A DNA stretch of 64,000 nucleotides from Maricaulis maris MCS10 (GTDB lineage: Bacteria; Pseudomonadota; Alphaproteobacteria; Caulobacterales; Maricaulaceae), in contig NC_008347.1 of the NCBI RefSeq assembly GCF_000014745.1, positions 1,497,501-1,561,500 of the forward strand. Reading direction: 5' to 3'. A model generated the notes under the pieces. That model did not search any database, was not told where the DNA came from, and saw only the letters and a list, made by a program, of their open reading frames with translations. A program made the translations under genes and the position numbers. Shown here one piece after another: positions 1 through 64,000 of this stretch. The stretch's first letter is position 1; every line of letters starts with the position of its first letter.

Positions 1-1
1 C

Positions 2-658
2 TTCGTGCTGTCGATCATCGCCATCATCTACACCTCCCTGGTGGCTTTCCGGCAGACCGATATCAAGAAGCTGATCGCCTACTCCTCGGTCGCCCATATG
101 GGCTTCGTGACCATGGGCCTGTTCGCGATGAATGAGACCGGTGTGCAGGGCGCGATCTTCCAGATGATCTCGCACGGCGTGATCTCCGGTGCGCTCTTCC
201 TGTGTGTCGGCGTCATCTATGACCGCATGCACACCCGCGAGATCGCCTTCTATGGCGGGCTGGTTCACAGGATGCCGGTTTTCGCGGCGATCTTCGGCCT
301 GTTTGCCATGGCCAATGTCGGACTGCCGGGCACCTCCGGCTTTGTCGGTGAGATCATGACCATGGTCGGCGCCTTCCAGGTCAGCTGGTGGATTGCCACC
401 GGCGCCGCGGTCGGTGTGATCCTGTCGGCCATGTACATGCTGACCGTCTATCGCGATGTCGTGTTCGGCGAGATCACCAATCCCAAGCTCGAGACCATTA
501 CCGATCTCAACCGGATGGAGTGGCTGATCTTCATCCCCTTGATCATCGGTACGCTGCTGCTCGGCGTGTTCTCGACCCTGATCACGGATGTCACCGCAAC
601 CGCGGTTGATCATCTGCTTTCCAATTATGATGCGGCGCTTGCCGCATCGGCCCAGTAG
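2..658 (+). CDS. nuoM: NADH-quinone oxidoreductase subunit M, C-terminal part (5' end outside window)
   Basis: This is the C-terminal part (about 218 residues) of the NuoM membrane subunit of respiratory complex I, an antiporter-like subunit that helps pump protons across the inner membrane. The reading frame is open at the left edge, so the start lies upstream. The conserved stretch [17 protein letters not shown] near the left edge holds the lysine typical of the Mrp-antiporter fold, and several hydrophobic helices follow. It ends 12 bases before nuoN, which fits the usual nuoL-nuoM-nuoN end of the nuo operon. Confidence 0.95.
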
Positions 659-670
659 GAGAAGCCAGCC

Positions 671-2113
671 ATGACGGCGGACATGCTTTCCCACGACCTG
701 TCGCTTCTCATTCCCGAGCTGGTGCTGGCCGGCGGCGCCATGGCGCTGCTGATGCTGGGCGTCTTCCTCAAGGGCGACGGGACCGAGAAACTGGTCCAGT
801 GGCTGACCGTTGGCCTGCTGGCCGCGGCGGCACTGGCGGCGCTCTTCCTGGTGAGCGGTGAGGGCATGGCCTTCAATGACAGCTTCGTCTTTGACAGCCT
901 GGCGCGTTTCTCCAAGACCGCCATCGGCCTTGTCGCGGCGATCGCCATGCTGCTGGCCATGCCGTATCTGCAGGCCGAGAAGCTGGGCAAGATCGAGTAT
1001 CCGGTCCTGGTCGTGCTGGCTGTGACCGGCATGATGATGATGGTGTCGGCCAATGACCTGATTGCCATGTATATGGGCATCGAGCTGCAATCGCTGGCGC
1101 TGTACGTGCTCGCCGCCTTCAATCGCGACAGCCTGCGGGCGTCCGAGGCGGGGCTGAAATATTTCGTGCTCGGCGCGCTGTCCTCCGGCCTGCTGCTCTA
1201 TGGTGCCTCGCTGGTCTATGGTTTCGCCGGCTCGACCGGTTTTGGCGACATCGCCCTGGCCGTCGAAAGCGGCAGCAATATCGGCCTCACCGTCGGCCTC
1301 GTCTTCGTGATCTGTGGTCTGGCCTTCAAGGTCTCGGCCGCGCCCTTCCACATGTGGACCCCGGACGTCTATGAAGGCGCGCCGACACCGGTCACCGCCT
1401 TCTTCGCAACGGCGCCGAAATTTGCCGCCATCGTGCTTTTGGCCCGCGTGCTCATGGAACCCTTCGGGGCTGTGGTCGACCAGTGGCGGGACGTGATCTG
1501 GATGATCGCGGTCCTGTCTATGGCTGTCGGTGCCTTCGGCGCCCTGACCCAGCAGAACATCAAGCGTCTGATGGCTTACTCGTCGATCAGCAATATGGGC
1601 TATGCCCTGGTTGCCGTAGCAGCGGCCAGCCAGACCGGCCTGTGGGCGCTGCTGGTCTTCATGGTGCTCTACATGGTCGGGGCCATCGGGTCCTTTGCCA
1701 CCATCCTGTCGATGCGGACACGTGAGGGCATGGTCGAGCAGATTTCCGATCTCGCCGGTCTCGCCCAGCGCAATCCCGGCCTCGGCTGGTCGATGACCGC
1801 CCTGATGTTCTCGATCGGTGGCCTGCCTTTCATGGTCGGCTTTTTCGGCAAATTCTTCGTGATCTATGCCGCCGTGCAGGCCGATCTGATGATCCTCGCG
1901 GTCCTCGCCGTCCTGTTCTCTGTCGTGGGTGCGGCCTATTATCTGCGCATCGTGAAAGTGATCTGGTTCGACAGCTCGGAGATCGAGTTCGTACCGTCTG
2001 CGGTTTCGACTTACTGGATTGCCCGGATTGCCGGCCTGGCGACGGTGTTGCTGTTGCCCGTGCTCGGCTGGCTGGTCTTCCGCGCCTATTCGGTCGGGCT
2101 GGCGCTGCTCTAG
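671..2113 (+). CDS. nuoN: NADH-quinone oxidoreductase subunit N
   Basis: NuoN is the last antiporter-like membrane subunit of complex I. The 480-residue product is the normal family length and is hydrophobic throughout, with repeated transmembrane helices. The motif QQNIKRLMAYSSISNMGY, starting near residue 294, matches the conserved lysine-containing helix of NuoL/M/N proteins. The ATG start follows a GGAGAAG ribosome-binding site at the end of nuoM. It probably is co-transcribed with nuoM; birA follows with almost no gap. Confidence 0.97.
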   Translation: MTADMLSHDLSLLIPELVLAGGAMALLMLGVFLKGDGTEKLVQWLTVGLLAAAALAALFLVSGEGMAFNDSFVFDSLARFSKTAIGLVAAIAMLLAMPYLQAEKLGKIEYPVLVVLAVTGMMMMVSANDLIAMYMGIELQSLALYVLAAFNRDSLRASEAGLKYFVLGALSSGLLLYGASLVYGFAGSTGFGDIALAVESGSNIGLTVGLVFVICGLAFKVSAAPFHMWTPDVYEGAPTPVTAFFATAPKFAAIVLLARVLMEPFGAVVDQWRDVIWMIAVLSMAVGAFGALTQQNIKRLMAYSSISNMGYALVAVAAASQTGLWALLVFMVLYMVGAIGSFATILSMRTREGMVEQISDLAGLAQRNPGLGWSMTALMFSIGGLPFMVGFFGKFFVIYAAVQADLMILAVLAVLFSVVGAAYYLRIVKVIWFDSSEIEFVPSAVSTYWIARIAGLATVLLLPVLGWLVFRAYSVGLALL

Positions 2114-2123
2114 CGCCATAGCC

Positions 2124-2873
2124 TTGGCACAGACCCAGCCCCAGCCTCGTATCGAGTGGATCGAGGAAACAAGCTCGACCAATGCCGATATCCGGGAGCG
2201 GGCCCTGGCCGGTGAGCGTGGCCCGTTATGGCTGGCCGCTCGCCGCCAGACCGCGGGCCGTGGCCGGCGCGGGCGGGTCTGGAGCGGGCTGACCGGTAAT
2301 CTTTTCACGACCGGCCTGTACACGCTGCAATCTGATCCCGGCCGGGCGGCCGAGTTGTCCTTCGCCGCTGCCCTGGCCGTTGCGGCGGTCTGCGACAGCG
2401 CCACGCGGGACCCGTCGGTGACGCGCCTGAAATGGCCCAATGACGCGCTCGTGCATGGCCGCAAGGTGGCGGGCATCCTGCTCGAGAGCGGTCCGGCGCC
2501 CGAGGGCGGTCTGTGGCTGGCGGTCGGCATCGGCATCAATCTGGCTGCTGCACCTGACGATGTTGAGCGTCCGGCGACGTCGCTGGACCGGCATGGCGCA
2601 ACCCTGTCGCCCGACGCCGCACTCGAGACCCTGGTGAACGCCTTCGAGCGTGAGCGTCAGGCCTGGCAATTGGGCGGCTTCGGTCCGATCCGCGATCGCT
2701 GGCTGACCCGGGCCCACGGGCTTGGCCAGCCCTGCGAAGCACGGCTCGAGGGCGAGACAGTCAAGGGCGTCTTTGCGGACCTCGGGCCCGATGGCGCGCT
2801 GCGACTGGACTTGGTTGGCGGCGGTCGCCGGTATATCTCCGCAGGAGACGTGTTTTTCCCGGATGCGGGATGA
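2124..2873 (+). CDS. birA: Biotin--[acetyl-CoA-carboxylase] ligase
   Basis: This enzyme activates biotin with ATP and attaches it to the biotin carboxyl carrier protein of acetyl-CoA carboxylase and related enzymes. The ligase signature GRGRRGR and the KWPND motif are both visible, followed by a short SH3-like C-terminal domain. At about 249 residues it lacks the N-terminal helix-turn-helix of E. coli BirA, so it should be a ligase only and not a repressor. No ATG or GTG lies between the nuoN stop and the first conserved residues. The TTG at 2124 is the most sensible start, though translation from inside nuoN cannot be excluded. Confidence 0.88.
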
Positions 2874-2883
2874 AAGGAAACCC

Positions 2884-3663
2884 ATGCTGCTCGCGATCGA
2901 TTGCGGCAACACCAATACACTGTTTGCCATTCATGACGGCAATGACTGGGTCGCCCAATGGCGTTCGGGAACCGATTCGACCCGGACCGCTGACGAACAT
3001 GCGGTCTGGCTGTCCCAGCTCATGGGCTTGCAAGGGCGCAGCTTTGCCGACATCACCGCCTGCGTGATCTCGACGGTGGTGCCGCAGGCCCTGTTCAACC
3101 TGCGAAACCTGTCGCGTCGCTATTTCAAGGCCGAGCCGGTGATCGTCGGTGAGCCGGGCGTCCGCATGGACATCGAGGTCCGCCTGGACCGTCCGCAGGA
3201 TGCCGGTGCTGACCGCCTGGTGAACGCACTCGGCGCCCGCGCGGTCTATGACGGCGCCCTGATCATCATCGACAGCGGCACGGCGACGACGTTCGATGTG
3301 ATCGCGGCAGATGGCGCCTTTGAAGGCGGGATCATTGCCCCGGGCATCAACCTGTCCATGCAGGCCCTGCATGGCGCCGCGGCCAAGCTGCCGCGTGTCG
3401 CCATTGCCAAACCGGCGCGTGTGATGGGCAAGGATACGGTGTCGGCCATGCAGTCCGGCGTGTTCTGGGGCTATATCGACCTGATTGACGGGCTGGTCCA
3501 GCGGCTCAAGAGCGAGTACGCCCAACCCATGACCGTGGTTGCGACCGGCGGGGTCGTCTCGCTGTTTGACGGCGCCTCGAAGGCGATCGACCACTATGAC
3601 GCGGATCTGACCATTCGCGGTCTTCTTGAAGTCTGGAAACTCAATGGCGGTGCCGATACGTGA
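2884..3663 (+). CDS. coaX: Type III pantothenate kinase
   Basis: CoaX catalyses the first step of coenzyme A synthesis, phosphorylation of pantothenate. The 259-residue protein starts with the phosphate-binding motif [11 protein letters not shown] (residues 2-12), carries GADRLVNAL (residues 108-116, with the catalytic Asp110) and the second phosphate motif DSGTATTFD (130-138). The ATG at 2884 is preceded by an AAAGGA ribosome-binding site. Its stop codon overlaps the GTG start of the RNase J gene, so the two are translationally coupled. The birA-coaX-rnj order is common in alphaproteobacteria. Confidence 0.95.
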
Positions 3664-5330
3664 CCGATAGCCTCTACTTCCTGCCGCTTGGCGGATCCGA
3701 TGAAATCGGCATGAATCTCAATCTCTACGGCTACGGGCCGGAGGGAAAACAAAAATGGATCATCGTCGATTGCGGGGTCACTTTCGGCGATCTGACGACG
3801 CCGGGTGTCGACCTGATCATGCCTGATCCGCGCTTCATCGAAGAGCGGCGCGACGACCTGATCGGCATGGTGCTGACCCATGCGCACGAGGATCACATGG
3901 GCGCTGTTGCCCATTTGTGGCGCCGCCTGCGCTGTCCGATCTGGGCGACCCCCTTCACCGCCTGGCTGGTCCGTGACCGGCTGCGTGAGTACGGGCTTCT
4001 CGACGAGGTCGAGCTGCACGAGATGGCGCTGGATTGCCGCTTTGATCTGGGACCCTTCAACCTGCAATTGGTGACGCTGACCCACTCCATTCCCGAACCC
4101 AATGGCATCGCCATCCGCACGCCGGCCGGAATGGTGCTGCACACCGGCGACTGGAAGATCGACCCGGCGCCGATGATTGGCGAGGCGACTGATATCGACG
4201 CGCTGACCGCAATCGGCAATGAAGGCGTGCTGGCCATGGTCTGCGACAGCACGAATGTGTTCTCGCCGGGCGAGAGCGGTTCGGAAGGCGATGTCCGGGA
4301 AGAGCTGATCAAGGTCGTCGGCGAGTGCAAGACCGGCAAGGTGGCGATCGCGTCGTTCGCCTCCAATGTCGCGCGACTGCAATCCTCCATCGAGGCCGCC
4401 GAGGCCAATGGCCGCCGCGTCTGTCTGGTGGGCCGCTCGATGCACCGCATGACGGCTGCCGCCAAGGCTGTCGGCATGTTGAAGCATGTGAAGGATTTCG
4501 TCAGCGAAGAAGAGGCGTCGTCCTTCCCGGCCTCCAAGATTCTCTACCTGTGCACCGGATCACAAGGTGAGCCGCGCGCCGCCCTGTCACGCATCGCGGC
4601 GGGCAATCACCGCAATGTCTCGCTGAGCAGGGACGACACCGTCATTTTCTCGAGCCGTGTCATTCCGGGCAATGAGCTGGGAATTTTCGAGCTGCAGAAC
4701 CAGCTGGCCGAGCGTGGTGTTCATATCATCACCGAGAAGACCCGGCCGATCCATGTCTCCGGCCATCCCTGCCGCGACGAGCTGGCGCAGATGTATGCCT
4801 GGGCCAAGCCGAGTGTGGCCATCCCCGTGCACGGCGAGCGCCGTCACCTGCTCGAGCATGCCGATTTTGCCCGTGAGCTGCAGGTGCCGCATTCGGTCTC
4901 CGTGCGCAATGGCGACATGGTGCAGATACGCTCCGACGGCACCGCCTCGATTGTCGACGAGGCGCCGGCCAGCCGGCTGCATGTTGATGGCAATTTCATC
5001 GTCGATGCCGACGCCGCCTCGATGCGCGAGCGCCGCAAGCTGGCCCATGCCGGTCAGGTGACCCTGTCGATGGCGGTCAGCGAGAAGGGCGAGATTGTCT
5101 CGGGCCCGGAAGTGCGCCTGCAGGGTGTGCCGGAAGACGACAACATGTCCCTCGATGATTTCGCCGACGCCATGGCCGACGAGGCCGAACGTGCCTTCGA
5201 CCGCCTGTCCAAGCGCGACCGCCGCGATGTCGAGCGGGCCGAGGAAGAAGTCCGCCGCGCGGTCCGCCGCGAGGCCAACCGCATCTGGGGCAAGAAGCCC
5301 TGGGTCGAGATCATGATGCTGGAAGTCTGA
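3660..5330 (+). CDS. rnj: Ribonuclease J (beta-CASP metallo-hydrolase)
   Basis: RNase J is a zinc-dependent endo- and 5'-3' exoribonuclease that matures rRNA and degrades mRNA. The metallo-beta-lactamase signature HAHEDH lies at residues 74-79, followed by HSIPEPNG and HTGDWKID motifs. The beta-CASP part carries an STGSQGEP-like motif (LCTGSQGEP) and a late [11 protein letters not shown] motif; 556 residues is the normal length. It begins with GTG in a GTGA overlap with coaX. Alphaproteobacteria typically carry RNase J in addition to RNase E. Confidence 0.93.
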
Positions 5331-5347
5331 AACCGGGAGATAACCCC

Positions 5348-5767
5348 ATGAAGATCGGACGTTTGAACCATGTCGGCGTGGCCGTTCCCGATATCGAGGC
5401 GGCCAAAAAGACCTATGCCGCGCTCTATGGCGCGACCCAAGCGACCGAGACCAAGGATTTCCCTCATCTGGGTGTACGGGTCGCCTTTGTCCATCTCGAC
5501 AATTCCGAGATCGAATTGATCGAGCCGTGCGGTGAGGCCAGCCCGATCCACAAATTCCTCGAGCGCAATCCCAAGGGCGGCCAGCACCATATCTGTTTTG
5601 AAGTGCCCGACATCATCGCTGCACGCGACGCCATGCGCGAGCGTGGCGCGACAGTGCTGGGTACGGGCGAACCCTATATCGGCGCCCATTGCGTGCCGGT
5701 GATCTTCGTTCACCCCAAGGACAGCCATGGCCAGCTGATCGAATTGATGCAGGAGCCAGCCCGATGA
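5348..5767 (+). CDS. mce: Methylmalonyl-CoA epimerase
   Basis: This VOC-superfamily metalloenzyme interconverts the R and S forms of methylmalonyl-CoA in propionyl-CoA catabolism. The 139-residue sequence shows the opening NHVGVAVPDIEAA (metal His8), the central IELIEP strand with a metal-ligand Glu, and the second-half KGGQHHICFEV motif. An ATG after GGGAGATAACCCC fits a good ribosome-binding site, 17 bases after rnj. It overlaps the next gene by four bases (ATGA). Confidence 0.92.
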   Translation: MKIGRLNHVGVAVPDIEAAKKTYAALYGATQATETKDFPHLGVRVAFVHLDNSEIELIEPCGEASPIHKFLERNPKGGQHHICFEVPDIIAARDAMRERGATVLGTGEPYIGAHCVPVIFVHPKDSHGQLIELMQEPAR

Positions 5768-6105
5768 CCCGCTTCCTGCCGTACCTGCCAGTCGCCCTGG
5801 CTGCCATATTCTGGCTGAAGGGCTTTTTCGTCCGGGATGGCGGTGTCGGAATCGTCAACGGGCTGGTCGTCTTCCTGATCGTCTGGTGGCTGTTCTTCTT
5901 CACCATGCTGCCGATCGGCGTGCGTTCGCAGGAGGAGGCCGGCGATGTGGTGGCCGGTTCCGAGCCCGGCGCACCACAAGCGCCCAATCTGAAGCGCAAG
6001 ATGTGGTGGACCACCATCGCCACCTCGATTGTCTGGATCGCCTATTTCCTGATCACCGAGAGCGGTGTGATGGAGCAATTCATGCCGCAAAGCCTGTTCA
6101 GCTAG
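5764..6105 (+). CDS. DUF1467 family small membrane protein
   Basis: This 113-residue protein of unknown function has two predicted membrane segments at the start (about residues 4-19 and 27-46) and one near the end (about 83-101), with a short soluble loop between. The layout and the position directly after methylmalonyl-CoA epimerase match the DUF1467 family, which sits in this place in many alphaproteobacteria. The ATG at 5764 overlaps the mce stop codon. No catalytic motif is visible and I do not assign a function. Confidence 0.8.
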   Translation: MTRFLPYLPVALAAIFWLKGFFVRDGGVGIVNGLVVFLIVWWLFFFTMLPIGVRSQEEAGDVVAGSEPGAPQAPNLKRKMWWTTIATSIVWIAYFLITESGVMEQFMPQSLFS

Positions 6106-6112
6106 GCAGCGG

Positions 6113-6580
6113 TCAATCGCGCTCCACACGCGCCGCGAAACAGCCATGGGCGGCGTTGTGCACGTCCACATGGGCGACGTCCTTGCGGGCGAGGGCGGCC
6201 TCGATATTGGACGTCGGGTCACCGCTCAGGGCGAGATCGGCTCCGACCAGCATGCCTTCCGCATCAAACAGGCGCAGCGCCAGCGGCCGTCCTTTCATCA
6301 CCGGCGGGATGTCATCGTGAAAGCGGGCGGTTTCGACGGCCGTCTCGCGCACAAAGATCGCATAACTGCTGCGATAGGGCGTGTCGGCCGCGTGGCTGAC
6401 ATGATTGAGCAGGAGCAGTGTCTCGCCCGGCTCGGCGTCTTCCAGCGTGATGCGGCAGGGATAGCCGGGCTTGGCGGTCGCGGTGTGGCGAATGATGCCG
6501 TGCTCGGCCAGTTCTGTGTCGCTCATGCCGAAATAGGGTGTGAAGGCGTCCGGCGCGAGCCCGCTGATGGTGAAGGCCAT
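6113..6580 (-). CDS. DUF1203 family protein
   Basis: The 155-residue product matches my memory of the DUF1203 family: a start MAFTISGL, then RHTATAKPGYPCRITL, LLLLNHVSHAADTPYRSSYAIFVRE and the end NAAHGCFAARVERD. The conserved cysteine and the repeated aromatic and charged positions are typical, but the biochemical role is unknown. The ATG at 6580 has an AGGAGA ribosome-binding site. The gene converges with the DUF1467 gene, leaving only seven bases between the stop codons. Confidence 0.75.
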   Translation of the reverse strand: MAFTISGLAPDAFTPYFGMSDTELAEHGIIRHTATAKPGYPCRITLEDAEPGETLLLLNHVSHAADTPYRSSYAIFVRETAVETARFHDDIPPVMKGRPLALRLFDAEGMLVGADLALSGDPTSNIEAALARKDVAHVDVHNAAHGCFAARVERD

Positions 6581-6706
6581 GGGTGTCTCCTCGAGATTGC
6601 AGGCTGCACCCTGGCGCGCCTGAATCGAGGCCGCCACCCGATCCTTGCTGTCGCCTGCGGCATGCGCCTTTGTCTTCGCGCGCCAGGGCGCCGAAGTGTG
6701 GGAGGG

Positions 6707-6779
6707 AACGGGATGTCGGCGGACACCGGGGTGTCCTGTTGGTAGTCTGCGGTGTCCGTGATGTCCTCGACATCCCGTT
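6707..6779. repeat. Nested inverted repeat
   Basis: The outer arms AACGGGATGTC (6707-6717) and GACATCCCGTT (6769-6779) are perfect 11-base reverse complements. Inside, 6721-6736 is a perfect 16-base palindrome (GGACACCGGGGTGTCC), and its half GGTGTCC recurs at 6751-6757. The array lies about 130 bases upstream of the DUF1203 gene. Confidence 0.75.
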
Positions 6780-7028
6780 CTCGGAGATTTCCCGGACGCT
6801 CTCGCCCCCGATTCCAATGCGGCAGGTAGATGGGGTCGGTCGTTTAGTGCCCCGCGACCTGGTCGCACGCCCTGCCGGAGCTTTGGAATGTCACATCCAA
6901 CGCGCGGACAGGCTCCGCTCGCTTCCGGGCACAAGTGACTGAGCTCGTGCCTCCCGTCCCGAAAACCGAGGGCATTATGTGCTGGCGGTCTAGGGGGGAG
7001 GATAAGTTTTCTTCAAACACCCGCTCCA

Positions 7029-7142
7029 CACACCGTCATCCCGGCGAAGGCCGGGACCCAGCCTGCGACGCAAGCTATTGCCAAGCCTGGCGAAATCGAG
7101 TGTGCGAGACTGGGTCCTGACTTTCGCCAGGATGACGGTGTG
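7029..7142. repeat. Dispersed palindromic repeat, GTCATCC family
   Basis: A 114-base element bounded by perfect 13-base terminal inverted repeats, CACACCGTCATCC and GGATGACGGTGTG. The interior holds 'GGCGAAGGCCGGGACCCA' facing 'TGGGTCCTGACTTTCGCC', which can fold on itself. It is related in ends and inner motif to the elements at 7178, 48286 and 54208. Confidence 0.75.
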
Positions 7143-7177
7143 TGGGGTGCACAGCGGGGATAAAGGCACAAAACCTT

Positions 7178-7308
7178 GTCATCCCGGACATATGCCCGGC
7201 CTCGAGCCGGGCGGCGATCCGGGACCCATTATCGCGAAAGCTGGCCGCACCGGGCGTATGGGTCCCGGGTCTTCGCCCTGATCAAGTCAGGGCTTCGTCC
7301 GGGATGAC
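7178..7308. repeat. Dispersed palindromic repeat, GTCATCC family, longer form
   Basis: A 131-base element bounded by perfect 12-base inverted repeats GTCATCCCGGAC and GTCCGGGATGAC. The inside again holds facing GGGACCCAT and ATGGGTCCC arms and GC-rich hairpins. It follows the 7029 element by only 35 bases. Confidence 0.75.
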
Positions 7309-7384
7309 AGGCGTGCATCGGCGTCGGACAGCCCTTTCAAACCAAACCCGTCGGTCCCGGATGGCGCTGTGCGCCTGCGGGGCA

Positions 7385-7474
7385 AATGATGAGGAGGGTG
7401 AGGGGTAAATCCCGGTGACCGCAGGAGAAATCCCCCTCATCCGGCCTCCGGCCACCTTCTCCCAGGGGAGAAGG
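7385..7474. repeat. GC-rich intergenic repeat with hairpin
   Basis: The stretch GATGAGGAGGGTGAGGGG faces CCCCCTCATCCGG, and it ends in the perfect palindrome CCTTCTCCCAGGGGAGAAGG (7455-7474). This looks like the REP-type intergenic repeats seen in many proteobacterial genomes. It could fold on the RNA upstream of proS. Confidence 0.55.
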
Positions 7475-7646
7475 AAAGCAGCGCGCAACGGGGATAGGCC
7501 CCCGCTTTCCGGCGCGGGAGATGCAAATCCGGACCTGGTCAGCCAGTCTGCCGCGCAGTCTCTGCACCCCGACATCGCTGCCGCCTTGTATTACGGCGCT
7601 CACCCGGTCTAATGGGCGTCACACTCTTACCCACCGGAATCGCCCC

Positions 7647-8981
7647 ATGCGCCTGTCCCGTTATTTCCTGCCCGTCCTCAAGGAAACCCCGTCCGATGCC
7701 GAGATTGTCTCGCACCAGCTGATGCTGCGTGCCGGCATGATCAAACAGGAGGCCGCCGGCATTTATGCCTGGTTGCCGCTGGGCCATCGGGTGCTTCGCA
7801 AGATCGAGCAGATCGTGCGCGAGGAACAGGACCGGGCCGGCGCGGTCGAACTGTTGATGCCGACCATCCAGTCCGCTGATCTGTGGCGCGAGAGCGGGCG
7901 CTATGATGATTATGGGGACGAGATGCTGCGCATCACCGACCGCCATGATCGCGACATGCTGTTCGGGCCGACCAATGAGGAGATGATCACCGACATCTTT
8001 CGGTCCTATTGCAAGTCCTACAAGGACGTCCCCAAGCTCCTCTATCATATCCAGTGGAAATTCCGCGATGAGCGCCGGCCCCGTTTCGGAGTCATGCGCG
8101 GACGCGAATTCCTGATGAAGGATGCCTATTCCTTCGATGTCGACGAGGCGGCGGCGCGGCGCTCCTACAACCGCATGTTCGTGGCCTATCTCAACACTTT
8201 CGCGCGGCTTGGGCTGAAGGCCGTGCCGATGCAGGCCGATACCGGTCCGATCGGCGGCGATCTCAGCCATGAATTCATCGTCTTGGCCGAGACCGGCGAG
8301 AGCGAGGTCTTCTGCCATGCCGATCTCGTCGAGATGGGCGCGCCGGGCCTCGATGTTGATTTCGACGGCGATCTGCAGCCGCTGGTCGACCAGCGTACGG
8401 CGCTCTATGCCGCGACCGAGGAAATGCACCAGCCCGAAGAATTCGCCGCCGTGCCGGCCGACCGCCAATTGTCGGCCCGCGGTATCGAGGTCGGTCATAT
8501 CTTCAATTTCGGCACCAAATATTCCGAGCCGATGAAGGCCACGGTCCAGCACCAGGACGGTCAGCCGCGCCCGGTCCATATGGGCTCCTACGGTGTTGGT
8601 GTGTCGCGTCTGCTGGGCGCGATCATCGAAGCACATCATGACGAGAAGGGCTGTATCTGGCCGGAAAGCGTCGCCCCCTTCGGAGCGGGCATCATCAATA
8701 TGCGTGTCGGCGATGAGGCCTGTGATGCGGCCTGTGAGACCGCTTACCAGGGATTGGTGAAGGCCGGTCTCGACCCGCTCTATGACGATACCGACAGCCG
8801 CGCCGGCGCCAAATTCGCCACCGCCGACCTGATCGGACTGCCCTACCAGCTTGTGGTCGGGCCGCGTGGTCTGAAAGAGGGCAAGATCGAACTGAAAGTC
8901 CGCCGCACGGGTGAGACCCACGAAATGTCGCCCGAGGATGCGGTCAGCCGGCTCGCCGAAGGGGCGTTCAGCGATGTCTGA
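7647..8981 (+). CDS. proS: Prolyl-tRNA synthetase, short alphaproteobacterial form
   Basis: This enzyme charges tRNA-Pro with proline. The 444-residue protein is the short bacterial form that lacks the editing insertion of the roughly 570-residue E. coli type. The class II motifs are visible: [25 protein letters not shown] as motif 2 and [16 protein letters not shown] as motif 3, followed by an anticodon-binding domain at the C terminus. The ATG at 7647 opens the conserved [13 protein letters not shown] start; upstream in-frame codons are repeat-derived and not conserved. The gene overlaps lolC by eight bases. Confidence 0.95.
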
Positions 8982-10305
8982 GGCGGCTGGCGGGACGGGT
9001 GTTGGTGAAGGCGGCGGCGCACGGCCGTTCAGCCCCTATGAATTCCTGCTCGCCTTTCGCTATCTGCGCTCGCGCCGCAAGCATGGCGGCGTTGCCCTGA
9101 TTGCCTGGATATCCTTTGGCGGGATTGCGCTGGCAGTGACCGGCCTGATCGCCGTCATGTCGATCATGAACGGGTTTCGTGCCGAGCTGTTCAGCCAACT
9201 TCTCGGCTTTCAGCCGCATGTCTATGTCGATACACGGGAAATGCCCGCTGATGATGTCGACCGCCTTCTGCTCGAAATCGAAGCAATGACGGGCGTGACC
9301 AGCGCTGATCCGGTCATATCCGGTCAGGTCATGGCGACCTCGGACCGCTATGAAACCTTCCTCCAGGTCCTTGCCGTACGGCCGCAGGATCTCGCCGAAA
9401 TGGATGTCATCCGCTCCGGCGAGGACCCTCGCAGCCGAACCGGGCTGACCCATGGCGACCTCTCGGAATTCGGAACGGGCCGCAATGGCGGCGATGTCAT
9501 CGTGCTGGGCACCGGCGTGGCCCGTCGTCTCGGCGTCAATGTCGGCGACCGGGTGACTTTCCTGTCGGCCCGCGCCGCGCCGTCGGCTTTCGGGGCCCGG
9601 CCTCAGCAAAAAGCCTATTATGTCGGTGCCATCCTGGCCGCCGGCGTCTCCACCATTGATGACAGCCTGGCCTATATGCCGCTGGAGCAGGGGCAGTTGT
9701 TCTTCGTGCGGGGTGATGATGTGGACCTGATCCAGGTGCGTCTCGACGACGCCGAGCAGGCGCCGCTCTATGTAGATCCCGTGCGCGCGATCGCCGGACC
9801 CAATGCCGCCGTCTACGACTATACAAGGCTCGATCCGGCCTTTTTCAACGCGCTGCAATTCGAGCGCACGGCGATGCGGCTGATCCTGTCGATCGTTGTG
9901 GCGATCGCCGCGATGAACATCATTTCCGGCCTGGTCATGCTGGTGAAGAACAAGTCCCGCGACATTGCCATCCTGCGGACCATGGGCGCGACCCAGGCCT
10001 CGATCATGCGGGTCTTCCTGATCGTCGGCGCCAGCATCGGCATGGCCGGAACCCTGGCCGGCCTCACCCTGGGCATCCTGTTCGTGATGAATATCGGCCC
10101 CATCCAGGACTTCATCACCTGGACGACCGGCGCCCAGGTCTGGGATCCAAGCGTCTATTATCTCTATCGCATTCCCGCCAAGATGGATTGGGGCGAGGTC
10201 GGTTTCATCTCGATCTTCGGCCTTGTGGTGTCGCTGCTTGTCACCCTGCCACCAGCCTGGCGAGCGGCCCGTCTCGATCCGGTGGAGGCGCTGCGCTATG
10301 AGTGA
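8974..10305 (+). CDS. lolC: Lipoprotein-releasing ABC transporter permease, LolC/LolE family
   Basis: This is the inner-membrane permease that extracts mature lipoproteins and hands them to LolA for transport to the outer membrane. The 443-residue protein has one N-terminal membrane helix after [21 protein letters not shown], a large periplasmic domain, and three helices in the C-terminal FtsX domain, ending with [18 protein letters not shown]. Only one permease gene is present, so the transporter is probably a homodimer (LolF-like) working with LolD. It overlaps proS at its start and lolD at its end by eight bases each. Confidence 0.92.
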
Positions 10306-10987
10306 TTTCGTCCTCGAACTCGACGCCATCGAACGCACCTATGTGACCGAGGCCGGCGAGCTGCCCGTGCTGCGCGGCGCCAGCCTGTCGCTGGCACCGG
10401 GCGAGATTGTCGGGCTTGTCGGACCGTCCGGCTCCGGCAAGTCCTCCTTGCTGCATGCGGCCGGATTGCTGGAGCGTCCCGATGCCGGCGAAGTGCGGGT
10501 GAGGGGACAGGCGACGCGTGATCTGGATGATCGGGCACGCACCGCCATCCGCCGCCGCGATATCGGTTTCGTCTACCAATTCCACCATCTGCTGCCGGAA
10601 TTCGACGCGTTGGAAAACATCGTCCTGCCGCAGCTGATCGCCGGCGTTCCGTCCGCCAGGGCCCGTCAGCGCGCCGAAGAATTGCTGACCCGGCTGGGTC
10701 TGGCCGAGCGCCTGCTCCATCAGCCCTCTCAATTGTCCGGCGGGGAACAGCAGCGCGTCGCAATTGCCCGGGCGCTGGCCAATGCGCCGCATGTGCTGCT
10801 GGCCGACGAACCGACCGGAAATCTCGATCCGGATACCTCCGACACGGTGTTCGCCGCTTTCCGCGATACCGTCCGGGCCGAGGGCGCTGCGGCGCTCGTG
10901 GCGACCCATAACCACGAATTGGCCGGGCGGATGGACCGCATCCTGACCTTCGCGGACGGGCATCTGACGCCCTATGTCCCTGCCTGA
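10298..10987 (+). CDS. lolD: Lipoprotein-releasing ABC transporter ATP-binding protein LolD
   Basis: LolD powers lipoprotein release by ATP hydrolysis. In its 229 residues the Walker A motif GPSGSGKSS is at 42-50, the ABC signature [15 protein letters not shown] near 146, and Walker [12 protein letters not shown] near 168. The start ATG overlaps the end of lolC, as expected for translational coupling. A separate SOS-type promoter begins right after its stop codon, so this operon ends here. Confidence 0.95.
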
Positions 10988-11008
10988 GCAAGGCACTTTC
11001 ACCGAATG

Positions 11009-11023
11009 GAACAAAATTGGAAC
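11009..11023. promoter_or_regulatory. LexA (SOS) box 1 upstream of the micro-ORF
   Basis: The sequence GAAC-AAAATTG-GAAC is a perfect match to the alphaproteobacterial SOS box, a GTTC-N7-GTTC direct repeat read here on the opposite strand. It ends seven bases before the -35 hexamer at 11031. The LexA repressor that would bind it is encoded in this same window at 36036-36734. Confidence 0.88.
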
Positions 11024-11030
11024 AAATCTC

Positions 11031-11059
11031 TTGACGTCTTGATTGTCGCCAAATAGAAC
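11031..11059 (+). promoter_or_regulatory. Sigma-70-type promoter of the SOS micro-ORF
   Basis: TTGACG (11031-11036) and TAGAAC (11054-11059) are separated by exactly 17 bases. The lexA promoter on the other strand uses the same two hexamers with the same spacing. The -10 hexamer contains the first half of the second LexA box, so bound LexA would block RNA polymerase directly. Confidence 0.8.
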
Positions 11060-11070
11060 AAAGCACGAAC
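11056..11070. promoter_or_regulatory. LexA (SOS) box 2, overlapping the -10 region
   Basis: GAAC-AAAGCAC-GAAC is a second perfect GAAC-N7-GAAC operator, 47 bases downstream of the first. It starts inside the -10 hexamer and runs over the expected transcription start. Two perfect boxes around one promoter suggest tight repression in undamaged cells. Confidence 0.88.
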
Positions 11071-11091
11071 ATTGTTGTTGGGGAGATAGCC

Positions 11092-11187
11092 ATGCGCCGC
11101 GTTGTTCAAGATGTTTCTGCCGCCACTGCTGTTCTGGGTTTCGCCTGGATGATCGCGATGTGGGGATCGGTTCTCGGCGCTGCCTGA
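11092..11187 (+). CDS. 31-residue SOS-controlled membrane micro-protein, candidate SidA-type division inhibitor
   Basis: The ATG at 11092 follows a GGGGAGATAGCC ribosome-binding site and opens a 32-codon frame. The product starts MRRVVQDVS, then has one continuous hydrophobic segment (about residues 9-30) containing two tryptophans. Size, single membrane helix and control by two LexA boxes match what is known of Caulobacter SidA, a 29-residue SOS-induced inner-membrane protein that blocks division through FtsW/FtsN. The homology is inferred from size, topology and regulation, not from an alignment. Another SOS-induced membrane toxin is the main alternative. Confidence 0.72.
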   Translation: MRRVVQDVSAATAVLGFAWMIAMWGSVLGAA

Positions 11188-11317
11188 ACCGTCTATGCTG
11201 GCCCGGCTGACTCGGAGCGCGCTGGCAGGTGCTGATCCGGTGAGCGGTCGGGCCGGATGGCGGCCTGATGCGGTGTCCATGATCTAGGCAGGATCGGGGC
11301 CGGTTCGGGAGAGTGGG

Positions 11318-14761
<3,444 letters not shown>

Positions 14762-14855
14762 CCGGGGCGATGTCGCTCTGGTCGCGGCCGGCATGTTTTC
14801 GGTTGCGCGGGGCCGTAATGCAGCGGATGCTCGCATTTTGCGGAGTGAATGATCC

Positions 14856-15308
14856 ATGAACCGTTTTTGGCTAGCTGCCGCCTTGGCGGTCGGGCTTGCG
14901 AGCGCAGCGCAGGCTCAGGAGACACCTGATGCGCTGCTTGACGCCTTCATCACGGCGATCAGTTCGGAGGACGCGTCGGCATTGGCCCAGCTCTATACCG
15001 AAGATGCCGACAGCTACGCCCCGGGCACCCATCATGTCCGTGGCCGCGAGGCGATCGCAGCCGACTGGCAGGGGTTTTTCGATGCCTTCGATGATATCGC
15101 CCTGGTGATCGAGCCGCACGGTTCGGTGCACGTCGATGATACCCATGCCGCCTGGGGCGTGTGGACGATGACCCAGACCCCGGCAGACGGTGGCGAGCCA
15201 TTCGTGCTGACGGGGCGGTTCATGGATGTCCAGGCCCGCATCGAGGGGCGCTGGTATTATGTGGCCGATCATGCCTCGGTTTCGCCAGAAATGGCTACGG
15301 TCGAATAG
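14856..15308 (+). CDS. Exported SnoaL-like (NTF2-fold, DUF4440-type) protein
   Basis: The 150-residue product has a clear signal peptide (MNRFWLAAALAVGLASAAQAQ, cleavage expected after AQA). The mature part resembles small NTF2-fold proteins: a helix with LLDAFITAISSEDASALAQLYTEDAD, then a strand-rich part ending in RIEGRWYYVADHASVSPE. Such proteins bind small ligands or serve as enzymes, but no catalytic residue can be assigned here. It stands alone between dnaE and rpsB, and its stop codon overlaps a hairpin. Confidence 0.75.
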   Translation: MNRFWLAAALAVGLASAAQAQETPDALLDAFITAISSEDASALAQLYTEDADSYAPGTHHVRGREAIAADWQGFFDAFDDIALVIEPHGSVHVDDTHAAWGVWTMTQTPADGGEPFVLTGRFMDVQARIEGRWYYVADHASVSPEMATVE

Positions 15309-15324
15309 CCCCGCGGAGCGGGGC
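15308..15324 (+). terminator. Hairpin at the end of the SnoaL-like gene
   Basis: GCCCCGC-GGA-GCGGGGC is a perfect seven-base stem with a three-base loop, starting in the stop codon. No T-run follows directly, so it may act with the second hairpin at 15351. Confidence 0.45.
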
Positions 15325-15350
15325 GCGGCGGGCATGGTACTGCGTTCGGG

Positions 15351-15371
15351 CGCGCCCACGAGGGCGCGTTT
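15351..15371 (+). terminator. Hairpin followed by a short T-run
   Basis: CGCGCCC-ACGA-GGGCGCG forms a perfect seven-base stem followed by TTT. It lies between the SnoaL-like gene and the rpsB promoter, a sensible place for a transcription stop. Confidence 0.5.
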
Positions 15372-15438
15372 GACACAAGGCGGCGTGTTTCTGATCAATC
15401 CGCTGTGTTGGCACTGCTGCGGTCCTGCCTGACCGCGC

Positions 15439-15467
15439 TTGCCAACCTGCCCATGCGCGCCTATAAG
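15439..15467 (+). promoter_or_regulatory. Promoter of the rpsB-tsf operon
   Basis: TTGCCA (15439-15444) and TATAAG (15462-15467) are separated by 17 bases, a good housekeeping promoter. Transcription would start near 15474, giving a leader of about 108 bases before the rpsB start. Confidence 0.65.
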
Positions 15468-15497
15468 CCGCGCCATCACGCACACGGGGCTACGTCC

Positions 15498-15544
15498 GGT
15501 CATTGTGACCAGACGCTCCGGTGTCAGCTGCCCAGGCAGGTGAC
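15498..15544 (+). promoter_or_regulatory. Structured 5' leader of rpsB, possible S2 autoregulatory element
   Basis: Two hairpins lie in the predicted rpsB leader. A small one is GGTCA-TTG-TGACC at 15498-15510. A stronger one is GTCAGCTGCC-CA-GGCAGGTGAC at 15523-15544, ten base positions with a single mismatch. Ribosomal protein S2 is known to control its own operon in gamma-proteobacteria through a leader; that this leader does the same is inference. Confidence 0.45.
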
Positions 15545-15581
15545 TCCGCCCCGTGGAGGCCAACCGGAAAAGGAAAACACG

Positions 15582-16448
15582 ATGGCTCTCCCCGATTTCA
15601 GCATGCGTCAGCTGCTCGAAGCTGGTTGTCACTTTGGACACCAGACCCACCGCTGGAACCCGAAGATGAAGGATTTCATCTTTGGTGAGCGGTCCAATAT
15701 TCACATCATCGACCTCTCGCAAACCGTCCCGCTGCTGCACCAGGCCCTGGTGAAAGTGCGCGAAACGGCTGCCAAGGGCGGTCGCGTGCTGTTCGTCGGC
15801 ACCAAGCGCCAGGCCCAGGACCCGCTGGCCCAGGCTGCCGGTCGTTGCGCCCAGTACTACATGAACCAGCGCTGGCTCGGCGGTACGCTGACCAATTGGC
15901 GCACCATCTCGAACTCCATCGCCCGCCTGCGCGAGCTGGAAGGCATGTTCGAGAATGAGGGCGGCATGGCCGGCCTGACCAAGAAAGAACAGCTGATGCT
16001 GACCCGCGAGCGCGAAAAGCTCGATCGTTCGCTCGGCGGTATCAAGGATATGGGTGGCACGCCGGACCTGATGTTCGTGATCGACACGAACAAGGAAGGC
16101 ATCGCCATCCAGGAAGCCAAGAAGCTCGGCATTCCGGTCATCGCCGTGGTCGATACCAATTGCGATCCGGACCTCGTCGACTTCCCGATCCCGGGCAATG
16201 ATGACGCCAGCCGCGCCATCTCGTTGTATTGCGACCTGATCGCCGACGCTGTCCTGGACGGCATGGGCGACAGCCAGCTGGCGATGGGCATGGATCTGGG
16301 CGAAGCCGAAGCACCGGTCGAGACCCTGGTCGAAGCCGAAGCTGAAGTCGTGGCCGAAGCTGCTCCGGCAGCCGAGGAAGCCCCGGCTGCAGAAGCCGAG
16401 GCGGCTGCCACGGACACGTCATCCGAATCTGACAAGACCGAAGCCTAA
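15582..16448 (+). CDS. rpsB: 30S ribosomal protein S2
   Basis: S2 binds the small ribosomal subunit near the head and is needed for S1 assembly. The 288-residue protein starts [29 protein letters not shown] and contains the usual FVGTKRQAQ and [10 protein letters not shown] motifs. The last roughly 45 residues are an Ala/Glu-rich low-complexity tail absent from E. coli S2 but common in alphaproteobacteria. The ATG follows an AAAGGA ribosome-binding site. It forms an operon with tsf. Confidence 0.97.
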
Positions 16449-16482
16449 GACTTCGATCCAAAGCGAAATTCAGGAGAAACCG

Positions 16483-17421
16483 ATGGCTGGCATTACCGCT
16501 GCTCTCGTGAAGGAACTGCGCGACAAGACCGGCGTAGGCATGATGGACTGCAAGAAGGCACTCGGCGAGACCGATGGTGACTTCGAAGCGGCCGTTGACT
16601 GGCTGCGCAAGAAGGGCCTGTCCAAGGCTGCCAAAAAGGCTGACCGCGTTGCCGCTGAAGGCCTCGTTGCCGTCGCCACCCAGGGTGGCCAGGGCGCTGT
16701 GGTCGAAGTCAATTCCGAAACCGATTTTGTGGCCCGGAACGAAAAGTTCCAGACCGCCGTCAAGGAAATCGCTGCCCTCGCCATTGGCGGTAGCGGTGAT
16801 GTCGCCGAGATCAAGGCGGCGTCGACGTCTGGCGGTTCCACGGTCGAGGATCACCTGACCAACCTGATCGCGACGATCGGTGAGAACATGGCCCTGCGCC
16901 GTGCCGCCGTTGTCGTGGCCGAGCCGGGCGTGGTTGCGTCCTACGTGCACAATCCGGCCGCGACCGACATGGGCGCCATCGGCGTGCTCGTCGGCCTCCA
17001 GTCGGACGGTGACAAGGACAAGCTGGCCGAGCTGGGTCGCAAGATCGCCATGCACGTCGCTGCCGGTTCCCCGGCCGTTGCCGTCTCGGTCGATGTCGAC
17101 GGTGTCGACAGCGCGATTGCCGACAAGGAACGCGAAGTCTTCGCCGACCAGGCCCGCCAGGCCGGCAAGCCGGACTCGATCGTCGAGAAGATGGTCGAAG
17201 GCCGCATGCGCAAATTCTATGAGGAAGTCGTGCTGCTCAAGCAGGCCTTCGTCATGGACCCTGACAATACCATCGAGCAGGTTCTCGAAGCCGCTGCCAA
17301 GGATCTTGGCGCTCCGGTGACCATTTCGGGCTTTGTCCGCATGGCCCTGGGTGAAGGCGTCGAGAAGGGCCCGGAAGAAGACTTTGCAGCTGAAGTTGCT
17401 GCCGCTTCAGGCCAATCCTGA
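16483..17421 (+). CDS. tsf: Elongation factor Ts
   Basis: EF-Ts exchanges GDP for GTP on EF-Tu. The 312-residue protein opens with a UBA-like domain ([21 protein letters not shown]), followed by the Tu-contact motif (around [11 protein letters not shown]) and two dimerization-type subdomains. It starts after CAGGAGAAACCG, 34 bases downstream of rpsB, and is closed by a strong terminator hairpin. Confidence 0.97.
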
Positions 17422-17437
17422 TCCCTGTCTGACAACA

Positions 17438-17469
17438 AGCGGCGGCGCTTTCCAGCGCCGCCGCTTTCT
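17438..17469 (+). terminator. Rho-independent terminator of rpsB-tsf
   Basis: AGCGGCGGCGCT-TTCC-AGCGCCGCCGCT is a perfect 12-base stem with a four-base loop followed by TTCT. It separates rpsB-tsf from pyrH, whose start codon lies three bases after it. Confidence 0.85.
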
Positions 17470-17471
17470 AT

Positions 17472-18263
17472 ATGCTGCACGCCGTGACTGATTCCTCTGC
17501 ATCCGGGCCGGCTGATGGCCAAGCGGGCGCGCCGAAATTCCGGCGGGTACTGCTCAAAGTCTCTGGTGAAGCCCTGATGGGCTCCCAGAATTATGGCATC
17601 GATATTGATACCGCTGACCGGATTGCGCGCGAAGTCGCCGCAGCCGTGAAGGGCGGGACCGAGATGTGCCTCGTCATTGGCGGCGGCAATATCTTCCGGG
17701 GCCTGTCCGGCGCGGCCAAGGGCATGGACCGGGCCGCAGCCGACTATATGGGCATGCTGGCCACCGTCATGAACGCCCTGGCCATGCAGACCGCGCTGGA
17801 GCGCATTGGCGTCCAGACCCGGGTCCAGTCGGCCATCCCCATGACCACGGTTTGCGAGCCCTATATCCGCCGCCGCGCCACACGGCACATGGAAAAGGGC
17901 CGGGTGGTGATCTTCGCCGCCGGCACCGGCAATCCCTTCTTCACGACGGATACGGCTGCTGCGCTGCGCGCCGCCGAAATGGGCTGCGATGCGCTGTTGA
18001 AGGGCACCCAGGTCGATGGCGTCTATTCGGACGATCCGCGCACCAATCCGGATGCCGAGCGCTTTGACCAACTCGACTATCTCGACGTCCTGACCCGCGA
18101 TTTGCGGGTCATGGATGCCTCGGCGGTGACGCTGATGCGCGAAAATGCGATACCGATTGTCGTGTTTGACATTCACAAGACCAATGGTCTTGCCCGTGTG
18201 CTCGCCGGGGAGGGCAAGTGCACCATGATCGGCAAGATGAAGTCTGACGCCGCTGCGGTCTGA
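17472..18263 (+). CDS. pyrH: UMP kinase
   Basis: PyrH phosphorylates UMP to UDP for nucleotide supply. The amino acid kinase fold is shown by [14 protein letters not shown], the glycine-rich IGGGNIFRG and the late [32 protein letters not shown]. The family core begins near KFRRVLLK, so the first 20 or so residues are an extra N-terminal tail. The ATG at 17472 is used here, and GTG at 17484 is an alternative. It starts right behind the tsf terminator, so part of its leader may be transcribed through the hairpin. Confidence 0.95.
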
Positions 18264-18299
18264 CCGGCGCGGATTGTCTCCAGAAAGAGCGAAAACGCC

Positions 18300-18860
18300 A
18301 TGAGCGACGAGTATGACGAAAACGACCTGAAGCGCCGCATGGACGGGGCCATCGAGTCCCTGCGCAAGGAATTCGCCGGTCTGCGTACAGGCCGGGCCAG
18401 CGCCGGCCTGCTCGAGCCGATCAAGGTTGACGCCTATGGCACGCCGACGCCGATCAACCAGCTCGGCAATATCTCGGTTCCCGAGCCGCGCATGATCACC
18501 CTGCAGGTGTGGGACAAGAACATGGTGGCCGCCGTCGACAAGGCGATCCGCAATTCCGGCATTGGCCTCAATCCGGTGATGGAAGGCCAGCTTCTGCGTA
18601 TTCCGATTCCGCCGCTCAATGAGGAACGCCGGGCCGAGATCGCCAAGCTGGCTGGCAATTATGCCGAACATGCCCGCGTCGCGGTCCGCAATGTGCGGCG
18701 TGACGGCATGGACGCGCTGAAAAAGATGGAGAAGGATGGCGACTTGTCCGAGGACGAGCAGAAAGCCTTCTCCGAGGACGTCCAGAAACTCACCAATGAA
18801 GCGATCAAGCGGATTGATGAGAACCTGAAGTCCAAGCAAGAAGAGATTATGCAGGTCTGA
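18300..18860 (+). CDS. frr: Ribosome-recycling factor
   Basis: RRF splits the post-termination ribosome together with EF-G. The 186-residue protein has the normal length and the family motifs [28 protein letters not shown]-type ([12 protein letters not shown]) and [16 protein letters not shown]. The pyrH-frr-uppS order is conserved widely. It starts with ATG 36 bases after pyrH. Confidence 0.97.
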
Positions 18861-18885
18861 TCAACCCGATTGGCGGAGCGAATGC

Positions 18886-19623
18886 ATGACTGACGACGCT
18901 TCCGCAGACCGACCGGAGCCGCGCCATACGGCCATCATCATGGACGGCAATGGTCGCTGGGCGAAGGCCCGCGGCCGTCCGCGCTCCTTTGGCCACAAGC
19001 GCGGTGTCGAAACGGTCCGCAAGATTGTCGAACATGCCGGCGAGCTCGGCGTGCGCTATCTGACCCTGTTCTCCTTCTCGACCGAGAATTGGAGCCGTCC
19101 GGCCGATGAGGTCGGGGCGCTGTTCGAACTGCTCAAACACTATGTCGAAGCGGACCTGGAGGGGCTGGCCAGGCGTGGTGTGCGGATCCGCATCATCGGT
19201 CGACGTGACAATCTCGGTGCCGACCTGATCGCCATTATTGACCGGGCCGAGGCGCGTACCCGGGACAATACCGACTTCCACCTGACCATCGCCTTCAACT
19301 ATGGCGGGCGGGACGAAATCCTGCGTGCCTGCCAGGCGGTGGCAAAGGAGGCGGCATCAGGGGCCCTGGATGTGTCGACGCTCGACGAGGCGCGCCTTGG
19401 CGGCTTCCTCGATACTGAAGGCCTGCCGGATGTGGACCTGATGATCCGCACCAGTGGCGAGCAACGCATCTCCAACTTCCTGCTCTGGCAAGCGGCCTAT
19501 GCCGAACTTGTCTTCGTCGAGGCACTCTGGCCCGATTTCACCACTGACGATCTGGCGAGCGCCATCAACACCTATCACCAGCGTGTCAGGCGCTATGGAG
19601 GCGTTGATGCCGGCGCCGCGTGA
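18886..19623 (+). CDS. uppS: Undecaprenyl diphosphate synthase
   Basis: UppS makes the C55 lipid carrier for peptidoglycan and O-antigen from farnesyl-PP and isopentenyl-PP. The catalytic IIMDGNGRWAKARG (Asp20) is at the start, followed by TLFSFSTENWSRP and the late DLMIRTSGEQRISNFLLWQ substrate-binding motif. The 245-residue length is normal. The end overlaps cdsA by 17 bases, so the two are coupled. Confidence 0.96.
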   Translation: MTDDASADRPEPRHTAIIMDGNGRWAKARGRPRSFGHKRGVETVRKIVEHAGELGVRYLTLFSFSTENWSRPADEVGALFELLKHYVEADLEGLARRGVRIRIIGRRDNLGADLIAIIDRAEARTRDNTDFHLTIAFNYGGRDEILRACQAVAKEAASGALDVSTLDEARLGGFLDTEGLPDVDLMIRTSGEQRISNFLLWQAAYAELVFVEALWPDFTTDDLASAINTYHQRVRRYGGVDAGAA

Positions 19624-20410
19624 TCCGGTTTTCCGGCGTCGTCTCATTTCCGCGCTGATCCTCGGCCCGCTCGCGGTCGTGCTGCTTTATGTCGGGGACC
19701 TGGCCTTCACAGCCTGGGTCGCGGCCTTTGCTGCGGCGATGGCCTGGGAATGGATCCACATGTCCGACCGGGATGCGCCACCGGTCGCCTACGCCATCGC
19801 CTGTGCGACAGCGTCCGGAACGGTGCTTCTGGCGGGGCAGACCAGCGTCATGGATGCACTTGCCTGGGGCGCAGCCGGTACGCTGGCGAGCGGGATCGAG
19901 CGCTGGCGACGTGGCTGGTCGAGCGAAGTGCTCGGCGTGCTCTACGTGTCATTGTCCGCGGCCCTGCTGGCGGCCATGCGAGCTGAACCGGATCATGGGC
20001 TCAAGGCCGTCATCCTGTTGTTCGCTGTCGTCTGGGCCGCTGACAGCCTGGCCTATCTGGTCGGCACCTGGATCGGCGGGCCGAAACTCCTGCCCCAGGC
20101 CAGTCCGAAAAAGACCTGGTCCGGCTTCCTGGCCGGCATCCTGGCCGGCGCCGCGGCGGGACTGGCGGCGGGTTATCTGTTTGGCCTCGAGCCGATCCGC
20201 GTGCTGCCATTTGCTGTCCTTGTCGCCTTGGCCTCGGTCGGCGGCGATCTGGCAATGTCGGTGTTCAAACGCAGTTTCGGGGTCAAGGACTCAGGCACGC
20301 TCATCCCCGGGCATGGCGGGGTGCTGGACCGGGTCGATGCGCTGATGCTGGCGGTGATCGCGGCGGTCCTGTCGGCGCGCTTGTGGCCGCTGGGATGGGC
20401 GCTGTCATGA
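19607..20410 (+). CDS. cdsA: Phosphatidate cytidylyltransferase
   Basis: CdsA makes CDP-diacylglycerol from phosphatidate and CTP, the branch point of phospholipid synthesis. The 267-residue membrane protein has multiple helices and ends with the family signature SVFKRSFGVKDSGTLIPGHGGVLDRVDAL. ATG 19607 has a GGAG site six bases upstream; ATG 19595 in the same frame is an alternative. It overlaps uppS at its start and dxr at its end. Confidence 0.95.
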   Translation: MPAPRDPVFRRRLISALILGPLAVVLLYVGDLAFTAWVAAFAAAMAWEWIHMSDRDAPPVAYAIACATASGTVLLAGQTSVMDALAWGAAGTLASGIERWRRGWSSEVLGVLYVSLSAALLAAMRAEPDHGLKAVILLFAVVWAADSLAYLVGTWIGGPKLLPQASPKKTWSGFLAGILAGAAAGLAAGYLFGLEPIRVLPFAVLVALASVGGDLAMSVFKRSFGVKDSGTLIPGHGGVLDRVDALMLAVIAAVLSARLWPLGWALS

Positions 20411-21597
20411 GTGCGCGCCGGGTCTCAATTCTGGGCGCCACCGGATCGGTCGGCACGGCCACGCTGGACCTGATCGGGCGGGCGGCGCCGGGTCAATACA
20501 AGGTCGTGGCCCTGACGGCCAAGACCAATGCGGCCGAACTGGCCCGCCAGGCGATCCGCTTTCAGGCCGAATGCGTGGCGATTGCCGACCCCGCCGCAGC
20601 ACCGGCGCTGCAACAGGCGTTGAAGGACCATCCCGGCATCGAGATCGGGGTCGGTGAAGACGCCGTGTGTGATGTGGCGGCCCGCGACGCGGATTGGACC
20701 ATGGCCGCCATTGTCGGCGCCGCGGGGCTCAAGCCCACACTGGCTGCCTTGCGACAAGGGCGTGCGCTCGCTTTCGCCAACAAGGAATGCCTGGTTTGTG
20801 CCGGATCCTTGTTCATGGACGAGGCGGCGCGCTGCGGCACGACGCTTCTGCCCGTCGACAGTGAGCACAATGCCGTTTTCCAGGTCTTTGACCGGGCCCA
20901 TCGCGAAGCGATCCGCTCGATCACGCTGACCGCGTCGGGCGGTCCCTTTCGGGAAGCCACGCGCGAGGTGATGGCGCGCGCCAGCCGGGCCGATGCGCTC
21001 GCTCACCCGACCTGGGAGATGGGCGCGAAAATTTCCATCGACAGCGCCACGATGATGAATAAGGGCCTGGAAGTGATCGAGGCCTGCTGGCTGTTCGACC
21101 TGGCGCCCGAGCGCGTCGAGGTGGTGGTGCATCCGCAATCCATCGTCCACGGCATGGTCGAATACGCGGACGGCTCCCTGCTGGCGCAATTGGGATCGCC
21201 CGACATGCGCACGCCGATCGCCAGCGCGCTGGCCTGGCCGGAACGGATGGCAGCGCCGGTCGAGCGCTTGCGGCTGACCGATATAGCGCGGCTCGACTTC
21301 GAACCGCCTGACCTGACCCGCTTCCCGGCCATACGTCTGGCCCGCGAGGCCATGGAGGCCGGCGGCATTGCACCTGCCGTGTTGAACGCGGCCAACGAGA
21401 TCGCGGTCGAGGCCTTCCTGGCCGACCGGATCGGCTTCCTTGACATCGCGTCAGGCGTTGAACAGGTTCTCGAGCGGAGCCTTTCGGATGCGGACATGCC
21501 GCGCTCGCTAACGGCTTTTGAAGATGTTTTCGCGATTGATCATCGTGCGCGCCAGATGGCACGGGACTTGATGGTCGAGCGCCTGACACACTCATAA
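20407..21597 (+). CDS. dxr: 1-deoxy-D-xylulose 5-phosphate reductoisomerase
   Basis: Dxr is the second enzyme of the MEP isoprenoid pathway and feeds UppS. The N-terminal GATGSVG nucleotide motif is at residues 10-16, with the substrate motif LPVDSEHNAVFQ and the metal/substrate region SGGPFRE and TWEMGAKISIDSATMMNKGLE. The 396-residue length is normal. The ATG at 20407 overlaps the cdsA stop; GTG 20383 and ATG 20395 would extend it into cdsA. Confidence 0.96.
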   Translation: MSARRVSILGATGSVGTATLDLIGRAAPGQYKVVALTAKTNAAELARQAIRFQAECVAIADPAAAPALQQALKDHPGIEIGVGEDAVCDVAARDADWTMAAIVGAAGLKPTLAALRQGRALAFANKECLVCAGSLFMDEAARCGTTLLPVDSEHNAVFQVFDRAHREAIRSITLTASGGPFREATREVMARASRADALAHPTWEMGAKISIDSATMMNKGLEVIEACWLFDLAPERVEVVVHPQSIVHGMVEYADGSLLAQLGSPDMRTPIASALAWPERMAAPVERLRLTDIARLDFEPPDLTRFPAIRLAREAMEAGGIAPAVLNAANEIAVEAFLADRIGFLDIASGVEQVLERSLSDADMPRSLTAFEDVFAIDHRARQMARDLMVERLTHS

Positions 21598-21614
21598 TTA
21601 CGGACATTATCCCC

Positions 21615-23057
21615 ATGAGCCTGATCGGCGACGGCTTCCTGACCATATTCTCCTTTGTATTCCTGATCTCGATTGTCGTCGTGATTCACGAGCTTGGGCA
21701 TTATTGGGCAGGGCGTTTTTGCGGTGTGCACGCCGAAGCCTTCTCGATGGGCTTTGGTCCGACCCTGTTCTCATGGCGGGACAAGCGCGGCACGGTCTGG
21801 CGTGTCGCGGCCTTGCCACTGGGCGGTTACGTGAAATTCCTCGGCGATGCCGGTGCGGCCAGCGAGCCGGATGCCGACAAGCTGGCGCAGCTACGCGCGC
21901 AGATGGGGGAGGCGGCGGACCGCTGCTATCACTTCAAACCGATCTGGCAGCGCGCCTTCATCACCGCAGCCGGTCCGATCGCGAACTTCATCCTGGCCAT
22001 CACCATTTTTGCTGCCCTGTCTCTGACCCTGGGCAATCGCGAGCTGCAGCCGGTTGTCGGTGCCGTCGTGGCTGATTCTCCGGCCGACAATGCCGGCATC
22101 CGGGTCGGCGACCGGGTCGTGGCCATCGACGGGCGCGAAGTTCGCGCCTTCAACGACATCATGCGGATCGTGATTTCCGGCGGTACCAGCGAACTCGCGG
22201 TCGATATCGAGCGCGACGGCACGCTCATCCCGCTGCAGATTGTGGCTGCTCGCAATACGGTGGAAGACGAGTTCGGCGGTACGCGCCGCTTGCCGCAATT
22301 GGGCATTCAAGCCTTCTCCGATCCGGTTGTTGGTGGCGTGGAACCCGGCAGCCCGGCGGCACTGGCGGGGTTTGAGCCGGGCGACCGGATTGCGTCCCTG
22401 GACGGTTTGCCGGTCGCCAGCTTCCAGCAATTCAGCCAGCTGGTTGTCGCCGCGGACGGCGTCGTGCCTGTCGAAATCGAACGCGATGGCCAGGCGATGA
22501 CCTTGACGGTCTCGCCTCGGGAAACGCCGGACGGCGCGACGAATGTCTCACCGGCCTATGCCCGTCTTGGATTGGTATCGGGCGGGCGTCTGATCGAATA
22601 CCGTCGCTACAATCCGATCGAGGCGGTCGGATACGGGATCAGCCAGACGGGTGCCGTTGTTTCCACAACTGTCGATTATGTAACGAACATCATTACGGGA
22701 CGCGCATCGCCGGAGCTTCTTAATGGTCCCCTGGGCATCGCGACCGCGGCCGGGCAGGTGGCACAGCGTTCCATAGAAGGGCATAGCAGCGCTTTCGACG
22801 CCGCACGTGCACTGCTGGTGAACCTGATCAACCTGGCCGGCGTGCTCTCGGTCGGACTGGGATTGGTCAATCTTCTGCCGATACCCATCCTCGACGGCGG
22901 GCATTTGGTGTATTACGGCTATGAAGCGGTGGCACGACGTCCGCTGAGCATGCAGGCACAAGCACTCGGTTTCCGGGTGGGGCTTGTTTTCGTGCTCGGT
23001 TTGATGCTTGTAGCGACCTGGAATGACCTGAATTATTTGCTCGGCCAGATTTTCTGA
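21615..23057 (+). CDS. rseP: Site-2 intramembrane zinc protease RseP (MmpA-type)
   Basis: This protease cuts membrane-bound anti-sigma factors or other membrane substrates. In Caulobacter the homologue MmpA degrades PodJ during the cell cycle. The active site HELGH is at residues 25-29 in the first helix, two PDZ domains follow in the periplasm (VGDRVVAIDGREV and PGDRIASLDGLPV), and the C-terminal helix has the LPIPILDGGHL metal motif. Its place between dxr and bamA is conserved. Confidence 0.95.
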   Translation: MSLIGDGFLTIFSFVFLISIVVVIHELGHYWAGRFCGVHAEAFSMGFGPTLFSWRDKRGTVWRVAALPLGGYVKFLGDAGAASEPDADKLAQLRAQMGEAADRCYHFKPIWQRAFITAAGPIANFILAITIFAALSLTLGNRELQPVVGAVVADSPADNAGIRVGDRVVAIDGREVRAFNDIMRIVISGGTSELAVDIERDGTLIPLQIVAARNTVEDEFGGTRRLPQLGIQAFSDPVVGGVEPGSPAALAGFEPGDRIASLDGLPVASFQQFSQLVVAADGVVPVEIERDGQAMTLTVSPRETPDGATNVSPAYARLGLVSGGRLIEYRRYNPIEAVGYGISQTGAVVSTTVDYVTNIITGRASPELLNGPLGIATAAGQVAQRSIEGHSSAFDAARALLVNLINLAGVLSVGLGLVNLLPIPILDGGHLVYYGYEAVARRPLSMQAQALGFRVGLVFVLGLMLVATWNDLNYLLGQIF

Positions 23058-23095
23058 TGAATGTCTGACCGGGCCCAGCAAAGCGGCGATCTTCC

Positions 23096-25483
23096 ATGGT
23101 GAGTGTTCTGCGTGTGCTCTTCGCAGCCCTGATGACTGTGAGTGCGTCGGCCATAGCGTCGGCACAACAATCGGGTGCGGAAGTTCCCGCGACGGCCCAG
23201 ACCGAGGTGGAGCAGCCTGTTGCCGCTCCGCTGGTCCGGCAAATCCTGGTTGAAGGCAATCAGCGGGTCGAAGCCGATACGGTTTTGTCCTACCTGCTGC
23301 TCCAGCCGGGTCAGCCCTTCGACTCCCGCCTGGTCAACCTGTCGATCCAGACCCTGATGGCCACCGGCCTGTTCTCGGACGTGCAGTTCGAGGACCGGGG
23401 CCAGATCGTCCTGGTGCGTGTGCAGGAAAATCCCATCATCAACCGCGTCATCCTCGAGGGGAATAGCGCGATCGATGACGAGAAGATCACCGACGAGATC
23501 CAGGCCCAGCCACGCGCCATCTTCACGCGCTCGCGGGTCCAGTCCGATGTCCAGCGCATCATCGAGGTCTATCGTCGTTCCGGGCGCTTTGCCGCGACCG
23601 TCACGCCGAAGATCGTCGAGCAACCGCAAAACCGTGTCGATCTGATCTTCGAAATTTCCGAAGGCCCGGTAACCGGCGTTCGCCGGATCAATATCATCGG
23701 TAATGAGAGCTATTCCGACCGTCGTCTGCGCCGCGAACTGGTGACACGCGAATCGCGTTGGTGGCGTTTCTTTTCGTCGAATGACAATTACGACCCGGAT
23801 CGTCTGGAATATGACCGCGAGCTGCTGCGTCAATTCTATTCCAACCAGGGCTATGCGAACTTCCGCGTTCTTTCGGCCGTCGCTGAGCTGACGCCGGACC
23901 AGCGCGATTTCTACATCACGATCACGATTGACGAAGGCGAGATCTATAATTTCGGCGAAGTCACGGTTTCAACGGAAATTCCAGACCTCAATCCGGACTT
24001 CCTGCAAGCCATCCTGCCGGTTCAGGAAGGCGATCTCTTTCAGGGGCAATTGATCGAAGACAGTATCGACGCGCTGACCTTCTCGGCCGGTGCAGCGGGC
24101 TATGCCTTCGTCAATATCCGCCCTCTGACCACGCGCAATCGCGAAGACCGCACCGTCGACGTTGAATTCGTCATCGATGAGGGTCCGCGGGTCTATATCG
24201 AACGCATCGACATTTCCGGTAATACCCGGACGCTGGACCGCGTCATCCGTCGCGAGCTGGACATTGTTGAAGGTGATGCCTTCAACCAGGTTCTGATCGA
24301 CCGCTCGCGCAACAATATCCGCCGCCTTGGCTTCTTCGAGGAAGTCGAAGTTGAGGAAACGCCGGGTTCCGCACCCGACCGGGCCCGCGTCAACGTCGCC
24401 GTGAGCGAACAGCCGACTGGTGAGCTGGCCTTCGGTGCCGGTTTCTCGTCGACCGACTCCTTCCTGATCGACCTGTCGATTTCGGAGCGGAACCTGCGGG
24501 GCCGGGGACAGTTCCTGCGTTTCCGCATCTCGGCCTCGTCCAATCGCGAGTCGCTGGATATCCGCTTCACCGAGCCGCGCTTCCTGGACCGCAACCTGGC
24601 GGCTGGTTTTGACCTGTTTCGGGTCAATTCCGACTTCCTGTCCGAGGCATCGTTCCAGACTGAGTCAACCGGTGCCAGCTTGCGTCTCGGTTTCCCGGTC
24701 ACGGCCTCCACCAATCTGCAGCTCGGCTACACCTACCGGACCGATAATGTCCTGGTGTATTCCTCGGCGTCTTCGGCGCTGTTGAACCAGGCCGGCAGCC
24801 GGGCCACATCGGTTCTGACCTATACGCTTAACTGGTCGCGTCTGAACGACCCGATCGAGCCGAGCAATGGCTATCGCCTCCAGTTCACGCAGGGCTTCGC
24901 CGGCATTGGCGGCGATGTGCGCTATGTGCGCTCGGAATTCAATGGTGCCATTTATCGGCCATTCTTCCCGGGTCTACTCGGTGACGACGTGGTCGCCAGC
25001 TTCACGATGAATGGTGGATTTGTCCTGCCATGGGGCGGCGACTCGGTTCGAATCAACGATCGCTTCTTCAAGGGCGGGAACTCCTTCCGAGGCTTTGAAG
25101 TGGCTGGTATTGGCCCGCGCGCCGTGTCGCGCGACCCCGATACGGGTGAGCTGATCCGGGGCGATGCCCTGGGTGGCAGGCTTTATGCAGTGGGTGCACT
25201 GGAAGTCTCATTCCCGCTCGGTCTGCCCGAGCAGTATGGGGTGAGAGGCAGCCTGTTCACCGAGTTCGGCACGCTTGGCATGCTCGATTCGGCGGATCAG
25301 GTAGACGAGGGAACAAACGCGGTGTTCACGGTTGATGATTTGGCGCTGCGTGCGTCAGCCGGCCTGAGCATCTTCTGGGATTCACCATTCGGACCGGTGC
25401 GGTTCGACTTTGCTCAGGCCTTCATTCGTGAAGACTATGACAGAGCCGAATTCTTCCGGTTCAGCACGCGAACAGGGTTCTGA
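23096..25483 (+). CDS. bamA: Outer membrane protein assembly factor BamA
   Basis: BamA inserts beta-barrel proteins in the outer membrane. The 795-residue precursor has a signal peptide ending near ASAQ, then POTRA domains (the first with VRQILVEGNQRVEADTVLSYL) and a C-terminal 16-strand barrel. The barrel contains the FKGGNSFRGFEVAGIGPR motif of lid loop 6, and the protein ends in a terminal phenylalanine (FSTRTGF), the expected signal for barrel proteins. It sits directly between rseP and skp as in many proteobacteria. Confidence 0.96.
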   Translation: MVSVLRVLFAALMTVSASAIASAQQSGAEVPATAQTEVEQPVAAPLVRQILVEGNQRVEADTVLSYLLLQPGQPFDSRLVNLSIQTLMATGLFSDVQFEDRGQIVLVRVQENPIINRVILEGNSAIDDEKITDEIQAQPRAIFTRSRVQSDVQRIIEVYRRSGRFAATVTPKIVEQPQNRVDLIFEISEGPVTGVRRINIIGNESYSDRRLRRELVTRESRWWRFFSSNDNYDPDRLEYDRELLRQFYSNQGYANFRVLSAVAELTPDQRDFYITITIDEGEIYNFGEVTVSTEIPDLNPDFLQAILPVQEGDLFQGQLIEDSIDALTFSAGAAGYAFVNIRPLTTRNREDRTVDVEFVIDEGPRVYIERIDISGNTRTLDRVIRRELDIVEGDAFNQVLIDRSRNNIRRLGFFEEVEVEETPGSAPDRARVNVAVSEQPTGELAFGAGFSSTDSFLIDLSISERNLRGRGQFLRFRISASSNRESLDIRFTEPRFLDRNLAAGFDLFRVNSDFLSEASFQTESTGASLRLGFPVTASTNLQLGYTYRTDNVLVYSSASSALLNQAGSRATSVLTYTLNWSRLNDPIEPSNGYRLQFTQGFAGIGGDVRYVRSEFNGAIYRPFFPGLLGDDVVASFTMNGGFVLPWGGDSVRINDRFFKGGNSFRGFEVAGIGPRAVSRDPDTGELIRGDALGGRLYAVGALEVSFPLGLPEQYGVRGSLFTEFGTLGMLDSADQVDEGTNAVFTVDDLALRASAGLSIFWDSPFGPVRFDFAQAFIREDYDRAEFFRFSTRTGF

Positions 25484-25487
25484 TACA

Positions 25488-26078
25488 ATGAAACTGCTTA
25501 AATCTCTTCTCCTCCTTCCGGTCCTTGTGATCGGCATCGCTGCCCCGGCGATGGCACAGGCCAATATTTCTGTGCTCAATGAAGAGCGTGTCCTGCGCGA
25601 AAGCGCTGCGGGGCAACATATCGCCGCCCGCATGCAGGAAATCGCGCAAGAAATTGACTCCGAGCTTCAGGCGCTGAGCCAGCCGATCCAGCAGGAAACC
25701 GAGCGGCTGAACGCCGAAACCGCGTCGATGACGCAGCAGGCAATCCAGGAACGTCCGGACCTGATGAGCCGCATCACGACGCTGAACCAGCAGGCACAGC
25801 AATTCGAAGTGCTGCGTCGTGCCCGCCAACAGGAAATCGTGCAGACAGAACGCCAGGCCATGCGCCCGGTCTATGAAGCGCTTGGCCCGATCCTGGAGGA
25901 AGTCGTTGCGGCTCAAGGCATCGACATTCTCGTCGACCGCTCCAACCTGGTCTTCGCTGCCCCGGAAATGGACATTTCCGCGGACGTGATTGCGCTGTTG
26001 AATTCGCGACTGCCAACCGTGCCGGTGACACGTGTGCGCCTGCCGCAGGACGGATCCGGCCAGCCGGGCTCGCAGTAA
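25488..26078 (+). CDS. skp: Periplasmic chaperone Skp/OmpH family
   Basis: This small periplasmic chaperone holds unfolded outer-membrane proteins on their way to BamA. The 196-residue precursor starts with MKLLKSLLLLPVLVIGIAAP and a signal peptidase site after AMA. The mature chain is a long Gln/Glu-rich coiled coil (about residues 45-135) with the family opening NISVLNEERVLRESAAGQHI. The start is four bases after the bamA stop. Confidence 0.9.
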   Translation: MKLLKSLLLLPVLVIGIAAPAMAQANISVLNEERVLRESAAGQHIAARMQEIAQEIDSELQALSQPIQQETERLNAETASMTQQAIQERPDLMSRITTLNQQAQQFEVLRRARQQEIVQTERQAMRPVYEALGPILEEVVAAQGIDILVDRSNLVFAAPEMDISADVIALLNSRLPTVPVTRVRLPQDGSGQPGSQ

Positions 26079-26099
26079 TCTGACGAACAGGGGGAGAGT

Positions 26100-27134
26100 G
26101 TGGCAGATCCGCGTTTCTATGACCGGCTAGGCCCGCTGACCCTGAAGGATATCGCCGCGCTCTCGGGTGCGGCGATTTCTGATTCTGGCACTGCGGATCA
26201 GTCCGTTGACCGGGTCACCCCGCTTGGTGAACCGGTTGCAGGTGCGCTGAGCTATGCTGAAAGCGGCAAACTTCTGCGGTCCGCGCCGGATGGTGCACTG
26301 TCGGGTGTCGCCGTGATCTGTCCGCCCGATGCGGCCAGCGAGGCCACACGCCTCGGTGCTGCCGTCCTGACCCACACAGCTCCCCGTGCGGCCTTTGCCA
26401 GCGTGCTTCCTGCGCTGTTTCAGACGCGCAGTTTTGCGACCGATTCCTTCATTGATCCATCGGCAAAAATCGGCGCCGGGACCCGTCTGGGTGCCGGGGT
26501 CGTCATCGGTGAAGGCGCCGAGATCGGGACCGACTGCGTGATCGGGCCTCACTGCGTCATCGGGCCGGGCTGCCGGATCGGTGACCGGAGCCGATTATCC
26601 CCTCATGTCAGCCTGCAGTGCAGTGATATTGGTGCCGACTGCAACATTCTTGCGGGAGCCGTGATTGGCGAGGACGGCTTCGGTATTGCAGTATCCAACG
26701 GAAATACCGTTGGAATTCTGCATTTGGGGAGTGTCCTCATCGGCGACCATGTCACCATTGGTGCCAATTGTACGATTGATCGCGGCCTATTTGGCGCGAC
26801 GCGTATCGGCGCATCGTCCAAGATCGACAATCTCTGCCATATCGCGCACAACGCCGACATTGGCGAGAACGTGATCATGGCTGGGTATTCCGGCCTGGCC
26901 GGAAGCGCCGTGATTGCGGACAATGCCATGCTGGGTGGCCGGGTTGGTGTCTACGATCATGTCACCATTGGCGAGGGTGCCCGCGTGGGCGCCAACTCAG
27001 CCGCTTCGCGGGACGTTCCCGCCGGCGAGTTCTGGGTCGGCAACCCGGCCCAGCCGATGCGCCAACACATGCGTGAACTGGCGGAGTTGCGCCGTCTGGC
27101 GCGACCGAAGAACAAGACTCCCAAGAAAGGCTGA
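26100..27134 (+). CDS. lpxD: UDP-3-O-(3-hydroxyacyl)glucosamine N-acyltransferase
   Basis: LpxD adds the second hydroxyacyl chain in lipid A synthesis. The 344-residue protein has an N-terminal uridine-binding domain and a left-handed beta helix with many hexapeptide repeats (IGAGTRLGAGVVIGEGAEIGTDCVIG). The catalytic-type His lies in the HIAHNADIGENV segment. It starts with GTG behind GGGGGAGA. Confidence 0.95.
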   Translation: MADPRFYDRLGPLTLKDIAALSGAAISDSGTADQSVDRVTPLGEPVAGALSYAESGKLLRSAPDGALSGVAVICPPDAASEATRLGAAVLTHTAPRAAFASVLPALFQTRSFATDSFIDPSAKIGAGTRLGAGVVIGEGAEIGTDCVIGPHCVIGPGCRIGDRSRLSPHVSLQCSDIGADCNILAGAVIGEDGFGIAVSNGNTVGILHLGSVLIGDHVTIGANCTIDRGLFGATRIGASSKIDNLCHIAHNADIGENVIMAGYSGLAGSAVIADNAMLGGRVGVYDHVTIGEGARVGANSAASRDVPAGEFWVGNPAQPMRQHMRELAELRRLARPKNKTPKKG

Positions 27135-27139
27135 CTGGC

Positions 27140-27586
27140 GTGTCCGATCGCATTGAGAACGCGGAGATCCAAACTCTCCTGCCGCACCGCTACCCGTTCT
27201 TGCTGATAGATGCCGCCGAGGATTACATCGCCGGCCAGTCGATCGTCGGGATCAAGGGGGTGACAGCCAACGAGCCCTTTTTTCCGGGACATTTCCCGGG
27301 CAACCCGGTCATGCCGGGCGTGTTGATGATCGAGGCCATGGCCCAGGCTGGCGCCGTCCTCATGTACAAGACATTGGGTGCGTCGCCGGACTCCGCGACC
27401 GTCTTCTTCATGGGGGCCGACAAGGTCCGTTTTCGGGCGCCGGTGCGTCCTGGAATGATGCTGCGCATGCCGGTCACGGTCACCGCCGCTCGCCATGGCG
27501 TGTTCAAGTTCAAAGGTGAAGTCTGGGCTGACGGTAAGCGTGCCGTCCAGGCTGAATTCTCTGCCAAGGCGATCGAAAATATATGA
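27140..27586 (+). CDS. fabZ: 3-hydroxyacyl-[acyl-carrier-protein] dehydratase FabZ
   Basis: FabZ removes water from 3-hydroxyacyl-ACP in fatty acid elongation and competes with LpxA and LpxD for the same substrate. The hotdog-fold protein has 148 residues with the catalytic His51 in [12 protein letters not shown] and Glu65 in LMIEAMAQ. It starts with GTG five bases after lpxD and overlaps lpxA by four bases. Confidence 0.96.
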
Positions 27587-28380
27587 CCCAGACCGCTGAT
27601 ATCCATCCGACCGCCATTGTGGATCCCGCTGCCCAGCTCGGCGTCGGGGTCGAAATCGGGCCGTTCTCGATCATCGGCCCGAAAGTCGTCCTGAAGGACC
27701 GGGTCCGGGTGATTTCGCATGTCACCATCGCCGGCAATACGACCCTGGGCGAGGATTGCGTCGTCTATCCCGGGGCGCAATTGGGCCATCCGCCCCAGGA
27801 CTTCAAATACCAGGGCGAGGACACGCAACTGGTGATCGGCCAGCGCAATATCCTGCGCGAGAATGTCACCATGCATCCGGGCACGACTTTCGCGCGCGGT
27901 CGGACAGTGGTCGGGAATGACGGCTACTTCATGGTTGGCTCCCATGTCGCCCATGACTGCATTGTTGGCGACCGTGTCGTGTTCGCCAATTGTGCGGCCA
28001 TCGGCGGTGAGACGGTGATCGCGGACCACGCCATCCTGGGCGGCTATGCGGGCATTCACCAGAAGAGCCGGATCGGGCGTCATGCCTTCATCGGCGCGAT
28101 GGCGATGGTGACGTCGGATGTCATTCCCTATGGTTCGGTGATCGGCAATCATGCCCATTTGGCCGGCCTCAATGTGGTCGGCCTGAAACGCCGGGGCATG
28201 CCGCGTGAGACGCTGCGCGAATTGCGGGCCGCCTACCGGCTGCTGTTCGCCCGCGAAGGCACGTTTGAAGAACGCGTCGACGATGTCGCGCACCTGTATT
28301 CGGGCAATGCGCCGATTGCCGAAATCATCGATTTCATCCGGGCAGATGCGAAACGGTCCATCTGCATGCCGGATGACTGA
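27583..28380 (+). CDS. lpxA: UDP-N-acetylglucosamine O-acyltransferase
   Basis: LpxA carries out the first committed acylation of lipid A synthesis. The 265-residue protein is a hexapeptide-repeat beta helix; the catalytic His is His124 in [11 protein letters not shown], and the [13 protein letters not shown] segment is typical of the family. The ATG overlaps the fabZ stop codon, and the 3' end overlaps lpxI by eight bases. Confidence 0.97.
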
Positions 28381-29215
28381 GTCTGGCTGGACAAAGCTCG
28401 GCCTGATCGCGGGCGGCGGCGACCTGCCGCTGGAAATCCTCAGGGCCCAGGCCGGCAAGCCGGTCTTCGTTGTCGTGCTCAAAGGCTTTGCCGACCGTGA
28501 CTATGGCGGGGCCGACAGCGTGTCTCTGTCAGTGGGCGAGATCGGCGGGATCATCAAGGCGCTGCGCGGGGCGGGGTGTGATGCGATCTGTTTTGCCGGC
28601 TATGTCACCCGACCTGACCTCAAATCCCTGAAGATGGATGCCCGCGGCCTGATCATGGTGCCGCGCGCGCTGGCAGCGGGTCGCAAGGGCGATGATGCGG
28701 TGATCCGCGTTGTTGTCGACGAGTTCGAGCGGGCCGGTTTCGCCGTCGTCGGGGCCGACAGCCTGCTGGGCCAGGACGGTTTGCCGGCGGGTTGTCTGGG
28801 TGATGCCGCCGCGGTGGAGGCGCATCGCGATGATGCCGGCAAGGCGATGATGGTCGCCGCCGAGATCGGGCGTCTCGATATCGGACAGGGTGCGGTGGTC
28901 GCTGGCGGCGTTGTCCTGGCGGTCGAGGCCCAGGAGGGCACCAATGCGATGCTGGAACGTGTCGCCGGGCTGCCCGCTCCGATCCGGGGCGACGCCTCCA
29001 GGCGACTGGGCGTGCTGGCCAAGCGTCCCAAGCCAATCCAGGAGCGACGCGTTGACCTGCCCACCATAGGCGTGGGCACGGTGGAGCGTTGTGCCGCCGC
29101 CGGTCTGGCCGGGATTGTCCTGGAGGCAGACGGTGCGCTGATCGTTGATCGGGCCGGTGTCGAGGGTGCGCTGAAACGGCATGGCCTCTTCGTCCTGATC
29201 GAGCCGCCGGAATGA
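28373..29215 (+). CDS. lpxI: UDP-2,3-diacylglucosamine pyrophosphatase LpxI
   Basis: LpxI splits UDP-2,3-diacylglucosamine to lipid X and UMP. It replaces the unrelated LpxH in alphaproteobacteria. The 280-residue protein matches the DUF1009/LpxI family: [18 protein letters not shown] at the start, [17 protein letters not shown], and the late [21 protein letters not shown]. Its position between lpxA and lpxB agrees with the assignment. It overlaps lpxA by eight bases and lpxB by four. Confidence 0.93.
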
Positions 29216-30378
29216 GCCGCCCTCATATCTTTCTCGTTGCCGCCGAGCGGTCCGGGGACCTGCTGGGTGCCGACCTCGCTCGAGCGCTGAACACGCTGAC
29301 CGGTGATGAAGTGACACTGTCCGGCATTGGCGGGAGTGCCATGGCCGAGGCCGGCGTGGCGTCGATGATGTCAATCGACGGGCTCAACATTCTGGGCTGG
29401 ATTGACGGGCTGAAGGCCTACAAGCGGGTCAAGCAATCTGTCGCCAGGGCCGTCGAGCTGATCCTTGCGGCCAAACCGGACACGGTCGTGCTGATTGATT
29501 CCTGGGGTTTCACCCTGCGTGTCGCGCGCGGGGTGAGGGCGGTGGATCCGTCTATCCGCCTGGTCAAATATGTCGGTCCCCAGGTCTTTGCGACGCGGCC
29601 AGGCCGTGCGGCCGTCCTCGCCGACACGGTCGATGAACTGCTGACCATCCTCAGCTTTGACAAGCCCTTCTATACGCCGCACGGGCTGCCTGTGACCTTT
29701 GTCGGCAACCCGACACTGGAACGCCTACCGGCCGGCGACGGGGCCGCTTTCAGGGCCCGGCACGGGCTCGATCCGGCCGATCTGGTCCTGGTAGTCCTGT
29801 TGGGTAGCCGCCCGTCTGAAATCCGTCGCATGACGCCGCCCTTTGTCGAGGCACTCGCGCGCCTCAAGGCGCGCCATCGTGACCTGCGACTGGTCCTGCC
29901 GGTCGCCGATCCGGTGGCCGATGATGTCAGCGCGGCAATCGCCCGCCATGAGGTGCTGGCTGGTGCGATCAGGGTTGGCGAGGACGAGAAGGCTGACGCG
30001 TTCGCGGCGGCTGACCAGGCGCTGGCTTGTTCGGGGACGGTGGTCACAGAGCTCGCAACAGCCGGCGTGCCAACCGTGACCAGTTACAAGCTGGGCTGGA
30101 TTACCTGGGCAATCGCCCGGGCCTTCAACCTGATCCGCACCCGACACATTTCGCTGGTCAATATCGCGGTGGATGAGCGCGTGGTGCCGGAAATCATCCA
30201 GTTGCAGTGTACCGGGGCCAATCTCGCCAATGCGGTGGACCGATTGCTCGGGGACCCGGCGGCGCGGGCTGCCATGTCAGTGCGGCTGCGGGCCATAACC
30301 GACACACTGCGCGGCAACGGTCAGGCCAGCAAGCGTGCGGCCGAGGCCGTACTTGCCGGGCTCAACCACCAAGCCTGA
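29212..30378 (+). CDS. lpxB: Lipid-A-disaccharide synthase
   Basis: LpxB joins UDP-diacylglucosamine and lipid X into the lipid A disaccharide. The 388-residue protein has the opening FLVAAERSGDLLGADLARAL and GIGGSAMAEAGV. It also has the catalytic-region DSWGFTLRVARGV, where many homologues show DxPDFN-type sequence, and the donor-site LACSGTVVTELATAGVPTV. It is the last gene of the rpsB-to-lpxB supercluster and is followed by a bidirectional terminator. Confidence 0.95.
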   Translation: MSRPHIFLVAAERSGDLLGADLARALNTLTGDEVTLSGIGGSAMAEAGVASMMSIDGLNILGWIDGLKAYKRVKQSVARAVELILAAKPDTVVLIDSWGFTLRVARGVRAVDPSIRLVKYVGPQVFATRPGRAAVLADTVDELLTILSFDKPFYTPHGLPVTFVGNPTLERLPAGDGAAFRARHGLDPADLVLVVLLGSRPSEIRRMTPPFVEALARLKARHRDLRLVLPVADPVADDVSAAIARHEVLAGAIRVGEDEKADAFAAADQALACSGTVVTELATAGVPTVTSYKLGWITWAIARAFNLIRTRHISLVNIAVDERVVPEIIQLQCTGANLANAVDRLLGDPAARAAMSVRLRAITDTLRGNGQASKRAAEAVLAGLNHQA

Positions 30379-30387
30379 CCCGAAAGC

Positions 30388-30415
30388 AAAAAGGCCGCCC
30401 TGGAGGGGCGGCCTT
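30388..30415. terminator. Bidirectional terminator between lpxB and gltA
   Basis: AAGGCCGCCC-TGGA-GGGGCGGCCTT forms a stem of about ten bases flanked by an A-run on the left. It lies between the convergent lpxB and gltA genes and can serve both. Confidence 0.8.
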
Positions 30416-30438
30416 GATGGCTTTTCCGGTCTGTCCGA

Positions 30439-31743
30439 TCAACGCTTGGACAGGTCCAGATAGTCGCGCGGCGTGGCGCCGGTGAAAAGCTGGCGCGGGC
30501 GACCGATCTTCTGGGTCGGATCCTCGATCATTTCCGACCACTGGGCGATCCAGCCAACGGTACGAGCCAGCGCGAACAACACCGTGAACATCTCGGTCGG
30601 GAAGCCCATCGCCTTCAGCGTGATGCCGGAATAGAAGTCGATATTCGGATACAGCTTCTTCTCGACGAAATACGGGTCCTCCAGCGCGATGCGCTCGAGT
30701 TCCATGGCGACCTGCAGGGTCGGGTCATTGCGCACGCCCAGCACGTCCAGAACTTCGTGGCAGGTGTCGCGCATGACCTTGGCGCGCGGATCGTAATTCT
30801 TGTAGACGCGGTGACCGAAGCCCATCAGGCGGAACGGGTCCGACTTGTCCTTGGCCTTGCGGACATATTCCGGGATCTTGTCGACCGATCCGATCTCGTT
30901 GAGCATGTTCAGCGCCGCTTCATTGGCGCCGCCATGAGCCGGGCCCCAGAGCGATGCAATGCCCGCTGCGATACAGGCAAACGGGTTGGCGCCCGACGAA
31001 CCTGCCAGGCGAACTGTCGAGGTCGAAGCGTTTTGCTCGTGGTCGGCGTGCAGGATGAAGATCTTGTCCATCGCCTTGGCGAGCACGGCGTTGCTCTCAT
31101 AGTCCTCGGCCGGCACGGCAAAGCACATGCGCAGGAAGTTGGCGGCATAGTCCATGTCATTGCGCGGGCTGATAAAGGGCTGGCCGACTGCATATTTGAA
31201 GGCCCGCGCCGCGATTGTCGGCATTTTGGCGATCATGCGGTGTGACGCGATCGTGCGGGCCGCCGGATCATTGACGTCTGTGGAGTCGTGGTAGAAGGCC
31301 GACAGGGCGCCGACCGTGCCGACCATGATCGCCATCGGGTGCGCGTCGCGACGGAAACCGCGGAAGAACTGGTCGAACTGGTCGTGCAGCATCGAATGGC
31401 GGCGGATTGTCCAGTCGAAGGTTTCCAGCTCGTCCTTGGACGGCAGATTGCCTTTCATCAGCAGGTAGCAGACTTCAATGAAATTCGAATGGTCTGCCAG
31501 CTGGTCGATCGGATAGCCGCGATAGAGCAGGGTGCCCTTGTCGCCGTCGATATAGGTGATCTGGCTCTCACAACTCGCGGTCGACGTGAAGCCGGGGTCA
31601 TAGGTGAACATGCCGGTTTCGGCGTAGAGCTTGCGGATATCGATCACATCCGGCCCGATTTCGCCGCTGAACACCGGCAGTTCGAGTGATTTGCCATTGT
31701 AGTTGAGCGTGGCCGATCCGTTTGGTTTGGCTTTGTTTTTCAT
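30439..31743 (-). CDS. gltA: Citrate synthase
   Basis: GltA joins acetyl-CoA and oxaloacetate as the entry step of the TCA cycle. The 434-residue protein is the hexameric proteobacterial type. The catalytic residues are His270 (GPAHGG), His311 ([14 protein letters not shown]) and Asp369 (YPNIDFYSG), with [14 protein letters not shown] nearby. The ATG at 31743 is chosen; a GTG one codon upstream is an alternative. The gene lies 24 bases behind gltX and is probably co-transcribed with it. Confidence 0.96.
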
Positions 31744-31767
31744 CACGTCATCCCCATGGTTCGCCGC

Positions 31768-33207
31768 CTACTCGGTTGTAGCCGGCGTCATCTGATCCTT
31801 GATACGGTCCAGCGTCTCGTCGCGACCGATGAAGGTCATGACCAGCGCAAGATCGGGAGCGGGTGCTCCTCCAGTCAACGCTGCGCGCAGCGGCTGACCG
31901 ATTTTGCCGAAACCGACACTTTCGGCTTCAGCGAATTGTTTGAGCGCGTCGGACAACGCGGCTTCATTCCAAGCCTTCAAATCGCCGAGATGCGTGAACA
32001 GGCGGTAAAGCCGCTGTCGGGTCTCGTCGTCCTTGAGTGGCTTGGCCGCCTTGCCCTCCAGCTGGATAGGGCGCTGACGAAGCAGAAAATAGCTCTGGTC
32101 CGCCAATTCTTCCAGTGTCGCGGCCCGTGTTTTCAATGTTGGCATGGCCGCTTTCAGGCGGGCCGTGGTGAGATTGATATCCTCGATCCGGTTTTCAAGG
32201 CTATCAAGGAAGGGTGTGACCAATTCGCACAACCGGTCGTCAGAAGCCTGGGCCAGGTGGTAACCATTGATATGGTTCAGCTTGTCCAGGTCCATGCGGG
32301 CCGGCGCCTTGTTCAGCCCTGCCAGGTCAAATGCCGCGACAGCGTCGGCGTCACTGAACAATTCCTGGTCACCATGTGACCAACCCAGGCGCAGCAGGTA
32401 GTTGCGCAGCCCTTCCGGCAGATATCCCATGTCGCGATAGGCCTCGGCACCCAGTGCGCCATGGCGCTTGGACAGTTTCTTGCCGTCCTGGCCGTGGATC
32501 AGCGGAACATGGGCGAAAACCGGGCGCTGCCATTCCATGGCATCATAGATCTGGCTCTGGCGACCGGCATTGACCAGGTGATCATCGCCGCGAACGATAT
32601 GGGTGATCTCCATGTCGTGATCGTCGACCACCACGGCGAGATTATAGGTCGGCGTCCCGTCCGAGCGCAGCAGGATGAGATCATCGAACTCCTTGGCGGC
32701 CCAGCGGACCTGACCCTGGACAGCGTCCTCGATCACCACATCGCTGTCGGGTGCCTTGAAGCGGATGGTAAAGGGCGTGTCGGCCCGAGCCTCTGAAGCG
32801 TCCCGATCGCGCCAGGGTGAGCGCAGGGCCCGTCCGGCGGCGAAGGCCTCATCGCGCAGAAGCTGGGTTTCCTCAGCAGTGCAATAACATTTGAAGGCGT
32901 GGCCGCGGGCGAGCAATTCGTGAGCGATCTCGACATGCCGGTCGGCGCGCTCGAATTGGGACACAGGCTCACCATCCCAGTCCAGGCCCATCCAGGAGAG
33001 CCCGTCGAGAATGGCCTCAACGGCAGCCGGGTTGGAACGGGCCCGATCGGTGTCTTCGATGCGCAGCAGGAAGGCGCCGCCATGGCGCCGGGCCAACAGC
33101 CAGTTGAACAGGGCCGTGCGGGCTCCGCCGATATGGAGGAAGCCGGTCGGGGAGGGCGCGAAGCGTGTGCGGATCATCTTGTCGTTGTTTTGCAATTGCG
33201 AATTCAT
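31768..33207 (-). CDS. gltX: Glutamyl-tRNA synthetase
   Basis: GltX charges tRNA-Glu. This class I synthetase shows the HIGH-type motif HIGGAR at residues 25-30 and the KMSKS-type motif KLSKR at 244-248. The 479-residue length is normal. The conserved chain begins at MIRTRFAPSPTGFLH, ten residues after the annotated start. ATG 33177 could therefore be the real start, with the preceding codons then belonging to the leader. Confidence 0.95.
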   Translation of the reverse strand: MNSQLQNNDKMIRTRFAPSPTGFLHIGGARTALFNWLLARRHGGAFLLRIEDTDRARSNPAAVEAILDGLSWMGLDWDGEPVSQFERADRHVEIAHELLARGHAFKCYCTAEETQLLRDEAFAAGRALRSPWRDRDASEARADTPFTIRFKAPDSDVVIEDAVQGQVRWAAKEFDDLILLRSDGTPTYNLAVVVDDHDMEITHIVRGDDHLVNAGRQSQIYDAMEWQRPVFAHVPLIHGQDGKKLSKRHGALGAEAYRDMGYLPEGLRNYLLRLGWSHGDQELFSDADAVAAFDLAGLNKAPARMDLDKLNHINGYHLAQASDDRLCELVTPFLDSLENRIEDINLTTARLKAAMPTLKTRAATLEELADQSYFLLRQRPIQLEGKAAKPLKDDETRQRLYRLFTHLGDLKAWNEAALSDALKQFAEAESVGFGKIGQPLRAALTGGAPAPDLALVMTFIGRDETLDRIKDQMTPATTE

Positions 33208-33277
33208 GTTGCACTGCGAGAGGAAGAAGTCGTGTTAGCATGAATATCAGGTTTTGCGATAGACCGTAGGCTGCTTC

Positions 33278-35386
33278 ATGCTCGATCCTGACTCCCTCAG
33301 GCCGCATCCGGCGGCGCGGCGCTGGAAGAAATCGGCTAAGTCTATCGATCCATTCGCGGACTTCGGCCCGGTCACGATTGCCGCCTTGGGCGGAATTATC
33401 GGTTGCAGCAGTTATTTTGTCCTGCCGGTCGAGCCCGGACCGGTCGTCTTCCTGCTGGCAGGCGCGGCCGGACTCCTTGTCCTTTGGAGCGCCCGCTTTT
33501 CCCCTGTCGGCCGAAAACCCCTCCGGCGCGTGGCCATCATGCTGGCGATGTTGCTGGTTGCCAGCCTGGCCTTCATGTGGCGCGCCCAGATCCATACGCA
33601 GGCACATCACGGCGCCGAATCTTATCGCGGCGATGGCGAGGCAGTCCTGATCGAGGGCTGGCTGGAGCGGGTTGATCGCAGCGGATCGGGGCGCCAGAGA
33701 CTTTTGATTCGCAGCCAGGACGCCAGCTTGCCGGGATCGTCACGCGGTATCGCCAGGGTCAGGGTATTGGGCGATCCGGCCGGTCTTGTGGCCGGCGACC
33801 CCATCGCCATCCGCGCCGTGCTGGCCGCGCCACGATCGTCAGCGGTCCCCGGCGGCTATGATTTCGCCTTCCATGCCGGGTTTTCCGATATTGTCGCGAC
33901 TGGCTATGCGATCGCACCGGCCGCCGCGGGTCCCGCAGTGACCGGCGATCGGCTGGCCCGTCGAATCGCCCGTATCCGGGCATCCCTGTCGGCCCATATA
34001 CGCGACCGCATGGCACCGCGGCCTGGTGCACTCGCCGCGGCCCTGCTGACCGGTGACCGGGCGCATATAGCCGCCCGTGACGTGGAAGCCCTGCGCCGGG
34101 CGGGACTTGGACATGTGCTGGCGATCTCGGGAATGCACATGGCCTTGCTGGCCGGAGGGGTCTTTTTTGCCATCCGCCTCTTGCTGTCTGCCGTCACGCC
34201 CTGGGCCAGGCGGCATGATCCGGCCATTCCGGCGGCCGGGATGGCGCTGGTATTTGCGGCCGGCTATCTCATCCTGTCAGGTGGGACGATCCCGACCCAA
34301 CGCGCCTTCATCATGACCGTGTCGGTGCTGGGCGCGGTGATCCTGAAACGCCGGGCCCTGTCCATGCATACCCTGGCAATCGCCGTGATCGCGGTCCTGG
34401 TATTGCAGCCTCAGGCGGTCATCACACCAGGGTTTCAGATGTCGTTTTCCGCCGCCGCCGCCCTTGTTGCCGTGGCCCGTGTCTGGCAGCAATCCCGCAG
34501 TGGTGGCGACGCCCGGGGTGTGTTGGGGCAAATCCGCCTGTTTGTCGCCGGGTTGAGTACGACCAGCCTGGTTGCCGGCAGTGCAACAGCGGCTTTTGCG
34601 GCGTTTCACTTTCACCGCATTGCCACGTTCGGCCTGGCTGGCAATCTGTTGGTGATGCCGATCTTTTCCCTCCTGGTGATGCCGGCGGGCGTATTGGGTC
34701 TGGTGCTGATTCCGATCGGGCTCGATGCCATCCCCTTCGCGGCGATGGAAGCCGGTCTGAGCCTGATGCTGGATCTGGCCGGCCATGTCGCGAACTGGCC
34801 GGGCGCGCAGCGCACCGTCGCCGCCGCCTCCGGTGGCGTGCTCGCCGCCTTCTCGATCGGCTTTGTCCTGCTTATCCTGATGCGCGGACCTATGCGTGGC
34901 GCAGGTGGGTTGGTTATGGCGGCGGCACTGGCCGTGTGGACCCTGATGCCGCAGCCCGACCTGTTCATCTCGGAGAACGGGCTGGTGCTGGCGCGGGATG
35001 GCCATGGTGAGTGGGTCGTTAGTGACCGGCGGACGTCACGGTTTGCAGCGCGGGTCTTCCTCGAGGCACGCGGTGTCGCCGGCCCGACACCGCAACGTTG
35101 GCAGGCCCTGTGCGACCCATATGGCTGCAGTACGCGTATTAATGGTCTTGTCGTCACCCGTCTGGACCATGTCGCTGATTGGGCGACGGACTGCGCGCGG
35201 TCTGATGTCATTGTCAGTGCGGCGCGAATACCTGGCTGGATTGTCAGCCAGTGCCAGGCCGCGATCTTTGATCCGGACAGGCTGGCCACGACCGGCAGTC
35301 AGGTCATTCATCTGGGCGCGAATGGCATTGCAAGGGTGCAGAGCGCCCGGCCGCCGGGCGTCGTCCGGCCCTGGACCCAGTCCTGA
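33278..35386 (+). CDS. comEC: ComEC/Rec2 family DNA-uptake channel protein
   Basis: ComEC proteins form the inner-membrane channel for single-stranded DNA during transformation. The 702-residue protein has N-terminal membrane helices, a soluble OB-like domain, and the competence domain with the signature LGHVLAISGMHMALLAG and about eight further helices. The C-terminal 150 residues are soluble but show no HxHxDH metallo-beta-lactamase motif, unlike Gram-positive ComEC. Its stop codon lies inside the first of several tandem repeat arrays. Confidence 0.9.
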   Translation: MLDPDSLRPHPAARRWKKSAKSIDPFADFGPVTIAALGGIIGCSSYFVLPVEPGPVVFLLAGAAGLLVLWSARFSPVGRKPLRRVAIMLAMLLVASLAFMWRAQIHTQAHHGAESYRGDGEAVLIEGWLERVDRSGSGRQRLLIRSQDASLPGSSRGIARVRVLGDPAGLVAGDPIAIRAVLAAPRSSAVPGGYDFAFHAGFSDIVATGYAIAPAAAGPAVTGDRLARRIARIRASLSAHIRDRMAPRPGALAAALLTGDRAHIAARDVEALRRAGLGHVLAISGMHMALLAGGVFFAIRLLLSAVTPWARRHDPAIPAAGMALVFAAGYLILSGGTIPTQRAFIMTVSVLGAVILKRRALSMHTLAIAVIAVLVLQPQAVITPGFQMSFSAAAALVAVARVWQQSRSGGDARGVLGQIRLFVAGLSTTSLVAGSATAAFAAFHFHRIATFGLAGNLLVMPIFSLLVMPAGVLGLVLIPIGLDAIPFAAMEAGLSLMLDLAGHVANWPGAQRTVAAASGGVLAAFSIGFVLLILMRGPMRGAGGLVMAAALAVWTLMPQPDLFISENGLVLARDGHGEWVVSDRRTSRFAARVFLEARGVAGPTPQRWQALCDPYGCSTRINGLVVTRLDHVADWATDCARSDVIVSAARIPGWIVSQCQAAIFDPDRLATTGSQVIHLGANGIARVQSARPPGVVRPWTQS

Positions 35387-35453
35387 TCAGGAGGCTGCAA
35401 ACAGGCCTGAACAGGAGGGCCAAAACAGGCCTGATCAGGGAGGCATGACAGGC
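35383..35453. repeat. 24-base tandem repeat, three copies, over the comEC stop codon
   Basis: Three imperfect units (35383-35406, 35407-35430, 35431-35453) share CTGAWCAGG at the start and ACAGGC at the end. The comEC stop codon is in the first unit. Confidence 0.8.
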
Positions 35454-35496
35454 CGTCACGAGCAAAAAGTCTCAATCCGGTGACATCGATCAGCAG

Positions 35497-35552
35497 GCAT
35501 TGGTCGGGATGCACTGGTGGGCATGCCCTGGTCGGGTCGCCAAGTTCGGGAT
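35497..35552. repeat. 14-base tandem repeat, four copies
   Basis: Four imperfect 14-base units with consensus GCNNTGGTCGGGAT fill 35497-35552. They follow the 24-base array by 43 bases. Confidence 0.7.
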
Positions 35553-35576
35553 GCCGCGACCAGCTTGTAACTATCA

Positions 35577-35674
35577 GGGGACCGCGATCAGCGAGCCGAA
35601 GTCAGGGAACCGATATCCGCGAGCCGAGACCAGGGAACCGAGATCAGCGAGCCGAGACCAGGGAACCGAGATCA
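35577..35674. repeat. 14/28-base tandem repeat, seven half-units
   Basis: The 98 bases are exactly seven 14-base units alternating GCGAGCCGAGACCA and GGGAACCGAGATCA. The 28-base double units at 35619-35646 and 35647-35674 are identical; the one at 35591-35618 differs at a few positions. Identity of neighbours suggests recent copying by slippage. Confidence 0.88.
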
Positions 35675-35720
35675 GGGCCCCACGAACAGGAGACAACGGC
35701 CGAGAGACGTCGGTCCGCAA

Positions 35721-35774
35721 GTGTCATTCTGCCTGGACGTGTCACTCTGCCCGGACGTGTCACTCTGCCCGGAC
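35721..35774. repeat. 18-base tandem repeat, three copies
   Basis: The unit GTGTCACTCTGCCCGGAC is present twice in identical form (35739-35756, 35757-35774) and once with two changes (35721-35738). A further partial unit begins at 35775. Confidence 0.88.
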
Positions 35775-36035
35775 GTGTCATTACTCAAGCCTGTTCAGAC
35801 GGATTTGAGCTCGGTAATTCGTCCGGCAAACCCGTGACAACGTGCGCGGCCGGCTCGCGGCAGCTCAGACCGGGGCACAGCCTGGTGGTAAGCACCCAAT
35901 GTCGCCCGCTGCGCCCTGTCAGCAGGCCTCCGGCTGATGGTTCGCGGGCGGCCTGACTTGCCCTGCTGCGGCGTCGGAGCGGTTTGACCGGGCGCGCCCT
36001 GGCTTGAAGCCTGATCGCTCTGAAATCAGATCGGC

Positions 36036-36734
36036 CTAATGATAACGCCGGATCAGGCCCACAAGGCGACCCTGCACCTTGACCCGATCGGGTGGGAAAA
36101 TACGCGTTTCATATTCGGGATTGGCCGCTTCCAGGGCGACGGAACCGCCCTTTTTGCGCAGGCGTTTCAGCGTGGCTTCCTCATCATCGATGAGGGCGAC
36201 CACGATATCGCCGGTTTCGGCCGACTGACAGCGCCGGATCAGCACGGTGTCACCGTCCATGATCCCGGCCTCGATCATTGAGTCACCCTTGACCTCGAGA
36301 CCGAAATGCTCACCGCCCATCACCATGTCGGCGGGGACGGGGAAGCGGTCGGTTTCGTGCTGGATTGCGGAGATCGGAACACCGGCCGCGATCCGGCCGA
36401 GCATGGGAATGTCCACCGTGTTCTCGCGGGCGTCCGGTTCAGGCTTGGCGAAATTGCCGCGGACCACATTGGCGCCGAGATCGCCTTTGGGAATAGCCGG
36501 GGTTTCGTGGGCCGCGGCCGATTCAGGCAGTTTGAGCACTTCCAGCGCCCGGGCGCGATGGGCGAGGCGACGAATGAAGCCGCGTTCCTCAAGCGCCGTG
36601 ATGAGCCTGTGCACGCCGGACTTTGACGCCAGCTGCAAGGCACCTTTCATCTCGTCAAACGAGGGTGAAACCCCGGTTTCCTTGATGCGATTATGGATGA
36701 AGAGCAAAAGCTCGTTCTGTTTCCGCGTCAGCAA
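36036..36734 (-). CDS. lexA: SOS response repressor and autoprotease LexA
   Basis: LexA represses DNA-damage genes until RecA filaments trigger its self-cleavage. The 232-residue protein has a winged helix-turn-helix N terminus, the cleavage site Ala117-Gly118 in [10 protein letters not shown], the nucleophile Ser152 (GDSMIEAG) and Lys190 (EEATLKRL) as catalytic base. The helix-turn-helix is of the alphaproteobacterial type that reads GTTC-N7-GTTC. Its own promoter contains such a box, and another pair lies at the micro-ORF at 11092. Confidence 0.97.
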
Positions 36735-36792
36735 GGTGACCCCCTTGTTCGCGTTCCGGGAATCGGGCCGGGCATCGGTACCGATACTGCAG

Positions 36793-36807
36793 GAACAAAT
36801 CAGGAAT
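36793..36807. promoter_or_regulatory. Degenerate second LexA box in the lexA leader
   Basis: GAAC-AAATCAG-GAAT matches seven of the eight defined bases of the SOS box. It lies 10 bases from the perfect box and in the opposite direct-repeat orientation. It would lie just downstream of the transcription start of lexA. Confidence 0.45.
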
Positions 36808-36817
36808 AGCTGAGTTT

Positions 36818-36832
36818 GTTCTACAAGTGTTC
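36818..36832. promoter_or_regulatory. LexA (SOS) box of lexA
   Basis: GTTC-TACAAGT-GTTC is a perfect SOS box. One half-site lies inside the -10 hexamer of the lexA promoter, so LexA represses its own gene by blocking polymerase binding. Confidence 0.9.
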
Positions 36833-36846
36833 TGAAATGCCGTCAA
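36818..36846 (-). promoter_or_regulatory. Promoter of lexA
   Basis: On the minus strand TTGACG (36841-36846) and TAGAAC (36818-36823) are 17 bases apart, identical in both hexamers and spacing to the SOS promoter at 11031. The -35 hexamer overlaps the stop codon of trpC, so lexA has its own promoter although it lies downstream of trpGDC. Confidence 0.8.
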
Positions 36847-37649
36847 GCAGGTCCGGATGGTCCCATGAGTGCCCGCGTGGCCGTGGTGACGTCGTCCTGC
36901 CGCATCAGGCTTTCACCGACCAGCAGCGCCCGCGCACCGGCAGCCTGGACACGACGGGCATCGTCCGGGCCGAAAATGCCACTCTCGGCGACCAGCAGCC
37001 TGTCACCGCCCACCATCGGGGCGAGGGCGTCGAACGTGTCGAGCGAGGTCTCGAAGGTTCGCAGATTGCGATTGTTGATCCCGATCAGCGGCGCATCGAG
37101 CTGCAGGGCCCGCTCCATTTCGGGGGCATCATGAACCTCGACCAGCACGTCCATCGACCATAATGCGGCCTCCTCGATCAGATCGCGGGCCGTGGCGTCG
37201 TCGATGGCCGCCATGATCACCAGGATCGCGTCGGCGCCCAGAAGGCGGGCTTCGGCGACCTGGTAGCGGTCATACATGAAATCCTTGCGCAGGGCCGGAA
37301 TGGAGACGGCCTCACGGGCCGCGGTCAGGAAGGCGTCGGCTCCCTGGAAGCTGGGTGTATCGGTGAGCACTGACAGACAGTTGGCGCCGCCGGCCTCATA
37401 GGCCCTTGCCAGGGCGGGCGGATCAAAATCGGCACGGATCAGCCCCTTGGAGGGGCTGGCTTTCTTGATCTCGGCGATGAGACCCAGACCGCCGGGAGCG
37501 GCGGCGAGGGCGCTCGTAAAGCCGCGCACCGGTGAGGCCTCCCGAGCGGCGGCGGCGATCTCGGCATAGGGCCGGGCGGACTTGCAGGCCGCGATATGGT
37601 CGAGCTTGTAGGCCCCGATGCGGGCGAGGGTGTCGGGCGGGTTGGTCAT
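36843..37649 (-). CDS. trpC: Indole-3-glycerol phosphate synthase
   Basis: TrpC closes the indole ring in tryptophan synthesis. The 268-residue TIM-barrel protein shows the family motif [14 protein letters not shown] with catalytic lysine, [24 protein letters not shown] and [11 protein letters not shown]. It is a single-domain enzyme, not fused with TrpF. It starts three bases after trpD and is the last gene of trpGDC. Confidence 0.96.
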
Positions 37650-37652
37650 GGC

Positions 37653-38672
37653 TCAGGCCTCCCCGTTTGAAATGGCGACCATCCGCATCAAGGCGGCCTT
37701 GGCCCGTCCATCATCAATGGCGGCCGCGGCGAGGCTTGTGCCTTCGGGAATAGTCGTGGCCAGCCCGGCCAGCACAAGTGCGGCGCCGGCATTGAGAATC
37801 GCGATGTCGCGGAAGGCGCCTTGCTGACCGTCGAGCAGGGCCCGGATCGCCGCGGCATTGTCGGCTGGCGTTCCGCCCTGAAGATCGGCTTCCCTGACCA
37901 GGGCCAGGCCGGCTTCTTCCGGGTGGAAGCTGTACTCGCGGATATCGCCGTCGCGCAGCTCGGCAATGTCGGATCCGGTCGTGGTGGTCAGCTCGTCCAT
38001 GCCGTCCTGGCCGCAAATGACAAGGGCGTGCTCGCAGCCCAGGTCACGCAGCGCCTCGGCGATCGGCACCAGCCAGCGCCTGTCATACACGCCCAGCAAT
38101 TGCCGTTTGACGCCGGCCGGATTGGAGAGCGGTCCCAAGAGATTGAATACGGTGCGGACCTTCAGTGCCTGACGGGCCGGGCCGACATGGCGGACGGCGG
38201 CATGGTGGGCCGGGGCGAAGAGAAAGCCGACGCGGGCCTCGGCCAGAGACCGTTCGACGGCAGCAGGCGGGCAATCGAGTTTGACCCCGAGCTGCGCCAG
38301 CACATCGGAGGAGCCGGATTTGGACGAGGCGGCGCGATTGCCGTGCTTGGCCACGGTCGCCCCGGCTCCGGCGGCGATGATTGCGGCTGTGGTCGAGATA
38401 TTCCAGGCGCCCTTGCCGTCGCCACCGGTGCCGCAGGTGTCGATGGCGCCCACAGGCGCTTCGATACGGGTCATCCGGCTGCGCAGGGCCCGGGCGCCGG
38501 CGGCAATGTCGGACGGGCGTTCGCCGAGCGCGGCGAGGCCGACCAGGAATCCGCCGATCGCGGCATCCGGGGCGTCGCCGGACATCAGCTCGTCGAAAGC
38601 ACCGGCAATGGCCGCGTCGTCAGGATAGGTGCCGCGGGCAAAGGCGGTCAGGCACAGATAGATGTTTTGCAT
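37653..38672 (-). CDS. trpD: Anthranilate phosphoribosyltransferase
   Basis: TrpD joins anthranilate and phosphoribosyl pyrophosphate. The 339-residue protein has the PRPP motif DTCGTGGDGKGAWNIST, KHGNRAASSKSGSSDVL and the late GQDGMDELTTT segment. The length is normal for a stand-alone TrpD. A gap of 286 bases separates it from trpG on the same strand. Confidence 0.96.
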   Translation of the reverse strand: MQNIYLCLTAFARGTYPDDAAIAGAFDELMSGDAPDAAIGGFLVGLAALGERPSDIAAGARALRSRMTRIEAPVGAIDTCGTGGDGKGAWNISTTAAIIAAGAGATVAKHGNRAASSKSGSSDVLAQLGVKLDCPPAAVERSLAEARVGFLFAPAHHAAVRHVGPARQALKVRTVFNLLGPLSNPAGVKRQLLGVYDRRWLVPIAEALRDLGCEHALVICGQDGMDELTTTTGSDIAELRDGDIREYSFHPEEAGLALVREADLQGGTPADNAAAIRALLDGQQGAFRDIAILNAGAALVLAGLATTIPEGTSLAAAAIDDGRAKAALMRMVAISNGEA

Positions 38673-38919
38673 GGTCAGTCGTTTCGCTGGGTATGATCAC
38701 AGGCGGACAGAAGCCGCGAACCGGAAGGGTCAGGCGTGGTTGTCGCGCCATCGATGATCCGGGCACCACTGCGCTGCCGGCTGGGAGTATCGAACGCGCG
38801 TCACCGCCATCACAGCGCAGCGACCGGCGCGGGCGGCCGGGCGAACAGCGTGTGGATCGGCAGAAAACGGCATACCTGTCACCGGATTGAACAAAGCGAA
38901 CAGACACGATCTAGCGCGT

Positions 38920-38947
38920 GCCAGCCGCTGGTTCAACGCCGGCTGGC
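38920..38947 (-). other. Hairpin downstream of trpG
   Basis: GCCAGCCG and CGGCTGGC are perfect eight-base reverse complements with a 12-base loop, just after the trpG stop codon. No T-run follows, so it may stabilise or pause the RNA rather than end it. The rest of the 286-base trpG-trpD gap shows no gene. Confidence 0.4.
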
Positions 38948-38958
38948 GGTGACGGGGC

Positions 38959-39549
38959 TCAGGCGGCTTCGGCGCGGGGCAGCCCGGTCAGGTCGAGGAA
39001 GTTGCGCAGCAGGTCGTGACCGTGCTCGGAAGCGATCGATTCGGGATGGAACTGGACGCCATGGACAGGCCGGTCTCGGTGACACAATCCCATGATCTCG
39101 CCATCGGCAGTGTGGGCGGTCGCCCGAAGAACATCCGGCAGGCTTTCCGGGCGCACGGCGAGGGAATGGTAGCGCGTTGCGGTGAAAGGGCTGGGCAGGC
39201 CGGTGAACAGACCGCTGCCATCATGGCTCACCGCGCTCGTCTTGCCGTGCATGATGGCCTTGGCCGCGATCACCTCGCCGCCGAATACCTGACCGATCGA
39301 CTGATGACCGAGACAGACACCGAGAATGGGCAGGTCGTGCGGCGCGGCGGCGATCAGCTCGAGACAGATCCCGGCCCGGTCCGGGTCACAGGGCCCCGGC
39401 GACAGGACAATGCCGCTGGGCTTGAGCGCCAGCGCCTCCGCCACGCTCATGGCGTCATTGCGGATCACTTTCGTGCTGGCCCCCAGCTCCTCGAAGTAAT
39501 GGACCAGGTTGAAGGTGAAACTGTCGTAGTTATCGATGATCAGCAGCAT
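38959..39549 (-). CDS. trpG: Anthranilate synthase glutamine amidotransferase component
   Basis: TrpG supplies ammonia from glutamine to TrpE. The 196-residue class I amidotransferase has the nucleophile Cys79 in [13 protein letters not shown] and the His/Glu pair in [13 protein letters not shown]. The start motif [18 protein letters not shown] is typical. Its partner trpE is encoded on the same strand more than a kilobase away, across a divergent gene. Confidence 0.95.
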
Positions 39550-39609
39550 GGCGCTCTCCCTGCCGCGACCCTAGTCAGCAGGGCCGATTTCGCCAATCCC
39601 GCGAACGCA

Positions 39610-39624
39610 TTAACCTCTGATTAA
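39610..39624. promoter_or_regulatory. CtrA-type box TTAA-N7-TTAA
   Basis: TTAA-CCTCTGA-TTAA is a full match to the binding motif of the cell-cycle regulator CtrA (TTAACC-N5-TTAAC form). It lies 23 bases upstream of the polysaccharide deacetylase start and 60 bases upstream of trpG, which is read the other way. Binding was not tested; the assignment rests on the motif and the host group. Confidence 0.6.
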
Positions 39625-39647
39625 CCGCATTCCAGCGTGCTGGTGAC

Positions 39648-40700
39648 ATGTCGAAACCCGTCTTCGCTCCGCTCAAGGCCCGTCATTCCGCCATCCCAGC
39701 TTTTGCCGGTGCCCTGGCGGCGTCGGCCTATCTGCTTGGCGCAGTTGTGTTTTCTGTCGTGAGCAAGGGCGATTTCCCGAGCTTTTCGGTCGCCTCCGCT
39801 GACAGTTCCGACCATCACCTGTCGGTGCGGGTCAGCCGGATACGCAATTTCGATTCGCTCGAAAACGACGGCGCTGACGTGCAAGCGGCCTCTCTGGAGG
39901 CTCCGATCGACATCGCCGCATCAAATATGAGCCCGGTTGTCATCGCGCCGGCAGACCCGCAATTGTCGGCGATCGCACGCCCGCAAATCGTGCTGGTCAT
40001 CGATGATGTCGGGCTGGATGTTGCCGCGGCCGAGCGGGTTGTGGCGCTGCCGATACCGCTGACCGTGGCGATCCTGCCCTATGCCGAGGCTTCGGCCGAA
40101 CTGGCTGCGCTGGCGCGTTTGAACGGGCATGACGTCCTGCTGCACATGCCGATGGAGCCGGTCGGTCTGGCCGATCCGGGACCGAATGCCCTGCGCATCG
40201 GTCTCAGCGATGTCGACCTTCAGACCCGTGTGCGTTGGGGCATGGCGCGCGTGCCGGGCGCCATCGGTCTCAACAATCACATGGGCAGCCGCTTTACCGC
40301 CGATCCACGCGCCCTGCGCGTGGCGCTGTCGGCTGTCAGCCACACCAACCCGCTCTTCCTCGACAGTCTGACGACGGGTGAAAGCCGGGGGCGGGCAGTC
40401 GCGGCCGGTCTCGGCCTGAGAGCCCTGGAACGCGACATCTTTCTGGACCATGACCGGAGTGCGGAGGCGATCGAAGCGCGCCTGGCGGACGCCGCCGAGC
40501 TGGCGCGGCAGGACGGGTTTGCCGTGGTGATCGGGCATCCGCACACGTTGACCCTCGACACGCTGACCGCCTGGCTCGAAAGCCCGGCCGCGCAAGGCAT
40601 CGACTTTGTCACCGCCGGCACGCTGGCTGATCAGCTCTTCCTGGCCGAACCCGGTCTGCAGGCTTCAGTGGCCGAAGGAATCAATCGCGGCGCGGAATAG
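39648..40700 (+). CDS. Divergent polysaccharide deacetylase family protein (YibQ-like)
   Basis: The 350-residue protein has one N-terminal membrane anchor (about residues 17-40) and a periplasmic domain of the divergent polysaccharide deacetylase family (DUF610/YibQ). Family features are IVLVIDDVGLD, LTVAILPYAEASAELA, GHDVLLHMPMEP, NNHMGSRFT and VIGHPHTLTLDTL. Members often sit next to EnvC-like peptidoglycan hydrolase factors, but here the neighbours are trp genes. It ends inside trpE: the two convergent frames overlap by 36 bases. A CtrA-like box precedes it. Confidence 0.85.
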   Translation: MSKPVFAPLKARHSAIPAFAGALAASAYLLGAVVFSVVSKGDFPSFSVASADSSDHHLSVRVSRIRNFDSLENDGADVQAASLEAPIDIAASNMSPVVIAPADPQLSAIARPQIVLVIDDVGLDVAAAERVVALPIPLTVAILPYAEASAELAALARLNGHDVLLHMPMEPVGLADPGPNALRIGLSDVDLQTRVRWGMARVPGAIGLNNHMGSRFTADPRALRVALSAVSHTNPLFLDSLTTGESRGRAVAAGLGLRALERDIFLDHDRSAEAIEARLADAAELARQDGFAVVIGHPHTLTLDTLTAWLESPAAQGIDFVTAGTLADQLFLAEPGLQASVAEGINRGAE

Positions 40701-42161
40701 CGCTTCGGCCTTGTTGACGGTCTCGACACGCTCGGATTCCGGATCGCTGTCCAGCACCACGCCGGCACCGGCCTGAACATGCATGCGCCCGTCCTTGAAC
40801 ACCGCCGTGCGCAGCGCGATCGCCGTATCCATGCCGCCACCCGCACTGAAATAGCCGACCGCCCCGGCATAGACGCCGCGCCGGTGTGGCTCCAGCTCAT
40901 CGATGATCTCCATCGCCCGGACCTTGGGGGCACCGGACACTGTGCCCGCCGGGAAGCCGGCAAACAGGGCCGAGACGACATCCTGGTCGTCGCGCAGATC
41001 ACCCTCGACGTTCGAGACAATGTGCATGACGTGGCTATAGCGTTCGACGATCTCGCGGGCGGTGATGCGGACCGAGCCGGGCTTGGCAATTCGGCCGACA
41101 TCATTGCGGCCCAGATCGAGCAGCATGAGGTGTTCCGAGCGCTCTTTCGGGTCGGCCAGCAGATCGGCCTCAAAGGCGTCATCCTCGGCCGGGGTCTTGC
41201 CGCGCGGACGGGTGCCGGCGATGGGCCGGATGGTGACGACATCATCGCGCAACCGCACCAGGATTTCCGGGCTGGAGCCGACCACTTCGAACCCGTCAAA
41301 GCGGAAAAAGAACAGGAAAGGCGAGGGGTTCAGGCGTCGCAGCGAGCGGTAGAGCCAGAACGGATCGGCCGGATAGTCGGCGGAGAAACGCTGGCTGGGG
41401 ACGACCTGGAAGGCGTCACCGGCACGGATATAGTCACGCGCCCTGTCGACCGCGGCGCGATAATCGTCAGGGCTGCGATTGGATTGGCGCGGGCCCAGCT
41501 CGCCGGTTGGCGCCGCCTTTTCGGGCGTTGCACCGGCCAGTTTCTGCAAGGTCGTCTGCAGGCGTTCGACAGCAGCGTCATAAGCCTCGCGCGCTGAGTA
41601 CTCGCCGGGGCGGACCGGGCAGTAGACCTGGATTTCCTGTTTGAGCGCATCGAACACGACCATGGTCTGCGGGCGCAGCAGGATGGATTCGGGCAGGCCG
41701 AGCGGGTCCGGTGCTGCGCCTTCGGGCAGGCGTTCCAGGTAGCGCACCATGTCATAGCCCAGATAGCCGAACAGGCCGGAGGCCAAGGGCGGGGCATCGA
41801 TCGGCAGGGGACAATGGGCCGCTTCGATCACCTCGCGCAGGGCTTCCATCGGGGCGGCCTCGATCGGCGAGAAACGGCGTTTGGCGACGTCCATGCCGCG
41901 CGCTTCACTGACCACACCATCGCGGCAACGCCAGATCAGGTCTGGGTCGAGGCCGATGGCGGAATAGCGTCCACGCCAGGCGCCGCCCTCGACCGATTCG
42001 AGCAGGAAGGTGTTGGGCTGGCTGTCAGCCAGTCGAAGATAGGCGGCGACCGGGGTCAGCAGGTCATCGACCCGCCGCGCCTGTATGACGCAGGTTTCAC
42101 CCCGCTCCAGCTGGGCCGCAGCGGTTGCGAAGTCAGGCGTGATGACCGCGTGCGGCGTCAT
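40665..42161 (-). CDS. trpE: Anthranilate synthase component I
   Basis: TrpE makes anthranilate from chorismate and ammonia. The 498-residue protein contains the chorismate-binding signatures PFLFFFRFDGFEVVGSSPE, IAGTRPRGKT, LLDLGRNDVGRIAKPGSV and VSGAPKVRAMEIIDELEP. The N-terminal tryptophan feedback site contains a LLES motif (FLLESVEGG). The ATG overlaps the ppiD stop codon, so trpE is translated behind ppiD. Its 3' end overlaps the convergent deacetylase gene. Confidence 0.96.
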   Translation of the reverse strand: MTPHAVITPDFATAAAQLERGETCVIQARRVDDLLTPVAAYLRLADSQPNTFLLESVEGGAWRGRYSAIGLDPDLIWRCRDGVVSEARGMDVAKRRFSPIEAAPMEALREVIEAAHCPLPIDAPPLASGLFGYLGYDMVRYLERLPEGAAPDPLGLPESILLRPQTMVVFDALKQEIQVYCPVRPGEYSAREAYDAAVERLQTTLQKLAGATPEKAAPTGELGPRQSNRSPDDYRAAVDRARDYIRAGDAFQVVPSQRFSADYPADPFWLYRSLRRLNPSPFLFFFRFDGFEVVGSSPEILVRLRDDVVTIRPIAGTRPRGKTPAEDDAFEADLLADPKERSEHLMLLDLGRNDVGRIAKPGSVRITAREIVERYSHVMHIVSNVEGDLRDDQDVVSALFAGFPAGTVSGAPKVRAMEIIDELEPHRRGVYAGAVGYFSAGGGMDTAIALRTAVFKDGRMHVQAGAGVVLDSDPESERVETVNKAEALFRAAIDSFGH

Positions 42162-44095
42162 TGCCGTGTGCTGGGATCGGTCTCACCAATGGCGAGCGAA
42201 TACAGGCGATTGTCGATCGACTCGTCCGTGATACCGTAATCGCGGATCAGGTATTCCCGGGTCGCCGAAACGATGTCATTGCCCAGCTCGGTGGTCAGGC
42301 TGGTTTCGATCCCAGCAAGGTCGGCGGCGGGGGCCGCGGCGATGTCGGCCGGGATGATCTCGTTGACGGTGAGAACCAGGTATTGGCCTTCGCCCACCTG
42401 AATCATTTCGTAGGCGCCAGGGTCCGTCGTGAAGGCGAGGGCAACCGCATTGCGATCAAAGCCACCCGCCGTCTGACCGCGTTTCAGGGTCGAGGTTTCC
42501 GTGCGCCCACCAACCATCAGGCTGACGATTTCCATGTCGGAACCGGCTTCAAGCTGGGCCAGCGCATCCTCGGCACGAGCCTGCAATTGGGTGTCGACCT
42601 GGATCGAGCGCCAGCGGCTCTCGGCCTGTTCACGGATTTCTTCCAGTTCGAACGGACGGCTCTGGATGATCTCGTCGACGCGAAGCGTGTAGAAATCGGT
42701 CTCGTTATAGCTTTCCAGATTGGTGGCGAATCCCTCGATGTGATCGAAGGCCGCCGGCAGGATTTCAGGGGCGAGTGCCTGGTAGCGTTCGCCATCAAAT
42801 TGCAGGTCCTCGTCGATCGAATTCACGGCGAGAGGCTGGAAGATTTCCAGCGGCGTACCGGATTCCTCGGCAGCGACCTCGAGCGAAGCACCGGTTGCGC
42901 GAACGGTTTCGAACGCCGAGATGGCATCATACATGTCGTCCGTCGCCTGGGCCCGGGCCGCATCGGCCTGCAGCCGCGGACGCTCTTCCTCAAATGCAGG
43001 CTGGGTCGCCTCTTCGGCGCCAGTAATAATCACGGCGCTCCAGCCAAAACGTCCCTCAACCGCGCGGGCCTCACCGGCCGACATGGCAAATACGGTTTCA
43101 CCAAGACCCTCGTCGGGGATCTCGAATTGCTGGACATCGGTCTGGACCAGCGGCGTGTCGAGGCCCAGCTCGGCGGCAACGGCAGACGGGGCTTCGCCCG
43201 CGGCGAGACGGCTGGCTGCGTCATCGGCACCCGCCTGATCACTGACGGTCAGCTGGGTGAAGCTGCGATAGGCGGGCGTCCCGATCTGGTTGGTCGCAAT
43301 TTCATAGTCATAGACCTCCCGCAGGGTCGCTTCATCAACAGCGACATCGCGGATGAAGTCATCGAGCTGGAAACGCACGAGCGTGATGGCGCGGTATTCC
43401 GGGCGAGTGAAGACCGGCTCGCCATTGGCGCCGAGGGTCTCGTCAATGAAGGTTTGCAGGGTCTCATCCGTCGGGTCCTCGATCTCGTCGGCGGTCGAGG
43501 CGTCGATCACGAGGCCGGTCATCCGGCGCTGTTCCTCGGCAACGAGATAGCGGGTCGCGGCGATCTGGTCGGGGACATCGCTGAAGCCGGCCAGGGTGGC
43601 CATCAATTGCGACCGCAACAGGTCACCTTCGATATCACGGGCGAATTGGTCTTCGGTCACGCCCGAGCGCTGCAGCGCGGCCGCCATGGTGTCACGATCG
43701 AAGCGTTCCGTGATCGGATTCTGGAAGGCCGGGACGTCGGCAACTTCGCTGACGATGGCGACATCGGATATGGCCAGGCCCAGATCCCGGGCCCGGGCGG
43801 CCATGGTTGCCATGGTGATCTGCTGTTGCAGGACCTGGTAGGCGATCCCTTCCTCGCGCGCCATTTCGCGGGTCACGTCCGGGTTCTGCTCTTGCAGGCG
43901 GGCAACCTCGCGATTGAAGGCTGTCGCCATTTCCCGCTGGCTGATCCGTTCGGGGCCAACCACGACCACTGCATCACCGCTGCCGGTGAAGATGCCGCCG
44001 GCGCCCGGCATGGCAATCGCGAAAGACAATACCAGCAGGACAATGATGATCAGCGCTATGGGCGACTGGGCGAAAGCACGAAAATTGGAAAGCAT
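42158..44095 (-). CDS. ppiD: Membrane-anchored periplasmic peptidyl-prolyl isomerase, PpiD/SurA type
   Basis: PpiD-type chaperones help proteins leaving the SecYEG channel to fold. The 645-residue protein has one N-terminal helix (ALIIIVLLVLSFAIAM, about residues 13-28), a SurA-like chaperone domain, and a parvulin-like domain around FEIPDEGLGETVFAMSAGEARAVEGRFGW. The start MLSNFRAFAQSPIALI at 44095 is chosen; longer frames upstream lack conservation. It is coupled with trpE in an ATGA overlap, as in several alphaproteobacteria. Confidence 0.9.
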   Translation of the reverse strand: MLSNFRAFAQSPIALIIIVLLVLSFAIAMPGAGGIFTGSGDAVVVVGPERISQREMATAFNREVARLQEQNPDVTREMAREEGIAYQVLQQQITMATMAARARDLGLAISDVAIVSEVADVPAFQNPITERFDRDTMAAALQRSGVTEDQFARDIEGDLLRSQLMATLAGFSDVPDQIAATRYLVAEEQRRMTGLVIDASTADEIEDPTDETLQTFIDETLGANGEPVFTRPEYRAITLVRFQLDDFIRDVAVDEATLREVYDYEIATNQIGTPAYRSFTQLTVSDQAGADDAASRLAAGEAPSAVAAELGLDTPLVQTDVQQFEIPDEGLGETVFAMSAGEARAVEGRFGWSAVIITGAEEATQPAFEEERPRLQADAARAQATDDMYDAISAFETVRATGASLEVAAEESGTPLEIFQPLAVNSIDEDLQFDGERYQALAPEILPAAFDHIEGFATNLESYNETDFYTLRVDEIIQSRPFELEEIREQAESRWRSIQVDTQLQARAEDALAQLEAGSDMEIVSLMVGGRTETSTLKRGQTAGGFDRNAVALAFTTDPGAYEMIQVGEGQYLVLTVNEIIPADIAAAPAADLAGIETSLTTELGNDIVSATREYLIRDYGITDESIDNRLYSLAIGETDPSTRQ

Positions 44096-44270
44096 GAGAC
44101 CGGGATGCCTTTGAAAAACGTCGCGCGGAAGGTAGCGGCGAGGTATGGCCGTCGCAAGCGTCAGGGGCGGTTGTCCTGCGATTGTGGACGCAGGCCGTTG
44201 CCCGAGCCGGAAATGATGAGTACTCCTGCCGCATCGACAGGGGGTCGGAATGGCAGATCGGGGAGGCTGG

Positions 44271-45020
44271 ATGTCGCGGCGCAAACTTATTGCAGGCAAT
44301 TGGAAAATGAACGGGCTTTCGGGCGCGCTCGGCTATTTTTCGGAACTCGCGCCCGTCGCGGCCGGAGCATCAGCTGATGTGCTGGTCTGTCCGCCCGCGA
44401 CCCTGATCCATGCTGCCGTTCAGGCCTGCGCCGGAACCGGTATCCGTGTCGGTGGCCAGGATTGTCACGCCCAGGACCATGGCGCCTACACGGGTGATAT
44501 TTCGGCCGCCATGCTGCGGGATTGCGGCGCCACTCATGTGATCCTTGGCCATTCCGAACGCCGCGCCGCCCATGGTGAAACCGACGGGGATGTCCGCGCC
44601 AAGGCAGTTGCCGCCCTTGCCGCTGGCCTGGTGCCGGTGATCTGTGTCGGCGAAACCTTGGCCGAGCGTGAAGCCGGCCGGGCGGTCGAGGTGGTGGCCC
44701 GCCAGCTGGCTGGATCACTTCCGGAAAATTCTGCAATCCTGGATTTAGTCATAGCTTATGAGCCGGTCTGGGCCATCGGCACCGGACGGACGGCCTCGGC
44801 GGCCGATGTGGCAGCCATGCATGCGGCCATCCGAGAACGCCTGCCAGATCCTCTAACCACTTGTATTCTTTATGGTGGTTCGGTGAAGCCGGGCAATGCT
44901 CGGGAGCTATTGTCACTGGCCGATGTGGATGGGGCCCTGGTCGGTGGTGCGAGCCTCGATGCGGCTGATTTCAGTGCGATAATCGAGGCCGTCAGTCTGG
45001 AGAATGAACCTCTTCGGTAA
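44271..45020 (+). CDS. tpiA: Triosephosphate isomerase
   Basis: TpiA interconverts dihydroxyacetone phosphate and glyceraldehyde 3-phosphate. The 249-residue TIM barrel has Lys12 (GNWKMNG), His94 (LGHSERR) and Glu164 ([11 protein letters not shown]), with the phosphate loop [10 protein letters not shown]. The ATG at 44271 has a GGGGAGG site four bases upstream; ATG 44250 is less likely. It is divergent from ppiD. Confidence 0.96.
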
Positions 45021-45092
45021 GTGGATCGAAACCTATTCGCGTCAATCTCCAGGTCTGAGTTTCCGTTAGCCGCTGCTGGAGCCGAACCGAGT

Positions 45093-46139
45093 ATGGCCGA
45101 AATCGACTACGCCCGGGCACCCGTGCTCCTATTTGATCCTGTCCATGTGAACCAGCGGACGACCCGTTATGCGTTGTTCGAGATCGGATTCCGGCAGATC
45201 GAGTGTGTCGCTTCGCTGGCTGATCTCAAATCGGCTATCGCGGACAGTGCACCGGCCATGATCGTGGCCGAGTCGAGCGCTACCGACACCGAAATCTTCC
45301 AGCTTGTTCGCGGCGTCCGTCGCAGCGAAGTCGGATCCAATCCATTCGTCGTGATGCTGCTGACCACGTGGAGTCGCGATACCGGCCATATTCGCAAGGC
45401 GATCGAATGCGGCGCCGATGATGTCATCGTGCGGCCCTTCTCGACCATGTTCGCCGAGGAGCGGGTCCGGACCCTGATCAAGGGGCGCAAGGATTTCATC
45501 GTCACGTCCGATTATATCGGTCCCGATCGTCGCAAGGATGCCGACCGGTCGACCGATGCGGTGCCGATTTCAGTTCCAAATTTCCTCAAGGCGGCCGTCG
45601 AAAATGACGAGGTTGCCCTGAACAATGGGCGCCAGCATGTCCAGGAGGCACGAGAAGCTGTCACTTCTGAGCGCGTTCGGCGCGTTGCCATGCGCATTGT
45701 CATCTCGGTCGAGCTGGAGGCTTCCAAGGAGACGGGCGGCAAGGTTCCCATCGCGCTGGACGTCAATGACCTTCAGCGCGCGGCCCGTGAATTGCGGGCC
45801 CATGTCATCCGGGCCGGGCGCCGCGAGGCGGCCGAGGTCGCCGAAGCCTTGATCGATCAGATCGGCACGCTCGGCGATGGCCGTAATGCGGAAAAAGGCA
45901 CGCTGAAGCTGGTCAAGGAGCTGGCGATGGGCTCCTACGCTGCCTTCGCCAATGGCGATACCATCGAGCGCTCGAAAGACGAGATCGGGCGGACTGTTTC
46001 CAATCTGCGCAAGCGCCTGCAGGCGCGGGCAGAAGCCGTGAAACGCAAAGCCCAGCTGGCAGCCAGCGAAGCCGCAGCCCAAACCGCAGACGATGCTGGC
46101 CAAGTCGGGTCGCCTGCTATAAAACGCGCCGCCATGTGA
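45093..46139 (+). CDS. Degenerate response-regulator receiver protein with helical C-terminal domain
   Basis: The first 120 residues have the receiver fold (VLLFDPVHVN, MIVAESS, VMLLTTWSRD, GADDVIVRPF). In my alignment by eye the acidic Asp15 and the Thr91 are kept. The phosphoacceptor Asp is replaced by Glu60 and the conserved Lys by Arg114. A YIGPDRRKDADR motif of the type found after receivers in alphaproteobacteria follows, then about 200 mostly helical, charged residues. Output is unknown. ATG 45093 is chosen; GTG 45021, right behind tpiA, would add 24 residues of no clear homology. Confidence 0.75.
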   Translation: MAEIDYARAPVLLFDPVHVNQRTTRYALFEIGFRQIECVASLADLKSAIADSAPAMIVAESSATDTEIFQLVRGVRRSEVGSNPFVVMLLTTWSRDTGHIRKAIECGADDVIVRPFSTMFAEERVRTLIKGRKDFIVTSDYIGPDRRKDADRSTDAVPISVPNFLKAAVENDEVALNNGRQHVQEAREAVTSERVRRVAMRIVISVELEASKETGGKVPIALDVNDLQRAARELRAHVIRAGRREAAEVAEALIDQIGTLGDGRNAEKGTLKLVKELAMGSYAAFANGDTIERSKDEIGRTVSNLRKRLQARAEAVKRKAQLAASEAAAQTADDAGQVGSPAIKRAAM

Positions 46140-46217
46140 CCGGACGGTGCTGGCATCGCACCGGGAACTCCTTATATAACAGGTCGAGCCGCCCGATGAG
46201 GCGGTCTGGCCCGATTT

Positions 46218-48262
<2,045 letters not shown>

Positions 48263-48285
48263 GGGCCAGAACCTCTCGCCCTTGA

Positions 48286-48405
48286 TTGTCATCTCTGCCG
48301 AATGTCCGGCGGAAGCCGGACGCAGGGCAGGGACCTAACTGCTCGCAATCACATAGGTCCCTGACTTTCGCCCGGCCTTCGCCGGGCGTCCATCAGGGAT
48401 GACAA
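48286..48405 (-). repeat. 120-base dispersed palindromic repeat, copy A
   Basis: The element starts TTGTCATC and ends GATGACAA and is 120 bases long. In reverse orientation it closely matches the element at 54208-54327, sharing stretches such as CGAAAGTCAGGGACCTATGTG and the order of all inner hairpins. It fills the gap between the convergent pyrG and decarboxylase genes. Confidence 0.85.
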
Positions 48406-48407
48406 GG

Positions 48408-49799
48408 CTAGCCTTCGCCCCGCAACTCCCCGATCACCGCCACAGCCTCCATCACATCCGCCCGCGTGCAATCAAACTGCCCGACCTGGAGGCGGATCAC
48501 ATAGCGGCCCTCATGGCGCGTCTGGGTGAGATAGGTGCGGCCATCGCTGTTGATGCGTTCCAGCAGGTCTGCGGTGGCCTCATCGCCCGCTGTGCAGGCA
48601 AAGCTGAACAGGCTGAAGCGGGGCTCGGTGACAATCTCCAGGCCGGGCAGGTCACGGATGGCCTCGCAGGCCTCGTTGGACCAGGCGATATGATTGCGGA
48701 TGCGGGTGCGCAGCCCCTCCAGCCCGTAGGCGCGGATCAGGAACCAGAGCTTGAGGGCGCGGAAACGGCGACCCAGCGGAATGGTCCATTCGGAATAATT
48801 GACCGCGTCATCCATGCCCGGCGTTTCCAAATAATCCGGGCGCAGGGTGAGGGATTTGAGCTGGTCGGTGGGATCGCGAAGGAATTGCACCGAGCAATCG
48901 AATTGGGCGCCGAGCCATTTGTGCGGGTTGAAGACGATGCTGTCGGCGCCCTCGGCACCCTCCCAGATATGGCGCAGTTCCGGACAGATCATCGCCGAGC
49001 CGGCCCACGCCGCATCGATATGGGTGTAGAGGCCCTCGGCCCGCGCGACCTCGATGATGGCCGCCACAGGGTCGCTGGCGCCGATGGCGGTGCCACCGAC
49101 GCAGATCACGATGCCGGCGGGCAGGTGGCCAGCGGCGCGGTCAGCCCGGATGGCGGCGCGCAGGGCATCCGGGTCCATGCCGTAATCATCGGTGGTGGCG
49201 ATCTTGACCAGATTGTCCTGACCGATGCCGGCTACCCAGCAGGCCTTGTCGACCGAGGAATGGGTCTGGGCCGAGGCATAAATGCGCGGTGCCTTTTCTC
49301 CCGCCAGACCCGAGCGGATGCCGCGCCAGTCCAGCGCCCGCTCACGCATGGTCATGACGGCGGAGAGGGTGGCCGAGGAGGCGCTGTCCTGGATGACGCC
49401 GCGCCAGCCATCGGGCAGGCCGAGCGCCTGGCGCAGCCAGTCGACCATGCGGGTTTCCATCTCGGTTGCCGCCGGCGAGGTTTGCCACAGCATGCATTGC
49501 GCCGCCATGGTCGAGACGAGCTGTTCGGCCAGGATCGAGGCCGGCGCCGCATTGGCCGGGAAATAGGCGAAGAAACGGGGATGCTGCCAATGGGTCATGG
49601 CATCCGGCACAATGCGTTCGAAATCGGCGAAGATCTCGGCCATGTCGGTGGCGTCTTCGGGCGGTGTGACGGGCAGGGCATTGAGCACGTCTGCGGGCCG
49701 TGTCGCCGGGCGGACCGGGCGCTCACGCAGGGTTTCGAGGTAGGTTTTCGACCAGTCGGCGATGCGCCGCGACCACAGGCCAAATTCTTCGAGCTTCAT
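48408..49799 (-). CDS. PLP-dependent group II amino acid decarboxylase (aromatic-L-amino-acid decarboxylase-like)
   Basis: This fold type I pyridoxal-phosphate enzyme has 463 residues. The cofactor lysine is Lys294 in VFNPHKWLGAQFDC, with the ring-stacking His180 (SAQTHSSVDKA) and Asp262 (THIDAAWAG). HWQHPRFFAYFPANA and SATLSAVMTMRERAL match the aromatic amino acid decarboxylase group, so tryptophan, tyrosine or DOPA-like substrates are likely. The exact substrate cannot be read from the sequence. ATG 49799 follows GGGG at a good distance. Confidence 0.87.
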   Translation of the reverse strand: MKLEEFGLWSRRIADWSKTYLETLRERPVRPATRPADVLNALPVTPPEDATDMAEIFADFERIVPDAMTHWQHPRFFAYFPANAAPASILAEQLVSTMAAQCMLWQTSPAATEMETRMVDWLRQALGLPDGWRGVIQDSASSATLSAVMTMRERALDWRGIRSGLAGEKAPRIYASAQTHSSVDKACWVAGIGQDNLVKIATTDDYGMDPDALRAAIRADRAAGHLPAGIVICVGGTAIGASDPVAAIIEVARAEGLYTHIDAAWAGSAMICPELRHIWEGAEGADSIVFNPHKWLGAQFDCSVQFLRDPTDQLKSLTLRPDYLETPGMDDAVNYSEWTIPLGRRFRALKLWFLIRAYGLEGLRTRIRNHIAWSNEACEAIRDLPGLEIVTEPRFSLFSFACTAGDEATADLLERINSDGRTYLTQTRHEGRYVIRLQVGQFDCTRADVMEAVAVIGELRGEG

Positions 49800-49935
49800 T
49801 ATCATCCCCGGTGGCAGTCGCAGTTTTTTACATCGCCCGTGCATCTAAACCCATTGTCACACGCATCCTGTGAGCAAGACCGCTATCATGCGGCCACTGG
49901 ATCAATCGGGATCATACGGGATCAAGGAGACTGCC

Positions 49936-50589
49936 ATGCGCCATCACCGCTTCACCATCCTCGCCGGCACTGCCCTCGCGGCGCTGGCCCTCACCGCGCC
50001 GGGCCTGGCCCAGGACAGCGAGACCCGCGAGTTCGCCGGCTTCACGGCGATCGACGCCAATGGCGGTTATGAGCTGGTTGTGGTTCAGGGTGAGACCTTC
50101 TCGGTCGAGCTGGTCGGTGACGCCGATGATTTCGACGATATCGAAATCGAGGTCGAGCGCGGCACGCTTGAAATCGATCAGGATACGGGCTGGTTCTCGC
50201 GTCGCCACAGCCTGGATGTCGTCGTCCAGGTCACGATGCCGCTCATTGAGGAGCTGGACTTCGGGCGCGGGCTCAGCGCCGAGGTGTCCGGGATTGATTC
50301 CGAACAGCTGGACGTTGATGTCTCCACAGGCGCATCAGTCCGCCTGTCAGGCAGCTGCAACGCCCTCGAGATCGATGCCTCGACCGGGACATCGCTCAAC
50401 GCCCGCAACCTGATCTGTGCCCGGGTCAATGTCGACGCCTCGACCGGGGCGTCAGTGTCGGCGCATGCCACAGAGGCCTCCGATGCCTCGGCCAGCATGG
50501 GCGCCTCGGTGCGCATTCACGGTAATCCGCCATCCCGCCATGCGAGCAGTTCGATGGGCGGATCGGTCAGCCATTCCGCCGGCGGCTGA
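49936..50589 (+). CDS. Exported GIN-domain (DUF2807) protein with repeated STGASV motifs
   Basis: The 217-residue precursor has a signal peptide (RFTILAGTALAALALTAPGLAQ). The mature part matches the GIN/DUF2807 domain (putative adhesin head): REFAGFTAIDANGGYELVVVQGE opens it, and SGID-type strands follow. The C-terminal third repeats DVSTGASVRL, DASTGTSLNA, DASTGASVSA, SASMGASVRI and SSSMGGSVSH at roughly 16-25 residue spacing, as expected for a beta solenoid. An AAGGAGA site precedes the ATG. Function is unknown. Confidence 0.8.
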   Translation: MRHHRFTILAGTALAALALTAPGLAQDSETREFAGFTAIDANGGYELVVVQGETFSVELVGDADDFDDIEIEVERGTLEIDQDTGWFSRRHSLDVVVQVTMPLIEELDFGRGLSAEVSGIDSEQLDVDVSTGASVRLSGSCNALEIDASTGTSLNARNLICARVNVDASTGASVSAHATEASDASASMGASVRIHGNPPSRHASSSMGGSVSHSAGG

Positions 50590-50722
50590 CATGATTGGCA
50601 GCGCGGCCTGCATCAGGCCGCGCGCCATGCTTGCACCGCGTTGATTAAGCCTGTATACGGCGCGGCTCGAAAGGATAGTGAAAGCTGTCCCGACCACTGA
50701 TTCATAGCGCTGGAGAGGCTCA

Positions 50723-50905
50723 ATGGCCGTCCCTAAAAGAAAAACGACGCCGAGCAAACGCGGCATGCGCCGGGCCCACGACGCCCTGTCGAGCCCGGTC
50801 TATATCGAAGACAAGGACAGCGGTGAACTGCGCCGTCCGCACCATGTCGACCTGAAGTCGGGCATGTATCGCGGTCGCCAGATCCTCGAGCCGAAGGACG
50901 ACTGA
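50723..50905 (+). CDS. rpmF: 50S ribosomal protein L32
   Basis: L32 is a small large-subunit protein. The 60-residue chain [22 protein letters not shown] is typical, with no zinc-binding cysteines (C-minus form). In many bacteria rpmF is followed by plsX; here a strong terminator and fhs follow instead. Confidence 0.97.
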
Positions 50906-50950
50906 GTCGTTTCCGGCTGACCGGGTTTCCCGGTCAACATAGCTGACAGG

Positions 50951-50983
50951 AAAACGCGCCAGGCCAATGCCAGGCGCGTTTTT
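50951..50983 (+). terminator. Rho-independent terminator of rpmF
   Basis: AAAACGCGCC and GGCGCGTTTT are perfect ten-base arms around a short loop, followed by a T-run ending at 50983. It lies 45 bases after the rpmF stop. Confidence 0.88.
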
Positions 50984-51090
50984 CTTTGCGTGTTCTGTCC
51001 TGTTGCGCGGGATTTTGCGTGTTTTCTCCCGCCGCTTGCACAAGGCTGCAACTTGCCCAAACTGGCGGTCTCGTACCGACAGGGGATGAC

Positions 51091-52761
51091 ATGACCAGCG
51101 ATATCGAAATCGCCCGCGCGGCGACGCTCAAGCCCATGGCCGCCATCGCGGCGCGGCTGGGGATACCGGATGAGGCCATCATTCCCTTCGGCCGTTCCAA
51201 GGCCAAGCTTTCGGGCGACTTCATTGCCACGCTCAAGGATCGCCCGCGCGGCAAGCTGATCCTCGTCACCGCAATCAGTCCGACCCCGGCGGGTGAGGGC
51301 AAGACCACGACCACGGTCGGCCTCGGCGATGGCCTGTCGCGGATCGGCAAAAAGGTCGCCATCTGTCTGCGTGAACCATCCCTGGGTCCCTGCTTCGGCA
51401 TGAAGGGCGGGGCGGCCGGCGGCGGCATGGCCCAGGTCGTGCCGATGGAGGATATCAATCTCCATTTCACCGGCGATTTCCACGCCATCACCTCGGCCCA
51501 CAACCTGCTCGCCGCGCTGATCGACAATCATGTCCATTGGGGCAATGAGCAGCAGATCGACAGTCGCCGCATCGCCTTGCGCCGTGTGCTCGACATGAAT
51601 GACCGCTCGCTGCGCAATCTGGTCACCGGGCTGGGCGGTCCGGCGCACGGCACGCCGCGCGAGGGCGGTTTCGACATTACCGTGGCTTCCGAAGTCATGG
51701 CGATCCTGTGCCTGGCCCGTGACCTGGCGGATCTGGAAGAGCGTCTCGGCGACATCGTGATTGCCGAGCGGGCCGATCGCAGCCGGGTCACAGCCCGTGA
51801 TATCGGTGCCGCCGGAGCGATGACGGTTCTCCTGAAGGACGCCTTCCAGCCCAATCTGGTTCAGACCCTGGAACACACGCCGACCTTCATCCATGGCGGT
51901 CCCTTCGCCAATATCGCCCATGGCTGCAACACGCTGGTCGCCACCGACACGGCGCTGCGCCTGGCCGACTATGTGGTCACCGAGGCCGGTTTCGGGGCGG
52001 ATCTGGGGGCAGAGAAATTCTTCGACATCAAATGCCGAAAGGGAGGGCTCGAACCCTCCGCCGCTGTCCTGGTCGCCACGATCCGGGCGTTGAAAATGAA
52101 TGGCGGGGTGCCGAAGGATCAGCTGGGCGCAGAGAATGTCGCCGCTGTCGAGGCCGGCTGCGCCAATCTCGGTCGTCATATCGAGAACCTGGCCAAATTC
52201 GGCGTGCCGGTGGTCGTCGCGATCAATCATTTCACCGCCGACAGCGAGGCGGAGGTCGCCGCGGTTGAGGCCTTTTGCGAAGCGCGCGGCGTGAAGGCCG
52301 TCCTGGCGACTCATTGGGCCGAGGGCGGGCAGGGCACGCAAAAGCTGGCCGAGGCCGTCAGCGAGCTTGTGGAGGGCGGATCGAGCCGGTTTGCGCCGCT
52401 CTATCCCGACGACATGCCCCTGGTCGACAAGATCGAGACCGTGGCCCAATCCATCTACCGCGCCGGATCGGTGGTGTTCGAACGTTCGGCCCGCCTGCAG
52501 CTGGAGCGCTGGCAGGAGGCGGGTTATGGGCATCTGCCCGTGTGCATGGCCAAGACGCAATATTCCTTCTCGGCCGATCCGGCCCTGACCGGGGCGCCTG
52601 AAGGCCATGAACTGCCCGTGCGCGAAGTCCGTCTCTCGGCAGGCGCCGGTTTCGTGGTGGCGGTCTGCGGCGCGATCATGACCATGCCCGGACTGCCGCG
52701 TAAGCCGGCAGCGCTGGATATTCACCTCAATGCTGAGGGTGAGGTTGAAGGGTTGTTCTAG
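51091..52761 (+). CDS. fhs: Formate--tetrahydrofolate ligase
   Basis: Fhs makes 10-formyltetrahydrofolate from formate with ATP, feeding one-carbon metabolism. The 556-residue protein has the ATP motif [15 protein letters not shown] from residue 64, [36 protein letters not shown] and [19 protein letters not shown]. The ATG at 51091 follows AGGGGATGAC. It appears to be a single-gene unit between rpmF and eno. Confidence 0.96.
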
Positions 52762-52791
52762 GCCGGGCTTTTGCGCCAACCGTGCCATTAA

Positions 52792-54183
<1,392 letters not shown>

Positions 54184-54207
54184 GGTTAAGCGGCACGTTT
54201 CAATTTT

Positions 54208-54327
54208 TTGTCATCCCTGATGGACGCCCCGTGCAGGCGGGGCGAAAGTCAGGGACCTATGTGCCTGCAACCAGTTAGATCCCCGTCGTGCGTCCGGCCT
54301 TCGCCGGACATCCCACGGGGATGACAA
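54208..54327 (+). repeat. 120-base dispersed palindromic repeat, copy B
   Basis: The element begins TTGTCATCC and ends GGATGACAA, again 120 bases. Inside are a hairpin GCCCCGTGCAGGCGGGGC and a hairpin GTCCGGCCTTCGCCGGAC. It is the same family and length as 48286-48405 in the opposite orientation. It lies between eno and the ftsB-like gene. Confidence 0.85.
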
Positions 54328-54374
54328 AACGGGGCCACCCAGCCTCATTCCGGCCCAATCCCTTACCCAGACCT

Positions 54375-54417
54375 GAATCCCGGATTCACGACTCCTAAAG
54401 TGTGATCGTGTTGAATC
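54375..54417. promoter_or_regulatory. Cluster of four GANTC methylation sites upstream of the ftsB-like gene
   Basis: GAATC (54375), GATTC (54383), GACTC (54390) and GAATC (54413) fall within 43 bases. GANTC is the target of the cell-cycle methyltransferase CcrM in alphaproteobacteria, and methylation of such sites controls division genes such as ftsZ in Caulobacter. Regulation of this gene by CcrM is inference. Confidence 0.6.
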
Positions 54418-54473
54418 ACGCTTGCAGAAGAACACGGTGCAAAAGCGCCGGTCTCAACGAGGGTGTACGGGTT

Positions 54474-54779
54474 TTGGACGCGATCAAGCGCTTTTCCACA
54501 ACAGCATTGCTGACCGTTGCGATAGCCTATTTCGGCTATCACGCGCTGACGGGCGAGCAGGGTGTGTTGAACTGGATCGTGGTCGAGACCGAAATCAGCG
54601 AAGCCGAGGCCGAGTTGGCCCTGGCCGTTGCCGAGCGTGAATCCCTCGAGGTCACAGCCGCCCGCTTGCGTTCCGACAGCCTTGATCTCGACTATGTCGA
54701 GGAGCGGGCCCGCGACATACTCAACGTCGCCCATCCGCGCGAATTCATCGTCGAGCTCGATACCGAAGACCGTCGCTGA
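54474..54779 (+). CDS. ftsB: Septum formation initiator family protein (FtsB/DivIC)
   Basis: FtsB-type proteins form part of the FtsQLB complex that activates septal wall synthesis. The product has one N-terminal membrane helix (TTALLTVAIAYFGYHALTG), a short coiled coil rich in Glu and Ala, and the family-like LDLDYVEERARDILNVAHPREFIV. The TTG at 54474 behind GAGGGT gives a normal 101-residue length; GTG at 54402 or 54408 would extend it with a non-hydrophobic, unconserved tail. Its place between eno and pdhA is common in alphaproteobacteria. Confidence 0.85.
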   Translation: MDAIKRFSTTALLTVAIAYFGYHALTGEQGVLNWIVVETEISEAEAELALAVAERESLEVTAARLRSDSLDLDYVEERARDILNVAHPREFIVELDTEDRR

Positions 54780-54898
54780 GATCAGGCGTCACTCCTTTGG
54801 CGCATTCCCCCTTTGCTTGAATTACCGCTTCGCGCTTGCCCGTGCAGTGCGTCATCTGCTATGCGGCAATAGACGTCAGATGGGAGCGCGAACAATAT

Positions 54899-54912
54899 AT
54901 TTCGCGTGCGAA
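54899..54912. promoter_or_regulatory. Palindrome next to the pdhA start codon
   Basis: TTCGC-GT-GCGAA (54901-54912) ends three bases before the pdhA ATG. The same block TTTCGC-TGC-AA-TAAATG recurs at 62714 before lpdA. A regulator site shared by the two ends of the cluster is a plausible reading, but no family can be named safely. Confidence 0.45.
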
Positions 54913-54915
54913 TAA

Positions 54916-55956
54916 ATGACCAGCAAGCGTACCAGCAAGACCGCCGCGTCCAAGTCGGCCGCCAAGAAGCCCACCACAGTTGCTCCCGGTACAGCCGGAA
55001 AAGACGAGCTGCTTCAGTATTATCGCGACATGCTGATGATGCGCCGCTTCGAGGAAAAGGCCGGCCAGCTCTATGGCATGGGCCTGATCGCCGGCTTCTG
55101 TCACCTCTATATCGGCCAGGAGGCGGTCGTCACCGGTATCCAGGCGGCGCTCGAAGAGGGCGACCAGGTGATCACCGGCTATCGGGACCACGCTCACATG
55201 CTGGCCTGCGGCATGGACCCCAAGGGCGTCATGGCCGAGCTGACCGGTCGCGAGGGCGGCTATTCGCGCGGCAAGGGCGGCTCCATGCACATGTTCTCCC
55301 GCGAGAAACAATTCTATGGCGGTCACGGCATTGTCGGCGCCCAGGTGGCGCTCGGCACGGGCCTTGGCTTTGCCGACTGGTACAAGGGCAATGGCAAGCT
55401 CTCGGTCGCCTATTTCGGCGACGGCGCGGCCAATCAGGGCCAGGTCTATGAGAGCTTCAACATGGCCAAGCTGTGGAACCTGCCGGTCATCTATGTGATC
55501 GAGAACAATCAGTACGCCATGGGCACTTCGGTCAAGCGCGCCTCTTCGGAAACGGCGCTGCATAAGCGCGGCATCTCCTTCGGCATTCCCGGCGAAGAAG
55601 TCGACGGCATGGATGTCGAAGCGGTCAAGCGCGCGGCCGAAAAAGCCGTCAAGCACGCCCGCGGCGGCAATGGCCCCTATATCCTGGAAATGAAGACCTA
55701 CCGCTATCGCGGCCACTCCATGTCCGATCCGGCCAAATACCGCACCCGCGAGGAAGTCGACGACATCCGCTCGCACCATGACCCGATCGATCTGATCAAG
55801 AAGCGTCTGGTCGAAGGCGGCCACGCAACCGAAGACGAGCTCAAGGCGCTCGACAAGGATGTGAAAGCCATCGTCAACGAGGCCGCCCAGTTCGCCAAGG
55901 ACAGCCCGGAGCCGGATCCGTCCGAGCTGTATACCGACGTGCTGGTGGAGGTCTGA
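54916..55956 (+). CDS. pdhA: Pyruvate dehydrogenase E1 component, alpha subunit
   Basis: PdhA together with PdhB decarboxylates pyruvate with thiamine diphosphate. The 346-residue protein has the TPP motif GDGAANQGQVYESFNMAKLWNLPVIYVIENN, the HAHMLACG and YSRGKGGSMHMFS segments and the YRYRGHSMSDPAKYR phosphorylation-loop-like region. A Lys/Ser/Thr-rich leader of about 25 residues precedes the core. No Shine-Dalgarno site is seen; an AT-rich palindrome abuts the start codon. Confidence 0.96.
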   Translation: MTSKRTSKTAASKSAAKKPTTVAPGTAGKDELLQYYRDMLMMRRFEEKAGQLYGMGLIAGFCHLYIGQEAVVTGIQAALEEGDQVITGYRDHAHMLACGMDPKGVMAELTGREGGYSRGKGGSMHMFSREKQFYGGHGIVGAQVALGTGLGFADWYKGNGKLSVAYFGDGAANQGQVYESFNMAKLWNLPVIYVIENNQYAMGTSVKRASSETALHKRGISFGIPGEEVDGMDVEAVKRAAEKAVKHARGGNGPYILEMKTYRYRGHSMSDPAKYRTREEVDDIRSHHDPIDLIKKRLVEGGHATEDELKALDKDVKAIVNEAAQFAKDSPEPDPSELYTDVLVEV

Positions 55957-55958
55957 TC

Positions 55959-56369
55959 ATGACACCGCAAGTGAAACACTTCCTCGACAATTGGCACCAG
56001 GCCGTGCGTGAACGCGATGCCGAGCGTCTGTCCTCGATCATCGCTGAAGGCTGCGAACTGCATTCGCCGGTGGTGTGGAAGCCGTCAGCCGACAAGCATT
56101 ACCTGCTGCACATCCTGATGGGCGTGATCACGGTGGTCGAAGGCTTCGACTATCGTCAGGAATGGGTCAGCGGCAATGATCTCATCCTCGAATTCACCGG
56201 CACGGTGGAGGGCAAGGGCCTGGTCGGCATCGACAAGATCACCCTCAATGATGAGGGCCAGATGGTGCGTATCGAAGTGTTGATCCGCCCGATGAACACG
56301 CTGATGGAATTCGCCGGAAAGATGCGCGAGCACGCGCTGCGCTACAAACCCGAGGCGGCCAATGGCTAG
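55959..56369 (+). CDS. NTF2-like (SnoaL-type) small protein within the pdh cluster
   Basis: The 136-residue product looks like a nuclear-transport-factor-2-fold protein: an initial helix HFLDNWHQAVRERDAERLSSIIAEGCELHSPVVW, then strands, and the end RIEVLIRPMNTLMEFAGKMREHAL. It begins two bases after pdhA and overlaps the next gene by eight bases, so it is in the pdh transcription unit. Such proteins bind hydrophobic ligands or are isomerases, and no role in the complex is known to me. Confidence 0.75.
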   Translation: MTPQVKHFLDNWHQAVRERDAERLSSIIAEGCELHSPVVWKPSADKHYLLHILMGVITVVEGFDYRQEWVSGNDLILEFTGTVEGKGLVGIDKITLNDEGQMVRIEVLIRPMNTLMEFAGKMREHALRYKPEAANG

Positions 56370-56844
56370 GCATCTGGCGCAATTGAATATTGCCTGGATG
56401 CGCGGGAGTATCGACGATCCGGTGATGGCCGATTTCGTCGGTGCGATCGACAGCGTGCACAAGCTTGCCGGGCGCTCGCCCGGTTTTGTCCGGATTGTGC
56501 CGGACAATGGCTATCAGCCCTGGGGTGACCCCAAGGCCCTGCCCAACCTCACCGTCTGGGAGGACATAAACAGCCTCCGCGACTTCACCTACCGCTCGGC
56601 GCACGGAAACCTGTTTTCCAAGCGCGACAAATGGTTCGTGTCGCCCGGACGTGCCCACATGGCGCTCTGGTGGTTCGACGACACAGGTGACGGGCCGGAT
56701 TATGATGACGCCATCCGGCGTCTCGACCATTTGCAGCAAAACGGGCCATCCCCGGAGGCGTTCACCTTCGGCCAGCCCTACGATGTCGATGGGGTGCCGC
56801 TGGGCATGCCATCGGAAAACAGGATGAAAACCGATGTCGATTGA
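56362..56844 (+). CDS. DUF3291 family protein within the pdh cluster
   Basis: The 160-residue protein begins [27 protein letters not shown], has PGFVRIVP and [31 protein letters not shown], and is Trp-rich. This matches the DUF3291 family, a dimeric ferredoxin-like fold related to small monooxygenases. It overlaps the NTF2-like gene by eight bases and pdhB by eleven bases, so tight coupling with pyruvate dehydrogenase synthesis is likely. Function is unknown. Confidence 0.78.
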
Positions 56845-58204
56845 GATTCTCATGCCGGCCCTGTCTCCCACGATGGAAGAGGGCACGCTTGCCAAGTGGA
56901 ATATCAAGGAAGGCGACACCGTCGAGAGCGGTGACGTGATTGCCGAGATCGAAACCGACAAGGCGACAATGGAAGTCGAAGCGGTCGAGGAGGGCGTCGT
57001 CGCCAAACTCCTGGTCGCTGAAGGCACCGAGAATGTGAAGGTCAATTCGCCCATCGCCATCCTGGCCGAGGACGGCGAGGACGCCAGCTCAGTGGACGCG
57101 CCCAAAGCCGCAGCACCGGCTGAAGCTGCACCGGTCGCGACTGCGGACTCGGAACCGGCTGCCGTCTCGGCGCCTGTTGTCGCCGCACCGGCTGATCCGG
57201 ATATTCCGGCCGGTACCGGCATGGTCTCCACCACGGTCCGCGACGCGCTGCGTGATGCGATGGCCGAGGAGATGCGCCGCGATGACACCGTCTTCGTGAT
57301 GGGTGAGGAAGTCGCCGAATACCAGGGCGCCTACAAGGTCACCCGTGGCCTGCTGGACGAGTTCGGTCCCAAGCGCGTCGTCGACACGCCGATCACCGAG
57401 CACGGCTTTGCCGGCCTGGGTGTCGGCGCGGCCTTCAACGGGCTGCGTCCGGTCGTTGAATTCATGACCTTCAACTTCGCCATGCAGGCCATCGACCACA
57501 TCATCAATTCCGCCGCCAAGACGCTCTACATGTCCGGCGGCCAGATGGGCTGCCCGATCGTTTTCCGTGGTCCCAACGGCGCAGCCAGCCGCGTCGGCGC
57601 CCAGCACTCCCACGATTATTCCTCCTGGTATGCCAATGTGCCGGGCCTGAAAGTCATCGCGCCCTATGACGCCGCCGACGCCAAGGGCCTGCTGAAAGCC
57701 GCCATCCGCGATCCCAACCCGGTCGTCTTCCTTGAGCATGAGCTGATCTATGGCGAGAGCTTTGATGTGCCGGACGTGGAAGACTGGGTCCTGCCGATCG
57801 GCAAGGCCAAAATCCGTCGCACGGGTTCTGACGTCACCATCACCGCGCATTCCCGCATGGTGGGTTACGCGCTTGAGGCTGCCGAGATCCTGGCCGGCGA
57901 GGGCATCGACGCCGAGGTGATCGATCTGCGCACCTTGCGTCCGCTCGACACCGACACGGTGGTGGAATCAGTGAAGAAAACCAATCGCATCGTCTGCGCC
58001 GAAGAGGGCTGGGGCCGCATGGGTGTCGGCGCCGAGATCGCCGCCGTCGTCACCGCCGAGGCCTTCGACTATCTCGACGCCCCGCCCGCCCGCGTCCACC
58101 AGAAAGACGTCCCGCTGCCCTATGCCGGCAATCTGGAAAAACTCTCCCTGCCGGGCGTGGATGATATCGTGAAGGCGGTGAAAGCCGTCTGCTACGCGGA
58201 GTAG
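56834..58204 (+). CDS. pdhB: Pyruvate dehydrogenase E1 component, beta subunit, with N-terminal lipoyl domain
   Basis: The 456-residue protein combines a lipoyl domain (lipoate Lys43 in [11 protein letters not shown]), an Ala/Pro-rich linker (about residues 80-125) and the E1-beta TPP-binding and transketolase C-terminal domains ([49 protein letters not shown]). The lipoyl-E1-beta fusion is characteristic of alphaproteobacterial PDH. It overlaps the DUF3291 gene by eleven bases. Confidence 0.96.
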
Positions 58205-58208
58205 GCTG

Positions 58209-58628
58209 ATGGCATCTCCGGATAAATCCTGGCGCCACGGTGAGTGTCATTGCGGCGAGGTCGGCTTTGCCGTGAACTTGCCGGACAGTGTCGTCGCCCT
58301 GTCGTGCAATTGCTCGATCTGCGCCAAGACCGGCTTTATTCATCTCATCGTCGAAAAAGACGATTTCAAGATCGAACGCGGCGCGGAGAGCCTGACCACC
58401 TATACATTCGGCACGCATGAGGCCAAGCACCTCTTCTGCTCCAAATGCGGCGTGAAGAGCTTCTATGTGCCGCGCTCGCATCCCGATGGCTGGAGCGTCA
58501 ATCTGCGCGCGCTCGACGCCGATGCCGATCTCCAGCTGCGCTTCGAGGAATTCGACGGCGCGAACTGGGAAAAGAACGTCTCCAAGATCAACCCCGAACT
58601 GGCCCAACCGGGCGCCAATGACGCCTGA
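58209..58628 (+). CDS. GFA/CENP-V family zinc-binding protein
   Basis: The 139-residue protein belongs to the glutathione-dependent formaldehyde-activating enzyme-like family. The zinc cysteines are Cys13 and Cys15 ([10 protein letters not shown]), Cys33, Cys35 and Cys38 ([13 protein letters not shown]) and a pair in [11 protein letters not shown]. It lies between pdhB and pdhC with gaps of 4 and 16 bases, so it is likely co-transcribed. Formaldehyde activity is not certain for small members of this family. Confidence 0.82.
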
Positions 58629-58644
58629 GGCGAGGACTGAAACC

Positions 58645-59967
58645 ATGTCGATAGAAATCCTGATGCCCGCCCTGTCGCCCACCATGGAAGAGGGCACGCT
58701 CGCCAAATGGCACGTCAAGGAAGGCGATGTCGTGGAAAGCGGCATGGTCCTGGCCGAGATCGAGACCGACAAGGCGACGATGGAAGTCGAAGCCGTCGAT
58801 GAAGGCACGGTCGGCAAGATCCTGGTCGAGGACGGCACTGAGGGCGTCAAGGTCAACGCCGTGATCGCCATCCTTCTCGAAGAGGGTGAGACGGAAGTGT
58901 CTGCCCCGACGCCTGCGGCGCCGGCCCCCTCCGTCAGCTCCGCTGACACCTCCCCCGCAAGCGGTGGAGAAAAATCCGAGCTTGTTTCTGCCCCCGCGAG
59001 CGGGGGAAGTGGCTCCGCCAAAGGCGGAGACGAAGGGGGCGCCGCCAAGGGCGGCGATAACCGCATCAAGGCCAGCCCGCTGGCCAAGCGCATCGCCGCC
59101 GACAAGGGTCTGGATCTCAAAACCATTGACGGATCAGGTCCCTATGGCCGGATCGTCAAGCGCGATGTCGAGAACGCCCAACCGTCTGCCGCGACCTCTG
59201 CCAGCGCCAGCGAAGCGCCGGCCGCCGCACCGGTCGACATGGATGATCCGCTCAAGGCCTATGGCATTGCCCGCGATCGCTATGACGTCGAGAAGGCCGA
59301 CGGGATCACCAAGATCTCCGCCAAGCGCCTGTCGGAAAGCTTCCGTGACATCCCGCATTTCCCGCTGACGGTCGATTGCCGCATCGACGCGTTGATGGAT
59401 TTCCGCAAGCGCATCAATGCCGCCGCCGAGAAGGATGGCGACAAGGTCTCGGTCAATGACATCCTGATCAAGGCGTCAGGCCTGGCGCTGAAGAAGGTAC
59501 CCGCGGCCAACTCGTCCTGGATTGAGGGCGGCATGATCGCCCGCCACAAGCACGCCGATGTCTCCATGGCCGTGGCCATTGAAGGCGGGCTGATCACGCC
59601 GATCATCGCCGATGCGGATCAAAAGGGTCTGGTCGAGATCTCGCGCCAGTCCAAGGATCTCGCCACGCGCGCCCGCGATCGCAAGCTGAAGCCGGAAGAA
59701 TTCCAGGGCGGCACTTTCTCCCTGTCCAATCTGGGCATGTTCGGTATCGACAGCTTCGCCTCCATCATCAATCCACCCCAGGGCATGATCCTGTCGGTCG
59801 GGGCTGGAGAGCAGCGCCCGGTCGTCAAGGACGGCGCCCTGGCCATTGCCATGGTGATGACGGTGACGCTGACCTGCGACCACCGTGTCGTCGACGGTGC
59901 CACAGGCGCGAAATGGCTGCAGGCCTTCAAGACCTATGTCGAAGACCCGATGACGATGCTGATGTAG
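58645..59967 (+). CDS. pdhC: Pyruvate dehydrogenase E2, dihydrolipoamide acetyltransferase
   Basis: The 440-residue protein has one lipoyl domain (Lys43), a linker, a peripheral subunit-binding domain ([34 protein letters not shown]) and the acetyltransferase domain with DHRVVDG (His413, Asp417). It moves the acetyl group to CoA and forms the core of the PDH complex. The linker (about residues 95-135) is made of Ser/Gly/Lys-rich sequence encoded by a run of DNA palindromes, unlike the Ala/Pro linkers of pdhB. ATG 58645 gives a lipoyl-domain start identical with that of pdhB. Confidence 0.96.
58933..59029. repeat. Run of four palindromes inside the pdhC linker
   Basis: Four hairpins follow each other: GTCAGC-TCC-GCTGAC (58933-58947), CTCCCCCGC-AA-GCGGTGGAG (58950-58969, one mismatch), CCCCCGCGAGCGGGGG (58991-59006) and CTCCGCC-AAA-GGCGGAG (59013-59029). 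Such strings are typical of intergenic palindromic elements. Here they are translated in frame, in a tolerant linker. Confidence 0.7.
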
Positions 59968-60072
59968 GGGGCCGATGTAGGGCGGTGAGACCGGCCTCGG
60001 CCGGTACCAGTCAGCCCGTATCAAACCGGCGCTCTGCGCGGTTGGAGACATTGTTCTCTTGGCAGCCAGCGG

Positions 60073-60154
60073 GCCTCAGCGCGTTTCTTCAGTCAAGGGC
60101 GCCGAAGGCGCCGCGCTGCGGGCATGCCCCTTGACTGAAGAAACGCGCTGAGGC
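60073..60154. repeat. Perfect 27-base inverted repeat downstream of pdhC
   Basis: Arms 60073-60099 and 60128-60154 are perfect 27-base reverse complements with a 28-base GC-rich centre that contains a smaller GGCGCC-GAA-GGCGCC hairpin. No T-run follows, and the copy is symmetrical. It could be a very strong terminator for the pdh operon or a small mobile palindrome. The rest of 59968-60235 shows no gene. Confidence 0.85.
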
Positions 60155-60235
60155 GTCGTCTCGGCAAGCGATCAATGGGCGGGTGTGCGCAAGCGCCGGT
60201 CGTCAGAAATCACCGACAAAGTGAGGCCTTCTCCC

Positions 60236-61018
60236 ATGACCCAGCCCCGCCATCTCGCCGAAATCCGCCATACCGATCTCGTCTTCCCGGACCAGAGCAA
60301 TCACCAGGGCTCTTATTTTGGTGGCGCGGCGATGGCGGAGATGGACAAGATCGCCTTTCTGGTCGCGGCCCGTCACGCCCGGCGGCCCTTCGTGACCGCT
60401 TCCTGTGACAAGCTGGATTTCGTGGCACCGGTCCATGTCGGCAATCTGATCGAGTTGACCGGGCAGGTGCGCATGGTCGGCCGCACCTCGCTCATCGTCG
60501 ATGTCGAACTGGCGGCGGAAGACCTGACCACCGGCGCGCGTCATGTGTGCACGCGCGGCGCCTTCACCATGGTCGCCGCGGACCGCAAGACCAATCCTGA
60601 CCGATTGCCGCCATCGCCCGACGCAGCGCCGAATTTCGCGCCCAGCCCGCCAGCCTATGCGCGCACGCTGCAACTCGTCTTTCCGGGCGACACCAATCAT
60701 CTCGGTCAGCTGTTTGGCGGCAATGCCATGTCGATCATGGGCAAGGCCGCCTATATCGCCGCCTCGCGCCATACGCGTTTCGATGTCGGCATGGCGGCCA
60801 CTGACAAAATCGACTTCATCGCGCCGACGCTTGAAGGCGAAATGCTGGATGTCATCGCCGAGGTCACCAAGGTGGGGCGGACCTCCATGACCGTCAGTGT
60901 CCTGGCCGAAGCCGAAAACCTGATGACCGGCGAGCGCCGCAAGGTCGGCACGGCGGATTATGTCATGGTCGCCCTGGATGATGAGGGCCGACCGACCCCG
61001 GCCGGGCCTCTGGGATAG
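60236..61018 (+). CDS. Acyl-CoA thioesterase with two hotdog domains
   Basis: The 260-residue protein holds two hotdog domains, each with an ACOT-type motif: SNHQGSYFGGAAMAEMDKIAF and TNHLGQLFGGNAMSIMGKAAY. Only the first repeat keeps the Asp of the usual MDxxA element; the second has Gly. This asymmetry is as in double-hotdog thioesterases, where each half supplies different catalytic residues. It should cleave acyl-CoA to acid and CoA; chain length is unknown. The ATG at 60236 opens the first domain. Confidence 0.87.
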   Translation: MTQPRHLAEIRHTDLVFPDQSNHQGSYFGGAAMAEMDKIAFLVAARHARRPFVTASCDKLDFVAPVHVGNLIELTGQVRMVGRTSLIVDVELAAEDLTTGARHVCTRGAFTMVAADRKTNPDRLPPSPDAAPNFAPSPPAYARTLQLVFPGDTNHLGQLFGGNAMSIMGKAAYIAASRHTRFDVGMAATDKIDFIAPTLEGEMLDVIAEVTKVGRTSMTVSVLAEAENLMTGERRKVGTADYVMVALDDEGRPTPAGPLG

Positions 61019-61019
61019 T

Positions 61020-61712
61020 CTAGGGTGCGATCGGCAGGGCCCGCACCTGCAGCGCCGGCGCCAGGCCTCGATCATTGCAGCGATGCCAGCCGGCAATCGA
61101 GAAGCGCTCGCGGTGCGACACTGTCACTTCGTGCGGGATTTCTTCGGACAGGAAGAGGACCAACGTGCCGAATTCCGGACGCAGCTCGGTGATGACGTCA
61201 TCGTCCTCGCCATAGATCCGCAAATGACCGCCATCGCCCTCGCGCCAGTGCGGATTGAGATAGAGCACGGTCGAGAGGACACGGTTGCGCGCGCCGCGAA
61301 AACTGTCGAGATGGCGTTTGTAGAAAGCGCCGGCCTCATAGACCGCGAAATGCGCTTCGAAGGCGAACAGTCCCAGCATCAGGCGGGCATTGACCTCCCG
61401 GCGCAGGGTCTCCGCGAAGGCCAGCCAGGCGGTCTGTCCCGGCGTTGATCCGTCGAGCCATTTCGTCTTGTCGCGACGGACGCGGGCGATCAGCTCATGA
61501 TCATCGGCGCGGCCAATGCCGGCCGGGGTCAGGGCATCCTCCTGCCACAGCGCCTCGGCCTCCCGGCGCAGGGCGGCCAGCATGTCGGTATCGGTCAGGC
61601 GCACCGCGACATATCCGGGGCCTGCGAGGGCGTCGCAGACGGTGTCCATGTCGAGGGCGGGCAGGCCGGTCAGGCCCGATGGGATGAGGCTCAAACGCGT
61701 GGGTCCGATCAA
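61020..61712 (-). CDS. 2-oxoglutarate- and Fe(II)-dependent oxygenase, prolyl 4-hydroxylase-like
   Basis: The 230-residue protein shows the iron triad HxD...H: His134 and Asp136 in FYKRHLDSFRG and His194 in EIPHEV, with Arg203 (RERFSIAGWHR) as the likely 2-oxoglutarate ligand. STVLYLNPHWREGDGGHLRIY is typical of the P4H subfamily. The substrate, a protein or a small molecule, cannot be told. It converges on the thioesterase with one base between the stop codons. Confidence 0.85.
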   Translation of the reverse strand: MIGPTRLSLIPSGLTGLPALDMDTVCDALAGPGYVAVRLTDTDMLAALRREAEALWQEDALTPAGIGRADDHELIARVRRDKTKWLDGSTPGQTAWLAFAETLRREVNARLMLGLFAFEAHFAVYEAGAFYKRHLDSFRGARNRVLSTVLYLNPHWREGDGGHLRIYGEDDDVITELRPEFGTLVLFLSEEIPHEVTVSHRERFSIAGWHRCNDRGLAPALQVRALPIAP

Positions 61713-61749
61713 TCAGGGTGCGCGCTGGTACGCCCGGCGGCCTGCGCGG

Positions 61750-62166
61750 TCAATCGAATTCGCGCCCGCTGGCACGGGCCAGCGCCTTCAGTGCGGCGAG
61801 GGCGTCACCGAGCCGGTCTTCGGGCACAAAGACATGGTCGTGGAAATAGCCAGCCACCGGATTGCAGCCGATCCCCTCGGCTGCCAGCACCGCGGCGACC
61901 CGGGCGATGAAGCCGACCGCTTCGAGCGAGGAGTGGATCGCCAGCGTGATCCGGCGACACGGGAAGATGGGCTCAAGTCCCGCCGCGAGGGCGTCATCGA
62001 AGGGCAGGATCAAGGTGACACCCTCGGCCTCGACAAAACGCATCAAGGCCTGTCCGGCAATCGGGTCCAGGCGGGCAGCCGGGCCGGTCACAAAACCATA
62101 GCGGATCGGGTCCGGCTCGGGCCGCAGGCCGGCCAACAGGACGTTCAGATCACTGATACCGGCCAT
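61750..62166 (-). CDS. ACT domain-containing protein (DUF2241/COG3602 type)
   Basis: The 138-residue protein has two short domains. The second, ITLAIHSSLEAVGFIARVAAVLAAEGIGCNPVAGYFHDHVFVPEDRLGDALAAL, reads as an ACT ligand-binding domain, and the full layout fits the small DUF2241 family. ACT domains usually bind amino acids; no ligand is known here. It lies 37 bases upstream of the oxygenase on the same strand and could be co-transcribed with it. Confidence 0.75.
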   Translation of the reverse strand: MAGISDLNVLLAGLRPEPDPIRYGFVTGPAARLDPIAGQALMRFVEAEGVTLILPFDDALAAGLEPIFPCRRITLAIHSSLEAVGFIARVAAVLAAEGIGCNPVAGYFHDHVFVPEDRLGDALAALKALARASGREFD

Positions 62167-62245
62167 TTCGGAGCGCTCCCGCTTGCCACTAGAATCGATG
62201 CACTAGAGGACAATGAATAACGAGTCGCACGAGGGGAACGGACAA

Positions 62246-62617
62246 ATGACGGTAGACGTGATCTCACTGGTGGAGAAGCACAGCCAGTTTGACGAGCCCT
62301 GGTCACCCAAGCGGATCGCCAAGCTGGACAATTACGAGGTCAAGCTGGCCAAGGGCGAGGGCAGTTTTGACTGGCATTGCCACGAGGATGAGGACGAGCT
62401 CTTCTTCATCAGCCAGGGCATTCTGAGGATCGAGATCGAGGGACAGGACCCGGTCCTGCTGGGGCCGGGCGAGCTGTGCGTGATCCCCAAGGGCGTGCGC
62501 CACCGCCCCGTCACCCAGACTGAAACCGTCCATATATTGCTGATCGAGAAGGCCGGCGTGACCAATACCGGTGACAATCCCGACAGCGACCTGACCCAGG
62601 AACTTGTTGACCTGTAG
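62246..62617 (+). CDS. Cupin-domain protein
   Basis: The 123-residue product is a single cupin barrel with metal motif residues His44, His46 and Glu51 in DWHCHEDEDELFF, the fourth ligand His in KGVRHRPV, and PGELCVIPKG between them. ATG 62246 has a GAGGGGAAC ribosome-binding site; ATG 62213 is less likely. Function is unknown. It is divergent from the ACT-domain gene. Confidence 0.85.
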   Translation: MTVDVISLVEKHSQFDEPWSPKRIAKLDNYEVKLAKGEGSFDWHCHEDEDELFFISQGILRIEIEGQDPVLLGPGELCVIPKGVRHRPVTQTETVHILLIEKAGVTNTGDNPDSDLTQELVDL

Positions 62618-62713
62618 ACCGGCCCACCGCCGCCTTCACCGTCAGGGTTTTCGTGTCCGGCATTGATCTGCACGGGGGCAACTGCTATCCCGCGAACAGA
62701 CTGTACGCATCTG

Positions 62714-62727
62714 TTTCGCATGCAAAA
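62714..62727. promoter_or_regulatory. Near-palindrome upstream of lpdA, matching the one at pdhA
   Basis: TTTCGCATGCAAAA is followed by TAAATG, as at pdhA. The block is a near-perfect palindrome (TTTCGC-ATGC-AAA). If the spacing to the start is conserved, ATG 62731 and not 62743 may be the lpdA start codon. Confidence 0.45.
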
Positions 62728-62742
62728 TAAATGAGGATGGCC

Positions 62743-64000
62743 ATGAGCGCAGGCGCTTTCGACGTGATCGTGATCGGTGGAGGCCCCGGTGGCTATGTGG
62801 CAGCGATCCGCGCCGCGCAGCTGGGTTTCAAGACGGCCGTCGTGGAGCGCGACAATCTCGGTGGCATCTGCCTCAACTGGGGCTGTATCCCGACCAAGGC
62901 GCTGCTGCGTTCGGCCGAAGTCTACCACCTCATGCAGAACGCGGCTGATTTCGGTCTCTCGGCCGAGAAGATCGGCTTCGACATCGAGGCTATCGTGCAG
63001 CGCTCCCGCAAGGTCTCGTCGCGCCTGACTGGCGGCATCGGCATGCTGATGAAGAAGCACAAGATCACGGTGATTGAAGGCTCAGCCGCGCTGGACAGGG
63101 GCAAGGATGCCCCCACGGTCGTCGTCGGCAAGGACCGCTACACCGCCAAGCATGTCATCCTGGCCACCGGCGCCCGTGCCCGCACCATCCCGCAGGCCGG
63201 CCTCGAACCGGATGGCGACAAGATCTGGACCTATCGCGAGGCCATGGTGCCGACCGAAATGCCCAAATCCCTGCTGGTCATCGGTTCCGGCGCCATCGGT
63301 ATCGAGTTCGCCAGCTTCTACCGCACAATGGGTGCCGAGGTGACGGTGGTCGAGATGATGGACCGCGTCCTGCCGGTCGAAGACGAGGAAATCTCGGCCT
63401 TCGCGGCCAAGAGCTTCAAGAAACAGGGCCTGAAGCTGAAGGTTTCGGCCCAGGTCGAGAAGCTGGAGAAGACGGCCAAAACTGTGAAGGTCCACGTCAA
63501 GGACGCCAAGGGCAAGGTCGAGATTGTCGAGGTCGAGAAAGTCATCATGGCTGTCGGCATTGCCGCCAATATCGAGAATATGGGCCTGGAAGCGCTGGGC
63601 GTGAAGATTGATCGCGGCCATGTGGTCAATGACGGTTTCGGGCGTACCAATGTCAAAGGCCTCTACGCCATTGGCGATGTCGCCGGTCCGCCCTGGCTGG
63701 CGCACAAGGCGTCGCACGAAGGCGTTGTCTGCATCGAGAAAATCGCCGGCGAGAATGTCCACGCCTTCGAGACCGGCAATATCCCGGGCTGTACCTATTG
63801 CCATCCGCAGATCGCCTCTGTCGGCCTGACCGAGGCCAAGGCCAAGGCCGCCGGACATGAGATCAAGGTCGGCCGCTTTCCCTTTGTCGGCAATGGCAAG
63901 GCGATCGCGCTGGGTGATGACCAGGGCCTGGTCAAAACCGTCTTTGATGCCAAGACGGGTGAACTCCTGGGCGCCCATATGGTCGGCCCGGAAGTGACCG
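62743..64000 (+). CDS. lpdA: Dihydrolipoyl dehydrogenase (E3), 3' end outside window
   Basis: This flavoprotein re-oxidises the lipoyl groups of the pyruvate dehydrogenase complex using NAD+. The first 419 residues are present; about 45-50 are expected beyond the edge. The FAD motif VIVIGGGPGGYVAAIRAAQ, the redox disulfide Cys43/Cys48 (GGICLNWGCIPTKALL), the NAD motif VIGSGAIGIEFASFY and the second FAD motif GLYAIGDVAG are all visible. ATG 62743 follows AGGATGG; in-frame ATGs at 62731 and 62737 are alternatives. Confidence 0.96.
   Translation, partial: MSAGAFDVIVIGGGPGGYVAAIRAAQLGFKTAVVERDNLGGICLNWGCIPTKALLRSAEVYHLMQNAADFGLSAEKIGFDIEAIVQRSRKVSSRLTGGIGMLMKKHKITVIEGSAALDRGKDAPTVVVGKDRYTAKHVILATGARARTIPQAGLEPDGDKIWTYREAMVPTEMPKSLLVIGSGAIGIEFASFYRTMGAEVTVVEMMDRVLPVEDEEISAFAAKSFKKQGLKLKVSAQVEKLEKTAKTVKVHVKDAKGKVEIVEVEKVIMAVGIAANIENMGLEALGVKIDRGHVVNDGFGRTNVKGLYAIGDVAGPPWLAHKASHEGVVCIEKIAGENVHAFETGNIPGCTYCHPQIASVGLTEAKAKAAGHEIKVGRFPFVGNGKAIALGDDQGLVKTVFDAKTGELLGAHMVGPEVT

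Follow-up and report, generated by a model that had tools for sequence, protein, structure and literature searches.

The SOS division inhibitors of different bacteria have been described as unrelated genes, and yneA, chiZ and sidA are listed as genes unrelated to sulA (PMC4211646). SidA of Caulobacter is a 29-residue inner-membrane protein that is reported to interact with FtsW, and the FtsW variants F145L and A246T suppress it (PMC4211646). Low-confidence models in a 2026 paper place SidA, ChiZ and SosA, like YneA, at TM7 of FtsW (PMC13396833). The LexA motif of Caulobacter is given as GTTC-N7-GTTC, i.e., GAAC-N7-GAAC read on the opposite strand (PMC12700426). SidA is represented in NCBIfam by an equivalog model, NF033228 (cut-off 35 bits). 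The portions of the literature covered by our searches describe no wider distribution of SidA, which does not prove that none has been published.

The stretch of Maricaulis maris MCS10 DNA analysed here (64 kb, hereafter the window) carries a sidA-like gene on its forward strand (MRRVVQDVSAATAVLGFAWMIAMWGSVLGAA, nt 11092–11187), with an ATG at 11092 and a stop codon ending at 11187. The predicted product has 31 residues, with a basic start and a single hydrophobic helix (peak hydropathy 1.8 over 15 residues), and so resembles SidA in size and build; a gene this short is easily overlooked. A ribosome-binding site, GGGGAG, can be read at nt 11080–11085, and comparable purine-rich runs were seen by eye 5′ of the ATG in relatives. 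Further upstream are a −35 element (TTGACG, nt 11031–11036) and, 17 nt behind it, a −10 element (TAGAAC, nt 11054–11059), also read from the sequence. Two exact GAAC-N7-GAAC boxes accompany this promoter on the same strand. Box 1 (GAACAAAATTGGAAC, nt 11009–11023) is 5′ of the −35 element, while box 2 (GAACAAAGCACGAAC, nt 11056–11070) overlaps the −10 element, the third base of which is the first base of the box. The upstream neighbour is lolD, encoding an ABC transporter ATPase (nt 10298–10987, forward strand; top model TIGR02211, E 1.5e-72, 243.7 bits, under its cut-off of 307.75), and the downstream neighbour is dnaE, encoding the replicative DNA polymerase III alpha subunit (nt 11318–14761, forward strand; NF004226 above cut-off). 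An earlier note on this DNA had described two perfect LexA boxes at a TTGACG-N17-TAGAAC promoter, the second over the −10, and a 31-residue single-helix frame with its own ribosome-binding site between lolD and dnaE, and the coordinates given above agree with it on each of these points. The promoter is absent from the output of a sigma-70 promoter scan of nt 10900–11400, because the scan rule demands a T as the last base of the −10.

Nineteen Maricaulis loci, with 18 distinct sequences of the frame, were compared. The uncorrected pN/pS was 0.26 in frame, against 1.18 and 3.75 in the shifted frames, which is the opposite of substitutions that ignore the reading frame, a pattern that the earlier note would have held against the gene. 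Variable columns numbered 18, 10 and 26 (each of 30) at the three codon positions of the 18 distinct sequences. This is strong evidence that the 31-residue frame is a gene under protein-level purifying selection. In all 19 loci the −35 reads TTGAC followed by G, C or T, the −10 reads TAGAAC or AAGAAC after a spacer of 17–18 nt, and the third base of the −10 is also the first base of an exact LexA box; in 14 of them a second exact box stands 5′ of this proximal box. A dnaE match was obtained in 18 of 19 own-genus genomes (own included), and every one of the 18 has the frame, in 17 directly 5′ of dnaE. In another Maricaulis genome (G017) it lies behind lolD but about 1.3 kb upstream of dnaE, with another gene between. 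The intervening gene is a class A beta-lactamase-like frame on the minus strand (nt 1375–1701 of stretch L310), the C-terminal part of which is seen before the stretch ends.

The number of GAAC-N7-GAAC motifs was rejected as proof of LexA control. Three were observed in the window compared to 1.49 expected (19 of 100 shuffles reach three), and the genome, a single contig of 3,368,780 bases, has 69 matches versus 59 for the reversed pattern, so that the counts are compatible with chance by both controls. The boxes at the sidA-like gene are considered to be more than chance because two of them flank one promoter-like site, because known SOS genes of this genome carry the same motif upstream, and because the promoter and proximal box recur at all of the Maricaulis loci. 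The second of these reasons comes from a survey of 12 further genome stretches, picked by eye among the 69 sites and containing 15 exact boxes. Seven boxes are 5′ of SOS-type genes, i.e., lexA, ssb, uvrA, a uvrD/pcrA helicase gene, ruvC, mmcB and an ImuA-like frame, the last being a weak match (41.2 bits, cut-off 150) that precedes a second dnaE-like match. The other eight stand before genes with no SOS role known to us, or have no clear frame nearby. The lexA repressor gene lies within the same window on the minus strand (nt 36036–36734; TIGR00498 above cut-off; the longest frame begins at TTG), and an exact box on that strand (GAACACTTGTAGAAC, nt 36818–36832) is located 84 nt before its start. 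Taken together, the boxes beginning at nt 11009 and 11056 and the same motif in front of SOS genes point to a LexA-repressed promoter, from which we infer that the sidA-like gene is repressed by LexA and induced by damage. Boxes of the GAACAAA type elsewhere in this genome (L296, nt 1322; L298, nt 1074) mark candidate further SOS genes; downstream of them, judged by eye, are a glyoxalase-like frame and another of about 373 residues with a start resembling that of a radical SAM protein.

Scanned as a single sequence, the window protein matched nothing in Pfam or NCBIfam, including NF033228, and so falls outside the equivalog (>35 bits). When all 60 members of alignment A2 were scanned, Pfam returned four families with one stray match each, and NF033228 matched 10 members at E up to 1. 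Ten proteins were also scanned singly against NF033228. Four scored above 35 bits, namely two Caulobacter members and one from Phenylobacterium (65.6–73.7 bits) and a member from a Caulobacterales MAG (37.5 bits), while the window protein and three others gave no match; the same-place proteins of Brevundimonas (25.3 bits) and Asticcacaulis (26.5 bits) were below the cut-off. Over 398 genomes of the order the model gave 42 matches above cut-off and 79 at E up to 0.01, and over 14 control genomes it matched in Caulobacter vibrioides only. The NF033228 matches above cut-off are just 5′ of dnaE in all three genomes whose coordinates were compared (G046, G050 and G054), indicating that SidA itself occupies the place before dnaE in Caulobacteraceae, where the window gene is also found. 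Caulobacter sp. D5 (L097), for example, has a 29-residue frame upstream of dnaE that scores 72.4 bits. One of these genomes shows a second, weaker SidA-like match (28.5 bits; G050:C3:315102-315185, minus strand) away from the dnaE copy, a possible paralogue.

Kinship was traced through family profiles. Profile A3 (27 members, drawn from relatives close to the window's family and from that family itself) and profile A4 (19 Caulobacteraceae-type members) were matched by hhalign with a probability of 94.9 and an E of 4.5e-8 for that single comparison. None of 500 shuffles of all columns but the first reached the A3–A4 score (best 21.1 vs 31.0), and the same was true of 500 shuffles of the core columns only (best 28.6 vs 31.0). 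Profiles reduced to the core gave a narrow margin, 20.55 vs 19.31 for the best of 500 shuffles, tempered by the fact that synteny and regulation do not depend on the profile score. The window protein and a Caulobacter member are identical at 8 of 22 positions in their best stretch (BLAST E 1e-4 for that one comparison). Near-invariant positions are partly different in the two groups (G16, F17 and W24 in A3; V18 and W19 in A4). Since the family profile matches that of the SidA proteins found at the same place in Caulobacteraceae, the reading of the window gene as a syntenic sidA homologue that has diverged out of the equivalog model is well supported, and the SidA counterpart proposed by the earlier note is borne out by both profile match and position. 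The short frame that the note had suggested seeking before dnaE in relatives is present in Caulobacter (L097, L105, L110, L113) and in an Oceanicaulis MAG (L091), but not at two Hyphomonadaceae loci (L131, L134). One of the latter, L134, has an exact GAAC-N7-GAAC 272 nt from the end of the stretch, within lolD, where the EPTGN codons of the ATPase mimic a LexA box; these codons are a trap for operator scans upstream of dnaE.

Profile A2 matched 229 of the 398 genomes of the order at E up to 0.01, wherever in the genome; for the window's own family the figure is 85 of 91 genomes, provided that the six non-matching rows listed are all that belong to it. One family of the order (f2) showed no frame at dnaE in six fetched loci (L079, L080, L084, L086, L088, L089), and the six genomes concerned (G037, G041, G045, G049, G053, G057) had no A2 match; among the matches listed, A2 was found in f2 genomes G311, G575 and G580 only, at E 0.005–0.009. 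A fixed rule was also applied to the region upstream of dnaE, requiring an exact box no more than 560 nt from the stretch end and then an ATG frame with a hydrophobic helix. In 59 such regions from the genus, family and order, 46 had the box and 42 the hydrophobic frame after it. Corresponding values for 80 named loci were 36 and 34; the two sets share some loci (L065 and L125 are apparently the same contig).

Beyond these, 100 dnaE upstream regions from other members of the class were surveyed, representing 100 of 177 genomes with a dnaE match. The set leans to closer relatives because it consists mostly of the best-scoring dnaE matches, and one of its stretches has only 216 bases (contig end). 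An exact box was found in 17, with a hydrophobic frame behind 16 of them by the fixed rule; the seventeenth also has a small hydrophobic frame, with another start. For comparison with 16 of 17, boxless class loci examined at the same offsets gave such a frame in 58 of 1395 trials. The reversed motif occurred at 0/59, 1/80 and 1/100 loci of the three sets, and a box on the other strand at 3/59, 2/80 and 8/100. Two of those eight are second boxes at loci with a forward box, and six have no such frame behind them and are 78–109 nt from the end of the stretch. Boxes beginning GAACC made up 2 of 45 in the named set and 0 of 17 in the class set.

At E up to 0.1, a profile built from Caulobacterales only (A3 and A4 members) detected eight loci in the class set of 100. 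Seven of the eight have an exact box (Fisher p 8.8e-6), and the eighth (L201) has a box with one mismatch; the reversed-sequence control of this profile was empty at E up to 0.1 and gave a single match at E up to 1. At the other ten box-bearing loci the hydrophobic frames are below detection at E 0.1, three of them matching at E up to 1, and these ten frames are likely akin to SidA. Profile A1, run over 190 class genomes, matched in 24 at E up to 0.1. Ten matches adjoin dnaE (own genome included), 11 were set aside as chance, being located elsewhere, and three were left unplaced (G078, where the contig ends; G079 and G246, where the place of dnaE is not shown). Named carriers of box and frame include Parvibaculum, Stappia, three Parvularculaceae, a Rhodobiaceae MAG, a PS1-clade MAG and a MAG with the label Pseudolabrys. 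A DnaE tree of 54 rows, with good support for 22 of its 51 inner branches, shows carriers in at least four separate places, a scatter that fits inheritance with repeated loss. SidA may have been the ancestral SOS division inhibitor of the Alphaproteobacteria, its LexA-controlled gene having been retained in front of dnaE by many lineages and lost from some. In Parvibaculum-like bacteria, Parvularculaceae, Stappiaceae and others, the SOS division brakes would then be overlooked frames of about 25–50 residues, and the checkpoint would be physically wired to the replicase gene; we regard the chances for and against this wider proposal as evenly balanced.

Position next to dnaE raises the matter of a joint transcript. 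A simple scan of nt 10900–11400 found no terminator-like site (0.4 expected by chance), and LexA-controlled read-through from sidA into dnaE is possible. The wide recurrence of the gene neighbourhood is a further point in its favour. Two loci, L062 (G020) and L076 (G059), have an exact box 165 and 195 nt, respectively, before the end of the stretch and no sidA-like frame between box and dnaE. A promoter that drives dnaE as well would account for the retention of the box, and at these two loci dnaE may possibly have passed to direct SOS control once sidA had been lost. The gene placed between sidA and dnaE in G017 speaks against read-through. These observations also bear on whether the frame is a mere leader of a LexA-controlled dnaE transcript, its peptide functionless, as the two boxes kept without a frame and the lack of a terminator-like site in the scan could suggest. 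The strong purifying selection on the peptide, and the retention of the gene in G017 despite its separation from dnaE, make such a leader extremely improbable.

A second alternative accepts common ancestry with SidA and supposes that the protein now acts elsewhere in the membrane, on FtsI, FtsN or some other envelope process. Divergence beyond the equivalog model and the partly different near-invariant positions would be expected of a changed target, but place, control and size are the same as for SidA and the aligned columns outscore all 500 shuffles, so that a switch of target is improbable. Less probable again, and to be counted as very unlikely, is a membrane-depolarising SOS peptide in place of a divisome inhibitor. 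TisB of E. coli is a LexA-controlled, single-helix micro-protein and a membrane-active toxin, and the hallmarks of toxins of this type are an antisense RNA partner and membrane depolarisation. We know of no kinship or common locus between SidA and TisB or DinQ. DinQ of E. coli is likewise described as a LexA-controlled single-helix micro-protein, differing from a divisome inhibitor in being a membrane-active toxin (PMC3567139). The resemblance in control and build is outweighed by the homology of the window protein with SidA and by their common chromosomal place.

The interpretation we prefer, and hold to be highly probable as a whole, is that the gene is a sidA homologue acting as a LexA-repressed, damage-released division brake that binds FtsW. 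FtsW of Caulobacter sp. D5 has F at position 145 and A at position 246, and both residues recur at the aligned places of Maricaulis FtsW; this is weak evidence, because FtsW is conserved anyway. Combined with the reported interaction of SidA and FtsW, the match leads us to infer that the protein is a LexA-repressed inhibitor of septal wall synthesis, with FtsW the presumed target by homology. In the undamaged cell, LexA would occupy both boxes, including the one that covers the −10, and the geometry of operators and promoter suggests that the gene would be silent. DNA damage would lead to RecA-driven cleavage of LexA, freeing the promoter, and the 31-residue peptide would be made. Its sequence predicts a cytoplasmic basic N-terminus and a single helix in the inner membrane. 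By homology, the peptide would then bind FtsW and keep the FtsW/FtsI/FtsN complex inactive, so that division would wait for repair. The lolD-sidA-dnaE arrangement is widely kept, and co-transcription of dnaE would be possible without being required.

The window gene is ordinary in kind, and its interest lies in a family that is wider than its curated model. One SidA family can be traced at one chromosomal place past the reach of that model, and the wider family provides a ready list of candidate division brakes. Natural SidA variants could help to map the way in which FtsW is silenced by a helix of 30 residues, and the recurrent dnaE neighbourhood makes a coupling of replication and division testable.

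Among known systems, the gene most resembles C. crescentus SidA (CCNA_02004), a 29-residue, SOS-controlled inner-membrane protein, to which the 31-residue window protein would correspond in control and location. With its counterparts in congeners of C. crescentus it shares a basic start, a single helix and operators of the form GAAC-N7-GAAC, some of which have one mismatch in the congeners; with the Caulobacteraceae members of NF033228 it shares a place directly upstream of dnaE in the three genomes compared. It differs from SidA in being undetected by NF033228, the comparison with C. crescentus SidA having been made via these congeners and the model only. DidA of Caulobacter, as described in PMC4211646, is similar in being a small, single-helix, damage-induced division inhibitor at the FtsW/I/N complex, but has 71 residues, is SOS-independent and is driven by DriD. 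The YneA, SosA and ChiZ proteins of Gram-positive bacteria are also described as damage-induced membrane inhibitors of late division; unlike SidA, YneA and ChiZ have a LysM domain, and SidA is modelled on the opposite face of TM7 (PMC13396833).
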